A stretch of 64,000 nt of DNA from Byssothecium circinans (taxonomy: Eukaryota; Ascomycota; Dothideomycetes; Pleosporales; Massarinaceae), in contig ML976983.1 in assembly GCA_010015675.1 (NCBI GenBank), positions 843,496 through 907,495 on the forward strand, in the 5' to 3' direction. This document shows, piece by piece, positions 1 through 64,000 of the stretch; position 1 is the first letter of the stretch; the number at the start of each line of letters is the position of its first letter. The position numbers and the translations under genes are program-made. Under the pieces are notes generated by a model. It did no database searches. It was not told the origin of the DNA and saw nothing but the letters and a program-made list of their open reading frames with translations.

Positions 1-1560
1 ACACAGCTCCCAGCGGCCCGATATCCGTTGCAAGGCGAGCCAGATTTGCTCAAAGTGTATTTTCTGCCTCACAAGGACCATATTTTGCCGTCCTCTGTCG
101 TTCATAAGCAGAAACAGCAGCATGGTTTCTTCCTCCACCCAATTCTCGTCGTTGAAGTTGACAGCACTCGGCAGCATGCATACTTCTATGCACTAACCCG
201 AATGCCTCCTAAGGCGATCGGAGAGATGGGCATGTGCTTCCGGATGGGCAAATCGCGCAACGATGTTGGCGACACCGTGCTGAGGCTCGCCATAGGCTCC
301 CATGCCATGGAGTTCGAGACGTGGGTCAACCTAGATCAGCGATTCTCTATCGAATGGCAGTATCTGGACTACTGGAAGATTGAAGTCAACGTTGACCACA
401 GCGAGTTTCGAAAGCTGAATAACAAAGTCAATGAACTTGAAGCGGAGCAAAATCGGTTCATTTACAAGCCACTCTGGCGAGATTTGAGTGTGGTGATACC
501 TGGTACGGTAGTCATGCTGATGAACCCCACTAGACGCTCGAACACCCTTGGTTCGCCCGTGCTTGTCCTAGAGAACGAGCATCATCGGCTGCGAATCCTC
601 CGCATTAAAGCGGTCCACGACAACCGCAACTTGGACCGCAACGGAACCGGCAAGAATAAGGATGCAGCTCATCTTTGTCTAAGGATCGGTCGGTTCCCGG
701 AGCAGGGACACAACGGTACACCCGTGCTCTACTTAGAGCACGGATCGCCCGATATGAGGGAGCCGTCGTACCTGGAAGTCTGTAATACCCCTAGATGGGC
801 ACCGCTCCAGAGGTTCAAGACCTGGTGCTATCCATACATCCGGATACAGCCCAACTCCATGGAGGTTCTGTGGCGCTACATGCAGTTTTTGGATAGCCCT
901 AATGCGGAAGCCTCCACTCCTAGCCAGCATGTTGCCAATCAACATGAGCATAATGAAGCTCGGCCAGGCTTGCATGCAAACACGCCACCTCTGCATGCTG
1001 GCTTCCCCTTTCCCCAACAGTTCCACCAGCACCTGCTACCGCACATGATTACCCCAAATAGACCTCGTCACATCACAAACCCTCCCCCTCTAGATGCTAC
1101 CTCTCAACATCAACAGCATCAATTTCATGAACCACCGCCGCCCAATTCACTGGCCTTCCACACACAACTTCCAGTGTCTTGGCCTCATGGCTGCCATCCA
1201 GCAGCATCGCCTCTCTCAGGTTGGGGATACCCACATCCATCACTAGGCATGCCGTCACCAGTGGACATGCTCTCGACACCCACTGCTTCACCTCAGCCGA
1301 CGCCCAACTTCTACTTCGCCTCGCCATCCATGAGTCCAACGCCGCCTGTACTTGGAACTCCAATGAACACCCCGCCTTTTCGCACAGCGTTCCTTACCCC
1401 GACACCCCAAATCAATTCGGGATACGGTATGACGCAAGCGACAGGCACCGAATATACTACTGCGACCGGCTCCTACGCCAGAAGCTCTCGCTCGCGCCCT
1501 GGGAATGTGCTGCCCACATACGGTTCATTCCACGAACAGGACCGAGCAAGATACTTTTGA
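1..1560 (+). CDS. Hypothetical protein with two tandem PemK/MazF-like modules, 5' partial
   Basis: The frame is open from the first base of the window with no convincing ATG, so the true start or an upstream exon lies outside. Numbering from the TTG at 28, residues about 10-120 and 155-285 look like two diverged copies of one module. Each has a hydrophobic strand (H37PILVV; S176PVLVL) followed about 60-70 residues later by an aromatic strand (W99VNL...IEW; S247YLEV). The same pattern occurs once in the gene at 5421-6483, where it resembles the PemK/MazF SH3-like barrel. The C-terminal 220 residues are disordered, rich in Pro, His, Gln and Ser/Thr-Pro. Function is unknown. The fold assignment is inference from pattern only, and I did not locate MazF catalytic residues. 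The open frame itself is well supported by codon texture and length. Confidence 0.75.
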   Translation, partial: TQLPAARYPLQGEPDLLKVYFLPHKDHILPSSVVHKQKQQHGFFLHPILVVEVDSTRQHAYFYALTRMPPKAIGEMGMCFRMGKSRNDVGDTVLRLAIGSHAMEFETWVNLDQRFSIEWQYLDYWKIEVNVDHSEFRKLNNKVNELEAEQNRFIYKPLWRDLSVVIPGTVVMLMNPTRRSNTLGSPVLVLENEHHRLRILRIKAVHDNRNLDRNGTGKNKDAAHLCLRIGRFPEQGHNGTPVLYLEHGSPDMREPSYLEVCNTPRWAPLQRFKTWCYPYIRIQPNSMEVLWRYMQFLDSPNAEASTPSQHVANQHEHNEARPGLHANTPPLHAGFPFPQQFHQHLLPHMITPNRPRHITNPPPLDATSQHQQHQFHEPPPPNSLAFHTQLPVSWPHGCHPAASPLSGWGYPHPSLGMPSPVDMLSTPTASPQPTPNFYFASPSMSPTPPVLGTPMNTPPFRTAFLTPTPQINSGYGMTQATGTEYTTATGSYARSSRSRPGNVLPTYGSFHEQDRARYF

Positions 1561-2963
1561 TCATTTGTGTGCTATTCTGACACTTATAATCAGCCTCGAC
1601 GCCCGCGACGGTATGCCCGTGGAAGATGATGACGATGATGATGATACTGACGATCACAAACATATGTCATCTAGTTCCAACCGATGCGCAGTTTCTGCGA
1701 TTGCCACGGCTTCATTGGATCCGTTTCTATGTACGAAACATGTACGACTTTTGAGATACCCTGTGGCAATGCCACTTTTCCAACACCTTTTTCCTTTGGA
1801 ATACACCTGGCCTTGTTGACGTGTTTAGATGCTTTGGACGCGCCTTGGCCGATCTAGGGGATCTTTTGTACACTACTGTTCAACATTTTTGTTCTCTATA
1901 ATCCGTTCATTGCTACCTTTGAAGGGATGAAGGCCATTGGTTGATTAGCTTGAGTTTTGAGGCGACTATTGCGCAATTGCGCGTATCATACATTTGGTGT
2001 GAGCTATCGTCGTCAAGGTCACGTCGTTGCTTCATTACTTTGTTAGCCTATTACTTCATTCTCAGCTCAATACTACACCTTGCACCGAACATGCCAGACA
2101 ACTTCGGATTAGTTTATCCATGGTTCCTGAGATACAGTATATAGACAATCAACATTCACGTGATTGACTCTTTCGGACTAGCCGACTTCCACAGCTGCTC
2201 CGCCACCCTCCAATTTGCAATCACATTCTCCATCACCTCCCGATAAATGACCTCATACTTGGTTTCGAAAGCCTGTGTAATCAAGATTCGCAGCCTTTAC
2301 GTATTATGCATCTCTCAGCTCCTCTCTCCGCAGTACCTTCTAGCACAGCTGTGCGATTCCCGCCCAAAAGCCAGATCGCAAATGCGCACCAAGGCAAACC
2401 CCCGCCTTTCGCGTACTAATTTTAGTCCTAGAGTTAGTACAGTATGATTCGTATTTATTGACTGAGAGGCAAAGATTACGCTTTCGCGGGCAGTGCTTGA
2501 GTGGCCTAAACCTGCCACGAGCATTGGGGGCAGGAGATTCGTGAGGCTAGCCGAACTCGGGGTCCCTGGTACGAATATATGTTTCATGACCGCATACGGC
2601 CCCGCGGATCGAGGTGTCTTATGGTTTTTCTTATCTAGGTGGCATATTAATGTCTGTTCTCTTTGCTCGAAATCTTTCGTCTCATGTTATTCTCTGTTCG
2701 CTTTTCTCACTCGCTCTATTGTACTCGACGATCGTTACAGATTTACGACTTCACAGCCTCCTTTCACGGACTAATCGTCGGTGTGTACGCATAGGAACAA
2801 CAACTGTACTGATCCGAAGGTTACCGAAGGAGATAATATATATATACGATCGTCATCCACTGGCGTTTTACGCAAACCACCTGTACAGTCACGCGTTTTG
2901 CCTTGGACCCCGTCTGCTCGCCCGCTGAATCTACGCTCGCCTCATCGCTCGATTTACATTAGC
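1561..2963. other. Intergenic, 1.4 kb
   Basis: I see no supported gene. A short GATGAT-type run sits at 1625-1650, just after the stop of the upstream gene. Two short plus-strand frames start at 1505 and 2614 but lack coding character. The region should hold the 3' UTR of the upstream gene and the promoter of the next one. Confidence 0.5.
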
Positions 2964-4001
2964 ATGTGCAATATGTGTCGCACCTGCGAAGCCCGTAACC
3001 ATGCTTTGTCGACTTCGATACCCAATCAACTCAACGTCAGCCTCGTCACATTAACGTTCAAGACGCCCGTCGACCATCCAAACAGCAGACCCTACGTATC
3101 GCTCAACACAGTCCTAAACAACATCACCGATGCCGCCGAATCGACATCGCATCCTAGTGTCTTTACCACCTGGTCACCTTGTCTTTCCGACCCCAATGTG
3201 GCCGTAATCCTCACTACAGCCAGCGAGACCTGCAGAGATTCCAGATCGGCCATCTTCGAACCCGTCTTCCAGTATTTATCATCGCCGCCGGATGTTAGTC
3301 ATGTATACCTGGATCTCGCCGTTCTTTCTCTAGCAGCATCGTCTCCCGAACAGAGAATAGCAGTTGATATCATTATTCTCGGCGCTCCGAATCCCAGCGT
3401 TGCAGGCGCAATTGGACGGTGTTTTGGCTGGGACCCCCGACGCAATGCTTTATCGCCACAGATGGAAGCTGGGGACGTCGGAGCAGCGTTCAGTAGGCCC
3501 GGCGACTTGATTCGCGACTTTTGGGCCTGGGCAGAATTACGCCAGGGCAATCCGTCTTCGCCATCTAGTTCGGTCGGTAGCGCAAACGAAAGCTTCGAGA
3601 GGCCCAGTTTGATTAGTACCAACTCGGAAGAAAAGAACATGTCGATGTTCTTTGCGGAGGACGAAGAACGCCATAACAGGGAAGAAGAGACCCTGATCAT
3701 GATATTCCAGTGGAGTTCTCATGTCGACGGTGATCGGTTCAAACACCCTCTGCAGAAGAGCTATGGGCGGAACGGGAGAGATGTCAGCGATCATATGTGG
3801 GAACGGCATATAGCGCATCCTGTTCGTCAGATGCAAGGCATCGGCGCAAAGACAAGTATGTTTAGACTGGAGCTGAGAGGCGTCGAACCTCGGATAGACA
3901 ATGGCAAGGCATCAACCAGAGACCGCAGCGGATCTCGACGTCTCGCTTCGGGTTTCGGCGAGAGGGTGAGTGGGAGTTTGAGCGGGTTCTGGAGTCGGTG
4001 A
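2964..4001 (+). CDS. Hypothetical protein, single exon
   Basis: A 345-residue protein when started at the ATG at 2964. The frame is open upstream to an ATG at 2781, but that extension is low-complexity and reads like leader sequence. The N-terminus is Cys-rich (C-x2-C-x2-C within the first ten residues). Residues about 25-160 alternate hydrophobic strands and helices in a way that suggests an alpha/beta fold, possibly a dimeric alpha-beta barrel; this is weak. The middle holds an acidic stretch (EEDEERHNREEE type) and the C-terminus is basic and Ser/Gly-rich. I do not recognise the family. It sits between two proteins with PemK/MazF-like modules, but nothing in the sequence shows a functional link. 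Confidence 0.6.
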   Translation: MCNMCRTCEARNHALSTSIPNQLNVSLVTLTFKTPVDHPNSRPYVSLNTVLNNITDAAESTSHPSVFTTWSPCLSDPNVAVILTTASETCRDSRSAIFEPVFQYLSSPPDVSHVYLDLAVLSLAASSPEQRIAVDIIILGAPNPSVAGAIGRCFGWDPRRNALSPQMEAGDVGAAFSRPGDLIRDFWAWAELRQGNPSSPSSSVGSANESFERPSLISTNSEEKNMSMFFAEDEERHNREEETLIMIFQWSSHVDGDRFKHPLQKSYGRNGRDVSDHMWERHIAHPVRQMQGIGAKTSMFRLELRGVEPRIDNGKASTRDRSGSRRLASGFGERVSGSLSGFWSR

Positions 4002-5420
4002 TGTGCGAAGGTGGAAATTACCGTGTCGTTCGGCGCATAGAAGGGTGCGATTTGGTGATAGGAGTAGACCGAGGTCGGGATCGCCGTTTTGGGGGTCGAT
4101 AGTGGTGGCCTTGGGGCCTAATTGCTATGGAGAGGTGACATTTGGCCCTACAGACTGGCTAGTAATAACCTAATCAGGAAATTGGCGTTCAGGAGGATAG
4201 TTTAACGACCTGGGTATCGAGCAATAAGCATCCATGAATTATGAGACCAGAGCGTTCAATGCAGGTAGATACCGAGGTGTCGGCTCAGTAATTGCCCCCT
4301 TGCATAAGTAAGAGAGAATGCCCGTCAACAGTCGGAGTACTGGCGTCGGCAATCGCCGCTGTGATGCGGCGTGACTGTTGCGGTGCGTACGAAAGAAGGA
4401 GATAGGGTTTGCACACGAACCCATCCACTCGACCACCTGCGCCCCTTCTCTTGCAAAATGCCTCAGGTTTGGTCCGTACGAATTGAAGAGCCAACCTCCA
4501 CACATCTCGTTCAACCCTTCTGATGTGATATCAAACAAATGTTCGTCCGGTCCGATGTTCTAAGCCGCGAAGTCCGGAGGCCGATGCCTCGCTGCCAAAA
4601 ATGCACATCAGCGGCTCTGACGTCGACGGCCAGCCAATCCCTAGCGCAGAGCCGCAATACTTTCGCAAAAGATGAAAATCTGCCTCGTAAATATCCATCA
4701 AAACCCAAAGGAAATAATGGGTACATTGAATTTTTTCCTTCCGAAATTCATCCAACGTCACCGTCGCTTCATCCTGCTTTTAATGGCGCAGCATGTACCA
4801 AAAAGCGACAACAAGCCACTCAAAGGAAGCTGCGTGTTGCGTTGACGGAGATTGCGCGGTGTCCTATCCAAAATCCATCTGGGCGGATGTAGGATTGCGG
4901 CTCTGCTCGTAGCGCCCGATACGGCCGGATTAGCGAATGCACTGAGGCTGCACAGCACACCAAGCGCTGGAAGCATACGCCTCAACTGTGGCGCAACGAC
5001 AACGATTGGTAGTTATATTCTCCGGACTAAAAGCGATATGTGGCGTCGTAAATGTGATTGGATAGCGAGTGCTCGACCACCGCTGCATCGCCTTGTCCGA
5101 AATCCTGGGTAGGCTGGGCAAGGCGTGCACCGCGATGGTACGGTGGGTGGTAGTTTATGCGTGGAGGACTTTGGCTGAAACAGGTAAGGTGAGACTCTTA
5201 TTCGTGAATGGCTTCGCGTCATTTGACTCTGTGTGGGGATGCTGTGGTAACGGCACGGTCGGAAAGCAGCTGGGCATTGGGGGCTCATGGAGGTGTCGTA
5301 TGCAACTGTTACTGCGCATATGTAAGCTATCGTGTAGCATGACTCTAATAGACGTTGGCGGCGGCTGCGGAGGATGGTATATAGACGGTAGACCCTGTGC
5401 GCTTGTGGTAGAACCATGGG
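4002..5420. other. Intergenic, 1.4 kb
   Basis: Several short overlapping frames exist on both strands (for example 4539-4892 plus, 5069-5518 plus, 5013-5447 minus). None has a recognisable motif or a plausible splice partner, and they overlap each other. I regard the stretch as non-coding promoter and terminator sequence. Confidence 0.45.
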
Positions 5421-6483
5421 ATGAAAGACGAGATGGCAGACTCTCAATCCCGAAACACATCGCCTGTTCGGTCACATGCTCGCATGTCTCGACGATTCTC
5501 GCAGCAGAAGGATTTTAAGAGGGTTGAAGAGGAGGATGTAGTTCAAGGAAGGGTGTTCTGGCTCCCAAGACAAGAAATGTTACCACACCGAGCAGTGCTG
5601 CGAGCTCATGGAAAGGGTGCGGTTGAGGAGGGTATATATGACCATCCTGTCGTGGTTATTTCGAGACCCGCAGCTGATAGCCAGATTATCCACTTCCATA
5701 TTGTAAGTTGCTGTTACTGTCATGGACGAACGGGTTACTCACAATATCTAGATCACTTCCTTCCAAGGCAAGAAGTTGCACGAAATCTATCCCAAGTCAA
5801 ATGAGTTCCACACTAGTCGAAGATCTTGGTATCTTCCCATCTCTCCCTCGCCAGAACATCCGGACGCATCATCGAAGAAGACTCGAAAGCGGTTTCCAAC
5901 GCTAGAGCTGGCCAGCGGAGGGACTCTTCGATGGGACTCGTATGTGAACATCCGGCACGTCTATAAGATCGATTGGTCGCATCTGAGACCATACACGAAT
6001 CCAGAAACACCAGAACGTCACATCTTCCGGTTCAACCACGAGTCTGTCGTTCGTCTATTGGCAAAGAGTAAAGTCCTTACCAACTACGAACCTGGCGTAC
6101 AGCACTCGAGACCACCATGGCCAAGGCCATCGCTACCTCGTGTGGATACTGCCAGAGCTGAGAGGTCGAGGAATGATCTCGCGAAAGATGTTTCTGAACC
6201 TGGCCCACGTTCTCCGAAGTCAGACACAGATGCCGAATCTGTCATCTCGTCGGAGTACTCTGCATTATCTCCGATTTTGCAGTCGGATTTTGGTACCGCC
6301 ATTGAAGCCGGCGGGCGGAGTCCTTTGAGGCCACCCAAGGCACCGCCGGATAGGAGGGATAGTAGATGGGCTTTTGTGAAGTACCTGCTGTGGTGGTTGC
6401 TGAATTGGCCATTGATGTTACTCAGGCGTGCTCGGGCCAGATTGCGGGCGGGGCAAGAGGTAGTAGAAAATACACAGAGATGA
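5421..6483 (+). CDS. PemK/MazF-like domain protein with C-terminal hydrophobic anchor
   Basis: Two exons, 5421-5702 and 5752-6483, flank a 49-bp intron (GTAAGT donor, CTAG acceptor); the joined product is 337 residues. Residues about 42-175 resemble the PemK/MazF barrel: a first strand V41QGRVFWLP, then D75HPVVVIS, then an I95TSFQG segment, and D156SYVNIRHVYKIDW. The last corresponds to the 'DSyV...qirtVD' strand and helix of bacterial PemK/MazF. A long disordered Ser/Pro/Arg-rich linker follows, then a Trp/Leu-rich segment (residues 300-318) and an Arg-rich tail. That pattern suggests a tail-anchored or membrane-associated protein. In bacteria the family are mRNA-cleaving toxins or DNA-gyrase-binding folds. 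Whether this fungal version has any nuclease activity is unknown, and I assign only the fold. The ATG at 5436 is an alternative start. Confidence 0.75.
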
Positions 6484-6808
6484 TGTTGCTTTTTGTTAAC
6501 GACTTACGACTTGCTGTTTTGGTGTTGAAGGAATGGGACGGATGGAAGGAGTTGAGCCGGTATCGGCTAGTCTACTTTTAGCGCGAACTGACGTCCTTTG
6601 GACCCCTCGTCTGTGACAATCCCGCCCGTACCTTCTCCCGCACAATCACCCATCAATACACGTTTCGCGTGAAAATAGAGTCATTCTCTTGCTTTGAAAT
6701 CAGTCGCGTCTTTGTGAGGTACATCAGGCTTCGTCTTGCGTCTAATCAACGGAGTACTCGCGATTGGTAACGGAGTATCCTGAAGCATCAACAAAACGGG
6801 CTGAGCTT

Positions 6809-6816
6809 TATATAAA
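6809..6816 (+). promoter_or_regulatory. TATA box of the NmrA-like gene
   Basis: A TATATAAA octamer lies 77-84 bp before the ATG at 6893 and is followed by a pyrimidine-rich stretch (CTTCTCCTCC), the usual core-promoter arrangement of a well-expressed ascomycete gene. Confidence 0.6.
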
Positions 6817-6892
6817 GCCTGGGCTGATCCTTCTCCTCCATACTACCTCATTTTCAAGAATTGGTTTCTAGAGCGACTGTCACATACCTAAC

Positions 6893-7795
6893 ATGACTAT
6901 CAAAAACGTCGCCCTCATTGGCGGGACCGGAACGATCGGCGCACCTATCCTTTCGGCGCTCAAGAAGTCACCCTTCAACACCAGTGTCCTCAACCGCAAA
7001 TCTTCGAAGTCAACCTACAAAGACGTCAATGTCATCACCGTTCCGGACGATCTCAACACCACCACCATCACCACCATCCTCAAAGACAACACCATCGATG
7101 CCCTCATCATCGCCATCAAACCTTCCAACGTCGAGGCGCAAAGGAAACTCATCGATGCAGTTCTCGCTGCCGGTGTGCAGCGCGTCATCCCGGCTGACTT
7201 CGGCAGCTGCGATTCCGCCGATGCAAAGACAACTGAGCTCATGCCGCACATGAACAGCAAGAAGGAGATTCGCAATTACCTGATCTCTCTGGAAGGAAAG
7301 GGACAATTGACGTGGACTAGCTTGATAACAGCGCATTTCTTCGACTGGGGCCTCGGTGGCGGTCTTTTGAGATTCAACGTCAAGGAGCGAAAAGCGTACA
7401 TCATCGACGGCGGGAACATCAAGTTCAGTGCTTCGAATCTGGATTTCATCGCTCAAGCTGTCGTCAGGATCCTAGAGCGTCCCGAAGAGACCGCCAACAA
7501 ACTTCTCTATATCCACGGTTTCCACATCACTCAAAACGAACTACTCGCTTCTCTGGAGAAAGCGACAGGCGATAAGTTCGAGCGGATCCCACAGAACAGC
7601 GAGGAGGAAGTTGCAAAAGAGGCGCCGAAGGTGTTACAGGGTGATGCCGACGCCTACGAGGAGCTGGTAGCTGTTTGGGGGATTGTAGCTGGCGATTGGT
7701 CAAAGAAAGACACCTTTGCGAATGAATTACTTGGACTAAACGAGGAAAATCTGGATGAGACCGTCGAGAAAGTGGTAAAGGAGCTCAGCGCGTGA
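6893..7795 (+). CDS. NmrA/isoflavone-reductase-like NAD(P)-binding protein
   Basis: A single exon of 300 residues, the normal length of the family. The N-terminus has a Rossmann nucleotide-binding loop G10-x2-G13-x2-G16 straight after the first beta strand. The strand A98..IPADFGS and the helix with K123/K124 (NSKKEIRNYL) match atypical short-chain dehydrogenases of the NmrA/isoflavone reductase group. Members are either NADPH-dependent reductases of secondary metabolites or redox-sensing regulators that lack catalysis. The sequence alone does not say which, and substrate is not predictable. There is no signal peptide or membrane segment, so it is presumably cytosolic. It has its own TATA box and is convergent with the gene at 8129-9802. 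Confidence 0.88.
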   Translation: MTIKNVALIGGTGTIGAPILSALKKSPFNTSVLNRKSSKSTYKDVNVITVPDDLNTTTITTILKDNTIDALIIAIKPSNVEAQRKLIDAVLAAGVQRVIPADFGSCDSADAKTTELMPHMNSKKEIRNYLISLEGKGQLTWTSLITAHFFDWGLGGGLLRFNVKERKAYIIDGGNIKFSASNLDFIAQAVVRILERPEETANKLLYIHGFHITQNELLASLEKATGDKFERIPQNSEEEVAKEAPKVLQGDADAYEELVAVWGIVAGDWSKKDTFANELLGLNEENLDETVEKVVKELSA

Positions 7796-8128
7796 GGCCG
7801 ACGTGGATTCAGGTGAGGGCAAGGATTAGAGTCAAAGGAGCGTCCTCCAGGTATCGAAGTGTCCCAGCACCATTATATTCTGAGGTTTCTGTGGTTCGAT
7901 GTATCCTACCTACCCTGCATGACTTCGCCAGATGTAGGACAACATAATTGACTTACATGCCACTACCGAGCCCGATCACAACTCCTCAGTTCCTATAATG
8001 GAGATTTTTCGCAGAAATACAAGTCCTCCAACGCCACAACGAGCATCTCCCATTGAAAATATTGCCAGCCTCCTGCGTCAAGAATCCACATGACTACCTA
8101 TCACTACCAATTTTGAAGGATCCGAATA

Positions 8129-9802
8129 TTACATTACCGCACAGATATCCCTAATCTTCCTCCCCGCCTTCCCGCTCTTCCCACTCCCCTTCCCTCCAAA
8201 CCCACCAACCTTCTTCACCGCATCCCCCCCACTACTCCCCCCAACAAAACAAACACCCCTCTCCCTCACAACCCGTTCCTGCGCCTGTTCCCAATATTCC
8301 GTCTCCATGACCCTGTCCTTAGCAACTTGTTCACACCACTGTCTCCACTCAACACTATCCCCACCATCCCTCTTCCTCCCCTCGATCCTCTGCTCCACAT
8401 CCTCTACATCCTCCCTCGCACACGGGGGACACAGTGTCATCAGCGGCAGTAACCCCGAGCTCGGCCTTGGCACGTGGTAGAATAGATACAACCTATTATC
8501 GTAGGGAGAGTACCATTTCGTCGAGCAAGATTTCCTCGTACACGAGCGTGGAGAATACCTCCAATCCCACTCTTCCCCGCGCTCCGGGGATTTCTTGGAC
8601 GGTTTAGCAGGTTGCGGTGATCCGAGGACGCGGGCTCGTTGGCGCTTTTCCAGGTCTTGGGATACGAGGGCGCGGTCTTCGCGGACTTGTTGTTTGTAGA
8701 GTTCGAATTCCGCGGCGATGAGGCCGAGGGTTTTGCGGCCGGCGTTTTGGCGCATGGCTTCCCATGTTTCTTTTGCGTGCTGGTTTGCGGTTTGGAGGTC
8801 TTGGTTCGCGTGGTGGACGCAGAGGCCTTTCTTGCGGACTAGTTGGTGCGGGGGTTGGGGGGAGTAGAATGTAGGCCCTAGGAGCGATGGTGTGTAGTGT
8901 TTCTCACATTTGGTGATCTCGCAGGGGATGTAGTGCTCGAGTGGGTTGTACTGGGACGGTGGCTGGGAGGATGATGGCGGTGTTGTGAGGAGGACTGCTG
9001 GTGCTGAGGCGGTGGATTGGAAGGATGCTACTCTGGATCCGGGGGTGAAGGTTTGGGCGGATTGGTACCGGGAATGTGTTGATGGCGGTTTCATTGAAGT
9101 CTTGCTTCCTTTCCGTGAGAGTGGCGCTGGTGTGGAAAGGCGTTTGGTGTATGCTGGTCTGGTGGCAGACTTGAGTGGTCGGTATGGTGATGCGATTTGG
9201 ATCTCCTCTCGTCCGGTACTTGTTGGCAAGTTCAGTGATCGTCTACTCTCGATCGACGACAAGGACGATCGCCTCTCAGATAGTGACAACGATGCTCTTC
9301 CGTCCATTGCGGTGCTAAGATTCGACGGCATTTCTCGCTTTGAGGTTCTCGAATGCGTGTCCGCACTTTTAACATCTGACTGTGCCAGCAGGGAAGACCT
9401 TCGCTCTTTCGATGACGGTAGTGGAATATCAGACTCGATTTTATGTATATCGTGCGGCTGCTCGGGCAGTGAGAATCTGACCGCCAGACTGCCCGGGGCA
9501 GACTTTCGCATTTTCAAACTGGATTTTAACGAGGAGCCTGTCACCTTCTGGCTCTGCAGCCGTGGTGATTCTGTCCTCGAGGTTACCGACGGATTCCTCG
9601 ACTCTTGTGCAGAAGAAGGGGGAGTAGTATCGTGGTCCTGTTCGGAAGAGGATGAAGAAGAAGGGGAAGTAGTAAAGCCGTCGCTGGAAGGAGTCGGACC
9701 CGAGCTAATACCGCCGGCGCAACCTTGCGAAGCAGTAGATGAAGTTACCCCAAAGGAATGACGCATGACGTTTGGCCTGATGAGGTGGACTGGCTGAGAC
9801 AT
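8129..9802 (-). CDS. Ser-rich hypothetical protein with two C-terminal Cys/His knuckles
   Basis: A single-exon protein of 557 residues. Residues 1-285 are disordered, Ser/Arg/Pro-rich and full of possible phosphorylation sites (RRSS, SPxx). The second half contains two related motifs. The first is C294-x4-C299 followed by YTP and then LC328-x-HH331. The second is C421-x4-C426 followed by YSP and then LC458-x2-C461. Both look like small metal-binding ribbons of the form C-x4-C...(Y)(T/S)P...C-x1-2-(C/H). Between them lies a predicted helix (residues 342-395). I do not recognise the family and assign no function; nuclear or chromatin roles would be guesswork. A long frame on the opposite strand (8946-9761) is a shadow. 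The gene is convergent with the NmrA-like gene. Confidence 0.75.
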   Translation of the reverse strand: MSQPVHLIRPNVMRHSFGVTSSTASQGCAGGISSGPTPSSDGFTTSPSSSSSSEQDHDTTPPSSAQESRNPSVTSRTESPRLQSQKVTGSSLKSSLKMRKSAPGSLAVRFSLPEQPHDIHKIESDIPLPSSKERRSSLLAQSDVKSADTHSRTSKREMPSNLSTAMDGRASLSLSERRSSLSSIESRRSLNLPTSTGREEIQIASPYRPLKSATRPAYTKRLSTPAPLSRKGSKTSMKPPSTHSRYQSAQTFTPGSRVASFQSTASAPAVLLTTPPSSSQPPSQYNPLEHYIPCEITKCEKHYTPSLLGPTFYSPQPPHQLVRKKGLCVHHANQDLQTANQHAKETWEAMRQNAGRKTLGLIAAEFELYKQQVREDRALVSQDLEKRQRARVLGSPQPAKPSKKSPERGEEWDWRYSPRSCTRKSCSTKWYSPYDNRLYLFYHVPRPSSGLLPLMTLCPPCAREDVEDVEQRIEGRKRDGGDSVEWRQWCEQVAKDRVMETEYWEQAQERVVRERGVCFVGGSSGGDAVKKVGGFGGKGSGKSGKAGRKIRDICAVM

Positions 9803-10891
9803 AACCCTGTAGTCGAGCGAGGCTTGCAGCGAGGATTATGCTTGATGAAACGCTGTTCCTGTACCGGGAAATAGGAGACCCCTTGGAAAAAGAAAAAAGA
9901 AAGCGATGTTTAATGAAATGAGAGCGACTGCGGTTTACATGCTGGAAATAGGGTTCTTTGAGCTTGTATCACAGAACTGGGGCCGGAAGTTGTAAGTAGT
10001 AGTGGCTGCAGGTCGTCGTGGCGCTGGGGCCGGATGCGCCTGGATCGAATGATGCACTCGATTCCACAGCCTAAGAGACCCTTTTGCTCTGCCTTGTTGT
10101 GACAACCAAAAGGATGAGCAAAGCGGGGGAAAGAAGAAACGAGGGGAAGACGTGGTACAAGATTACATCGGAGCCATACAGCCATCCTTCCCTGGATCTT
10201 TATAAGAAAGGCGGAGCACCGACTGAGTTACAGCCTCAAACATACGAGTCGTCTGCATCAGCTCGTTCGACTTGGGCGCGTACACGAGAGCCACGCTGGC
10301 CTGAAATGGAAGCGTTCGCTTGCACTGTCCAGTCGCGATGTGGAGCTCGTATTGCTTGGTCGGCCCCATTCATTCTGCTTGAGCTGACCGGAAGCCCATC
10401 TGCCACGAGCTAATTGCGCGGTACCCTAACACTAGTAACTGTACGCGTAGTCAATTGAGCGGAGAACATATTGTACCACCAGTGGTATTCCTAGTAGTGA
10501 AGGTTGGCTGGTGGGGTAAAACGGATGATCAATTGCGCCATCACATCACGACGCCAGACGGAATTGGCAACAAAAAGCAAAATGCTTGAGACGCCTTCAT
10601 ATGGCGATTTTTCGATACTCGCGGCGCGTAGTGGGTACGGCTGAAATTGGAACCACGTGGAAATTGTATCCCTAGCGCACTAGTGGCATTCAACGAACTG
10701 GAGTGCGGGCGGTAAACAAACGTGACTCCAAATCCACCTGGGCACCCGTGCGCGTGAGTACTAGGTGTGGACTCTGAGGGTTGAAGAAGATCTATTCCAT
10801 AGTGCGCGTGCTCTATCCGGTTGTGTGTATCAAATCTAAGTGTCTACGCCATGCTACAAGCGGCATACGACAATGATGTCAAAGGAAGCGA
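9803..10891. other. Intergenic, 1.1 kb
   Basis: Both flanking genes are on the minus strand, so this holds the promoter of the gene at 8129-9802 and the terminator of PCS60. The short frames at 9910-10185 (minus) and 10084-10413 (plus) lack motifs. I see nothing else. Confidence 0.45.
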
Positions 10892-12509
10892 TTATAGCTT
10901 AGCCTTGGACGGATCCTTTTTGAACATGGCTTCGGCGACAAGGCGCCGCTGGATCTTGCCTGTGGCGGTCTTGGGCATCACGTCAGTAAAGAAAATCTGT
11001 GATCGTCAGTGTTTATGCCCTGATCTAGAGCTCTCTTACTTATGATGTTTCTCGTACCTGTTTCGGCAGTTTGAATTTGGCGACGCGAGTGGAGAGCCAT
11101 GTATTCAGCTCCTCAGCGTTCAGCTTCTGACTAGGCTTGACCACGACCGCAAGGCCTACATCTTGCCCGTACAACTCGTCTTCGAGAGCAAAACTGACGG
11201 CTTCGGATACAGCTGGGTGCTGAACGATGACATTATCCAGCTCGATTGGGCTGATCTTCTCGCCGCCCTTGTTGATGAGCTCCTTGATGCGGCCCGTGAT
11301 CATGACATATCCATCCGCGTCCTGTTTGCCCTGATCTCCGGTGCGGAAGAAGCCGTTCTTGTGGAAGGAAGAAGCCGTCGCAGCGGGATTGTTGAGGTAG
11401 CCTTTTGTGACATTCTCGCCCTTGACGCAGATCTCGGCCTCCTTCCCGTGCGCCACTTCGTTGCCGGCGTCATCGAGAATCTTGATCTCAACGCCCTGCC
11501 CAATGCCCACACTGCCGGGTTGCCGCTTGCCGGGAGGCAGTGGGTTGCTTGTCATTTGATGGGCGGCTTCAGTCATAGCATAGGCCTCCAGCACTGGGGC
11601 ATCAAAGGTCTTTTCTAGTTCACGAAAGACCTTTGGTGAGAGCGGTGAAGAACATGATCGAATGAAGCGGATGTGTGGCACTGGATTAGGCAGAGGGCTC
11701 CTTAGCAAAATCTGGTGAATGGTGGGGACTGCTGTGTACCAGTTGGCCTGGTGAGTAACGAAGTCTTTCCAGAATTGAGAGGCGGAGAATTTCAAGGGCA
11801 CGACGACTGAGCCACCAGACGCAAGTGGAGCGAGGAAGCCAGCAAGTAGGCCATGCACGTGAAAAAGTGGCATAACCAGCATGGTGCGGTCCTGGACGGA
11901 TAGCTGATAGGTGGCCTGGATGTTCTTCATGGTACGCAGCAGATTGCGATGCGACAATGGGACCGCTTTGGGGCGACCAGTGGTACCAGAGGTATGGAGC
12001 ACAAGGGCAGTGTCGTCGGGCTGCGCAGACAGGACTGGCGAGCTCTTGCCCGTCAGCCTCCCCGTCTCCTTGATATCCAAGACCACCTCCTTCCCATTGT
12101 AGTAGCACTCGGCGATTGCTGCCTTGTACTTTCGTGCTGCCCTCACCGCTGCAGCGTCTTGAGCGAAAGCTCCTCTGGGTACCAGTGCAATGGCCGAGCT
12201 CAGGTCATCGATGTAGAATTCGAATTCGGACTGCTTGTAGGCGGGATTCAAAGGGGCGGCAATGGCTCGCTGCCACGATGCGGCAATGAAGGCGACGATG
12301 AACTCGTACGTGTTTGGGAGAGCAATCGACACGGCTGCTTGGGCAGAGACGCCAACTTTTGCAAGCTGCTGCTGAAACGACTTGATATCGACGGCAAGCT
12401 TCTGGTGGGAAACGGTCAGGGGAGTTGGGCCGGGGATGATGATGGCGGTGGACGAAGAGTCTTTGGAAAAGGCATTTTCTAGCGTAGTAGGAGCTGTTGG
12501 GGCCGCCAT
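10892..12509 (-). CDS. PCS60: Peroxisomal AMP-dependent acyl-CoA synthetase, Pcs60/Fat2 type
   Basis: Two exons on the minus strand (12509-11058 and 10996-10892) flank a 61-bp intron (GTACGA donor, CACAG acceptor); the product is 518 residues. Adenylate-forming signatures are all present: the phosphate loop TSGTTGRPK (173-181), the YAMTEA motif, a TGD motif and a final-exon PKTATGKIQRR carrying the catalytic lysine K498. The last three residues are AKL, a canonical type-1 peroxisomal targeting signal. Family knowledge: yeast Pcs60 is a peroxisomal oxalyl-CoA synthetase (oxalate + ATP + CoA to oxalyl-CoA). Length and the short N-terminus fit that group better than long-chain synthetases or 4-coumarate ligases. 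The last exon is essential, since reading through the intron would lose both the catalytic lysine and the targeting signal. It shares a 429-bp divergent promoter with the splicing factor at 12939. Confidence 0.87.
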
Positions 12510-12938
12510 GCTGGCTGCTGAGGGCCGGTGATAAGTGAAGGGCTGGGATGGTCAACTGCTGTTTGAAAGAAGATGAGATTACCAATTGTGGTATTGAAGG
12601 GACAGTGAGGTCGATGGACGACCGGTACCGCAAAAGCGAAAAGAGACCTGCTCGACCTTCGGAGCAAATGCCGCCATCGCTCCAAGCCGCGTCGCAAAAG
12701 TCGATAATGCGCGCACTGCTGACTCGGCCATCGGCTCGACTGGACTCACTGGAGGGTCCACCAGACGCCCGGTCCACGGGTCTCGCAATCGCACGTGATA
12801 TCGAACGCTGACTAAGCGATAAGCGCGGCGTGGCGCATCAAACGCGCTTCCTCGCTTCCTCACCTCCAACCCAGCACGCTCCGTTCCAACCTCCACCCAA
12901 GTCTGACCGCAACTTCTGGGAAGCTGCAGATACTACCG
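12510..12938. promoter_or_regulatory. Divergent promoter between PCS60 and the Spf45-like gene
   Basis: This 429-bp gap separates two head-to-head genes and must hold both promoters. I see no TATA box at a conventional distance from either start. Short CT-rich stretches precede the plus-strand ATG at 12939. Confidence 0.5.
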
Positions 12939-14663
12939 ATGGCGCAACAACAGAACGCGGAGAAGCCGCGAGGCTTGCCCAACCCCTATGCCCCCAAGGG
13001 CCTGCCTAACCCGTATGCGCGCGCGACGGTCGCCGAATCTGCGCCTGTCCACTTCACTGAAGAACAGAAGGCAGAACAGCAGAAGAAGTCACCTGGTATA
13101 CATTCGAGTTGCTCCATACTGTCTGTTTGATTCACCAACACTCATGTGATCCTGTAGCTTTTCACATCCCGCACAAAATCTCCCGTCCGCAGGCCAAAAG
13201 CTCCACTGTCGCCAAGAAACCCTTCATGGCCACACCTAGGCCCAAGGCTCCAGCAAGCAATGCAAATGCGGCAACACCTTCTTATATTGGCGGAGTTCAG
13301 GGAGACGTTGGGCCGGAAGCGACTCCGACTCCCCAGCAACCCGGTCTGGATTACTGGAGGAGCACTGCAGATGACGATGCGTCCACGCTAGAGGAGAGGA
13401 GGCATGCTGCGGCCGCACAGCGCGAGGCAAAGAAGGAATCGAAGAAGTTCGCAAAGCAATTCGGCTGGTGGAAAGGCGAGGCTCCCTACAGGCCTGAGAA
13501 ATGGTCCAACCTCCGGGCATATCGTGCAAGTGGTGCCTATGAACACAAGCTCGACAGCTTTGCGCATTTCCTGCAGGCTCAAACTCCACCCGAGCGAGGC
13601 AACAACAGCAGCGACCAGTCCAACTCATCGCGTGCGAGCACTTCTTCGAGCCCTAAACCGCCTGCATTCGAATCGAAGCCCTCGTTCGCCCCGCCTGCTC
13701 GCAACACCTCAACGCCCCCATCTCCGCTCGAAGAGCAGTCCAGCAACGACGCCTCTGCAGGGCGAGCTCATCTATCGCAATCCCCGCATCCGCCTCCCCC
13801 GCCTCCGCCGCCCGAGGCTCCAAGCGATGTTCCTCCTCCCCCTCCAGCGCCTGCACCGTACAATCCCACAATTTCGGCGCCACCTGTTCGCTACAACCCC
13901 ACCATCTCCGCACCGCCTGTCCGCTATGAGAGCGCTACCATCTCAGCCCCACCCGTGCGCTATGAAGCTAGCGATGCGCAGACAGACGATGTTGAGCTTG
14001 AAGAGCGTCCGGCCAAGCGTCCGAAGCTAAGCAAAGCGGAGGCCATGATGGCAAAGATGGGCTACGTCAAAGGCAAAGGTCTGGGTAGACACAATGATGG
14101 CATCACCACTCATCTAGAGGTCAAGGCTCGAAAAGGGGGTCGCAAGGTTGCTGATTTCGACGACAAGGACAATGAAACGGGCAAGAGCATCAAAGCTCAA
14201 CAGGTGTTTGATATTCTTGGTGGTCACACGACTAAGCAAAAGGAGCCCAATAGATTCGGGGACGAGTCCAAGGTGGTAGTCGCGTGGGGTTGCGTAGATG
14301 ATATCGATTGGGCGGCAGATGCGGATCGGGATGATGGAGGCATCCGACAAGAGATGGGCCAAGTCTTCGACAACAAGGTACGCATTGCAGTACTGTTAAT
14401 ATACTTGCAGTTAACATCGTACAGTTTGGACGAGTGGAGCGCATTCATATCAATGCGAGCGGCGACGAGCAACCTGTTTACATCAAATTCGCTTCTGAGT
14501 TGAGTGCTCTCAATGTAAGTGGAACGAACTTGTGTCTTTTTGCAACTGACTCAACCAAAAGGCCGTCAACCGCTTTCACGAGGGCTACCAGTTCCGGAAC
14601 CGCACGATACGCGCACTGTACTATCCCGAGGCCAAGTTCGAAGCTTCTATTTTCGACCACTAG
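12939..14663 (+). CDS. G-patch and RRM splicing factor, Spf45/RBM17-like
   Basis: Four exons: 12939-13095, 13158-14377, 14425-14514, 14562-14663. The introns are 62, 47 and 47 bp, and the product is 522 residues. The G-patch runs from about residue 345 to 390 (MMAKMGYVKGKGLGR). The C-terminus is an RRM of the U2AF-homology type, ending in ...FEASIFDH with the NRFHEGYQFRNRTIRA strand that carries the Arg-rich face. This order matches Spf45/RBM17, which acts at 3' splice-site choice in the spliceosome. The N-terminus has a GLPNPYA repeat and a basic region. The middle is Pro-rich with three tandem copies of a (T)ISAPPVRY unit at 13858-13970. The intron-retaining frame continues to 14503 but lacks the RRM end. 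The gene is convergent with the PLC-like gene. Confidence 0.87.
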
Positions 14664-15113
14664 GCCTGGTCAACCCCCACAGGGCGCTCTACAACAACTG
14701 GCCATTAATATTCTACCACGGCGAGATGCCCGCATCCTGGCATCGACCAGGGCAAATGTCCAATCATACGAACGGTACGTAAAGCGTCGGAGCAGGAGGG
14801 CCTATCGCACTTGCATTCGTCTGGTGTTCTGTATGCAAAAGTTTTTACAATGTGCGAATATCCGGCATGGAAAAGACGCCAGGAGAAGTAATTCAATTCC
14901 TCTTGAATCGTAGCCTCCTGTGAGTGCATGTCCCATTATTTGAGTGCATTACATGCTTTTGAATGTGTAAATCGCTAGAAGGACAATCAATACATGCTAC
15001 AAATACGCCAAAGGAAACTTCTTGAATACCAATATATACACCATTCCCTTTCCCCTAGAAGACTAACCCGTTCCTCGATATATACAGCCTCCCAACTCGT
15101 TCGAACGAGCGCT
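14664..15113. other. Convergent intergenic region
   Basis: This 450-bp gap lies between the 3' ends of the Spf45-like and PLC-like genes. It contains AT-rich polyadenylation-type stretches and no gene. Confidence 0.5.
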
Positions 15114-16582
15114 CTACAGCATTATCACTGCTCCGACAGTAACGGCCAGCGCAAACCATGCCGTCGCAGGCCGTATCAATATCGCTCCCAGACTCGCCGT
15201 ACCGCAGCACTCCCGAGTATACGTAACGTTGTTCGCGCGCGCTGCAACCTCGAAGACACTGCCATTTGGGATGCCGTAGTTGTAGTAATCCACGAGGAGG
15301 AAGTTTGGAGGCCGTCCCCATATTTCTGATATATTGTTAGCTGAAGGGAACAGGTGGAGACAGAGTCATGTGTCAATACGCTAGCAACACGTTCCGCAAC
15401 TTATGCCAGCAAACACCTTGTGGGAGGTTGAACCCAGGACATCAAGAAAGAAAGCCGAATACAGGGTGTAAAAAACTTACTAGCACACTGATTCGCCATA
15501 AGCCCCAAACTCCCGTCCCCCTCGACCCCATTCGTCCGCTGCAAATCCGCCACATTCGGCGCCAGCAAACTAATCCCCGCAATCGCAATCTCGACATTCA
15601 AATTATGATTCGCCATATACATCATACTCCTCGCCTGGTGCTCGCCGATGCCCTCGGGTCTGCCAATCGTACACGGGAAGCTAAAGTTCGTCGGCGAAAA
15701 CGGCGTCTCCCAGATATTATAAAACTCCCACAGCATCCAGGGCACGGCGTCAGTGTCGAAGTTATAGTCGATGAAAGTAACGACTCGTTTCCCCGAGATG
15801 ATCATCTCGCCGAGGGTGGGCCAGTCGTTGACACGCATCGCCGTCGCGGGGGGTTGGTAGATATACTGCATCAAACCGCTCTTCTCAACCGGGTCGACGA
15901 AAGTCCTGCTCGTGACTAGGGGTTTCCCATCACTGCCCTGGGCCTGGAAATCGTAGTTTCCGAAAATAATAGTGACGACTTCGAAGGGGTTTCTCTCCAG
16001 CCAGGCGACCACTTCGGCGAGGTAGGATTCCACGGTTCCGGCATTGAGCAGGTCGCAGGACGTGTGGCAGTAGTAGAGCGTGTTGTTGATGAAATGCGCT
16101 TGGCCTTGGAGCACGCGGATGCCGTCGTTGAGTTGCTGGGTTACGCCGTATTGCTGGTTGGATTGCACGTTGCGCTCGCGGACAAAAGGGGAGTTGTGCG
16201 CGCAGACTTCGGTTATGTTGGAGTATTTTCGCGAGCAGAATTCGGCGTAGTTGTTGCATGGTTGTGTGTTAGATGGCCGCGCGTTGTTAGCTGTGCCAGT
16301 TGCAGTGCCATTGCTAGTGCGTGTACCGCCGCCGCCGACGATTTTGGAGAGCTCGGTTGTGCTTATGGTACTGTTTGGGAGGCGGGTGCTGCCGGATAGG
16401 GCGGCGGAGGAGGTCAGGGTTGCGTAGCTGGAGGGGACGATTGTGGAGATTGTGACGGGGTTGCCGTATTCGCCGGAGGTTAGGCGGCGGGCGGAACCGC
16501 TGATGGTTACAATGGATTCGGAGGATGATTGGGCGAGGGTGAGCGAGGCGAGGGGAATGAGGTGGAGGAATATGTTCTTCAT
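15114..16582 (-). CDS. Secreted PLC-like phosphodiesterase, probably GPI-anchored
   Basis: Two exons on the minus strand (16582-15481 and 15340-15114) flank a 140-bp intron (GTAAGT donor, TTCAG acceptor); the product is 442 residues. Residues 1-18 form a signal peptide ending LAQS. A Ser/Thr-rich stalk follows to about residue 105. The catalytic domain has the fungal PLC-like TIM-barrel signatures: CAH129NS, then GIRVLQGQAH, LYYCH173TSC and a W..NPFEVVTIIFGN strand. H129 and H173 are in the positions of the two catalytic histidines of PI-PLC X-type enzymes. The second exon supplies the barrel end (FLLVDYYNYG) and a C-terminal hydrophobic tail of about 18 residues ending at the stop. That suggests GPI attachment or a membrane anchor. 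The substrate is unknown, and many family members lack proven PLC activity. Confidence 0.85.
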
Positions 16583-17365
16583 GGTTGTGGAGAGTGTAAG
16601 TGTTTGAGTGAAGTCGTGGTTGGGGAAGGGACGTTATCCCGCCCGGTCGAGGGCTTCCGAAGCTCTTTCCAAAGAAGCGGCTGCTGTTGGTATATACTTC
16701 CTCAATATTCTGTGTAGATATTGGTGGGGAAAGAGTTGTTGATCTTGGCTTGAACTGAATCGAATTGTCCACTACTTCAGACCCAATAGCGAATGCTCAA
16801 AAATCATAAATCATAAGACTGGGAAACGAAAGCAAAAATAGAAACAGATATTCAGAGCCTGGGTATCGCAAGTAAGGAGACAGAAAGATGGCAAAAGGGC
16901 AGGCAAAAAGGACAAGAACAGAAAAGTCGTCGCGAATGGTCTGAAACCATCACAGACTACATACCAATTGAAGAACATGACGTCGAAAGCCCCACAAAGC
17001 GTGAAGCTTTCAGCCACACATGTTCCAGCCAACAATCTGCCCAAAGTCCCGTCGCCGATAAAAGACCGGACGGGCTTGTGAGGGCACCAGCGCTATGTTA
17101 GTGCTAAACACGTAATCGCGTGTGGATGGGGGGACCTGGATTCTTAAGGCTGGGCGAGGCCAAGGAGCTTTGCTGACGACGACGGATAGGTTCGCAGAGC
17201 ATGATGCATTTTGTAAATGAGGATTGCTTGGATCGCATCTCCTGAAATATGGCAACAACTCCTCGTAGTTTCCATACTGTACATATATACAAGAGTTGAT
17301 AGTCCACACATGCGCCCGTCATCCGTCCTTGAAGCACGACTTCTCAACCCATCCACAGTCGGCGT
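16583..17365. other. Intergenic, 0.8 kb
   Basis: Upstream region of the PLC-like gene and 3' region of the next minus-strand gene. Short minus-strand frames at 16811-17356 have no recognisable features. I see no gene. Confidence 0.45.
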
Positions 17366-18031
17366 TTACGAACTGCTAAACATCTCCTCGAACTTACTCT
17401 TCCCCTCCAACTGCTTAATCTCATCCTTCATAACATCAATCCGATAGTTCTTAAACGCCTTCTCAATCCTCGCCCGACTCTCTGGATCTCTATAGATGGT
17501 CCGCGAAGCCGACGCAGTGCCGCCAAGGAACCCAAGCTCACCACCGAGGAACAGGCCGCCGAGAGAGAAGAAGAAATAAGTTGCCGCATCTGCCCATTTG
17601 GAGGGTGCGATTTGCGCCGTGATGTCGGGAATGGGCTCTGTAGGGCTGTTAGCGTCGAGTTTTCTGGAACGGAGTGGAAGCGAAGGCGGGAAAGAGAGAA
17701 CGTACCGGTTCTTCCATTTGCAAATTTCACTTCGACAGGCTTCTCCATTGCTCGGAATGCGTTGAAGTACGCGACTCGCATTGATCGTAGACGGACCGCG
17801 CAGTAAACGCCCAGCCCTATCCCGAGCAAAGAGCCTACGGAAGAATACGTGGACACTTTGCCGGCCGCATTCCTTAGAGTGTCGCGATCGGATTGATTCA
17901 AGCTATATAAGTGAGCATCTCCCTCGACCAAATCGCCAACCTTTGACTTACTCGTGCTGAAGATGTTGTTCCGCAAGCTCCCGAAGGTGTTTACTCCGAC
18001 GGTCTCGGAACGCTGCCAAATTTTCCGCCAT
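17366..18031 (-). CDS. Small two-helix membrane protein, unknown function
   Basis: Three exons on the minus strand (18031-17952, 17902-17706, 17637-17366) with introns of 49 and 68 bp; the product is 182 residues. The first exon is only 80 bp and starts with ATG at 18031 (MAENLAAFRDRRSKHLRELAEQ, an amphipathic helix). Exon 2 carries a first membrane helix with a Gly-rich face (SSVGSLLGIGLGVYCAV). Exon 3 carries a second, strongly glycine-zipper-like helix (SLGGLFLGGELGFLGG), followed by a charged tail. Two Gly-zipper helices with amphipathic ends are common in small mitochondrial inner-membrane proteins. That location is inference; I do not recognise a named family. The unspliced frame misreads the last exon in a wrong phase. 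Confidence 0.8.
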
Positions 18032-18357
18032 TTTGGTGTTATGAAGGTTCGAAATGGTCAATTGAGTGGTTGCTGGAGTAATGGAGGATTTTCGATGGTG
18101 AATTGATTGGAAGAAGGGAGAGTGTCATGATAACTTTTCATAATGGTCGAGTTGGAGCTCGTAACTTTTACGTCACGTCATAGCGCGACATGCCCGCCGC
18201 TAGCCGGAAGAGGAAGCGAGCATATGAATTGACTTCCAACATCGAACTCTCTCGAACTTCCAACACTCCAAAGTCATGCATCTCAAAATCAACAATTCTC
18301 ATCCACCTCTCCCTTTTCCAATATTTCTTAACAGCCTCCTAACCTCGTACCACCCCA

Positions 18358-19164
18358 TCATCCCCCAAAAGTCTTCACCCTCCGATAAATAGCAGCATCA
18401 ATACTCTTACACTCACCCATGCACTTCTTCGTCCACTCCGTAACGGGCTGCAGCGGCTCTGCATCCTTCCCCAATCTATTCCCCTCTCCAAACTCATGCA
18501 AAGCCACAAAATCGAGCCCACTAGGCGCCGTCCCATCATTGCGCGTGTGGAACAACTGCCGATAGCGCATGGTGCGCACGTACCCAGGTTCTTTGGACAT
18601 TTGCTCGTTGTGCTCTTGTCGGTACCAGGCGTCTAGGTCTATTTCGCCTGATGGTGTGGAGGGTTGCATGGCGGCGTAGATGATGGCCGTTGTGTCTGTT
18701 GTGCCAGTATCAATAACGTTTGATCAAACCAATCCCTTTCAGTCTTTAGGGATATCTCAAAACACCAGTTGAGAAACTAACATACCACTAATTTTACCAC
18801 CATCCCCCTTCTCAAACCTCTCCACCTCTTTCAAAATCCTACTCTCAAACCCAATAAACTCATCCACGCTCCTCCCCCCAGGAAACAAATCACTCTTCTG
18901 ACTCACAGCCTCTTCCTTCAACTTGCCCTCCTTCACCGGCGTCAGATCAGGCACCGTGTACAAAACCATGAATTGGTTCTTGTATGCTGGGTTCACGACT
19001 TTCCACGTCGAGGCCGAGGATACGATGCCGGTTTGGAGGATGGCGGGAATGTAGACGGTTTCGAACCAGGTGTCGAGGACAGATTGGGTGAGCTCGGAGG
19101 AGGGGGTGAGGGCCATGAAAGATTGCATTAGGCCGGGGCCGGTCCAGGAGGGTGGGGTGGCCAT
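18358..19164 (-). CDS. Tandem EthD-like dimeric alpha-beta barrel protein
   Basis: Two exons on the minus strand (19164-18786 and 18695-18358) flank a 90-bp intron with a GTATGT donor; the product is 238 residues. I chose the ATG at 19164, because the open extension upstream has leader-like composition. Each half has the EthD-type signature of a helix with an aromatic pair followed by a conserved strand: L..WFETVYIPAILQTGIVSSA in the first half and LDAWYRQEHNEQMSKEPGY in the second. This gives one intramolecular ferredoxin-like dimer. Ascomycetes have many such proteins; characterised relatives include polyketide-processing cyclases and decarboxylases and the bacterial EthD accessory protein. 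No catalytic residue can be assigned and no biosynthetic cluster surrounds it. Confidence 0.8.
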
Positions 19165-19879
19165 TGTTGGTTGAGGAGGGGTGGAGGCAGATGATGGGGG
19201 GAATGATGAGTGCGTGAGAAAGTAGGGGATTTTATGTACTTGGTTGAAGGGTATGTTGGATGTTTGGATAAGCTGTGCCGCTTCAGTCGTGCCGCAATAA
19301 ATCACTCGATGGAGACTCCGCTAGGTGTACCGGCGAGGAACCTTCCCGGCTGAGTTTAGCCGGGCCGTAGCCGTTCTGATTGAGATCATCCTATTTAAAC
19401 CGATTGCAAATGTCAACCTCAACTTCATTCTCAAGGTTAAAGCAATATGGCACTCGATCAAGCTTGAATAATGGAAAGCTCTGCTAAAGGCTTGACACAG
19501 CGTTATACAGTTCTAAGTGTACATTACATCGATGTATCCCGTAGTTCGCTGATATGTTGAGATATTGGTTGGACGGCGTAGCAATAGGTGAGTGATATGA
19601 CAAAATATCCTTTCTGTTGGAATATGTATTGTGTATCCAAATGTTTGACACGATATTGGACGGTTCTTATTAATGGGGGTCATTTTATACCTTGAGTGCG
19701 ACTGGGTATTAACACAGTAATCAACGCAGGGTATAAAGAAGTAGGCAAGAGATATTCACATGAGGGCACAGTTGTCTGCTTGATGCCATAGTTTTCGTGA
19801 CATTATTACCCGCCATTTTTTTTTATCTAAAATAAACAAAGCCAAAGCAAACCGCCACTATTGTACAATCATCACAATT
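19165..19879. other. AT-rich intergenic region
   Basis: About 0.7 kb, visibly more AT-rich than the flanking genes, with a T-tract near 19817. It contains the EthD-like gene's promoter and the 3' region of the next minus-strand gene. No coding frame is present. Confidence 0.5.
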
Positions 19880-20614
19880 TTAAAAAGACGTCTCCACGTC
19901 CTCCCACTCCTCCTCCTCCTCAGCGAACACTGGCTGGACAGCGGGTTTCTGCTGCCAGCCGCTCTCGTCCCGCAGCCCCATGTACACATGGGTCGACACA
20001 TGCGTGAAGCCCGTCGGGCTACCGATGACCATCGGCTTCTCGACAGCCACCGCTGGCTCCTGCTTCTGCTCCTTCTTGCCACCGCGGAACAACTTCTTGG
20101 CCTTAGAGGTAATGCGGCGCCATACCGACTTCTTCTGGGCGGCCGCGGAGGGGGTGGTGGGGACTGCACCGACGTTGACAGAACCGTTCTTCTTGTGCAG
20201 CCAGCCGTAGGTCGGACTGGAAAGGCCGGCTTGTGGGAGCGCGGTGATGGTCTCGTCGGGCTCATCGGCTTCGTTGATGTGTTCGAGTGGTGTTGGAGAC
20301 TGTGTCGAGTTCTTCAAGTCGGCGTTGGACTTGGAATTGAAGATAACGCTGGAAAGCGGTAGCAAATGGCGAGAAGTGTAGTTCGTGGTGGACATGACGG
20401 GCATGATGGGCTGAAAAGCTCTCAGTGACGCAACGGAGCTCGCAATAGATGCGCGGATGCAACTCAAGGGTGCCGCGCCCTGGTTCTCTCTTGCAACGGT
20501 AAAAAGCCCTCGGTATCCCACAGATGAAAGTTTTGGCAGCGGGTTTGCTGGTAGATGACAGAGCCCACGGTACCCCACAGATGCAACGCTTGACAGGCGT
20601 GCTGTTACGGACAA
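19880..20614 (-). CDS. Small protein with polybasic segment and CRIB-like motif
   Basis: An open frame of 244 residues on the minus strand. Residues 197-210 read I-G-S-P-T-G-F203-T-H205-V-S-T-H209-V. This is close to the Cdc42/Rac-binding CRIB consensus I-S-x-P-x(2-4)-F-x-H-x(2)-H-V-G, with one extra residue before the last His and Y-M-G in place of G. A Lys/Arg-rich stretch (161-182) lies just before it, as in PAK and WASP-type effectors, and the protein ends in a run of acidic residues. The N-terminus contains two copies of SSVGYRGL (about 10-17 and 30-37). The start is uncertain: the ATG for residue 74 (MSTTNYT) is equally plausible and would remove the repeat. The role as a Rho-GTPase effector is inference from the motif only. 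Confidence 0.6.
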   Translation of the reverse strand: MSVTARLSSVASVGYRGLCHLPANPLPKLSSVGYRGLFTVARENQGAAPLSCIRASIASSVASLRAFQPIMPVMSTTNYTSRHLLPLSSVIFNSKSNADLKNSTQSPTPLEHINEADEPDETITALPQAGLSSPTYGWLHKKNGSVNVGAVPTTPSAAAQKKSVWRRITSKAKKLFRGGKKEQKQEPAVAVEKPMVIGSPTGFTHVSTHVYMGLRDESGWQQKPAVQPVFAEEEEEWEDVETSF

Positions 20615-21974
20615 TCAGTGTATGATGTGGCGATTTGTAGAGGAATAGAGAAAGAAGATAGCGTTGGTGTGCGCAAAGATGCTGATAGGTGCTCGCGAAG
20701 TGAAGAGCGCTTTGAGGAAGCAGGTAGAGGCAGAATAGAGTGAGGTGGTGAAGAAGAGGAGATGGAAGAGCAGCGACGTTTAGTGTTTATGTTTGGCATG
20801 GCATCGTGCGATAAAAACTGCAGGAGCAACAAAACGTTGTTGCTACGCAAACGACGCAAACCATAGTAAGGACGTGTATGGTCGAAGCGGTGTAAACGGG
20901 GAAATGAGCGAGTGCGCGGTGACTAGCGATCATATGGGCAGTGTGAAAGGTGAAATTTGGACTTACTGGAGCAAAACCCTCCGCTTATTTGATCTCTTGT
21001 ACCCTCAGCGGCCTCTGTTTTTAAGTGTATTCATCAAGGTGGTGTAGTAGAAAGAGTTGCTGGTTCCGGGCTAGTGTCGCCACTTCGCGGTCGTGTATCC
21101 CCAAAGCATAGCAGCATTTTCAAGTCAACACATGGAACAGGTATGGGAAAGATTGTAAAGTAGAAATGTGATGCTAAGAGGTGGATGGCGGTCATGTCAT
21201 ACCAAAGCAGCTGAGTAGAGTACCGTAGATGGAGTAGGTCTGGATAAGCATCATCGCATGGTAAGGTGCCTAGTCTTCATAGGTGTAGTGCTCATCGCAT
21301 GAAAGATCATCTGAAGATATGCATTTAGTGCGTGCATGACCCTGGATTGACCTCGGGAGGCTGCGTCGTGGTGATACTGCATAATGAGGGAACGTGCCAG
21401 AATTTGGCTGCTGTGGTTTACGAGTTGAGATGGGCTGAAGGGATGTATTTTAATAAAATGTAATCATCGACACATGATTGTGCATGGAGTATACAACTTG
21501 TAAGTAGCCCGTCCCAATGCCAACATTGAATGTGGAGAATACTCAAGTCAAAACGGCCCCGGGTCTTCCGGACGCTGAGCCGCACTAGCCGTAATTGGAT
21601 GGACCAATCAGCGGGCCCGCTTACTCACTGCGGAGGGTTCGGGAGTGCTTTTGTGCTCGCACCTCGAAGCAATAAAACCTCTTCTGCATTGAGTTGAGCT
21701 ACACCGTGCTGCACTCCTTGTCTCTCGTTTTGAGTAAACGCGGCATCTCCTAGCCAGTAAGCGCAAGCCCGTGAGTGAAACGTAGACGTCCTCGCCTCGT
21801 CAATCGCCACCCATCGCAGCATCACTGGAGTTTTTCTACTGCCGGCGCCGAACACCTCACATATATTACGGTTCCGGCCCCGACTCAACTCGACATACCT
21901 TTTCTTCCCTTTTCTCGCCTGTGACCTTCCCTCGATCCCCTCGACCCAATTCCTTACTACTGTCGTCTTTGGTC
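20615..21974. other. Divergent intergenic region, CRIB-like gene to HEM2
   Basis: A 1.36-kb gap holding both promoters. The last 80 bp before the HEM2 start are pyrimidine-rich (see the separate entry). No supported gene; short frames at 20605-20859 (minus) and 21625-21888 (minus) have no motif. Confidence 0.45.
21897..21950 (+). promoter_or_regulatory. CT-rich core promoter element of HEM2
   Basis: A run of C and T with few purines lies 25-78 bp before the HEM2 ATG. Such pyrimidine tracts usually precede transcription start points of highly expressed filamentous-fungal genes lacking TATA boxes. Confidence 0.5.
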
Positions 21975-23153
<1,179 letters not shown>

Positions 23154-23530
23154 ATTTTTTGCGGTCAATCAGTATTTCTTGGAATCCCTGTCTCAATCTG
23201 TTGGGCGTTCAATATCCAGGTCAGAAAAGGTCAAAACTAGACGACATCTCAAAAACTATGCACTGGTCTCGTACTGGTATTATTGTTATATTTTACTGTC
23301 AAAGAGGGTTGCGCTTGCTTGTGCCAGTGAGCCGTATCATGCCACACGATGATTTGTGGGGTCCGATGTCAAGGCAGCCTTCATATCTCAGCCTCATTGC
23401 TTACCGGTAATGGCTGCGCCCCGCACTCGCAATTCTTCTCCTCACATTGCTGTTTTGACCGAGATCGAAATCTAGCAGCGAAGTGCCGTTGCAACTATCT
23501 ACGATCCGCTTGACTAGCTTTCCAAACAGA

Positions 23531-25323
23531 ATGGACAGAATGAATAGGTGGTTCTGGCCCGGAGAAGGCATCAACCGTGAGGTCATTTCAGCGGATATAC
23601 AGCGCTACCTAGGGCTCGATGCGTTAGTCAGACCTGGAGAGCATGAGGGCAGTGTTGGTTACTGGATCACGTCTCACCGCGCCCCGACTGCCCTAATGGT
23701 GGAGGATCTGAGGCTGGACAGTCAGCTATGGGAAGAGGAGAAGGGCGAGAAAGGCAGCCGTGCAGGTACGTCGCTCCGATGTCTGAGCCGTGAGCTACAT
23801 AGAGATATCTAACTTCATACAAAATAGCTTATCAGGACTCACGGACACATGCTAGTCGCCAACATTACGGGCCTAGCGCATCTTACCTACCAGATCATAG
23901 TTCAGCATATCCCTTCGGGCACTCCCAACAGAACCAAGGCATGATCCAAAACACTCCCATCGCTCCTGAATGGATATCCCACGCCGTATTAGGTGACATG
24001 CCACCTCTTCACCGCGAATCCATCTCTTCCAATGGTAATGATGTCCCTGCGAAGTCACCACATCCGCTGCCGATCTCGAACTTCTCACATCCGCTCCCCA
24101 ATCATGGGTATGGAAACAGCAGAGGCCAAAGCAATATTTCCCAGTCGGCGACGTACTCCACAAAGCTACTAGTTGATGAACCAAGACTTCTGAACTTCTT
24201 TCCAGAACGATCTTTATCGATGCCACCGACACAGGAAGTCATATCATCCCCACCTGTTGTCGGAGTTGTGAACGAGTCTCAGCTACCACCCGCGCAGACC
24301 GCTAAGGTGTACAATGAACCAGCTGAGAGTATTGCATATCGCTGTGGCTGGTTGCCTCCTGATGGGACTCGATTTCGAGATGTCACGCCTAATGTACTAT
24401 TTGAAAACCTCCGTCACTTGGGCAAGGGCTCAGCTGGGGAAGTGGATGAGGTCAGGGTCCCGGCTGGTGGCATTGTGCTACCGACCTTGGCTAGGAAACG
24501 AATAAAGATATCGCGCGCAAAGAAGCCCCGTGAGCAAGAGCTCAGTGTTGTGAATAAGGAGATTGCTCATCTCAGAGCAGCAGTTCACCTACACATTGTC
24601 AAGGCGATAGGGTCTTATTACGAAGAATCGCCTAGCGGTGACCTGCACGCAAACTTGCTGACCTACCCTGTGGGAGAAGACCTGCAAATCTTCATCCACA
24701 AGGCTCTTCTTGACCAACGGGACATTTCATATCGTCAGCAATGTTTCCGAAAGTGGTTTATCTGTCTGGCATCTGCACTTGAATGCATGCATCGACTCAA
24801 CATCCAACATAAAGACATTAAGCCAAGCAATATTATCCACTGCGCTGAAAGCGTATACTTCACGGACTTCAGTTCATCGCGCACTTTCGAATCCGGACAG
24901 ACAACTACGGACTCTTACTCAAGAACGACGCGGTTATACCGCGCGCCTGAGATCAGCGACACCCGAGATGGCGACCATGATATGCGGCATGGCAACAGCA
25001 GCGACGTCTTCTCGCTAGGACTCGTGTTCGTGGAAATGCTCACCGTTATCGAAGGTCTGCAAGTTCACGATCTACACGATTACATATACGAGTATAACGA
25101 CTTTGGGGTTTCTGCGCATCATAGGGAATATTGGAGGACGGTGAACTGTTTCCAAAATTGGTTCACCACGAAGGAGGGAGTGAGGATGTACTTGCATTGC
25201 ATCAAGCCTATGCTGCTTATGAAACGGAGAGAGAGGCCGTCTGCGAAGGAGGTGGCGAGGTCGATTTTTGAGAATGAGCCTTGGGGATCTAGGCTTGATT
25301 GCCCTTGTATATGGGGTGTTTGA
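23531..25323 (+). CDS. RfeG-type N-terminal domain fused to a protein kinase
   Basis: Two exons (23531-23765 and 23828-25323) flank a 62-bp intron with a GTACGT donor; the product is 576 residues. Residues about 4-65 (NRWFWPGEGINREVIS..., QRYLG, LVRPG, GYWIT) match the conserved N-terminal block of the fungal 'RfeG' family, annotated as transcription-factor-like. After a disordered linker comes a protein kinase domain from about residue 270: Gly loop LGKGSAGEV (from 276), candidate Lys K302, catalytic loop H406KD408IKPSN, metal-binding DFS at 425-427 instead of DFG, and an APE motif at 451. The gene therefore couples a presumed nucleic-acid- or protein-binding module to a probably active kinase. 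The ATG at 23540 is an alternative start. Substrates are unknown. The 62-bp intron lies between the two domains. Confidence 0.82.
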
Positions 25324-28056
25324 GCTGTACGAGTGCATAACTTGTAGATTTGTGTGACAGCAAAAGTCAGTAATATGCTTCTTCGTCAGGTTCGACCGAT
25401 GTCTTATCTTCTTACCTGTCTCTCCGGCATCTTTGCAATACGACCTCACCGTTCCCACCCACCTGTTCTAGCTAGGCTTCTGTTCACCGCGGTTCAGGAG
25501 GCTTTCATTAGACAAATCAGTTGCACGGGGCGATCGTGGTGATGGATTTCGGCAATTTAAAGAGGCCGGATACAGTCCTTTGCAAAGGCTATCTGGGGTG
25601 GATGGATACTATGCATAACACGTCCCCTGGAGGGGTGAATGCTATAATTCTATCATTTCCCGAATCTAAATTACACGGGTGGTAGAGGATGGCTATCTGC
25701 AGTGAGAACCTTCGTATTAGTATAGGACTAATACTATCCCACTTTAGAGGATCTATTCAACATACCTGAACGTAGAGTAGACGTCTCCAGTCCAGACTCC
25801 AATATAAAATCTCCGACACGTGCGTTGAGAAAGACTAGCCAGATAGTTAGCGAGTTTACAGCGGTCAAAAAGATCTAATATTAAATCTGGTTGATCAGTA
25901 GTTACAAAGCGTACTTCTCGGATGTTTACGCCATTGACTCGGATTGATCTTCAAATCCGCTAATCACATGCAGTAGGCATGTATGTAACCGTAACTAATC
26001 CTTGTGTGATATTTCTCACCTATAGATATGTATACTATATTCAAGTCTAAATGTGTCTGAACTCTATGCGTTGAGTTCGCAAAGCACTGGTCATAGGGGA
26101 AGGAGCGACTAGCGCCTTCCACAAAGATCAGTTCCTCGATGTTTCCTTTCACCGTCTCACTACGTTTGCTCTCCTTGAATGCCATCCAACAGTCCAACCG
26201 CACCACCCTTAATCCAGGTCCAGTTCCAAAATCCCAACCTCCGATATCCAAGACGTAGGAGCCTTAGCATTTACGCTGTGGAGAAGTAAAACGTTATCGG
26301 GATCAACCGGCAGCCGACACTTTTTACAAACATCCCCTACAAACTTCTAGATATTTTTAAGCTAACTTAAAAAGCAAACGCAACCACAGACCCGCATCCC
26401 GAGGCGCAACAAAGCGGTGAGAAGCAAACGCGTCCTCTTGGTGGTCGTGCATGTGAGCTGTATGCATGTGTCAGGATGCACGCGTAGCTCAAGCGAGCCC
26501 TGCAGTAGTCCACCCCGCTAATCGTACCATTTTGGCATTTCCGCCCTCTTTCGACGCCTATCGATAACGTGATTGGCGCGGACATTTCGGAAATGCTATG
26601 GAGGTGTTCGTTCACCCTGGGGAGACTACGGGCTGAGGACACTAGTGCCAGTTCATCGGCGGGCTGGGGAAGTTTATCGGCATATGCATTTTCTTACTTG
26701 GAAAAGCTGAGGTAGGGAGTGAGAAGGGTGTTGTCGCTGGATTGGTATACTGTGTTATTGTGGTGTGTTTTGGAGTAGCTTCAGCTCCGCGAGAATGGCG
26801 GTGCTTATCTGTGCTATGGTGAAGGGATGCCAAAGAGACGGGCTATGAGTGCATGGAGAAGGTGGTCAAGTTGGTCTAGGCTTCACTCATACATAACTGG
26901 ATTCCTCTTTCGAGAGTCCCGACAGGACGGTTTGTTTCAAGAGGATTGTTCTGTTGGTTTGCGTGGCTAGCCAGTGCGAAAGAGGTTAGATGGGCCAGGG
27001 CGATGCAGGGTCCGCTGGTCCAGGGTCCAGGGAGACTCCACTCACCGGTTCTCGGAGACAAAGGCCTGGGGACGATTGGATTTCTTTCGGAGCGCTGGGG
27101 CTTGAAAGGAGCATACTATGGAAGAAAAGACGTCTGCTTTGTGCACTATGCTGGTAGGGTTCAACAAAGAGAAACGAAGATGTGTTGGCGGAGTTATACA
27201 AACGATGCCTATGGTAGACTCAAGTCACCGCCTTCTCGAGTCCGCGTTGGACACGTTCACGACCATGCATGCGCTCTGACAGGCATGTACGTATTCCCCG
27301 AGCATCCAAGGTGGGTCCCCTTCTTAGCCCGACTGGACCGCCTCACGTTAATCAATCACCTTATCACGGATCCGGGATGGAAGCCCCCTCAGTAAGAATA
27401 GGATCCGAGCGCTCGTCTCCAGCTGCAGCAAAATGGCGGAGTCAGACAAAGCATACATAAACCGCGCTTTGTCCCCTCCTTGCCCCGGACCAAGGTTCCC
27501 CTCTTCCTTTGTTTCATTCTCTCGATTACAGTTGTACTTTGGAAGCTTGGAAGTGTTCTAGAAGGTTGAGGGAAGAAAGGATATCTTTGGTACGGATAGA
27601 GGGATTGTATACAGGAGAAGGACTTGATCGTGCACGTTTGGCATACGCAAGATTTCTTTCGACGACGCCTTGGAAGAAATTTACACTCGAGCTATATTTC
27701 GGCTTCTCAACGGTACGTCTTGATCTCATCTCGTGGCTGTCCAGTCTTATGGTGGAATACAATTATTGCGAGTCGCACTCCCTTGGGCTCCTTTGCCTTC
27801 CGGTCTAGAACCTCGACTCGGATTCGCAGGAGTCTCGGCACAACACGGAGCTAGATAACTGTTGATTTGAGGGCGAAAGGAAGCTGACAAAAACCTCAAG
27901 AATCTATTCGGCCCTATACATATTACCACCACTCACCTTGATCAACGACTCCGAGGCGCATACCCTCAGCTCGCTGATCCCAAGCGACACCATACACCAC
28001 ATCCACAAACTCGAACCATACCACACCGCCCCCGTAAACCCCTAGCTCAGCCCAAC
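25324..28056. other. Long intergenic region, 2.7 kb
   Basis: No supported gene. The region is mixed in composition, with AT-rich stretches around 25,600-26,350. Short frames such as 26946-27395 (plus) and 25964-26251 (minus) have no motifs or splice partners. A small perfect inverted repeat at 25714-25734 is listed separately. Confidence 0.4.
25714..25734. repeat. Perfect 8-bp inverted repeat
   Basis: GTATTAGT and ACTAATAC are separated by five bases, forming a small possible hairpin or a palindromic protein-binding site in an AT-rich gene-free stretch. A role is not evident. Confidence 0.4.
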
Positions 28057-28354
28057 ATGTGCTCCTACACATACTCGTGGTACTACTGCAATCACGACTA
28101 CTACATCTGGTGAGTTCTACGATCCCAATACCACATCCCACCAAAGCAAAGAGAGAAGGCTAATAGTTGTCTTTCCAAACAGGGCCAACAGCATCGAAGT
28201 CTGCGCCAACCGCCTCCTCTCGGGCTACTCGTACGATGCATGGAGTATCGACATGTGCAAGAACATGCAAGTTGCTTGCGGCGGCTTCTCCAACTACTAC
28301 TGCACCGACTGCAGTGAGGATGTTGCGCTGGAGTTTGAGCTGGATGAGCTATAG
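28057..28354 (+). CDS. Small cysteine-rich protein, 74 residues
   Basis: Two short exons (28057-28109 and 28183-28354) flank a 73-bp intron (GTGAGT donor, AACAG acceptor). The product has seven cysteines (C2, C11, C25, C43, C50, C58, C61) and no signal peptide. It begins MC-x8-C and ends with C-x2-C followed by an acidic tail. The same outline recurs in the 85-residue protein at 53011-53268. Dothideomycete genomes carry many unexplained small proteins of this MC...C form. Without a signal peptide it is unlikely to be a classical secreted effector; metal binding is possible. Both exons are too short for routine ORF detection, but the splice sites are strong and preserve the Cys pattern across the junction. 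Confidence 0.65.
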
Positions 28355-29098
28355 ATGCCTACATTCTCAACCTACTTAGGTATACCATCGTAAATTCCGG
28401 TAAGTTAAGGTCTTCCTCCCTTAGCTCTGCTCTCAGTACGGCGGGTTGATTCGGGAGAGGGAATGCATTGGATGCGAAGTTGCAAAAGAGAAGCAGAAGC
28501 TGACACCCATGCGCTTACAGAAACCGTTCACATCCGCCTCACTTTCACCGCCGGACTTATCAGGAATTAAAAGACCTCACCGCTTTCCGGCTTACCCTGC
28601 GCCTCCGATTCGTCGCTATCCATGTCGTTCTCGCTTCGACTTCCCGGCTGCTCCCGCTTCCTCGGCTCACGAATTTCTCTCCTTCTGATTCGACGTACAC
28701 ATAACATACCCTTTTTGCGCACACGATGTTAAATTGTTGGCATTTCAGCGCGCTAGATACTTCTTTCTTCGCATCTAGCGGTCGGCGCTCTGCTTCTCTC
28801 ATCGTCAATTTTATGGTTTATGAGGTGGAGTTCTTGGCGTTTGATTAGGGTGTTTGGTTAAATTGAAAGAGCGCATTCAGATATCAGGCTTCCCTTCAAG
28901 CGCGTGTTTCTTTCGAGTTGTTGGCTCGTTATATCGATACCATAGACCGCACTCCTTCCATTGCGTGTAGGAAATCCAATATACAACATTGATTCTACAC
29001 GCTTGACGCAGAATTGGGGAGACTCTTTCAACATTTGCATCCGTGGAAAGCGTACCCAGGCTTTGACGCAAGACGGTATATAATTGTGCCCGCTCCTT
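28355..29098. other. Intergenic, convergent
   Basis: This 744-bp gap lies between the 3' ends of the Cys-rich gene and the thioesterase. No supported gene is visible on either strand. Confidence 0.45.
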
Positions 29099-30579
29099 TT
29101 ACTCTGTGACGCTCTGTTCCGCTGTCTTCGGGCTGAGTCCAACGCCCTCCTCTTGCAGTGTGCCCTTGACCTGCTCCGCTCGCCGTCTCGCATCAAGATA
29201 CATCATGTGCTCCGTATACGTCCGAGGTACCACACGAATGTTTTTGGGTACGTTGAAGGTGTAGTTGAATTGGCCAGTCGGTTTGCTCCTTCCATGCTCA
29301 ACATCCCTCACTTTACTGTCCACGCGTATTTGTACCCTTGTGTATTCGCTGTCCGCATCGAATTTTTCGCCTGGTGCCCCGATAAGCGGCGGATCTGTAT
29401 AAACGACCGTCGCAGTGAGGTAAAGGATGCTGCCAACAGGAACAGGATTCTGGAATGTCGACGGGTCGAGCGAGACGAACGTAGGTCGGGCATGCGCGAA
29501 AGCGGCGGCCGTCGTGAAAGCGAGCTCGAAGGTCTGCTTCAGCAGGAAGCCACCAAATATCATGAAGTGGTGCCTGTTGCGATTCTGAGGCTGCATTATC
29601 GTCGCGCTTCGTAATTGCGTCGTGTCCATGAAATGTACATTGTCTGGTTTCCGGAGGTCATTGTAGGGGTCGTGATATTGCAGCTGTTTTTGCCAGAAGG
29701 CGTGGATGAGGTCGGATTCGAGGTCATTTGGAGTGTGTTTTATGAGAGCGGTTTCTTTGAGTTGTTTGCGGATTTTGGAGTTGCGCTCACCGAGCTTGTA
29801 GAGGCGTTGTTCTTCGGGGGTCTCCACAATGAGAGGGTTCACGTTTACAGGCCTGGCAGAGTTAGCAATAGAAGAATAGCGTACAGTAATGAACAGATGC
29901 GAGTCATTCACTTCTTTGTGCTGGGATCCAGAGACACCATAGTGAAGGTGCAGTGGATGAGCACGTCTTCATTCTTGATCTTTTCGCCTTCCTTTGGCAC
30001 CTTCGCTACCTGCATCGATATCTCCATACTACTCCTACCCGTGGCATAAGTCACCCTTCCGGAGAGTTTTAGATCGCATATTTCGGTTAGTGGATGGTTG
30101 ATCACGATCCGGTCACAGCTCGCGGTGACGGTGGTCACATCATCCCCAGTGTGTTTGTATGCAATGATGCCAGACAGCGCATCCAAGTCCATAAAGATGG
30201 TTCCAAGCCTGATATGGCCACTTGAGTTGAGGTATGTGTCCAGCAGCCAAGGGTCCCTCGCCAGCGGTAACACGACGCTATGATAGCTATCGTCCATGCG
30301 CTTCGGCGTCAACTGGCGGTCCTTTGGTACTGATGGCCTGTCAGAAGCTGCCGTTGGGTCGTGGCCTTCTGCTTGTTGCTTGCGGAGTGCCTCTATCCAT
30401 GGTGTCTTTACGCGTTGTGCTGTAAGCTCTTTGAACACGCCGTCAGTCCGCCGGGGGCTGCTGGATCGGAAACCTCGCGTGGATGGGTTAGCTCGATGGA
30501 GCGGATAGACGAAATGGGGACAATTGCACTCGGCGACTGCACTCAGGCGCCGCAGTGCTGTCCTTGAGATGTGGGCCAT
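29099..30579 (-). CDS. Acyl-CoA thioesterase, ACOT9-like, mitochondrial
   Basis: Two exons on the minus strand (30579-29912 and 29852-29099) flank a 59-bp intron (GTGAAT donor, GCCAG acceptor); the product is 473 residues. I chose the ATG at 30579 (MAHISRTALRRLSAV). It begins an Arg/Ser-rich segment without acidic residues, typical of a mitochondrial presequence, and the upstream in-frame codons read like leader. Two hotdog domains follow: the first around residues 95-220 (IRLGTIFMDLDALSGIIAY, then the TASCDRI strand), the second around 290-440 (HHFMIFGGFLLKQTFELAF, then PVPVGSILYLTATVVYT). The tandem arrangement is that of ACOT9/ACOT10, which hydrolyse acyl-CoAs in the mitochondrial matrix. 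The C-terminal TYTEHMMYLDARRRA segment is typical of the family. A 197-bp divergent promoter separates it from the next gene. Confidence 0.87.
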
Positions 30580-30776
30580 GGTGAGAAGGGGTGGAGGGGT
30601 GAGGTTAAGAGGAACGATCGGAATGACGTCGGAGGCCTCCGAACGCACCTTCTAAACCCTCGGTCTTGGCGTCGATACCTGAGGTAAGCGCCGTCTTCTC
30701 CCCACCATTCAATCCCCAACTCTCACCACATCGGTTGAATTCCCACATCCAATCGCCATGCTATTTATGCGGATTG

Positions 30777-32633
30777 ATGATGGAACGGACCGTGGAGCTC
30801 GGGCGAGCTGTCTTGTCGCTGACGACCACGAATTTGGAGCTTTGGCTCACGACTTTGATCACCATCTCACCCAAGCAGCATACGACTAATTTTCAGCAGC
30901 TCCGCAGCGCTTCGCTGATCGACTTTCTCTCCTCTGGAGAAACCTGGGTTGATAGAGGTAATGGTATGCATATGGTACTGGAAATAACCTTACGTGGTGA
31001 GCATCTGGAAAGCGACAAGCTCCGAAGGGTGGCTGAAGGAATTGTGAAAGCACCTGTAAGTGGCATTTTTGAAAGCAGCGAAAGTCTTGCTAACGCATTC
31101 TTAGGCTTGGGAGAAGTTGAATCTTCAGCTTTCTCTGCCTTTGGAACTACATCCTCAGCCTGGAAGAATACATATCAATATCGCACAGCTTCGTGGTGAT
31201 ACCGATGCAGACACCAAGAAAGGTCATCGCATATACGCCGATGTGCCATCAGCAGATGTCAAGCCACCCGAAGGCATGCCTACTGCTTCACTCCAGTCAA
31301 TTCATTTTGCTTTAGTCTTCTCGGAGAGTAGGGCCAAATCAACTTCAGCACGGCAAAAACTGCAAAAACAACAAAGAGGGAACGCTGCTGCTCGTCCTAA
31401 TGGTGGCGGAATGCATCAAGTCAGAAGCGGGGCGCCAGACATGTCCGCCGAAGAGGACCCAGAAACTGTGGGTAGTTCAGACGGCGAACTCTTGCTCCCA
31501 GGTCAAGAACTGTCCCTATTAACTCAGAGTCGCAAGCGGAAGCGACCTTTGGCATTGCCCAACAGACTATCTCCTTCGCAAGCGCAGGTTTTAACAATGC
31601 CAGCACACCAGAAAGAAAGTCGACGACCGCATACTGGCTCCGCAGTTCCCGTTGTTTGCGCCGAAATAACGGATATTCCCGAATCACAACTCATCCAAGA
31701 CTTTGTCGATGCCGCTGTACGCCTATCAGTGTTTGGCACCCTAAGAGGAACGGCAGCCGGTTGCAAGATTAAAGCAAATACCTTTGCCGGAGGACTGGCA
31801 GAAGTTGCTCCAACTTTGTGGCGTCCGGGGTATATCGAGGTGCGTGACTGCTCTCAATGTTTTCCCTTGTCACTATCATGCTGACTTGTGGATAGGCAAT
31901 CACGCAGCGAGCACATCTCATTCCCAGTCTGAGTCTGTCTCTCGGCCGAATAGGCTCCCGAGCGCAGTCACTGAGTTTACAAAACAAGATCGGTGCGCTG
32001 GTCAGCCCTCTGCATCTTCAGAGAATGCACTCACCAAGCACGCTCGATGCCAACACCGTTGCTTCAGCAGCATCAGCCCATATTTGGATCCACGCCCAGA
32101 GATCACTGACATCGAAGCCACCGTCTGTTCTAAACTTGGTTTTCTGCATGCCCACAATACAACCCGACATGCCCTCTGAAGACGATGAAATCCTGGAAGT
32201 GAGCGACCTACGTTTTTGCGATGATATAGAGACGGCAGCAGTCGATTTTGCGGCTCAGGAACTCAGTGACTGGATCCCTCCAGAATTCCTTCCTGACTCT
32301 GCCGAGCCCGGAGGCACTGGTGATATTCTCTTCGCCGAGGACGGAGGTCTCACGAATTTAGTGGATCTCGCAGAATCACCAGGGATAGTTAAGCAAACAA
32401 TCGCCGATCCGATCAACCAACAGGGCTATCTCCAACTTGCCAGCGACAATTGGAGTGGTGTTGGCACTTCAAGCAGGGATGGAGGTTGCGACGAGGACTT
32501 ATTCGCAACCGACAATTCTGACAATGATGTCTCACCGCACGACCACGACTGGTTCTACGAACGCGAGGATTGTGGTGGCACAGAAGTTGACGCACTTCAA
32601 ACAGCTTTGGGCGGTGGCATACTGACGTTTTAA
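30777..32633 (+). CDS. Hypothetical nuclear-looking protein, three exons
   Basis: Exons 30777-31055, 31105-31839 and 31896-32633 are joined by introns of 49 and 56 bp (GTAAGT and GTGCGT donors, TTAG and ATAG acceptors), all phase 0. This gives 583 residues from the first in-frame ATG. The frame continues open upstream to about 30666 without an ATG, and a GTAAGC at 30684 suggests a possible untranslated or coding 5' exon, so the start is uncertain. The first 210 residues look folded; the middle is disordered with a basic cluster SRKRKRP, a candidate nuclear localisation signal. A second folded block follows (DFVDAAVRLSVFGTLRGTAAG). The last 150 residues are acidic. I do not recognise the family and assign no function. 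It is divergent from the ACOT9-like gene. Confidence 0.65.
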
Positions 32634-35600
32634 TTGAGCACTTTGGTTTGTTGCATTGTATTATACCAATATTGTTCAATTCACCCTGGGTTATGGGTTG
32701 CGTCCAATGAACGTTTTTTTGCCTAGGTGGTATTTCTTCTTATGTCAAAATCACAACGAAAGGGTTCAAGGATTTAGTCAAGAGGGTTTGAAGCGATTCG
32801 TGTGAAGGAACGTGAAAAAGGATGCTCGACGATGGCGAGGTTGACCCCTACACGGTACTCAATCGGAACGTTGATAGACCTCTTCCGAACAAAACTATCC
32901 GCAAGCTTCCACCTGGTGCTCTGTCAGGATCAGCAATCGCAAAACTCGATAGTGTATGCTCTGGTGCGGTCTAAGAAGTTAGAAGGAGGGCTAGAAGCTG
33001 TGCCGGAACTTCAGCGGTGAACCTTATGTTAGCACGCGGTTGAAACAACGGCGTGGCTGGCTATGACTGCCGGCGGTATCAACAACGCGAGACATACTTT
33101 TCTTTAGGGCATCGCGTGCGCCGCGCTCACCTTTAATCTCGCGATCCGTGGTTGAATAATGCCACCGTTCTTCCGGTAAAACGAGTCAGTTCACATAGTC
33201 ACTCTGGACCCCGTGGAGAACCTGCTGGCATGTGGCGATGCGGGTCTCGATGTGCCCCTACCCAAGTCGCGCAAATCGACGCTGCCGATAACGACTTTTG
33301 CGATCGAATCGGTTGTCGTCTTCGACCAGGCCCCACCAAGAAAAACCAGTGCTAGCAAAGTCGATGGGTGGCTGGATGTCACCCTAGGGTCTTCCCAGAG
33401 CATTATCCATGCTACCAAGACTCTGCGCTCTTATCTACGCGTCTCATTATTCAGATCAATTATGGCTTGGTCTTGCGCAAGCGTACCGTACTTCAACCGA
33501 GGCAAAGCCACCATCAAGATGCGATATCACGGTTCGTGACATACGATAGCGGTCCAAGCACCCGTTGCGGGAAAGGCTATGATCCGATCTCAAAACGAAG
33601 CATTTGATTCGATGATCGGAAGAAGTTTGCGTCTGGGAGATGCCGGTAATGCTTAATTCAGGGGTACTAACTCGATCAGCGGAAAGCTGATCTGTTCACG
33701 TTGTCGTGGCACGATGGCATCGGATCGATTAGCGAGAGTTTATTCTTGACCGAACCTTTTGTTTTAGAAGGGTGTAGTGCAATGGTTCATGTGTAGGTAT
33801 CGACTCTCATTCTCAGGATCCTACCATAGTATCACACGGTTATGGCGGGCCATCACTCGACGGACGAGTTGTCATTTTGTGCATGAAATCGTGAAATTAC
33901 ATAAATTGAATTGTCCTTCAAGCCAGTCAGACCCAGCGGGACCTGCTTATTAGCAGAGCTAGTAAATTCCAAAAGGCAGCCCAAGTTCTCGCGCCCAAGC
34001 ACTGGGCAACCCTGTCGAAGATCATGTTCCTTAGTTGTTGGGAGGGTGCACTCCTTGACATGCATGCACGGTCCTTTGTCAACTCGTTGCTTCACATTCA
34101 CATCGACAGGAACTGCCTCCGGAATCACCATTTAACTTGTATAAAGTATGTGATGGAGGGTTGTTCCTGGAGTCGATCACTTATCCAAGTGCCGATATCT
34201 AAGGAATCCGTGCAGGTACCCGCAGCACATTTCGAACTTTAACCTTTCGCGTAAAAAGTACGTATTGATAAATGTGCACATTCTTGCAAGGAGTCTTGAG
34301 CCTAACCTTGAGCCTTAGTAAGTATTGATTTCCTTGGTAGACGTCACGGATCTATATCAGACTTCATGCCTATGGTATCCGCTGAAAAAATCCTTCCAAC
34401 GCGACAGGGAGTTAACGTACGGCAAGCAAAGCAACCAACTGAACCCAAGGGGCAACCGCTGGCTGAATACCAAGGCAACGATTGCATTGCAGTCTGCACC
34501 AGTGTATTAGAGTATGCGCTCCGGCTCCACAGCTCCGCTACATCTTGGTACATCATTTGTCAAAGGTCTGTCTATGTTTGACAACCTGCAGTAGCAGATT
34601 AGCAGAGATAACTGAAAATCGGTATTTCTGCTTCTCAACCTAGGATCGGAAACGGAGATTCTCCGCGATTGGTGTCGATCTTAGTCCGACGTCGGGATTC
34701 CAGAAGCACCACTTAATCAATACGCCCAGGCTGGTGCGACAATCTCTAGTACATCATTGGATGATGCGCTTCTTTGGCGTTAATGTCGAGTCACGCCTGG
34801 CGACAGATGGCGCTATTAGTTTGCGCCTCATCGATCCAGATTGGCCACTGACGATTTGGAGTGCGGGAAGAACCAAACAGGGCCAGGCCCGAACATTCAT
34901 GGCTTGACAGTGGACTCGTCGTCTGAAGCAATGATCTACAGCCAAAAGAAGCCAACCGGGACCACGCGACAGAACAAAAAGCCTTCCGTCCTTGTACCTA
35001 TCCGAGACTAAGGAGCAGTGTACTGTAGGATGCCCTGGCTAACCAGGAGTAGCGTGAGGAAACAAGAGAAGCCGGGGCTCCGTTTGAAGCAGATCACACT
35101 CTTTGCGGCAAACGGAGCGAAACTCTATCGAGGCTGGCACCTATCCGTTGTAGCACGTCTGGAAGAAGTGCGGGTTGCCTTGCCTAACATCGCCAGCAGT
35201 GCGAAAATACGTACAGCAGCCGCCAACATATGCTTCACGCGCAAGCGGACCATACTCCGCGACTATCTCACACGCACGGTGGAATTGCGGTCTCTTTTTT
35301 ATGCCACCCGGCTCTAATTCGTTAAATGCTACCAATTGAACTGATCTGTAGGGCCTTATTGGTTCGCTAGGGATGCAAATTTCCACGTGATTACAAGTTC
35401 AGCTATCCACTACGCTCGGCGAGTAGTAGAATTCAAATCGTTTTTCGTCCCGTCCCGAGGTGGCTTTCGAGGGGTTATTGGATTGATCCATATCATTATG
35501 TCGTCGAGCCCGTGTTGGTGAAAAAGCAAAGCCTACCTAAACGCCCAATCCACCACCACTGTCGCGCCTCACAGAACATTTGACTTCTTTTTTGGGTGGA

Positions 35601-35885
35601 AGTCGCCGGGCCATGGGACTCGTGTAACCAGATTTCCCCACCACAGCTGCTGTGCAACCACCACAAACTCCTGTGTACGCCACGGCCCCTCAAACTCATA
35701 TACAGGCGGCGGGTGCAAGCGTCGAGAACGCAGCCTCGGGGTCCTTTAAACCCTAGTTTGGTATGTCTTACTGTCTTGGTCGCCGTCCCGTGGTTCATTC
35801 TTGTAAGATCCCTCAGTTGACTTTGTCGCAGGCGTAGCATTCCTTCTATCGCACAGGAAGTGGATCAGCCTTCGACCGAACAAAG
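32634..35885. other. Long intergenic region, 3.25 kb
   Basis: I see no supported gene or transposon. Short frames occur on both strands; the least unlikely is 33853-34131 on the minus strand (92 residues, four cysteines), which has no flanking splice sites or signal peptide that I could find. A short direct repeat (TTGAGCCTWA twice) lies at 34298-34320. The stretch may contain decayed sequence or distal regulatory DNA for the MHYT gene. Confidence 0.4.
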
Positions 35886-38543
35886 ATGGATCAAACACAA
35901 AGTATCTTCGAGAAGTACCCCAAGGGGAGTCGGCCTCGAATACACTACATCCCGTTTCTCATATTCATCTCCTATATCGTCAGTTTGATCGGGGCATTCA
36001 CAACGGTTGAGCTTCTTCACCGAAGAGAGTCGACCAGGAACACTTGGCGCAGCTGGTAAAAAAATTCCGCTGAACAACGATCACTCGCTGCCAATCACTG
36101 ACCTCCATTCCAGGGTACAACTCGGCGCATGTTCAGTATCGTTCGGTCTTGTAGCCATATGGTGCATGCACTTTGTGGGCAACCGTGCCATCGTCTTGGG
36201 AGACGGTGAAAAAGAGATCCAACTCTACTATGATGCGACCTTCACATCAGTCTCCGCAGTCCTTCCCATCATCGTCATTTTTCTCGGTCTCCTCGTAGCC
36301 GACCGGTTCTACAAGAATAACAGGCGCTCGGCCACCCGTCATGTGGCACTCCTCGTCTGCGGTGTGTGTGCGGGAGCAGCCGTCACGGAGATGCACTACT
36401 TGGGCAACAATGGTACGACGAATTATCGCTTAAAGCCGAGTTTGCAGTTCATTATTGGCGCTGCTTCCATCGCCGTCATCGATTGCATAGTCGCTTTCGG
36501 TTTGTTCTTCCACTGGAGCGGACACTGGGTGAACAACATCTGGAGGCGTCTTCTCGTTGCTTGCTTCCTGGCTGTAGCTGTATCAGGCATGCATTGGACT
36601 GCTGCTGCTGGAACAGCTTATGAGCTGACGGGGTATCATGCCGGATCTGGTCACGGGCGTAATGTCAACCTCATCATTGCCGTGTCTCTGGTAAGTTCTA
36701 TGTACCTCTAAGACTATGGTGGGTCGTGGGCTGACGAGCGAAGTGCTTGAGTGCGTGCGTGGCTTGCTTTGCGATGGGCTTTCTTAAGCAAGTACACAAG
36801 AGGAAGCTTAAGGATAGAGCGGAGCAAGTCGTTCTGGCTGTGGCTATGTTTCATGATGGGAAGCTGCTTGTAACTGCTGGGGGACTATTGCCTTGCCAGA
36901 CGATTACAAGGCAGTTCCACCAACGGGTAAGATTTTAGCACAATACATCGGCTTGGACTTTGGGTTTCGACGCTAACGCTGCCCAGACTTTCGACGATGA
37001 CTTCGACATCCGCCACCCTGTTTTCCAATGGCTGTTCCGAGTTTCCCGCAACTGGAATGGCATCATCGATCTGATTCCGTCGATGCGAGACCATCTTCAA
37101 CACACTGGATATCTACAGACAGCTACCCCAGTGATGGGCGGGGCCAGCCGAGTGTCTCTCGAGGACGAAGAGGATACCAACAACAGCTATTCTGCCATCT
37201 TCCGCGAGATGTTTTGCATTACAGCACAAGACATTGCCAGGAGTATGGACACTAGATTGCAAGATCTTGGCCATCTCTATGAGAATGTCGAGACGACAGG
37301 AACGCTTCTGAATGCGAGGACGCTTTTTCTGAACGCTCAGGGCAAGAATATTCTGGCAGCAAATGTTGCTGAGCAGATGGACCTTGAAGCCGGAGTGGCG
37401 AACCCCATCCTTTTTGGTCGAGGGCAGCTCTTGGTTCTCACGCGGAAGGTGGAAGCGGCCGATGCTAGTCGGCTACAGAATATCGGATTCCGCTTTGCGA
37501 GCATCGAACAAATAGGAGATCAACTAGCCAGGAGTTTGCAAATTTCGCGGGAGGATCTCACCAGGTTGATTGGACGACTTCAGTTGTCTTGCGCACGAGA
37601 GCCGTTGATCCCTCGCAAAGGAACTTACCTCGCATCTTTCTTGCTTCAGCCTTCACCGGTCATGCAAGGCCTGGATGTCATTGTGCAAAAGGCGACCCCC
37701 GATCGACTTCCGATGGTGCAGCTTTCCGAAGAGGAGCTTTCTCAAAGGCAAGTCAGACTTCTCTCAGCGCTCAACGGGAGTACGCTAGAAGATTGTCTTA
37801 TGAGAATCGAGCGACGATTTGGATCCGTTACTGAAGACGACATCTTCCTCGACAAAGTCCGCAACAGGATTTTAGAGTTGGTCAGCCTTGTACCGGAACC
37901 CGCACTATACCAGGCATATTTCTCCGGCCAGCAGCTCGACGTTGCGCACGGCATGAGCGGCCAAAACGACCCACTCCAAGGAACAATTTTCGCCTTCTGT
38001 GGCATCAAAGAGGTGTACAACCAGTCCATACAGAGTCCAACCCTCCAATGCGTTCCGCTCTCCTTCTTCCGCGCCAACCTGAGGTCATACCCGGGCAGTC
38101 CCGACCATGGCATTCTAGCCCACAAGAACCACAAAGAGTTTGGCTCGCTTCACGCTTCGACCCTCGAGGCGACTGCATCCACATCACGCAAAGCACGGGG
38201 ACTGAGCAAGATGTTCCGTAAACACGCCGAAGTCTCAAGCTCCAGCACCAGCATCAATCCAGACAGCAGCTCTGAGAAGGGCTTGGTCGACGTATCTTCA
38301 AGCACTGCTGATGGCAGCGCCCCGAGCCATCCGTTTGGTGGCATCATGATAAGCAAAGACATCGTTATCAGCGAGGACCAACAAGACAATTCGCCCATGG
38401 AGATGAAGGACTTGGGCTCGAGATGCGAGGCAGGCGTTGCTGATACCGAACAGTTGACTGTGGCGGATCATCTTATGGCCATCACGACGTCGTTTCGGGA
38501 TCCGCATGGTGGGAAAGTGCTGGTGAGGGAGGGTAGACGGTAG
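35886..38543 (+). CDS. MHYT-domain integral membrane signalling protein
   Basis: Four exons (35886-36055, 36114-36690, 36744-36926, 36987-38543) with introns of 58, 53 and 60 bp; the product is 828 residues. The N-terminal half has seven hydrophobic helices, the first in exon 1. The diagnostic Met-His motifs are at M75-H76 (WCMHFVG), M150-H151 (TEMHYLG) and M216-H217 (SGMHWTA). The spacing of 65-75 residues is that of MHYT sensor domains, thought to bind copper and sense O2, CO or NO. Exon 3 carries the last helix (LSACVACFAMGFL) and a basic juxtamembrane stretch. The 500-residue cytoplasmic tail is partly folded and ends in a Ser-rich disordered region. It lacks the GGDEF/EAL output domains of bacterial MHYT proteins. 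Fungal homologues are uncharacterised. The intron acceptor of exon 3 (CGAAG) is less standard than the others. Confidence 0.87.
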
Positions 38544-39115
38544 CTTCGGCTGCACAGTTACTTGTTGTATTATATGGGGTTCTTTATGGGCATTTGGCGT
38601 TCAGTATACCCCGGAGATATCTGTCTTTCTCTGTGTTTTCCGTGCATCAAAAGGAATAGCATTAGGGTGGTATGGAACGGAAGGTTGGGCTGCAGGCATT
38701 GTATCCTTCGTTCGATGTGAGACGCCTCGCATATTAGTTGTTTAGTAGGGCTACGATAACTAATATAATAAATGAATGGGTCTTGATGGGACGAAAGATT
38801 TGGGGAGAGTCACTGTGCGATCCCTTCGGTCCGATGCCGCAGCTCGGAAGTGCTTTTCGGGCGGAACGCGAGGTCTTGGCGAAAGACGTCAACATTTGAA
38901 CTTCTATGCCCCACGCTACTCTATTCACCCACGTTCTCAAATTGAGGCCTCGCGATTACAGAATCTCGCCGGAAGACCCATAAAGCAAAAGGCCCGACCG
39001 AGATAATTTTCCTAGGGGGCCTCCTACACCCACTCGCGCCCTTCGCCGCAAACACCTCCCCCTCCGTTCCTGTGAGGACCCTTGCAATCTCACCTCACAC
39101 TTGACAACAACAAAA
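38544..39115. other. Intergenic, 0.57 kb
   Basis: 3' region of the MHYT gene and promoter of CIA1. An AT-rich stretch lies at 38,740-38,775. CIA1's leader is C-rich (39,020-39,110). No gene. Confidence 0.5.
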
Positions 39116-40432
39116 ATGCCGCCCCCAATATCGACGCCCTCACACGCCCTCCATCCCCTCGCAACGCTCTCACCGCCCTCCAACTCGCGGACATGGCAAA
39201 CTGCGCCCCACCCCACTCAACCCGTCGTCGCAACCGCATGCTCAGACCGCAGCGTACGCGTCTACAGCCTCACCTCCTTCACGCTCCTGCACTCGATCAC
39301 CGGTGGGCATAAGCGAAGCGTGCGGAGCGTAGGCTGGAAGCCAGGAGTCCGCGGGCAAAACGTGCTCGCGACCGGGAGCTTTGACGCCAGTGCCGGGATA
39401 TGGAGGCGGCGAGAGGACGCTGGTGTTCGAGATTTCACAAACCGGGATACCGGTGACGATGACGAGGAAGAAGAAGACGACGACGAGTACCAGTTTGCGT
39501 GCATACTCGACGGGCACGAGTCGGAGATCAAGTGTCTGGCTTGGTCGCCGTCTGGGCAGTATTTAGCAACGTGCTCGCGCGATAAGTCGGTGTGGGTATG
39601 GGAAGAGCTTGAGGATGATAATTTCGAAACTGTGGCTGTGCTGCAGGAACATGATGGCGATGTCAAGTGTGTGAATTGGCATCCCGAGGAGGATCTACTG
39701 GTCAGTTCGAGCTATGACGACACCGTGAGGCTGTATAGAGAGGACAGCGATGATTGGGTCCAAGTCGCTGCTATCGAGGGACATAAGATGACGGTGTGGT
39801 GGGCAGAGTTTGAAGGCAGTGGCATGGCCAAGCTAGACTTCAGGAAAGAGAATGAGGGATTGGATGGGAGGCAGATGGATCATTTGGCGTTGTTGGAACG
39901 ATCGGGACCTAGGTTGGCGACGTGTTCGGACGATTGTACGGTGAGGATATGGAGACGCAGACCGAGGGAACGACAAAATGGTGGCGATGGTCAGGGTATA
40001 CCGTCCATCATACGCAGCGCTGCTATCGATGAGGATTGGCTCCAGGAAGCTATATTACCGCAGCAGCATTCTAGGGCTATCTACTCGGTCTCCTGGTCGC
40101 GGAGGACGGGGCTGATTGCTTCGGCGGGGAGTGATGGGAAGATTGTCGTTTATAGGGAGCGGTGGAAGAGTTCTGCATCTTCAGATCCAATGAATGGGGT
40201 CGAGGGGCAGGATGGGGATAAGGTCGGTGAGGAGGCATTGACGGAGTGGGAGGTTGTGGCTGAGTTGTGGGAGGCGCATGGGGTGTTTGAGATCAACCAT
40301 GTTACTTGGGCGTTGAGGAGGGATAAGGGGGTTAGGTGGGACGACGAGGAGGTCGTGCTTAGTACGGGGGATGATGGGGAGGTGAGGGTTTGGACGTTGG
40401 AGGAGTTGGGTGTAAAGAGGGAGGAGGTATAG
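39116..40432 (+). CDS. CIA1: Cytosolic iron-sulfur assembly WD40 protein
   Basis: A single exon of 438 residues from the ATG at 39116 (context caaaaATGCC). Seven WD40-type repeats can be followed, with typical GH...WD-like ends: GGHKRSVRSVGW, LDGHESEIKCLAWSPSGQYLATCSRDKSVWVWE, LQEHDGDVKCVNWHPEEDLLVSSSYDDTVRLYR. This matches Cia1/CIAO1, the propeller subunit of the CIA targeting complex with Met18/MMS19 and Cia2. That complex inserts Fe-S clusters into nuclear and cytosolic proteins. A long acidic insertion lies in the loop between blades 2 and 3, around 39,450-39,490 (run of Asp and Glu), and a second variable insertion lies near 40,170-40,230. Acidic loops of this type are frequent in ascomycete Cia1 proteins. 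No intron is needed. Confidence 0.92.
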   Translation: MPPPISTPSHALHPLATLSPPSNSRTWQTAPHPTQPVVATACSDRSVRVYSLTSFTLLHSITGGHKRSVRSVGWKPGVRGQNVLATGSFDASAGIWRRREDAGVRDFTNRDTGDDDEEEEDDDEYQFACILDGHESEIKCLAWSPSGQYLATCSRDKSVWVWEELEDDNFETVAVLQEHDGDVKCVNWHPEEDLLVSSSYDDTVRLYREDSDDWVQVAAIEGHKMTVWWAEFEGSGMAKLDFRKENEGLDGRQMDHLALLERSGPRLATCSDDCTVRIWRRRPRERQNGGDGQGIPSIIRSAAIDEDWLQEAILPQQHSRAIYSVSWSRRTGLIASAGSDGKIVVYRERWKSSASSDPMNGVEGQDGDKVGEEALTEWEVVAELWEAHGVFEINHVTWALRRDKGVRWDDEEVVLSTGDDGEVRVWTLEELGVKREEV

Positions 40433-41055
40433 TCTTGAATACCGTAACGGTGAGATTGATGGTGAATTCGGTGGTAAACATCTTAATGGTTCGCGTACCC
40501 TTGGATAGCAATCGTACCACAATAGTTAGTTAAACAAAAGATATAACAACTCATCAAGCACCTAAGGATATTAACAGAGGTTAAGCTTTTGATAATCGGT
40601 TCTAAGGTGCTTAGGTAAGCATCCGGTCGTGTGAGATCATGTGATTCAGTCATGTGACTATGACTTTTTTCGTTTGAATACATGTATATATATTACCCAC
40701 ATGACAACGTGCTTGTTGCAGGTGTGAGTTTACATGTAATCATTTGCTCCCCTTGTATGACATCTTAATCCAGCCGCTTCTACAGTTTGTATCCCCTTCA
40801 ACAGTGCTGTGCAATAAATGAGGCATTTACTCCCCTCCCCGTTCATCATTAAATAGTTCGAGCGTATACGAAAATTCGGCGTTGAAGCAATTAATACTTC
40901 GCATGTTATTGTCAAATTGTAAATAAGAAAAAAGATATCGGCTATTGGGTCGCACCTCTTCGTTAATGATGTCATCAACTGGCCATCCTCAAATCAGCAA
41001 CACTGTCGTACATGGGTCCACCTCTCACTCCTAGCTTCTCGTCTCTTGGTATGAT
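40433..41055. other. AT-rich convergent intergenic region
   Basis: 0.62 kb, more AT-rich than its flanks, between the 3' ends of CIA1 and the small gene on the minus strand. No coding frame. Confidence 0.5.
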
Positions 41056-41410
41056 CTATCTTCGCCGGCACCTTGCGATCTCGTCCTGCACCGGATCAGC
41101 AAAGCAATACGTGATCCTAATTGGTACTTACGAGTGACAGCTTCCGGGGCGCAAGTATGCAATACGAGTCCTGCATAATCTATATCTCAAAAGTGAGCAT
41201 GCAAACCATCTTATCTCTCACTTCCATTTCGGCACTTACGTGTACATCGTACGCCCCAGCGCCGAATTTGGTTCTCAGAAAGCTCGACAATTTCCTGGAA
41301 TCGATAGTCTTCCCAGGGATACTTTGATATGCCGAAATATCTGGGAACTCGTCAAGCTGTTCATCCGACGCACGAATTTGCATCGGTGGTGGCAAGGAAA
41401 AGGTAGACAT
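41056..41410 (-). CDS. Tiny three-exon protein, 82 residues, unknown
   Basis: Three exons on the minus strand (41410-41240, 41179-41132, 41085-41056) are joined by introns of 60 and 46 bp. Both introns have GTAAGT donors and clear acceptors (ATATAG, GTGCAG), and all junctions are phase 0. The middle exon is 48 bp and the last only 30 bp including the stop. The product is acidic in the first half and ends in a basic CRRR tail. It has no signal peptide or membrane segment. It reads like a small folded domain (SSFLRTKFGAGAYDVH, then DSYCILAPRKL). I do not recognise the family. Support comes from two canonical GTAAGT introns that each restore an open frame; expression data would decide. Confidence 0.55.
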
Positions 41411-42174
41411 AAGGGCTGAGGGTTTCTTGCGTAACGACGAAAAAGCAGTTGTGGGCGGGAAATCTTGCAGGGCTGCAGTTTGGGTAATTCGATCTCTCGT
41501 GACGGATTCGGACGTCTGGGTTGGGCAGCACCTGTTATACGGGATAGGAATGCGCCTGAGGCAGTCTCTTATACTACCATTCAGCGCTTAGGGAGCGGCA
41601 CTGCTATGTTTTGTCCTTCTCTATCTTCTAACTCTTGCAGACCGGTTGACAATGCCCCCGAAACAAGGATCCAGGCGCTTGGACGAAGGCAAAAGACATC
41701 CAATTAGCTTCACGGGACTCCTGATCATGGTGCCTTTTGTGTGCTTGTAAGCCTGTCTCGGATGACGCTGTTTGGGGAGATGCCAAGTATAGGCTCAGTA
41801 GCACCGCCGTATTGTGGGACCACGTTTGCTTTTGAATTACAAGTCTTACCAGACGGTGATCCCACTGACTCAGGTTACACTGCTTGGGGAAGTACAGATA
41901 CAGGTCCTCGTGTTCTGCCGCATTGTGGCACTATTTGCTCGCGAATTACAAGTCACACCAGAGGAACATGCCACAACCTCAGCCCCCAACGGACCTTCCG
42001 CCTGATCGGTCTCAGCCACATGCAACAACTCTTCGGCTTAGCAACTCAAGTCAGACGGTTCAAGAATCACCGCTCGTAGCTTTTTCGAGCTGAGACTGTG
42101 GCCACCTCAGATTATCGAGAACCCGGCGACAAACGGCCTTACCGAACGTTACAGGCACAGACGCTTCAAACAAA
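41411..42174. other. Gene-free gap with degenerate tandem repeat
   Basis: This 0.76-kb stretch lies between the tiny gene and the kinase gene. It contains a diverged tandem duplication (separate entry). Several plus-strand frames (41741-42079, 41814-42005, 41884-42093) overlap it in different phases, none convincingly coding. Confidence 0.45.
41768..41963 (+). repeat. Diverged tandem duplication, two units of about 85-90 bp
   Basis: Unit 1 (about 41768-41856) and unit 2 (about 41879-41963) align along their length. Both start CTG(C/T)TTGGGGA, continue through CCGC(C)GTATTGTGG or CCGCATTGTGG, and end GAATTACAAGTC(T/A)(T/C)ACCAGA. Unit 2 has short deletions relative to unit 1. The copies are separated by about 22 bp. 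Confidence 0.6.
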
Positions 42175-44580
42175 ATGAATTTGGACTCCGACACGGAATG
42201 CGGACATGAAGGTGCATCCTTGATTCAGTTAGATCCGCCGCATCGGTGGGGTCGGGGTGCAGACATGTGTACCGAATTGGATACCAGGTCGTTGCAAGAT
42301 CTGGCCGAGGAATTAGCGGATTATGATCTGAGAGGGATCGAAAGCGACGATGACGCCAGCTCCACTGTGGGTAGCTACTCAATATGGTACTGCATACTAG
42401 CTCACCGGAATACTTAGGGTCTGCTCCATAACTCTCCTTGCACTGGCATCGACCGATCTAGTGGCTTAGAGAAGCCTTATACTTCAACACTTGGGCCACC
42501 CCAGCTTGACCGAACCCAAGTCTCCGAGTTGAGTGTGATATCGGATGCAGGTGACCAACAGCACCAGAAGCGACTGGTTCTTCCAAGATCAGACACTTCG
42601 CTCCTTTCCTCTGACGACGAAGACTCTCCTGGCTCTGTCCAAAAAGCATGACCCAAGGCATAGGCTGCAGGCTGCCATTATGCAAGCGATGCAAACGAGA
42701 AATGGCTTCTCAGAGTTTCTCCCCAAAAGCCAATTGTATCGCCTCATCAACCAGGAAAATGTCAAACGGGAACTCGAGCAGCAATCATTCAGTAAATCGC
42801 CCAGCCAAATAGAAAATTACACCGACATCATTTGCCGTCAGCAACTAGTAGTCCTCCCGGATGGTAGAGAGAAACTGAGGTCGTTCAGGAAGATCTTCGG
42901 GTTGCTTGTGCTGGCCGAGAGAGTTGAATCCATCAGTAACTTCCTTGACAACAATGTGAGCGATCTCGACTTGCCACTAATCGACGTCCAAACTAAAGGA
43001 TGGCCCGATCTGCGACGTAATGATTCTTTCGGGAAGGCTACGGGGGGCCCCCTCAGCGTGTTCAAAAATCCCAGCTGGAGCCCAATGCAGCTGTACAATT
43101 TTAAGAACCAGCAATGGCAATTCCTGGCGCCGTTCTTTTCGCAGAACCGGGGGCACAAGGCAAATCACTACGTCCTTCAAGACCAACACATCCTACCATT
43201 CACCCCTTTGGATGATACAAGAGATGACGATGAATATTATGGTGGCTTTGCCAAAGTCATCACCGTCAAAATCCATAGTGACCATCACGACTTCCGAGAT
43301 GAGAAACTCTGTGCCAAAGGTTTTGCTATCAAAGAGCTCATCACCATGGATAGACGAACTTTCGAAAAGGAAGTCAAAATTCTGGCAACATTCAGTGGTG
43401 AAAGTGATCACGCTCATATCGTTTCACTTCTTGCTACATACGAGCAGTTCAACAAGTTTCATTTAATTTTCCACAAAGCCGAAGGAGACCTTTTCCGGTA
43501 TTGGAAGGAGATCAACAGATCTCCAGAGTTTAGTCATAGAAGCGTTGACTGGATGGTAAGACAGTGTGCCGGTATCGCCGAGGGTTTGGGGAAGCTCCAT
43601 CTGCATTCTACCAGGACGCAGCATCATTCCCATGCGAACGGAACTGTTCTCCACGTCGACCATGAGAAACACGTGCAAGTAATCCCGCCGATGTGCCGGG
43701 AGGCACGATCAGATTCCGTGCAATCAAACGGCGCCAGAATTGTACCCATAAGTCCCACATTCGCACAGTCAGAAAGCGATTGTTGGCCCGAATCGGCCGC
43801 ACGCGTCCAGGAAGAGAAATATGGCCGACATGGGGACATCAGCCCTGGAAATATTCTTTTCTACGAGAACAACGACGACTCTGGGTCTACCTTTGATGGT
43901 GTTCTCAAGCTGTCTGACTTTGGAGAAGCTGAACTAAACTCTCGTTTTAGCCGAACTAAGAAAGAGAATGTCGCGACTACCCTAACATATCGGCCGCCTG
44001 AATGCGATTTCCCCCCTAGACACATTCGCCAGTCATGCGATATCTGGTGCCTTGGCTGTGTTTTTCTCGAGTTCACCGCTTGGTTGATTGGAGGCGCAGA
44101 GCTCCTGGAATTCTTTGGAAGACAACGATTGTCAAGGGATCCGTTTTCTCAGGAAAAGACTGATATCTTCTTCAATGCTGAGGAGATTCCAATAACAAGG
44201 GATCTCGTGCCTGTGCTCAAGGCAAGCGTAACGCAAGTACGTATGATGAGAACGGTTACTCTCAAGAGCACTGATTTCTGACGATCAAGTTCCAGTTCAT
44301 CGAAAGGCTTCACCGAGATCTACGGTGCAGCGAGCTCATCCACGAATTTTTGAACTTCATTCAGTACGACATGCTCGTGGTAGATGAAAGTCAACGCGCG
44401 TCCTGCGATAAAGTGTCCAGCACCCTCAAGAGCATACTCCGCCGTGGTAAACTCGACAAGGAATATGCCGTAAAAGCCTTACCGTGGCACGCCGACACAA
44501 AACTCCGCCGCAGAGATCGTCGAGCCACAGTGGTACACCTAGAGTGGCCAAATAAGGAGACGGGTCATGCTCTTGTGTAG
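42175..44580 (+). CDS. Protein kinase, HET-island type, possible frameshift
   Basis: Exon 1 is 42175-42366, followed by a 51-bp intron (GTGGGT donor, CTTAG acceptor). The main exon runs from 42418 to 44236, and the last exon 44296-44580 follows a 59-bp intron (GTACGT donor). Within the main exon the frame changes near 42,550-42,650. Either a 37-bp intron (42551-42587) is removed, giving about 752 residues, or there is a one-base shift in the A5 run at 42641-42645. Kinase motifs downstream are intact: a VAIK-like FAIKELI lysine near 43,325, catalytic loop HGDISPGN at 43829, DFG near 43,915, and YRPPEC in place of APE. The N-terminal region shares with the next gene a helical block ending (V/L)SDLDLPL. 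It lacks a HET domain. No function can be assigned beyond kinase; the neighbouring kinase-HET gene suggests a shared signalling context. Confidence 0.65.
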
Positions 44581-45199
44581 CAGAAAAAGTGGGATATCGC
44601 GCAGCTTCTCAGCCTCAGCCTCAGCCTCAATCTAGGTATTAGCAGGAGTTCTTCCTCCAGGCAAAGTATTCGGCGCTGGATACACCTTAGACATGTTCTA
44701 CGGAGGATCTTTCCATGATATTTTTAAGAGTATTATGAACAGCTAGACTCCTTTAGAGGCTTACTTTCGTTCCCAGTCGTTCACAAGAGCGGTCAACTAT
44801 TTCCTCGTGCGGGTTCACAAGGCTGCACATACGTGCACGTCCGAACGCGCATGTCCGCACCTGCATCGCCAACTAATCAGAAGTGTCCCTGTAACAATCT
44901 TCGGATGACACTACTGAATGCGGCCGCTTCACAAATATATCGGTACCACGCAGTGTGATGAACTGGTGGGTCAGGTTGCGTCTCACCTGTAGTGGCTTGG
45001 ACTGCACCAAATCCGTCTAGGTGTTGCAGACAGCCTTCGTATGTGTTCTTTACTGATTCGCCTGCTAGGAATCTCTGTCCTAGGAGCGACTATGCTGTGT
45101 AGATGGGGTGCCTGTGGCTCTGTTGAACCAGGCTACATTAAAACATTGACCGTGCTTGAGCACTCCCGAAGTCGATAGTCTTGGACATCAGCAGCCTCA
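44581..45199. other. Intergenic between the two kinase genes
   Basis: 0.62 kb containing a short CTCAGC repeat (about three copies near 44607-44628) and otherwise unique sequence. It should hold the promoter of the kinase-HET gene. No supported gene. Confidence 0.45.
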
Positions 45200-48100
45200 A
45201 TGGACGGTCTCGACGAAATATTAGACAACCTTACTGCCGAACCTCTCTCCCTGGCCAACCAAATCTTGCATTCCTTTTCGCACGGAGTCTCTAGCTTTGA
45301 TGATGGACCAACTCACGAATACTTGGCGAATGGCCTGTTCGATGAAATGATTACGGTCGAAGGAATTAGGAACGAAATGATTCGATGCGTAGAACACGGG
45401 CGCATTTTGGGAGGAGAGTCAGATGTTGGAACGATTCGCTTGAGAAGCTTTGCAAATGGATCTTTGAAAACGCCCGAAAGGTATTAGCTATCACAGAGCA
45501 CTGTGGCCTCGACGAAGATCTCAAACTCATTGCGATGGCGGTCTTCCAAAGACATGATTTCTGTGACGACAGGCTTCCCATTGAAGAACCTTCACCTACC
45601 GCGACGGTGTGGGAACACTTCCCTGGGACCGTCTGGGGTCCTATGAAGCTTTCACTGTTCTACAATTTCCAGTTCAAGTTCACTGTACCTGTGTTTACAT
45701 TAAGACAGTACAAGTATGACTTGAAGCCCAGAGATATCTTCCCTTTCACCATTGAACCTACACTGTCCAAAATAGGTGGGTTCAGTTCAGTCCATAAGGT
45801 CCGGATTCACAAAGACCACCAGGAAGATCAACGGATGCTGCAAGTACGTACTCCAATTCACATTTCCTTCTCATCTGATGTCATGATAGGTCGCCATCAA
45901 AGAAATCAAAGTCGGTTCCGGAAACGACCAGACTGACGAAGCATGGAACAGGGAAGCGAAGGCGCTAAACGACATCAATGAGCTCCACCATCCCCATATC
46001 ATCAAATGTATTGCGGCAATTCGTCGTGGCAATGGTCGCTACTTCATGTTTCCGTGGGCCGATGGCGACAACCTTCGCGAGTACTGGAGTAAGGAATCCA
46101 GGCAAAATCCCGAGCCGGACATTGTGCTGCACGCCCTTCAACAGCTGCATGGTATTGCAGATGCCCTTCACACGCTCCACACTTTCTGCACAAGGCAGAC
46201 GCCGCCACAATCGTCCAATTATGACGAGCCTCAACTGGAACAGCTACGTTTGAATGGGCCTGTCGTGCGCGTTCAAGATGAGGTCTATACGCCTAGCGAT
46301 GATGCTCCGCAAGAGTCGATTAGACATGGTGATCTGAAGCCGGATAACATTCTTGTATTTTCTGATCCAGAGAGCAGGCATGGGGTCTTTCGCATAGCCG
46401 ACCTGGGTTTAGCAAAGAAGCATATTGTCAAAACAAGTCTCCGAGATCACCACACCAGCACCATATTTGGCACACGTCGATACGAGCCACCGGAAGCTGG
46501 TGGAGTGCAGTCTCGACTTTTCGACATATGGTCAATGGGATGCATCACACTCGAATACATCATCTGGTTGCTCTACGGCAACGACGAGTTGCAAGACTTC
46601 AACGAGGCTATTGACATGCAACAAAGCCAATACTTCGAGCGTTCCCGAACAGATGACTCCGCACGAGACGCAGAGGTGAACCCCATCGTCCGCAGCTGCA
46701 TCGAGCATATCAAGTCCAAAGACCCGGAATGTTCTCAGGAGTCCGCCATTAGAGACCTTCTGGAAATCGTACAAACCAGGCTTCTTATCGTTCCTTTACC
46801 GCCAGATCGCGTGAGCTCTACGAAACGGGGTCGTTTGTTGGCACCTCCAGCGTTAGGGGAATCGGTTACCAGATACCGTGCTACAGCTGCCGAATTTCGC
46901 GACGCATTGAAAAGAATCCTGGATAAGGTCAGTACACCTGGATATTTGCTAACGGGAAAAGATCGTACCAATATAATCCGTCCAGCACGCCTTCCAGCTC
47001 CACTCCCTTCGAGAGTGGCCCAGCGAAATGGAGCACCACGGCATTTGGAAGTCAATAATCCGCAGCCCCAATCTTTGACTGGGATTTTAGGTCGCAACTA
47101 TAGAGTAAGCTCTCTTTTTTTAAATTTCGTCTAGTTGCTGACAGGAATTAGGCTGTGAGTTGACAATTCATGAGTTAACTCTCACAACAACGCTAATGGA
47201 TCTGCTCGTCCCATCACAGGATGTAAGTAATCCTACCCTCACAACATCCCAGCACAGAACTAACTGAAGAATGGTAGTACGTAAGTAGATTGACTTGATT
47301 CTTTTCCAGCTGTACTAACGGAGCCAGACCGTAAGTACTTTATCTTCCACTTCGTTCTTGAAAAACCACGCCTCGATGTCTGCCGAATCAACTGCGGCTT
47401 TGTGATACTGATTACTTCCCGGTATATCCTGTTTATTCGATTGCGATTGAAAACAGTGGCTAATTAATAATAATTGCTGCCGTAGTTGGTGAGTTTCCAA
47501 GGTCATCTTTCCGCAATCCAGTCACTGACCGTACAAGCCGGTACGTACCTAAACCGGACATGCTCTAGTGTTGATATACAGACATTCTGATTCACAAACA
47601 CAGCCAGTAAGCTCCTCCAATCCTATACCGTTGCCGGACTAAACAGAATCAAAGCTCAAGGGATGGGAATTTCCTGTTGACAATCAGTTTGCAACGAGTG
47701 TAGTTGAACGTTTGACCCCTTCGCATGCATGGCCTCACACGCCCTCCGAATTGTGCGCTCGATGCAGCAACCTGGACTTTCTAGCCGGAGGTTTTGCCTT
47801 CGAGGATAAGGTCTCGACGTTGGAAAGTCAAGGACAGATTTGCGACTTGTGCAGACTTCTGCACCAGGCCTGCCGCAGCATGCAAGCTTCTGCAAGTGGG
47901 CGGGTTAGGTTTGAACGCAATCAGTCCAAGGTGACGATGAGCGATAACTCGCTGCCTGTTCTGTCGATCTACCGGAGTCCAGGTTCGTAACTTTCCCTAC
48001 CAACTTGTGTGCGTTGCGGAGAAGATGAATCCTTCTGTTATCTACTTTATCGATCATAGGATCATGGTGTGAGCTGTCTTGCACACATTGTAACTCATTC

Positions 48101-49818
48101 ATGGCGCACGTCCTAGGTTGACGTGACTCTATACGTTGAGTTCTGGATGCTAATGCCTGTGAATGTCCAGATGCCGAGTTTCCCCTGCCGATTCAGATCG
48201 GCCTCCCAGAACTCACGAGGCCTGGTTCAGAAGCATTTTTCACCGTGTTGAAGCTTTGGCTCCAAGACTGCAACACTAGCCACGCCGACTGCCAAGTCGT
48301 TGCGCACAAGAAGTTTCCTACCAGGCTCATCGAGGTTGGTACATCACAAGCCCCCAAACTACGTCTTTTAGAAACTAGCGAGGAAGATATCTCAGGACAA
48401 CAATACATCGCTCTTTCGCACCCTTGGGGAGATACAACCCGATTCCCACCGTTCAACACGCTGCGCAAAGATGATAGCGGAGCAGGCCATGATATTGAAA
48501 GCTTCAAGCGCGAGATACCGTTCAGCCAGCTCCCGATGACGTTTCAGCATGCTGTGATATGCACCCGAGCGCTCGATATTCGATACCTCTGGATCGACTC
48601 AATCTGCATCATCCAAGGCAAAGACGGCGACTTCAGCGAAGAAGCGAACAGAATGGAAGATGTTTACAGCGGAGCATACTGTGTCTTTGCGGCCAGTCGA
48701 GCAAGGCATCAGCATGATGGGTTTCTCAAAGACCGCCCACGGGCAAACTATGTGACTCTGAGAGGTGCTGGTGGGAAACCGTACTACCTCTGTCAAGCCA
48801 TGGATAACTTCAGTCAGGATGTCTTGGAAGGATCATTGAACAAGCGAGGCTGGGTCTTGCAGGAAAGAGTTTTGGCTCGTCGTACAATCTTCTTCGCGGA
48901 AACCCAGACGTATTTTGAATGTGGTAGCGGAGTGCGGTGCGAGACCTTGGCAAGGATGCGCAAGTGAGTGAAGCATTGAAGCCCCACTTCGACATCCCAC
49001 CGCACGATTTTCTAATGGTTCTGCACAGCAACATGGCTGACTTCCTCGGTGATCCCAACTTCCCAGTCAAAGCTATGCGCACCAACTCGCGTGCTCTGAA
49101 GATATCCTACTTCCAAGACCTCTACCAGAAGTACTCGCGGTTGAACTTCACAAGGGACGACGACCGACCGTTTGCGATTGCAGGCATCGAGAAGCGGCTC
49201 CAAGTCGCCTACAATACAAAGGGAGGCTACGGGATCTTCGACGATGGACCTGACGGTGGTCTCTTCCATCGAAGTCTACTTTGGAAGCGTGGAGAAGACA
49301 ACAACAACAAAACGACCATGAGACTAATCGACTTCCCAGCCGAGCGAAATATTAGGGTGCCCAGCTGGTCGTGGATGGCATATAGTGGAGGGATCGAATA
49401 CACAGACCCGCCGTTCCAGGCAGCCGAGTGGGAAAAGGATGACATCTCGCCTCCCTGGACACGCGACCAAGAGGGAGCGTCAAGCTCACTATCGGCCCCT
49501 TTGCATCTCGATATGGCGTTGAATGCAATTGTGAGGGACTTTACTGTTGCCGGAAGATCGAAAGACGAAGCTAACCTCAAGCTTACGTACGACATGGAGA
49601 GGACGGCTTCAAACGGGACACGAACGCAGTGCGTTGTTGTTGCCAGATCGAGGGATGAGCGGTCGTATCGAGATAAGACGCATTATGTGCTTCTTGTTGC
49701 ACAGCAGAGGTCGGGCACGGTGAGGGAGGAGAAGGTGTACAGGCGTGTTGGAGCTGGGGTTATGCCGGGGAAGTTTATCACTTTGGATAAACCGGGCACT
49801 GCGGCGCGGATTCTGTGA
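45200..49818 (+). CDS. Protein kinase-HET domain fusion with micro-exon array
   Basis: Proposed exons: 45200-45388; about 45445-45843; 45890-47104; seven 3-nt exons (next entry); 47655-47982; 48171-48963; 49029-49818. This gives about 1,240 residues. The kinase part has VAIKEIK (45890), H46325-GDLKPDN, DLG in place of DFG, and a RRYEPPEA segment. A linker WEFPVDNQFA and a Cys motif LCARCSNLDF, then C-x2-C (QICDLC), precede the HET domain. HET signatures are YIALSHPWGDT (about 48403), LWIDSICIIQ (about 48588) and RGWVLQERVLARR (about 48847). HET domains execute heterokaryon-incompatibility cell death in ascomycetes, and a linked kinase suggests regulated signalling. The junction between the first two exons is uncertain: it needs either a 56- or 59-bp intron with a weak GTAGAA donor or a one-base frameshift. 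Confidence 0.75.
47105..47654 (+). other. Array of eight introns and seven 3-nt micro-exons
   Basis: After the kinase exon (ends 47104) the sequence can be parsed as introns 47105-47151, 47155-47219, 47223-47277, 47281-47327, 47331-47485, 47489-47537, 47541-47603 and 47607-47654. Each begins GTAAGY, GTGAGT or GTACGT and ends AG. Branch-site-like CTGAC, CTAAT, ACTAAC or CTAAA lies near each acceptor. The bases between them are exactly three each: GCT, GAT, TAC, ACC, TTG, CCG and CCA, all in phase 0 and open. The alternative is one 550-bp intron with the same outer sites. The sequence cannot decide between these. Confidence 0.6.
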
Positions 49819-50648
49819 TGAGTTCGACAGGTGCTTTCGGTATCTCGATGCCTACCTAGGTATTCCAACTCTAGAAGCTTCCGTTGAGTGGTTAGCAAAG
49901 GCTACGAGGAGTGAAGGACCTTGTACGTCTACTGTCAACATTCACAACGTCTAATAATAGATGCAAATGCATATCTATGCAGCATAAAGATATGAAATCG
50001 TAGGTGATGAAATCGGTTTATCATCATCTAACAGTCTGTCACGGAACAGGCTGTTGACATAGTTGCCCTAAATTTTATGCCAAAAAGGAGAGTGAATAAA
50101 GTAGTAGCTAGAATCAAAAGTCCAATTTCCGATTCCGAACACCTGCGTGGGCAATTTCTATGCGCGAATGGTGAATCAACAGTCAGAGTTCCGCACGTGC
50201 TCGTTTGTCCCACAGCGGGAACGTCATAGCTCCGGCCACCACCCATGTCATCACTGCCAAGGCAACTAATCAGGGAATATCGGCTGATTCCATTCCTGCG
50301 CGTCCCCTACAATTCGCGATCTCTGCAGCGCTCCTCGACTATCCACTCTTCCTACCATAACTTCAGGCGGTGCTACCACAGGCCTGTATTCTCGACACTC
50401 GGGTGCTCTCACGTCATCCCACCTTGCGTCTTGTTGGCCCAATATCACCCCCGAACCACACTCAGCCACCTACCTTCGCAAAAAATAAAACGAGGAATTG
50501 CATCGCGGCCATTGCGACGATTGCGTGATCCCTCGCGTTTGCCCCTATCTAGCGGCATTGCACTCCGAACCTTCCAACCGCGGGCCTTGATTCGGAGCAC
50601 AAGCACAAGTACACGCACACACATAGGCACGCGCACACGCACAACCCC
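49819..50648. other. Intergenic, 0.83 kb
   Basis: 3' region of the kinase-HET gene and promoter/leader of PCT1. The last 60 bp before the PCT1 start are rich in CA dinucleotides (ACACGCACACACAT type). No gene. Confidence 0.5.
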
Positions 50649-52051
50649 ATGCCCATGCCACCTAAACGAAAGAGGTCCACCACCGTGTCTTCTGTCAAAA
50701 ACACCGCCATGGACGTGGTTCAACCTTCTTCTCGCGACGCGTCCGATGAGGGTGTCGAGGATCCCATTCTCCAACAAGTTGCATCGAAGAAGGAGAGGCA
50801 GGCCGACACCCATACGCCCGTGAAGCGGACCCGCTCAATGAAGAATGTGGACGGAGGGGATGGCGAGGGAGAGAATGGCGATGATGATCGTGCTGCTAAG
50901 AAGAGCAAAAGGGAGGAGACCGACGTAGACCAGGGGGAGAATGGCGAGGCCGGCACGATGAGGATGCCGCCGCCGCCAAAGGCTGGAATCGTCGACCCGG
51001 TGGGCTACAAGACGAATCCGCCGCCACAAGGGCGGCCTGTAAGGATTTACGCCGACGGTGTTTTTGATCTTTTCCACATCGGCCACATGCGCCAGCTCCA
51101 GCAAGCCAAGACGGCCTTCCCCGACGTCGTTCTCATTGTTGGCGTCACTGGCGACAAGGAAACGCACAGGAGGAAAGGTCTTACTGTACTGTCAGCTCGC
51201 GAGCGCGCGGAAAGCGTGCGGCACTGCAAGTGGGTGGACGAAGTCATCGAAGACTGCCCGTGGATAGTCACCGCCGACTTTTTGGAGGAGCATCAACTCG
51301 ACTACGTTGCGCACGACGATCTTCCGTACGGCGCAGACGAAGGCGACGATATTTATGGGGAGATCAAGTCCAAGGGCATGTTCCTGGTAACCCAGCGAAC
51401 CGAGGGCTTGAGTACTACGGGCATCATCACGAAGTGGGACCCCTGTCTTTGTACGCATGAACTAAATGCTGACTTGTGAATAGGATCGTTCGCGACTATG
51501 ACCAGTACATTGACCGCCAGCTCAAGCGCGGAACTTCGCGTAAGGAACTGAATGTATCCTGGTTGAAGAAGAACGAGCTCGACTTGAAGCGAAACATGGC
51601 GGACCTACGCGATAGCATTAAAGCGAACTGGGCAACTACCGGGCAAGAACTCACCAAGGACTTCCGCCAGTTCTGGCAATCTAGCAGACCCGCGAGTCCG
51701 GCTAGGACCCCGACGCAGGAAAGGACACAGCAAGAATTGGCCGCGAGCGCTACATCCCCATCCGCGCTGTCGCGGCTCAGCCATCTTGACATTCCTGGTC
51801 GTGGTCAAGAGAGAGGATCGTCCGAGTTCGCGGCTGGCTATAGTCTTGGGTTGATCGGTGGCGTTCGTTCATGGGTGAGTCCATCCGCTGCTACGCGAAT
51901 AGCATTCATACTAATCTTTTTGCAGATGGCGAGGAGCCGGAGAAACCTAAACGACAGCAGGCCTGAAAGCCCGTCAAGCGAAGTTGATTCTGACGAGCAC
52001 AATGAGAACCCACCACGCGGTCGCACCGGCAAACAATCGACAAGCGACTAG
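50649..52051 (+). CDS. PCT1: Choline-phosphate cytidylyltransferase
   Basis: Three exons (50649-51433, 51484-51874, 51926-52051) with introns of 50 and 51 bp; the product is 433 residues. It makes CDP-choline from phosphocholine and CTP, the rate-limiting step of the Kennedy pathway for phosphatidylcholine. The nucleotidyltransferase signature H143IGH146 follows YADGVFDLF, and R250TEGLSTT257 is the second CTP-binding motif. The first 115 residues are disordered with basic clusters (PPKRKRS, KKSKR), consistent with the nuclear location of yeast Pct1. After the catalytic domain comes a long amphipathic helix (about 275-315), the usual lipid-sensing regulatory segment, then a Ser/Pro tail. The ATG at 50655 is an alternative start. 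Without removing the first intron the frame ends just after the catalytic domain, so splicing is required. Confidence 0.95.
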
Positions 52052-53010
52052 ATGGATGTCCGCGCCTAAACACCCCCACTTACTTTCCGTATTGATTGTG
52101 TCGTCCATCTCACTCTGTCCATGTTCCATTCGTCTCGCTTCTCGGCCTGCTTCCCCGGTCTTTGATCAGATCTCTTTGGCAAGCTTGCGCCCCATCTATT
52201 TCACGACTAGGGCGTTCGAAAGCGGCGCCCATTGCAGGAGCATGGACGGAATCGCAAGTGATTACATTGCTGTACTCCCAAAGGCAAAGACGTGGCGGTG
52301 GAGATAGTGAAGGGAATTGTGTTCGTCGGCGCTAGTGAAGCGGTTGTATGCTAGTGAGTGCAGAGTGTATATCGGATTGCCCTGCCTGCAGCATCTCCGC
52401 CAGCTTCACTGCTTGCACATACACCTGCAATCCCGACCCTCTTGTTTATGTATACCTATATGCTATTGTTTCCTGGACTCCGTCGCCTGACGGTGGCAGT
52501 GAGCCGATTGCTTCTTATTAATTAATTGATCTTTTTTTTCTCAGGTCGTTGGTTACCTAAAACGAACAGTGAAAGCGGCGAGCGAGTGGTTGTCGTGGTA
52601 CGGCAATCGCGAACGCATTTGCTGTTTTCAGTGTGGAGTCAGGCCCTTCTCATTGAGCGCCGTCATCTGAGAGGTGTTCAGGAAAGAGGTCTGGGTATTA
52701 ATTTGAACAGAGGTGCTAATATTGGCCTGCTCACGATTCCTTCATACAGTTCGCAGTCCTTTCATCTGCTGGGACTCTTGCTACATCGACTGACTGGCGG
52801 TCTTGTGTCGCTATCCTTCAAAGTTTGAAGGGTTGAGGGAATTAGGCGTCACTGAGCCCAATTCGTCAACTCTACCGGAAAGCAAGAAAACACATCGCTT
52901 CTATCGTATCCACCGTCCCTCGCTATCCGCCAGACTCCCACGCGCCGCTCTCACAATACCCTCCTACCCACCACCGTACCCCCACCGCAAATACCACATA
53001 CGTTACAACA
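52052..53010. other. Intergenic, 0.96 kb
   Basis: PCT1 3' region and upstream region of the Cys-rich gene. A short T-tract and TTAATTAATTAA run lie near 52,516-52,538. No supported gene. Confidence 0.45.
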
Positions 53011-53268
53011 ATGTGCGTAGTCATCTTCGGCCTCTTCGCCTGCGGCTGTCCTCCCACACCTTGCCATCCGTACATGCAACTCTGCCCCCTGGCGCGGCGT
53101 ACACCGTTCGCTATGGGGTGTCCGATGGGGCAGAGGAGAGCGAGGACGGTGCCGAGTCGTGAGTTGTGTGGGTGGTGTCGGAGTGTGGAGAAGGAGAGGT
53201 TTAGAGGGGAAAGGAGGGATAGGAGACGTGAGGGGTTGGTTAGGGGGTGGAGGGCAGGATGGGGGTAG
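53011..53268 (+). CDS. Small cysteine-rich protein, 85 residues
   Basis: A single short exon with a good start context (acaacaATGTG). The protein starts MC-x8-C-G-C (C2, C11, C13), has further cysteines at 18, 25 and 37, and a C53-G-W-C56 motif followed by a strongly basic Arg-rich tail. There is no signal peptide. C2, C11 and the C-x2-C near the end match the spacing style of the protein at 28057-28354, suggesting the same loose family. A 227-residue frame on the opposite strand (52951-53634) is Pro-rich and mirrors a purine-rich stretch, so I treat it as a shadow. Confidence is limited by length; the Arg-rich tail could instead be non-coding read-through before an unrecognised intron. Confidence 0.5.
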   Translation: MCVVIFGLFACGCPPTPCHPYMQLCPLARRTPFAMGCPMGQRRARTVPSRELCGWCRSVEKERFRGERRDRRREGLVRGWRAGWG

Positions 53269-55449
53269 AGGGTGGGGAGGGTAGGGCGGTGAGTAGAGTG
53301 GAGGACGGGGGAGTGGGGTGGGGATGAGGAAGGAAGGGTGAGAGGACAGTATAGGGGTTTCTGTGCTTTGCAGGCGCTGGCGTGTTATGGGTGGGAGTTG
53401 CATTTGATAAGTCGGATAATGAGTGACAGCCTTTTTAGTATGTGGTTTTCTTTGTGCATGGCTCTTCATAGGCGGAATTTCTAGCGCATGTTTGTTCAGG
53501 TGAAAAATGTTAAAGCGTGGATATATTCCTTGCATCACAGAACTGAAGCAGCGTGTGTGACCACTATAGGAGTGAGTAAAAAGCAATGAGCTTTTGTTGG
53601 CCCCAGGCAAGAGTGAGTAGTCGTGAGGCATCATTTGAACAACAACACCAGTCGATGGCGACGACTACGTTAGGCTTAGCTCATCTCATCAGAGTGTGGA
53701 TGCCAGGGTAGGCGCAACCCCGACAATAAATACAGGGCGTCGTCCCACGCTTCATCGTTCAGTTCCACTCACCATCCATCATCCATCCCGTTGTTCTGCT
53801 GACGCGGTCTATCTCTAGTAGCGATGTGTCAGGAACCGCGCACCATTTGACGCCTGCTCGCTCTTACTCCAGCATCATCCTTCCCGGTCTCTCCACGTCC
53901 GTCCGCGCCGGCTCTCACAGGTCGCCTTGAGAAACGGCTGCCGCAGCTCCGGGTGGAATGCCGATATATCATCACCACTCGCTGCCCTCTCCGAGAATCC
54001 CGCAAGATGCCAGCGAGCCTGTCAGACGTAGGGGATCATCAGTGAGGCGACGACAGACTAGACGGCACGGCGCACCACCCTATCCCCTCTGTACGCCTAG
54101 CAGAGGCATTTCGTAGATGGGGCCTCTGTGTTTCATCGCAACGGTCTGTTTGACGCGGCGTACGAGAGATTCAGTGTCCATCGGGGCGATGCGTCTTGTC
54201 TCGGCCATCGTGAGATCGGCTGCTGACTCTGGGACGGATGGCCTACCACGCGAGCCGGAGGCTGGAACTTGACTTGTGCATGCACGCATCCTGTCGGCGC
54301 CGCGCAAAAGGCAAAAGCAACTGCAGTCTGAAAAGCGCTCTGCAAATCGAGGCTCCCGGAACCCCATTACTGTCGCCCTGTTTCTCGCCAAAAGTGAGGC
54401 TGACGACGTAAGCGGGGACGCGATGCCCGGAATTCCCTCTCGATCCCTTTCCGGTTCTAACGCCCGTGTGACAGCGGCCGTGGTGGGCCGCCTGCGACGC
54501 AGTACCAATCCACTTCCCGATGGTAGAGCGGTGAATTATAGCGGTGTGCTGCCTGGGGTGGCCTGCCATGCCGCTTCACAATCAGCATGCGCCGTCAAGC
54601 AACCGTTGTATGTGCGTGCCCCAGAGCCATCATTCGTCCTGCGTTCTGTGGCGATCATCTTCCGGTATTGAATCTTGCAAAAAGCATGGTCAAAGCAGCC
54701 GCCTTTTAAACAAGAATGCAAGGGCCCGTCCCTCGCTTTCAAATCTGAGCCGCAACGTCCCATCCATCCCATCATACTCTCACCGTACCATTGCACAAGC
54801 CAAAATCACAGGAACGAGCCAGTCGGCACCACCAAAGTCTGTTTGGATTCCACAACCCACCTTGCAGCGTCTCACCCTGACCTCACGCTGCAACTAAATT
54901 AAGCTGTTTTGTATTCCTGTCTCTCTTTCCTTCTTTCGTTTTCTCTCTCTTGTGCTTTGCTTTTCGCGGCAAAGCACTTTTCATCGGAAGCTCTATCTGG
55001 AGCTTCTTTCCGCAAACGTCTTGTCGTCCTGCGTTTCTTTCACCACAACGTAACCCCCCATCCCGCCATGTTAACACGGCACGCACCTTGACTCATACAT
55101 CGGCCCGCTACTGAATCCATCGGCACGAGCACATGCGACAGGTAACTCTTCCCACAAGCGCGACCACCGACACTGTACCGCGTCTCGCAGCTGCGTGTCT
55201 GTCTGACTCGGGTCGTCTGCCTGGTTCATGCGGACACCCGCGACTCAGTCAAACAGCCGCGAACACGTTTTCAGCTTGTGTCTTTGCAAACCGCACGTCT
55301 TTCTGTATGGTTTGGTAGCTGACATTGTCGCAGTGAAGAGCAACACATGCGCTTTACTTGACAGTTCGCTTTCCTCCAACATATCAATTACCCTGCGCCC
55401 CACACGCCCATCTGCTCGCCAAATATTTTCTCACTATCCGTCGACGTCC
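53269..55449. other. Long intergenic region, SOK1 upstream
   Basis: 2.2 kb without a convincing gene. Frames such as 54080-54508 (minus) and 54276-54671 (plus) overlap each other and have no motif. A pyrimidine tract at 54916-54952 probably marks the SOK1 transcription start, which would leave a leader of about 500 bases with several short upstream ORFs. Confidence 0.45.
54916..54952 (+). promoter_or_regulatory. CT-rich core promoter element, probably SOK1
   Basis: A nearly pure pyrimidine tract (CCTGTCTCTCTTTCC...) on the coding strand, of the type that lies just before transcription starts in filamentous fungi. It is 500 bp before the chosen SOK1 ATG, implying a long 5' leader. Confidence 0.4.
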
Positions 55450-57575
55450 ATGGCTCGCCACTCACTAAAGAAGGGCTGTGAGGGGTACCGACGAGCTAGC
55501 ATGGGTGCACAGTCGCCCAAAGCTGCTGGCAGCAGTGCTCCTTACCGACCAGCAGATACATTTTGCCCGTTACCTCCAACTACGGAAGTGGAAAGTATGA
55601 CAGGGGTCATCGATGCGGCAGGATCGACGTGGCAAAGCACAGTCGTCAGCTCCGGATGCGCAAACCGAGAAGAGTGTGGACAACGGCACAGTAAGAGATG
55701 GGGTCCAGAAAGAGATGGCTGTTCAAGGACACCGTGTAGCACACGTACAACGGAAACGGAAAGAGCTATACCAGACCAACTTGCCGAGCTACTCATGGAT
55801 ATGATTCCGGGGATGGAAGGGGCAGACCTGGGTGAAGCGTTCCAGTGCGCGGCGGAGCAACCACCAGTCACGAAGCAGTCTTTGGGCGAGCTCGACATTC
55901 AAAATATTATCACCAACATCAAACTACGGCATGACGTCAACTTTGACAAGGATCTTAGCTTTCGGCCGAACCTTGATGGGCCAAAGGGGCAAGAAAAGAG
56001 GCGGTATTCGGATAAATATTGGAGGGCACTGGTCGCTGAGATGGAACTTTATGTGCGGTTGTTTCAAGGAACACCATCCATGTGCAGCATGGAGCAGGGG
56101 AAGTGGGCAGAGTTTACCAAACATGCGCAGAGGAGAATACCGAAGATGTTTGAGACTATTCACGAAGTGTTGAAGAGCTTGGTGCCGGATCGGGATCACG
56201 CGAGGGTCGACGAGCATTTTGATGAAAAGATGTTAATGCAGGAGATTGAGCGAGGCGTGTGTGATTTGGTGAAGCGGGCGGAATGGGTAGCAAGCTTGCT
56301 GAAGGAACACTGTGCGCCGATGCGGGATGTGTATGTTGACAGCATGGTTCGAAAGATACGAGCTGGCGTTGCGAGTAACAGCTCATCCTTGGTCATTAGT
56401 GGTCTGCGCGAGTTGCTTGGCATACTGGAGGCTATGAAGTTGGTAAGGATTGGGACTGTCTCGATGTTTTGATGAAGGACTAACAAGATCAGGACGTTGC
56501 CAACCACCAGATACGAAACCTCAAGACACTCCTCATCGAAGATACAGTCAACTTCGAAAGGCATTACCATCTAGATCGCCTAGTCAACAAGCGATCGAAA
56601 GTAAACGTTGACGCTGCACAGAAGTGGTGGGCACTTGCTATCCGACAATCCCAACACCGAAGCGACTCTACCAGGGATGTATTCCGACTTCAGCTCGAAA
56701 CCTTCACTCAAGCAGTAGTCGCACACCTGTTCACGCAAGATGGCCTCGCCAGGCTACCCGACACCTTCTATCTCGATCAAGAAAGGCTGCGAGTGTTGAA
56801 GTCCGAAGTCGATGACCTCATCCACTTCGAAAGCTGTTTCGACTTGTTCGCCCAGTGTCTAAAAGAGTTTGGATACCCCGGCCCTGTCACCACCACCGCA
56901 GAAAACCAGCTGCGCGCCGCTTTGTCAGCCATCATTGGCGAAGGCATCGGCCACACCCCTCAGTCCTGGATACACCATTCCGAAGCCCTCTCCCTAGAAA
57001 TCTACCGCCAAGCGCTCCTCCTCTCCAACCGCCCATTCACATACGACCACTACAAACTCCAACAAGCAAACCAATTTCTGCAAAGAAACTTCCAATGCTA
57101 CTCCTCCACCTACTCGTCAAAAACGCGCGATGTAGTCTTGCCGCAAGTGCTGGCCTGCATGAACAAATACTACAACGCCTCCCCCATCGAACTCTTCAAC
57201 AAACTCATCGTCCTCTTACCGACTTCGACTCCGCTCGATCAGGCCGTCGCACCGACGCAGCCACCACATACGTTTTCTTCATCTTCCGATCGTGTCAATG
57301 ACTTGGCACATCGCATTACACACATCGTTCTTCTGCACTGGCGTGTTTGGGGCCCGATTGCGTATGTGCAAGAGGATAGCTCAGCGCCCAACACGTCACA
57401 GCTGCCGCCACAATCGCAAGCGCCAGCGCCATCACCGTTTTCAGCTGCCGAACAAACACCTGCCCCGCATATCCATGCTTCGTACCCGCCACTGGCATCC
57501 GGTGAGGACACCGAGATAAGTGAATTAGCGGATACGGAGGTCGCGGGCGGCGTGCGGAATACGGAATTGCCTTGA
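55450..57575 (+). CDS. SOK1: Sok1/Tcp11 family protein
   Basis: Two exons (55450-56442 and 56493-57575) flank a 50-bp intron (GTAAGG donor, ATCAG acceptor, ACTAAC branch site); the product is about 691 residues. The all-helical Tcp11 domain spans most of the protein. Diagnostic stretches include LRHDVNFDKDLSFRPNLDG, KRRYSDKYWRALVAEMELY, and after the intron NHQIRNLKTLLIEDTVNFERHYHLDRL. In yeast SOK1 is a high-copy suppressor of PKA loss and acts in cAMP signalling; the mammalian relative is Tcp11. The N-terminal 110 residues and C-terminal Pro/Ser tail are disordered. The frame is open upstream to an ATG at 55228, but that extension has leader-like composition, so I prefer 55450 (tccATGg). 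Confidence 0.9.
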
Positions 57576-60537
57576 CTTGGGCCGTTTAACCTTGCACTTT
57601 TGGATACTGACATTCTTTAACTTCAAATACCACCACAGACTTTCATTTGTTGGCTGGGTTCTCTCTCCTCTTCTCTCCCCCGCTCTACATTGGAGCGTAT
57701 TCTTTAGTATTGTATTGGCGTTTGCGTGGGGTTTGGATGACGGTGTATCACAAATGTTCGAGTGTTGGAGGTTATTAACGGTGTGGGCTGTTTTTGTGGA
57801 TTTGAACTTGAACTTGAACTTGAGGATTTGAGGCTTGAGACTTGCATTGGCATGGCGTGGGAGTTTATGAGTTTAGGGCTTGGGGTTTCGGGGTTTCGAG
57901 CTTTGCGATAAGTTGAAGTTGTAGGGTAGGGTAGGGTAGGGTAGGGTAGGATAGGATAGGATAGCGCAGCGGAAAATTTGAAAATAGTTTAATTTCATCA
58001 TTATCGTGCTATTCTCATCCTCGTCACGTTTCGATTTTACCGCGCAGGCCTTAGCATGGCGAATCCCTTCTTGCGGGCATCTTTGAATTGTCTGGGGTCT
58101 TGTTAAGTATCCGTGGTCGGTGTGGAGAGTTGGAGATCAAGGGAGGGGTTGGGTATAAAGACCACCTTCTCCACCCCGGTCCCTTTTTTCCCTCCCCTCT
58201 CACACACTTGCAGCCAGTGCATGGTGGGCAGTCTAAAAGACACCTACACGATCCGCGCATGCGGTACACTGTACTCTACGCTCTGGAAAGTTAACACAAA
58301 GAATGCGGTTCCCCATGGGCACTAGAATGCAAACGCGCACGAACTCATGTTTGCGCGCGACCAGCTGAGTTGCGTAAAAGAGCACGTCGACGTCGAAAGC
58401 TTTTCTGCACAACTCCCTATGAGACGAGGAGTTGTGCTTGCCGCGGGGGTGCGTTGGCCGTGGCCATGAGCAAGGAACGGGAGAGGGGTTGACGATGCTT
58501 TGCAGCCTCGTTCATGAATTACCACTGTCACTATCTCCATTCGCACACGCGACGCCAATGCGACAAGCATGATCAAGCGTCGCGAGAAAGTATATAAAGG
58601 CCTCTTTTCCCTCGCAATCCGCTTCTTCTTTTCACACCACTGGGTTTGGGGGTCTTTTGACTGCTCCGAAGAAATCTGTTCACCACCTGAATGTGAGGGA
58701 TTTGGATTTGTTCTTGACCTCCTGGTGTTTCAAACAAAGTTGAAAGAGTTTCATGGGGAGACGGGACTGGTGTATGCGGTGGATGGATGCGTCACACGTA
58801 TCTTTGCAGTAAAAAGTTCCCGCAGCAAGAACTTATGGGAAAGGTCCTGGGAGATTGTCGCTGAGGGTCCCACAAGCTTGGGCGAAGCAGTATAGGATTT
58901 ACAGGGGAGAAAAGATGGGGGCTTTGGAGACGATGAGTTTAAGGTGCATGTGTTTGGTTAAAACAAACCAGAAGTTTTGCACATGGAGGACGGTAACACG
59001 AAGATCCGTTTTAGGAGGAGTGTTCGTGTCCCGCCTTTGGGGTCTTGCATGTTCTTCATGTTGAAGTGCTCTGGCGTGGTGTGGTGGGAGGGGTAAAATA
59101 CTGGCATCAGAGTTTAATACGTAATATGTGGGAATGTGTTCTTTGGGAACTGTAAAGTGTGAAGAGACCGTTACATGTGGAATAAAAGCTACTAAGCTGG
59201 CAAGCATGTGCCGTTGCGACTATTCCCTCCTCCTGAGCATGAGTTTTGTGAGAAATGAAAATTGTACAAGGCGGCACAAAATATGCCGTCGCGACCTTCC
59301 ACTCCCGACTCTTAGGCAGGGGTTTCGTCAAAAACGAAGGCGGGTTCAAAATGTGAGCAAAGAGGTAACATGGGACATAAAGCACACGATATTCCTCCCT
59401 AAAGAAATCTCTCGAACCTATATCTTGTTCATTCAGATACTTGAAACGCATGCTGTATGTGGATATGGAGTTATATATGGCCCAGTGAGCCCATACTTCA
59501 CGAGATTCTCCGCCGCACTGAATGACTCGCCGCTGTCCGTCTCCCTAAATCTCTACCCCCCTTTATACAACTATTTATTCACGCTCTCTCACTTTCTCTT
59601 GCTGAAAGCTGTGAAGACGTGAAGCCTACACATTCATAGTCATTTGTAGGGATCCAAAGCCTAGATGAGGAGAGTGCATGGAGACGAGAACTCCGTGTGC
59701 GTAGGGCTTATGAGTCCTGCGCCGCGCTCTCCCCCCTTCTCCCCCAATACCTGTCATTGGAATTGTGCTGCTAAAATACTGGAATCTTTTCCGAAAATGT
59801 CCGGGATAAAGATACATGAGAGCTTTTCTTGGGGATAAATCTCACCGTCCCCGCTCACTGTGCCAAGTTCCTCTTAGAAATGCGAGCTGATGGTATACTG
59901 CCTGCAGAAGAAACAGGGGATGGACGCTCACATGTGGGAGCTTCTTCGGCCGGCCGATCGAAAGTAGGAGACTGATATTGTTGTGGAACTCCAAACCGAG
60001 TCCTGTGGATCCATGGACTCGGCTGGGGCATTATAAGGGCTCGAGAACGGACTAAAAGTGAAGAACAAGACTTGATGGCTGGAAGAAGGAATTGCGCGAA
60101 CTTATGGACTGAGCTGGAGCAGGTACTGAGTGATTCAGCAGCATCTGAAGGGAGTGGAGAGTTTAACGCGTGATATGTGGTGGAGTTTACTTCACGAAAT
60201 AATGATATAATACTAAAGCGCGGAGGAAGTTGAACCCATGTTTGTGTACAGAAGTGATAGATCATAGAACCTATTCAGAACACCGCTTTCCGTATTCTTG
60301 CAATAGGAAAGCTCTCTCGATGAGACTCTGAGCTCGCTGCTCCACATGCGTCTTTCCCTCGCCAATCCAAACCTACACTCTTCTCATGATCTGAAAATTT
60401 TGATGCTGCTTAGCCCCCCTAATCATCTCCGCCTATTTACCACACATCAAACCTTCTCCATGCTCTTACATGTTAAGCTCCCGCCCTCCATGACATCTCC
60501 CCAAAACTCCAAACCCGAAGGCATTGAAGCCCCAGCC
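57576..60537. other. Long intergenic region, 3 kb
   Basis: No supported protein gene. The stretch holds a (GAACTT)3 run at 57804-57821, a G-rich pentamer repeat (separate entry), and two promoter-like sites: TATAAA near 58153 and TATATAAA near 58589, each followed by pyrimidine-rich sequence. Only short frames follow them. The 3' end is close to the stop of the minus-strand gene at 60538. Confidence 0.4.
57921..57963 (+). repeat. (TAGGG)n / (TAGGA)n pentamer microsatellite
   Basis: Five GGG runs spaced by TA, then several TAGGA units, about 350 bp after the SOK1 stop. It is a simple tandem repeat with strong G-quadruplex potential on the plus strand. Confidence 0.85.
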
Positions 60538-62250
60538 CTAAGCAGCCATAACCTCCACCTTCATATCCGTCATCATCCCCATCATGGTATTCCTAAGCCT
60601 CTGCACCTCTTCCCAAGGATTCTCTGCTGCCTCCATCTCCATCTGCGCACTTACCTCCTGCACAAGGCCCAAGAACTCCCGCAGCTTCTTCGGTCCCTTT
60701 TCCTCTCCCTTCTTCGTCTTAGGAGCTGGCTTCTTCACCTTCTTGTGGCGGCGCCAGCGCATCTCATGAACAGTAGTGACGTTAGCAGTAGGGACGTTAA
60801 CAGACTCCCCCTCGACTTCGGGGCCTTTCTGGATATACTGGTGCGTCGCCGGCGGCGGCGGAGGAGGAGGAGATGAGGGTACGGTGTGCTGCTTTAGAGC
60901 TCGTCGACGATACCGCGTGTTGTATTCTGGGTGATGTTCGACTTCCCAGTACTCGGGTAGGTTGTCCCATTCAGCATCGCTTGGGAAGGCTGGGTGGTTG
61001 GCTTGATAAGTTTCAGGGGCGAGTGGTGATGGGTTTGGTTCAACGGCAGAGAGGTGGTATGTGGTGTCGCGCTCGGACGTTGCCGTATCTTCGGGGTGCA
61101 TGTGCGAAGGGGTGGGTATCGGAGGAAGTGGCCTGCCTTGCGACGAGATGGGAAGTGAGGGATTTGTCGAGTGCCAGGGGAACTGGAAAGCCGCGTATGC
61201 ATTGGAGTTCGGGACGGGAGTTAGACCGTGAGGTGTAAGTAGTAGAGTAGGCTCTTGTGTCTTTGTGCGCTTTGAGATTTCCTCGAAAGCGTCTTGTGAT
61301 GAGCTGTTGGTTGAGAGTTCGGGTGCGCACATCCATTGAGACTGGAAGACTGCGTAGGTATTTGGGGTTGGGATCGGGTTCAAGCCCGGGGGTGGACGTG
61401 GTAGCGTGTGTTGTGTGGTGGTGGGCTTTGAGATCTTCTCGGAAGAGTCGTTGGTGTTGGTGACGGAATGAGGGAACGCGTGCTCGGGAGAAGCATGGTT
61501 CTCTGGAGCATTCGCCTCGATTTCAATCCTATACTCGATTCCATAAGACTTATTAGCATCAATTGAATTGGATGTGTCCTTGTTATTCTCGTCCACGATG
61601 TACACGGGGCCGATGGCGTTGGCGGGCTTGGGCAAAGCGCGATCCTCATGCTTGCTCGCCTTGTTCTCAGCCCTTTCAACGACCTTGTGAGATGAGGTAG
61701 TGTTCTGCGCCTTCATGCGCTTGAAGTTCTTCTTAGTAGCATGTTCGACGGGGGGAATCACGAGGGGACCGGCAGTTGCGTTCTCGAGAAGAACGTGATG
61801 GCTGTAAACGCTCGTCTTGTTCTCGCCTTTATCTTCAGTCTTATGAGAGAAGATGGTCTGTCTGTCGCAAGAGCTCGCGGCCTTGTCGACAGCATCCTGA
61901 ACCTCAACCATCCAACCAGAGTCACGTCGAGTTGGGCAGTTGATATAATGAGCCTTGAAGCCCTTGATCGGAGTAGGTAGGTTGGGTACCTCGTTGTCGA
62001 AGAGTGTGCTCGCCGTGGTACGCGACGTCGACGGAGTACGGGTCGGTGATGCTTCGCTGTGTGCAGTGGTGGCCTTGGTCGATACGGTATACTTAGAGAC
62101 GCATTTGGGTAATGCTACGTATATTGCCGTACGTGGTGGCGATGGAGACGGGCGAGCTGGAACGGGAGGCCCTGCTGAGCGCTTGGCTGCCATCTCCTGC
62201 GACTTCTTGCTCTTGAAAATGGAACGTAAGGTTTTCTTGATGGATTTCAT
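60538..62250 (-). CDS. Hypothetical basic protein with two pairs of internal repeats
   Basis: A single exon of 570 residues on the minus strand, starting at the ATG at 62250 (MKSIKKTLRSIFKSKKSQ); an in-frame ATG at 62391 would add 47 leader-like residues. The N-terminus is a basic amphipathic segment. Two different segments are duplicated. One is an (H)K..(E)..(G/A)ENK(T/A)S...A.AGP block at about 146-180 and 198-232. The other is an EISK-x-T-x-TQ...GL-x-P-x-P...YA-x-FQ-x-x-W block at about 280-316 and 332-369. A polyproline run and a basic helical region follow. The C-terminus is a Met/Glu-rich helix (about 515-570) that could form a coiled coil. I do not recognise the family, and no function is assigned. 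Confidence 0.7.
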   Translation of the reverse strand: MKSIKKTLRSIFKSKKSQEMAAKRSAGPPVPARPSPSPPRTAIYVALPKCVSKYTVSTKATTAHSEASPTRTPSTSRTTASTLFDNEVPNLPTPIKGFKAHYINCPTRRDSGWMVEVQDAVDKAASSCDRQTIFSHKTEDKGENKTSVYSHHVLLENATAGPLVIPPVEHATKKNFKRMKAQNTTSSHKVVERAENKASKHEDRALPKPANAIGPVYIVDENNKDTSNSIDANKSYGIEYRIEIEANAPENHASPEHAFPHSVTNTNDSSEKISKPTTTQHTLPRPPPGLNPIPTPNTYAVFQSQWMCAPELSTNSSSQDAFEEISKRTKTQEPTLLLTPHGLTPVPNSNAYAAFQFPWHSTNPSLPISSQGRPLPPIPTPSHMHPEDTATSERDTTYHLSAVEPNPSPLAPETYQANHPAFPSDAEWDNLPEYWEVEHHPEYNTRYRRRALKQHTVPSSPPPPPPPATHQYIQKGPEVEGESVNVPTANVTTVHEMRWRRHKKVKKPAPKTKKGEEKGPKKLREFLGLVQEVSAQMEMEAAENPWEEVQRLRNTMMGMMTDMKVEVMAA

Positions 62251-64000
62251 CTTGTAAGAACCAATTTTGAGGTTGTGTTTTTTGTTGCGGTGCTGAGTGT
62301 ATTGGTCGTGTACGTGGTTGGGTTGAAGCGATGTGCAGAGTACACCGATGCGAGCGTGCTGTTGATGCTGAAGTGTTTGAAAGTCTAACACGAATGTATG
62401 GTGGGGCCAAAGCGAGTCGCGGTAGTGACGTCGTGTGCGCAGCGCGTTTGTTCTTGGCGCAGTTTGTCGATAGGTAACGAGAGAGCGGGTGACTGGCAGT
62501 GACGTAGATATTGGAGAGAAAAGATAAATTTATCAAACTTGCTTAGTTAATACAGAAAGGAGTTAGTATATATTGGAATGCTATCCACTGACACCCTTCT
62601 ATAATTACGACAAGACTAGACGATGTGCTTCAAATGAGACGAGCTGGAATGTGGAGCTGCAGCAGATGATAACAACTAGCCCTTCTTTTTCAATAGTCAA
62701 GGCGTTGAGTATGGAAAGGACCATATGAGAAGCATGCTGTGTATAAGTATTTAATGGTGACACTTGGGTTGTCGATCGGACCATTTCAGATCAGGTTGAC
62801 GGAGACATCCTGCCCGATACATGGTGATCTCGAAAGAAAACAGACTCAGACGGCATTGCAATAATGGGAATAAATGTACATTAGTTTGGGGAAGATGGGA
62901 CGGAGTGTAGAAGAGAGCAAGACGATGATTTATTAATTAGCGCTAGCGACAAGTAGGAATAGTGTGACGTCTCACTCCGCTTCTGCAGAGGTGGTCGCTA
63001 GAATAAAACTCTGCGTCACTCATTTAATAGATCTAAATATTATCCATCATCCATTTTATATCCTTTTCTCTATTGGTTCCCACACCAGTCACACCTATAT
63101 TATATAATTGGCGAAACTTAACTGAAAAATGTGATCGCAAATAGTCCAAACATTAAGAAGCCCATGCAGTAGAGCAACCCATAGGGGGAGATAGATTAAC
63201 TGTTCGAAGGGCGCTCTATAAGCCTTATATGGCTGTGTCTCTACGTTTTTTCACATCATCTTACAATGGTATAGATGTTATAAAGAAGCAATTTAACTCC
63301 ATTTAGTCCATTCTTATAAGATAATTTGGGAGGTATCATCCTCTTTAGGCTATTCGCATATATTATACTGTTTTATCCTCTCCGCACCATTAGTTATATT
63401 ATTTCTAGCATAGACCAGCGGCTATGATGTCTTCATATACGTCCTGATCCTTGTGAACGGTTAAAGGTTATATCCTTTAGGTATGATTATATATCTATAT
63501 TAACTCTAGGTATTAGTGTAGTATAACCTTTTATTAATTATGAGTTAGTTGGAGTCTCCCTCTGTATTCCCTACTTTATGGCATTTAACAGGAGCTATTG
63601 TAACTGGTAGTTTCAAAGGGTCAGTGGCGTGCCAATTCCTAACGGAACACCATATATAATCACATAGCAAGCATGCTCTAAAGTTTTCTTAATAAGCCTA
63701 GATAAAGTGTTATATTCAAAAACGTATTCCACCACCGAGCGCGCCAGAATTTCTTGGCAAGGAAAATCAAATAGTATTATCTTAATAACAAAGCCAAACC
63801 TTAATATTTTCTTTTAAAAGTTTAAACCTAGATAGATATATATATAATCTAGTAGGTATTAAATTTATATAGCTATAGCTTACGTAATCTAGTAGTTATT
63901 AGTAAAAGAAGAAATCTTAGGTAAAACCTATCTTTACCTATAGATTAATAGCTAAACGTTACTAATAGGCTATATAACTTTTAGGACTTACTTATTACTA
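62251..64000. repeat. AT-rich right edge, RIP-like
   Basis: After the promoter of the minus-strand gene (to about 62,550) the sequence becomes steadily richer in A and T, and from about 63,000 it is full of TA-rich words with almost no coding frames. Short imperfect repeats occur, for example TAATCTAGTAGNTATTA at 63845-63861 and 63885-63901. This is the look of repeat DNA degraded by repeat-induced point mutation. I cannot identify the original element. Confidence 0.6.

Follow-up and report, generated by a model that had tools for sequence, protein, structure and literature searches.

We have identified, in a kinase-HET gene of the fungus Byssothecium circinans (Pleosporales, Massarinaceae), a region of 550 bp that very probably consists of eight ordinary short fungal introns, which cut the heptapeptide A-D-Y-T-L-P-P into seven successive exons of one codon each. 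The simplest reading would be that of a short linear motif, conserved in relatives, that is divided by introns; judging from the sequence, it is almost certain that the seven codons are true exons. The window, that is, the whole stretch of 64,000 nucleotides analysed, is located on contig 7 of a 48.4-Mb assembly, and in a protein search its gene matched the B. circinans protein P0001 (CC80DRAFT_466036) at 99% over the searched region.

The domain order of the gene, with the Pfam matches on separate exons, is PF00069 kinase, linker and PF06985 HET, which places the product among the kinase-HET (Tol-like) proteins; some related proteins carry the names Tol-like or TOL in their source records. 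The parts of the gene that surround the array are the following:

45890..47104, + strand: kinase exon 5' of the array, an open frame ending in GRNYR at phase 0 (Pfam PF00069, E 4.4e-23)
47655..47982, + strand: exon after the array, beginning LKGWEFPVDNQFA, with two CxxC pairs and no Pfam match
47983..48170, + strand: ordinary single intron of 188 nt, our internal control, with residue spacing as in homologues
48171..48963, + strand: HET-domain exon (Pfam PF06985, E 2.4e-27)

The CxxC pairs of the exon after the array (LCARC and CDLC) are nearly invariant in a 16-sequence alignment, and this exon, between the linker and the HET domain, could encode a metal-binding module. In schistosome-type micro-exon genes, most of the coding sequence lies in small symmetrical exons; the exons flanking the array measure 1215 nt (upstream) and 328 nt (downstream), and the gene is therefore not of that type.

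Upstream there is a second kinase open frame (42539-44281, PF00069 by Pfam). Eight of the ten homologues compared besides P0001 are long proteins (1,852-2,057 aa) whose N-terminal half has a stretch 37-55% identical to this frame, and P0002 and P0004 match it weakly, through their single kinase; the P0001 model fuses both kinase frames into 1,960 aa. Since the eight long homologues carry the upstream-kinase stretch, the two kinase frames likely belong to one kinase-kinase-HET gene or to a conserved pair of genes. A reading-frame change was also seen in the N-terminal part of the array gene, within 45394-45424: the alignment with P0002 follows one frame to 45394 and another from 45445, that with P0004 is in the second frame from 45424, and P0001 spans the change with a gap of about 20 nt, as read from the letters. 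A sequencing error, true damage to the gene or a junction that went unrecognised could each account for this change, and because of it the array gene may be damaged or mis-assembled upstream.

The array itself is composed of these elements:

47105..47151, + strand: intron 1, 47 nt, GTAAGC...TTAG
47152..47154, + strand: micro-exon 1, GCT = Ala
47155..47219, + strand: intron 2, 65 nt, GTGAGT...ACAG
47220..47222, + strand: micro-exon 2, GAT = Asp
47223..47277, + strand: intron 3, 55 nt, GTAAGT...GTAG
47278..47280, + strand: micro-exon 3, TAC = Tyr
47281..47327, + strand: intron 4, 47 nt, GTAAGT...CCAG
47328..47330, + strand: micro-exon 4, ACC = Thr
47331..47485, + strand: intron 5, 155 nt, GTAAGT...GTAG
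47486..47488, + strand: micro-exon 5, TTG = Leu
47489..47537, + strand: intron 6, 49 nt, GTGAGT...CAAG
47538..47540, + strand: micro-exon 6, CCG = Pro
47541..47603, + strand: intron 7, 63 nt, GTACGT...ACAG
47604..47606, + strand: micro-exon 7, CCA = Pro
47607..47654, + strand: intron 8, 48 nt, GTAAGC...AAAG

The initial annotation had divided 47105-47654 into eight introns and seven 3-nt exons, with GTRNGY donors, AG acceptors and a nearby branch-like motif in every intron, phase-0 junctions and stop-free codons. Our analysis reproduced this parse at the sequence level and confirmed the splice signals of all eight introns: the donors are GTRAGY in seven of them and GTACGT in the remaining one, and each contains a branch motif CTRAY (CTAAA in the case of intron 8), with its A at a distance of 9-23 nt upstream of the intron end. 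All junctions are in phase 0, and the joined codons, GCT GAT TAC ACC TTG CCG CCA, are free of stops and read A-D-Y-T-L-P-P. At the sequence level, the seven exons are all putative micro-exons, being no longer than 30 nt and having canonical splice sites on both sides. The weak sites of the array are the acceptor (AAAG) and the branch motif (CTAAA) of intron 8, and intron 5, with its 155 nt, is long in comparison with the neighbouring introns. Upon retention, introns 1-5, 7 and 8 bring in an in-frame stop, and intron 6 (49 nt) is stop-free and shifts the frame. Two other known arrangements were considered and rejected. In a stwintron, the outer intron has its donor or its acceptor motif broken by an inner one, and here the eight donors and acceptors are all contiguous. 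A zero-length recursive splice site is an AG|GT without an exon, and AG followed directly by GTRNGY does not occur in the 550 bp.

Short motifs are found everywhere, and an ordinary intron might simply happen to hold AG-NNN-GT patterns: AGNNNGTRNGY occurs at 69 sites in a background of 312,500 bases, consisting of the rest of the window, on both strands, and 13 stretches of the same genome (nine around kinase-like genes and four arbitrary ones). Nevertheless, the probability of this explanation is negligible. The sites alone number seven in the 550 bp versus 0.12 expected (Poisson 7e-11, for a pattern selected after the region had been viewed), the maximum in any 560 bp of the background is three, and the peptide spelled is the motif of the homologues. 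The stricter AGNNNGTRAGY was seen six times versus 0.03 expected. Counts for exon lengths from 0 to 12 were 0, 0, 0, 7, 0, 0, 0, 2, 0, 0, 1, 1 and 0, versus 0.09-0.15 expected for each, so that length 3 stands out (7 versus 0.12), with length 7 as the runner-up (2).

It is also important to consider how much freedom the choice of splice sites allows. When any GT and any AG were accepted, with introns of at least 40 nt and both outer exon ends fixed, 388 parses totalled 21 nt, and exactly one of them, the seven one-codon exons, spells ADYTLPP; with GTRNGY donors there are eight parses, one of which spells it. Only one of 2,520 residue orders can be spelled from the region, and it is the real one. 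In addition, none of 2,000 shuffled regions is able to spell ADYTLPP, nor do any of 2,488 GT...AG stretches of 540-570 bp sampled elsewhere in the window. The uniqueness of the parse, together with these controls on order, shuffling and other stretches, indicates that the ADYTLPP reading is not owed to freedom in choosing splice sites.

Special attention was given to the homologues, in which it had been suggested to look for a matching seven-residue segment. A search of a protein collection with the joined protein as query gave 376 proteins above threshold, of which the best 120 were taken. As anchor we used the downstream W-x-[FYI]-x-x-[DE]-x-x-F followed by the CxxC pair, a pattern that does not include the heptapeptide and was written after the alignment had been seen; with it, 89 of the 119 best homologues (the B. 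circinans record being excluded) were anchored and 30 were not anchorable. The exact ADYTLPP is present at this place in 17 of the 89, six of seven residues match in 22, five in 13, four in 5, and three or fewer in 32. The segment was thus found with at least four of the seven residues in 57 of the 89 anchored homologues, its order matching that of the codons, and the residues of the micro-exons are conserved to that extent; many homologues read A-D-Y-[TS]-L-P-P-[LM]-x-x-W here. Against the profile of all 89 homologues, the observed residue order ranks first of 2,520, and its score was not reached when triplets were drawn at random from the region 1,000,000 times.

Among the best 120 homologues, 23 are metagenome-only proteins. 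Fourteen of these end immediately behind CETLxKxxK or an equivalent sequence, at the start of the next donor, as a raw open reading frame would; of the others, three run past this point, three reach the far C-terminus and three end earlier. The motif (at least four of seven residues) is carried by 13 of the 14 raw-ORF-like proteins, the remaining one (P0104) being not anchorable, and because it is uninterrupted in them, the linker of those fungi is encoded without introns. Motif carriers make up 20 of the 21 anchored metagenomic proteins. The 68 non-metagenomic anchored proteins comprise 37 with the motif, 12 gapped, 2 with an intron-like stretch and 17 unclassed, unclassed linkers amounting to 18 of the 89 overall. 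The models with the motif include P0004 of Paraphaeosphaeria. As regards the DNA of relatives, a scan of viral contigs found no relative, and a scan of prokaryote genomes found two weak matches, both of them in bacterial assemblies.

In a 49-row alignment, whose rows were picked mostly among motif carriers, the D of ADYTLPP is invariant and Y, L, P and P are nearly so. A structure model of the homologue P0014, built on 49 sequences and used for confidence and secondary structure, has a mean pLDDT of 76.7 and a pTM of 0.51; in it, the heptapeptide (424-430) ends a low-confidence segment (391-430) and adjoins the more confident HET-side part; the linker segment ending in the heptapeptide is probably disordered. 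As an internal control we used the 188-nt intron at 47983-48170, whose flanking residues keep a seven-residue spacing in all 17 pattern-matching proteins, P0001 included, out of 46 examined (29 are without a pattern match). Given this constant spacing, a long intron alone does not give the effect, and hidden exons within the control intron are not supported.

The deposited model P0001 is without the heptapeptide: it reads ...RNYR-VSSLFLNF-LKGWEF, where VSSLFLNF is what the opening 24 nt of intron 1 encode. In 12 of the 89 homologue models (Kalmusia, Lophium, Paramyrothecium, four Apiospora, three Fusarium, Colletotrichum higginsianum and P0073), R or K is joined directly to L-x-x-W, and two models (Zopfia and Fusarium oxysporum) have an intron-like stretch in the linker; these 14 models include P0066 of Apiospora and P0005 of Zopfia. 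A further protein search, started from a Fusarium model, added P0214, P0215 and P0216, in which L-x-x-W likewise follows R without a gap. In the gapped models, the micro-exons may be hidden or the motif may have been lost, and loss is possible in some species. More speculatively, since 12 of the 89 models drop the motif cleanly and two read intron-like sequence, hidden one-codon exons may be common in the kinase-HET family across Pezizomycotina. The Fusarium oxysporum models P0074 and P0086 show SR-VSKVYHFQ or SR-VSKVYHLQ before or instead of W-E-F, a stretch that looks like the start of a retained intron at the same R boundary.

We also identified a paralogue in the same genome (L023, contig 12), with an identity of 43-46% over two segments of the kinase and of 33% over the linker exon. 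Its linker (1919-2121) reads ...NPQ^GAT^EYKF^TPLDDHWEY, in which GAT encodes D and the introns are in phase 0. The two small exons are as follows:

1979-1981 of L023: 3-nt exon GAT
2054-2065 of L023: 12-nt exon (EYKF)

The annotation of this paralogue (P0121) joins NPQ to TPLDD and skips both of them. The corresponding proteins read AQ-N-EYRF-TPLDD in Bimuria (P0126), EEYRFEPLDD in Polyplosphaeria (P0128) and EEYRYTPLDD in Kalmusia (P0134). These three are the only carriers of the EY[KR][FY] segment among 93 homologues newly listed for the paralogue, the rest being without the segment or gapped, which makes its support narrower than that of the main gene. Counted back from the conserved leucine, DEYKFTP in the paralogue and ADYTLPP in the main gene are both seven residues long. 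It is important to note that the array fills every phase-0 position of the motif; that the three linker introns of the paralogue coincide with positions in the array is therefore weak evidence of common descent.

These models bear on the conservative alternative of a single 550-bp intron (47105-47654), with the heptapeptide absent from the protein and the internal sites being an unused relic or serving a minor isoform. Its product would be in frame, the 12 models that join R or K to L-x-x-W have just such a linker, and the frame break upstream in the gene also speaks for it. We nonetheless consider this alternative very improbable, because it would delete a heptapeptide recognisable in 57 of the 89 homologues, because the seven codons still give the exact consensus, and because eight intact donors and acceptors with branch motifs are unlikely in an unused relic. 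The gapped models, moreover, are weak evidence of true loss, given that the paralogue annotation skips micro-exons that are backed by three orthologue models.

Under the preferred reading of eight introns and seven one-codon exons, the order of splicing becomes relevant. In an exon of 3 nt, acceptor and donor lie too close together to be occupied simultaneously; exons of this length leave no room for recognition of both ends in one step, and the introns would thus have to be removed in order. Most likely, the spliceosome would take out the eight introns successively, by intron definition, each removal adding a codon to the growing exon and leaving a normal donor for the next. The lengths of the array introns suffice for normal fungal splicing. 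The mature protein would then be kinase-ADYTLPP-LKGWEF-HET, as in relatives without linker introns. We infer that all seven codons are included in the mRNA, that splicing follows this order and that the array is constitutive and not regulatory; it may be called a recursive splicing device only in the sense of ordered splicing.

With exons that each consist of a single phase-0 codon, any skipping would be expected to remove whole codons from the linker and to leave it in frame. This raises the idea of a regulatory array, in which in-frame codon skipping alters the linker and tunes or triggers the HET part in response to the state of the splicing machinery. The symmetry of the phase-0 exons, the stops or frameshift caused by retained introns, and the conservation of D, Y, L, P and P in the 49 rows (mostly motif carriers) would fit this idea, although the motif sits where a probably disordered linker, modelled with low confidence, meets the HET part. 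Some relatives have an uninterrupted linker, so that the array is dispensable for the family; we regard such regulation as unlikely. A splicing-integrity gate, in which eight ordered splicings build an ADYTLPP clamp, skipping gives graded linkers and disturbed splicing releases or disables the HET part, is in our judgement quite unlikely.

With regard to the origin of the array, the initial annotation had suggested an intron-multiplication product. Introner-like elements are near-identical introns at many genomic places. Their occurrence has been reported in Dothideomycetes, according to the available part of that report (PMC4457414), and the regular one-codon steps, all in phase 0, would suit a ladder of copies of one intron, introner-like or tandem, inserted at successive codon boundaries. 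However, copying found no support: the best of the 28 intron pairs scores 10, where shuffled sequences have a median of 10 and a 95% point of 13, and the search of the genome, which skips very common words, found no second copy at E <= 0.001, the one genomic match being the array itself. By these two comparisons, the introns are not introner-like elements, and neither comparison speaks for recent copying; if the copies were old, they could have diverged past recognition, and the duplication ladder as a whole is unlikely. Two routes to the array can be considered. In one, the many introns of the linker are old and were lost by many relatives in a single step; in the other, introns were gained stepwise at each codon boundary. 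Loss of introns through reverse transcription has been argued for plant APC11 in the available part of one report (PMC8831610). Among near relatives, P0003 (58% identical) is without linker introns and the Kalmusia model P0002 (61%) is gapped, a contrast that fits either route.

If transcripts confirm it, seven one-codon exons follow one another in this gene. Such a run would put the spliceosome to a natural stress test, in which it would meet, within 550 bp, seven exons each smaller than a single splice-site footprint, and the run could be used to study how every successive codon boundary comes to be filled by an intron. P0001 and P0121 illustrate that annotation can skip micro-exons despite conserved residues, and fungal micro-exons may for this reason be undercounted.

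The gene shares its domains and its linker motif with the kinase-HET (Tol-like) proteins of Pezizomycotina, several of which, unlike it, have the linker uninterrupted. The published micro-exons are compared here as the available parts of the cited reports describe them. In filamentous fungi, the Xlr2 gene of Trichoderma has a 20-nt micro-exon that the JGI model missed and whose inclusion depends on glucose, and its authors state that functional micro-exons had previously been undescribed in these organisms (PMC11121469); both are micro-exons of a filamentous fungus, but that of Xlr2 is a single exon of 20 nt. In plants, APC11 and VPS55 have 1-nt and other small micro-exons, which annotation misses and which in some relatives form part of an uninterrupted exon, and rice has two neighbouring ones of 5 nt and 12 nt (PMC8831610). 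The array resembles these plant cases in the size of its exons, in being missed by annotation and in having uninterrupted relatives, whereas theirs are single or in an adjacent pair. The micro-exon genes of schistosomes have many very small symmetrical exons, which make up most of the coding region and are used for protein variation (PMC4350168); here, small symmetrical exons are limited to 21 nt of one kinase-HET linker. Exact-phrase searches of the open-licence PMC literature found no comparable run of one-codon exons. Single 3-nt micro-exons are described in Drosophila troponin T and homothorax and in rodent NCAM (PMC7392893, PMC8042270), where, as here, one codon has an exon of its own; theirs are single, whereas the present ones are seven in succession, separated by introns of 47-155 nt. 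The longest run with a 3-nt exon that we met in the literature, as far as the available part of that report describes it, is that of RPS24, with three consecutive micro-exons of 3, 18 and 22 bp (PMC12686416). The array is like RPS24 in having consecutive micro-exons that include one of 3 bp, but RPS24 has three, of which one is of 3 bp, and the B. circinans gene would have seven, all of them of 3 nt.
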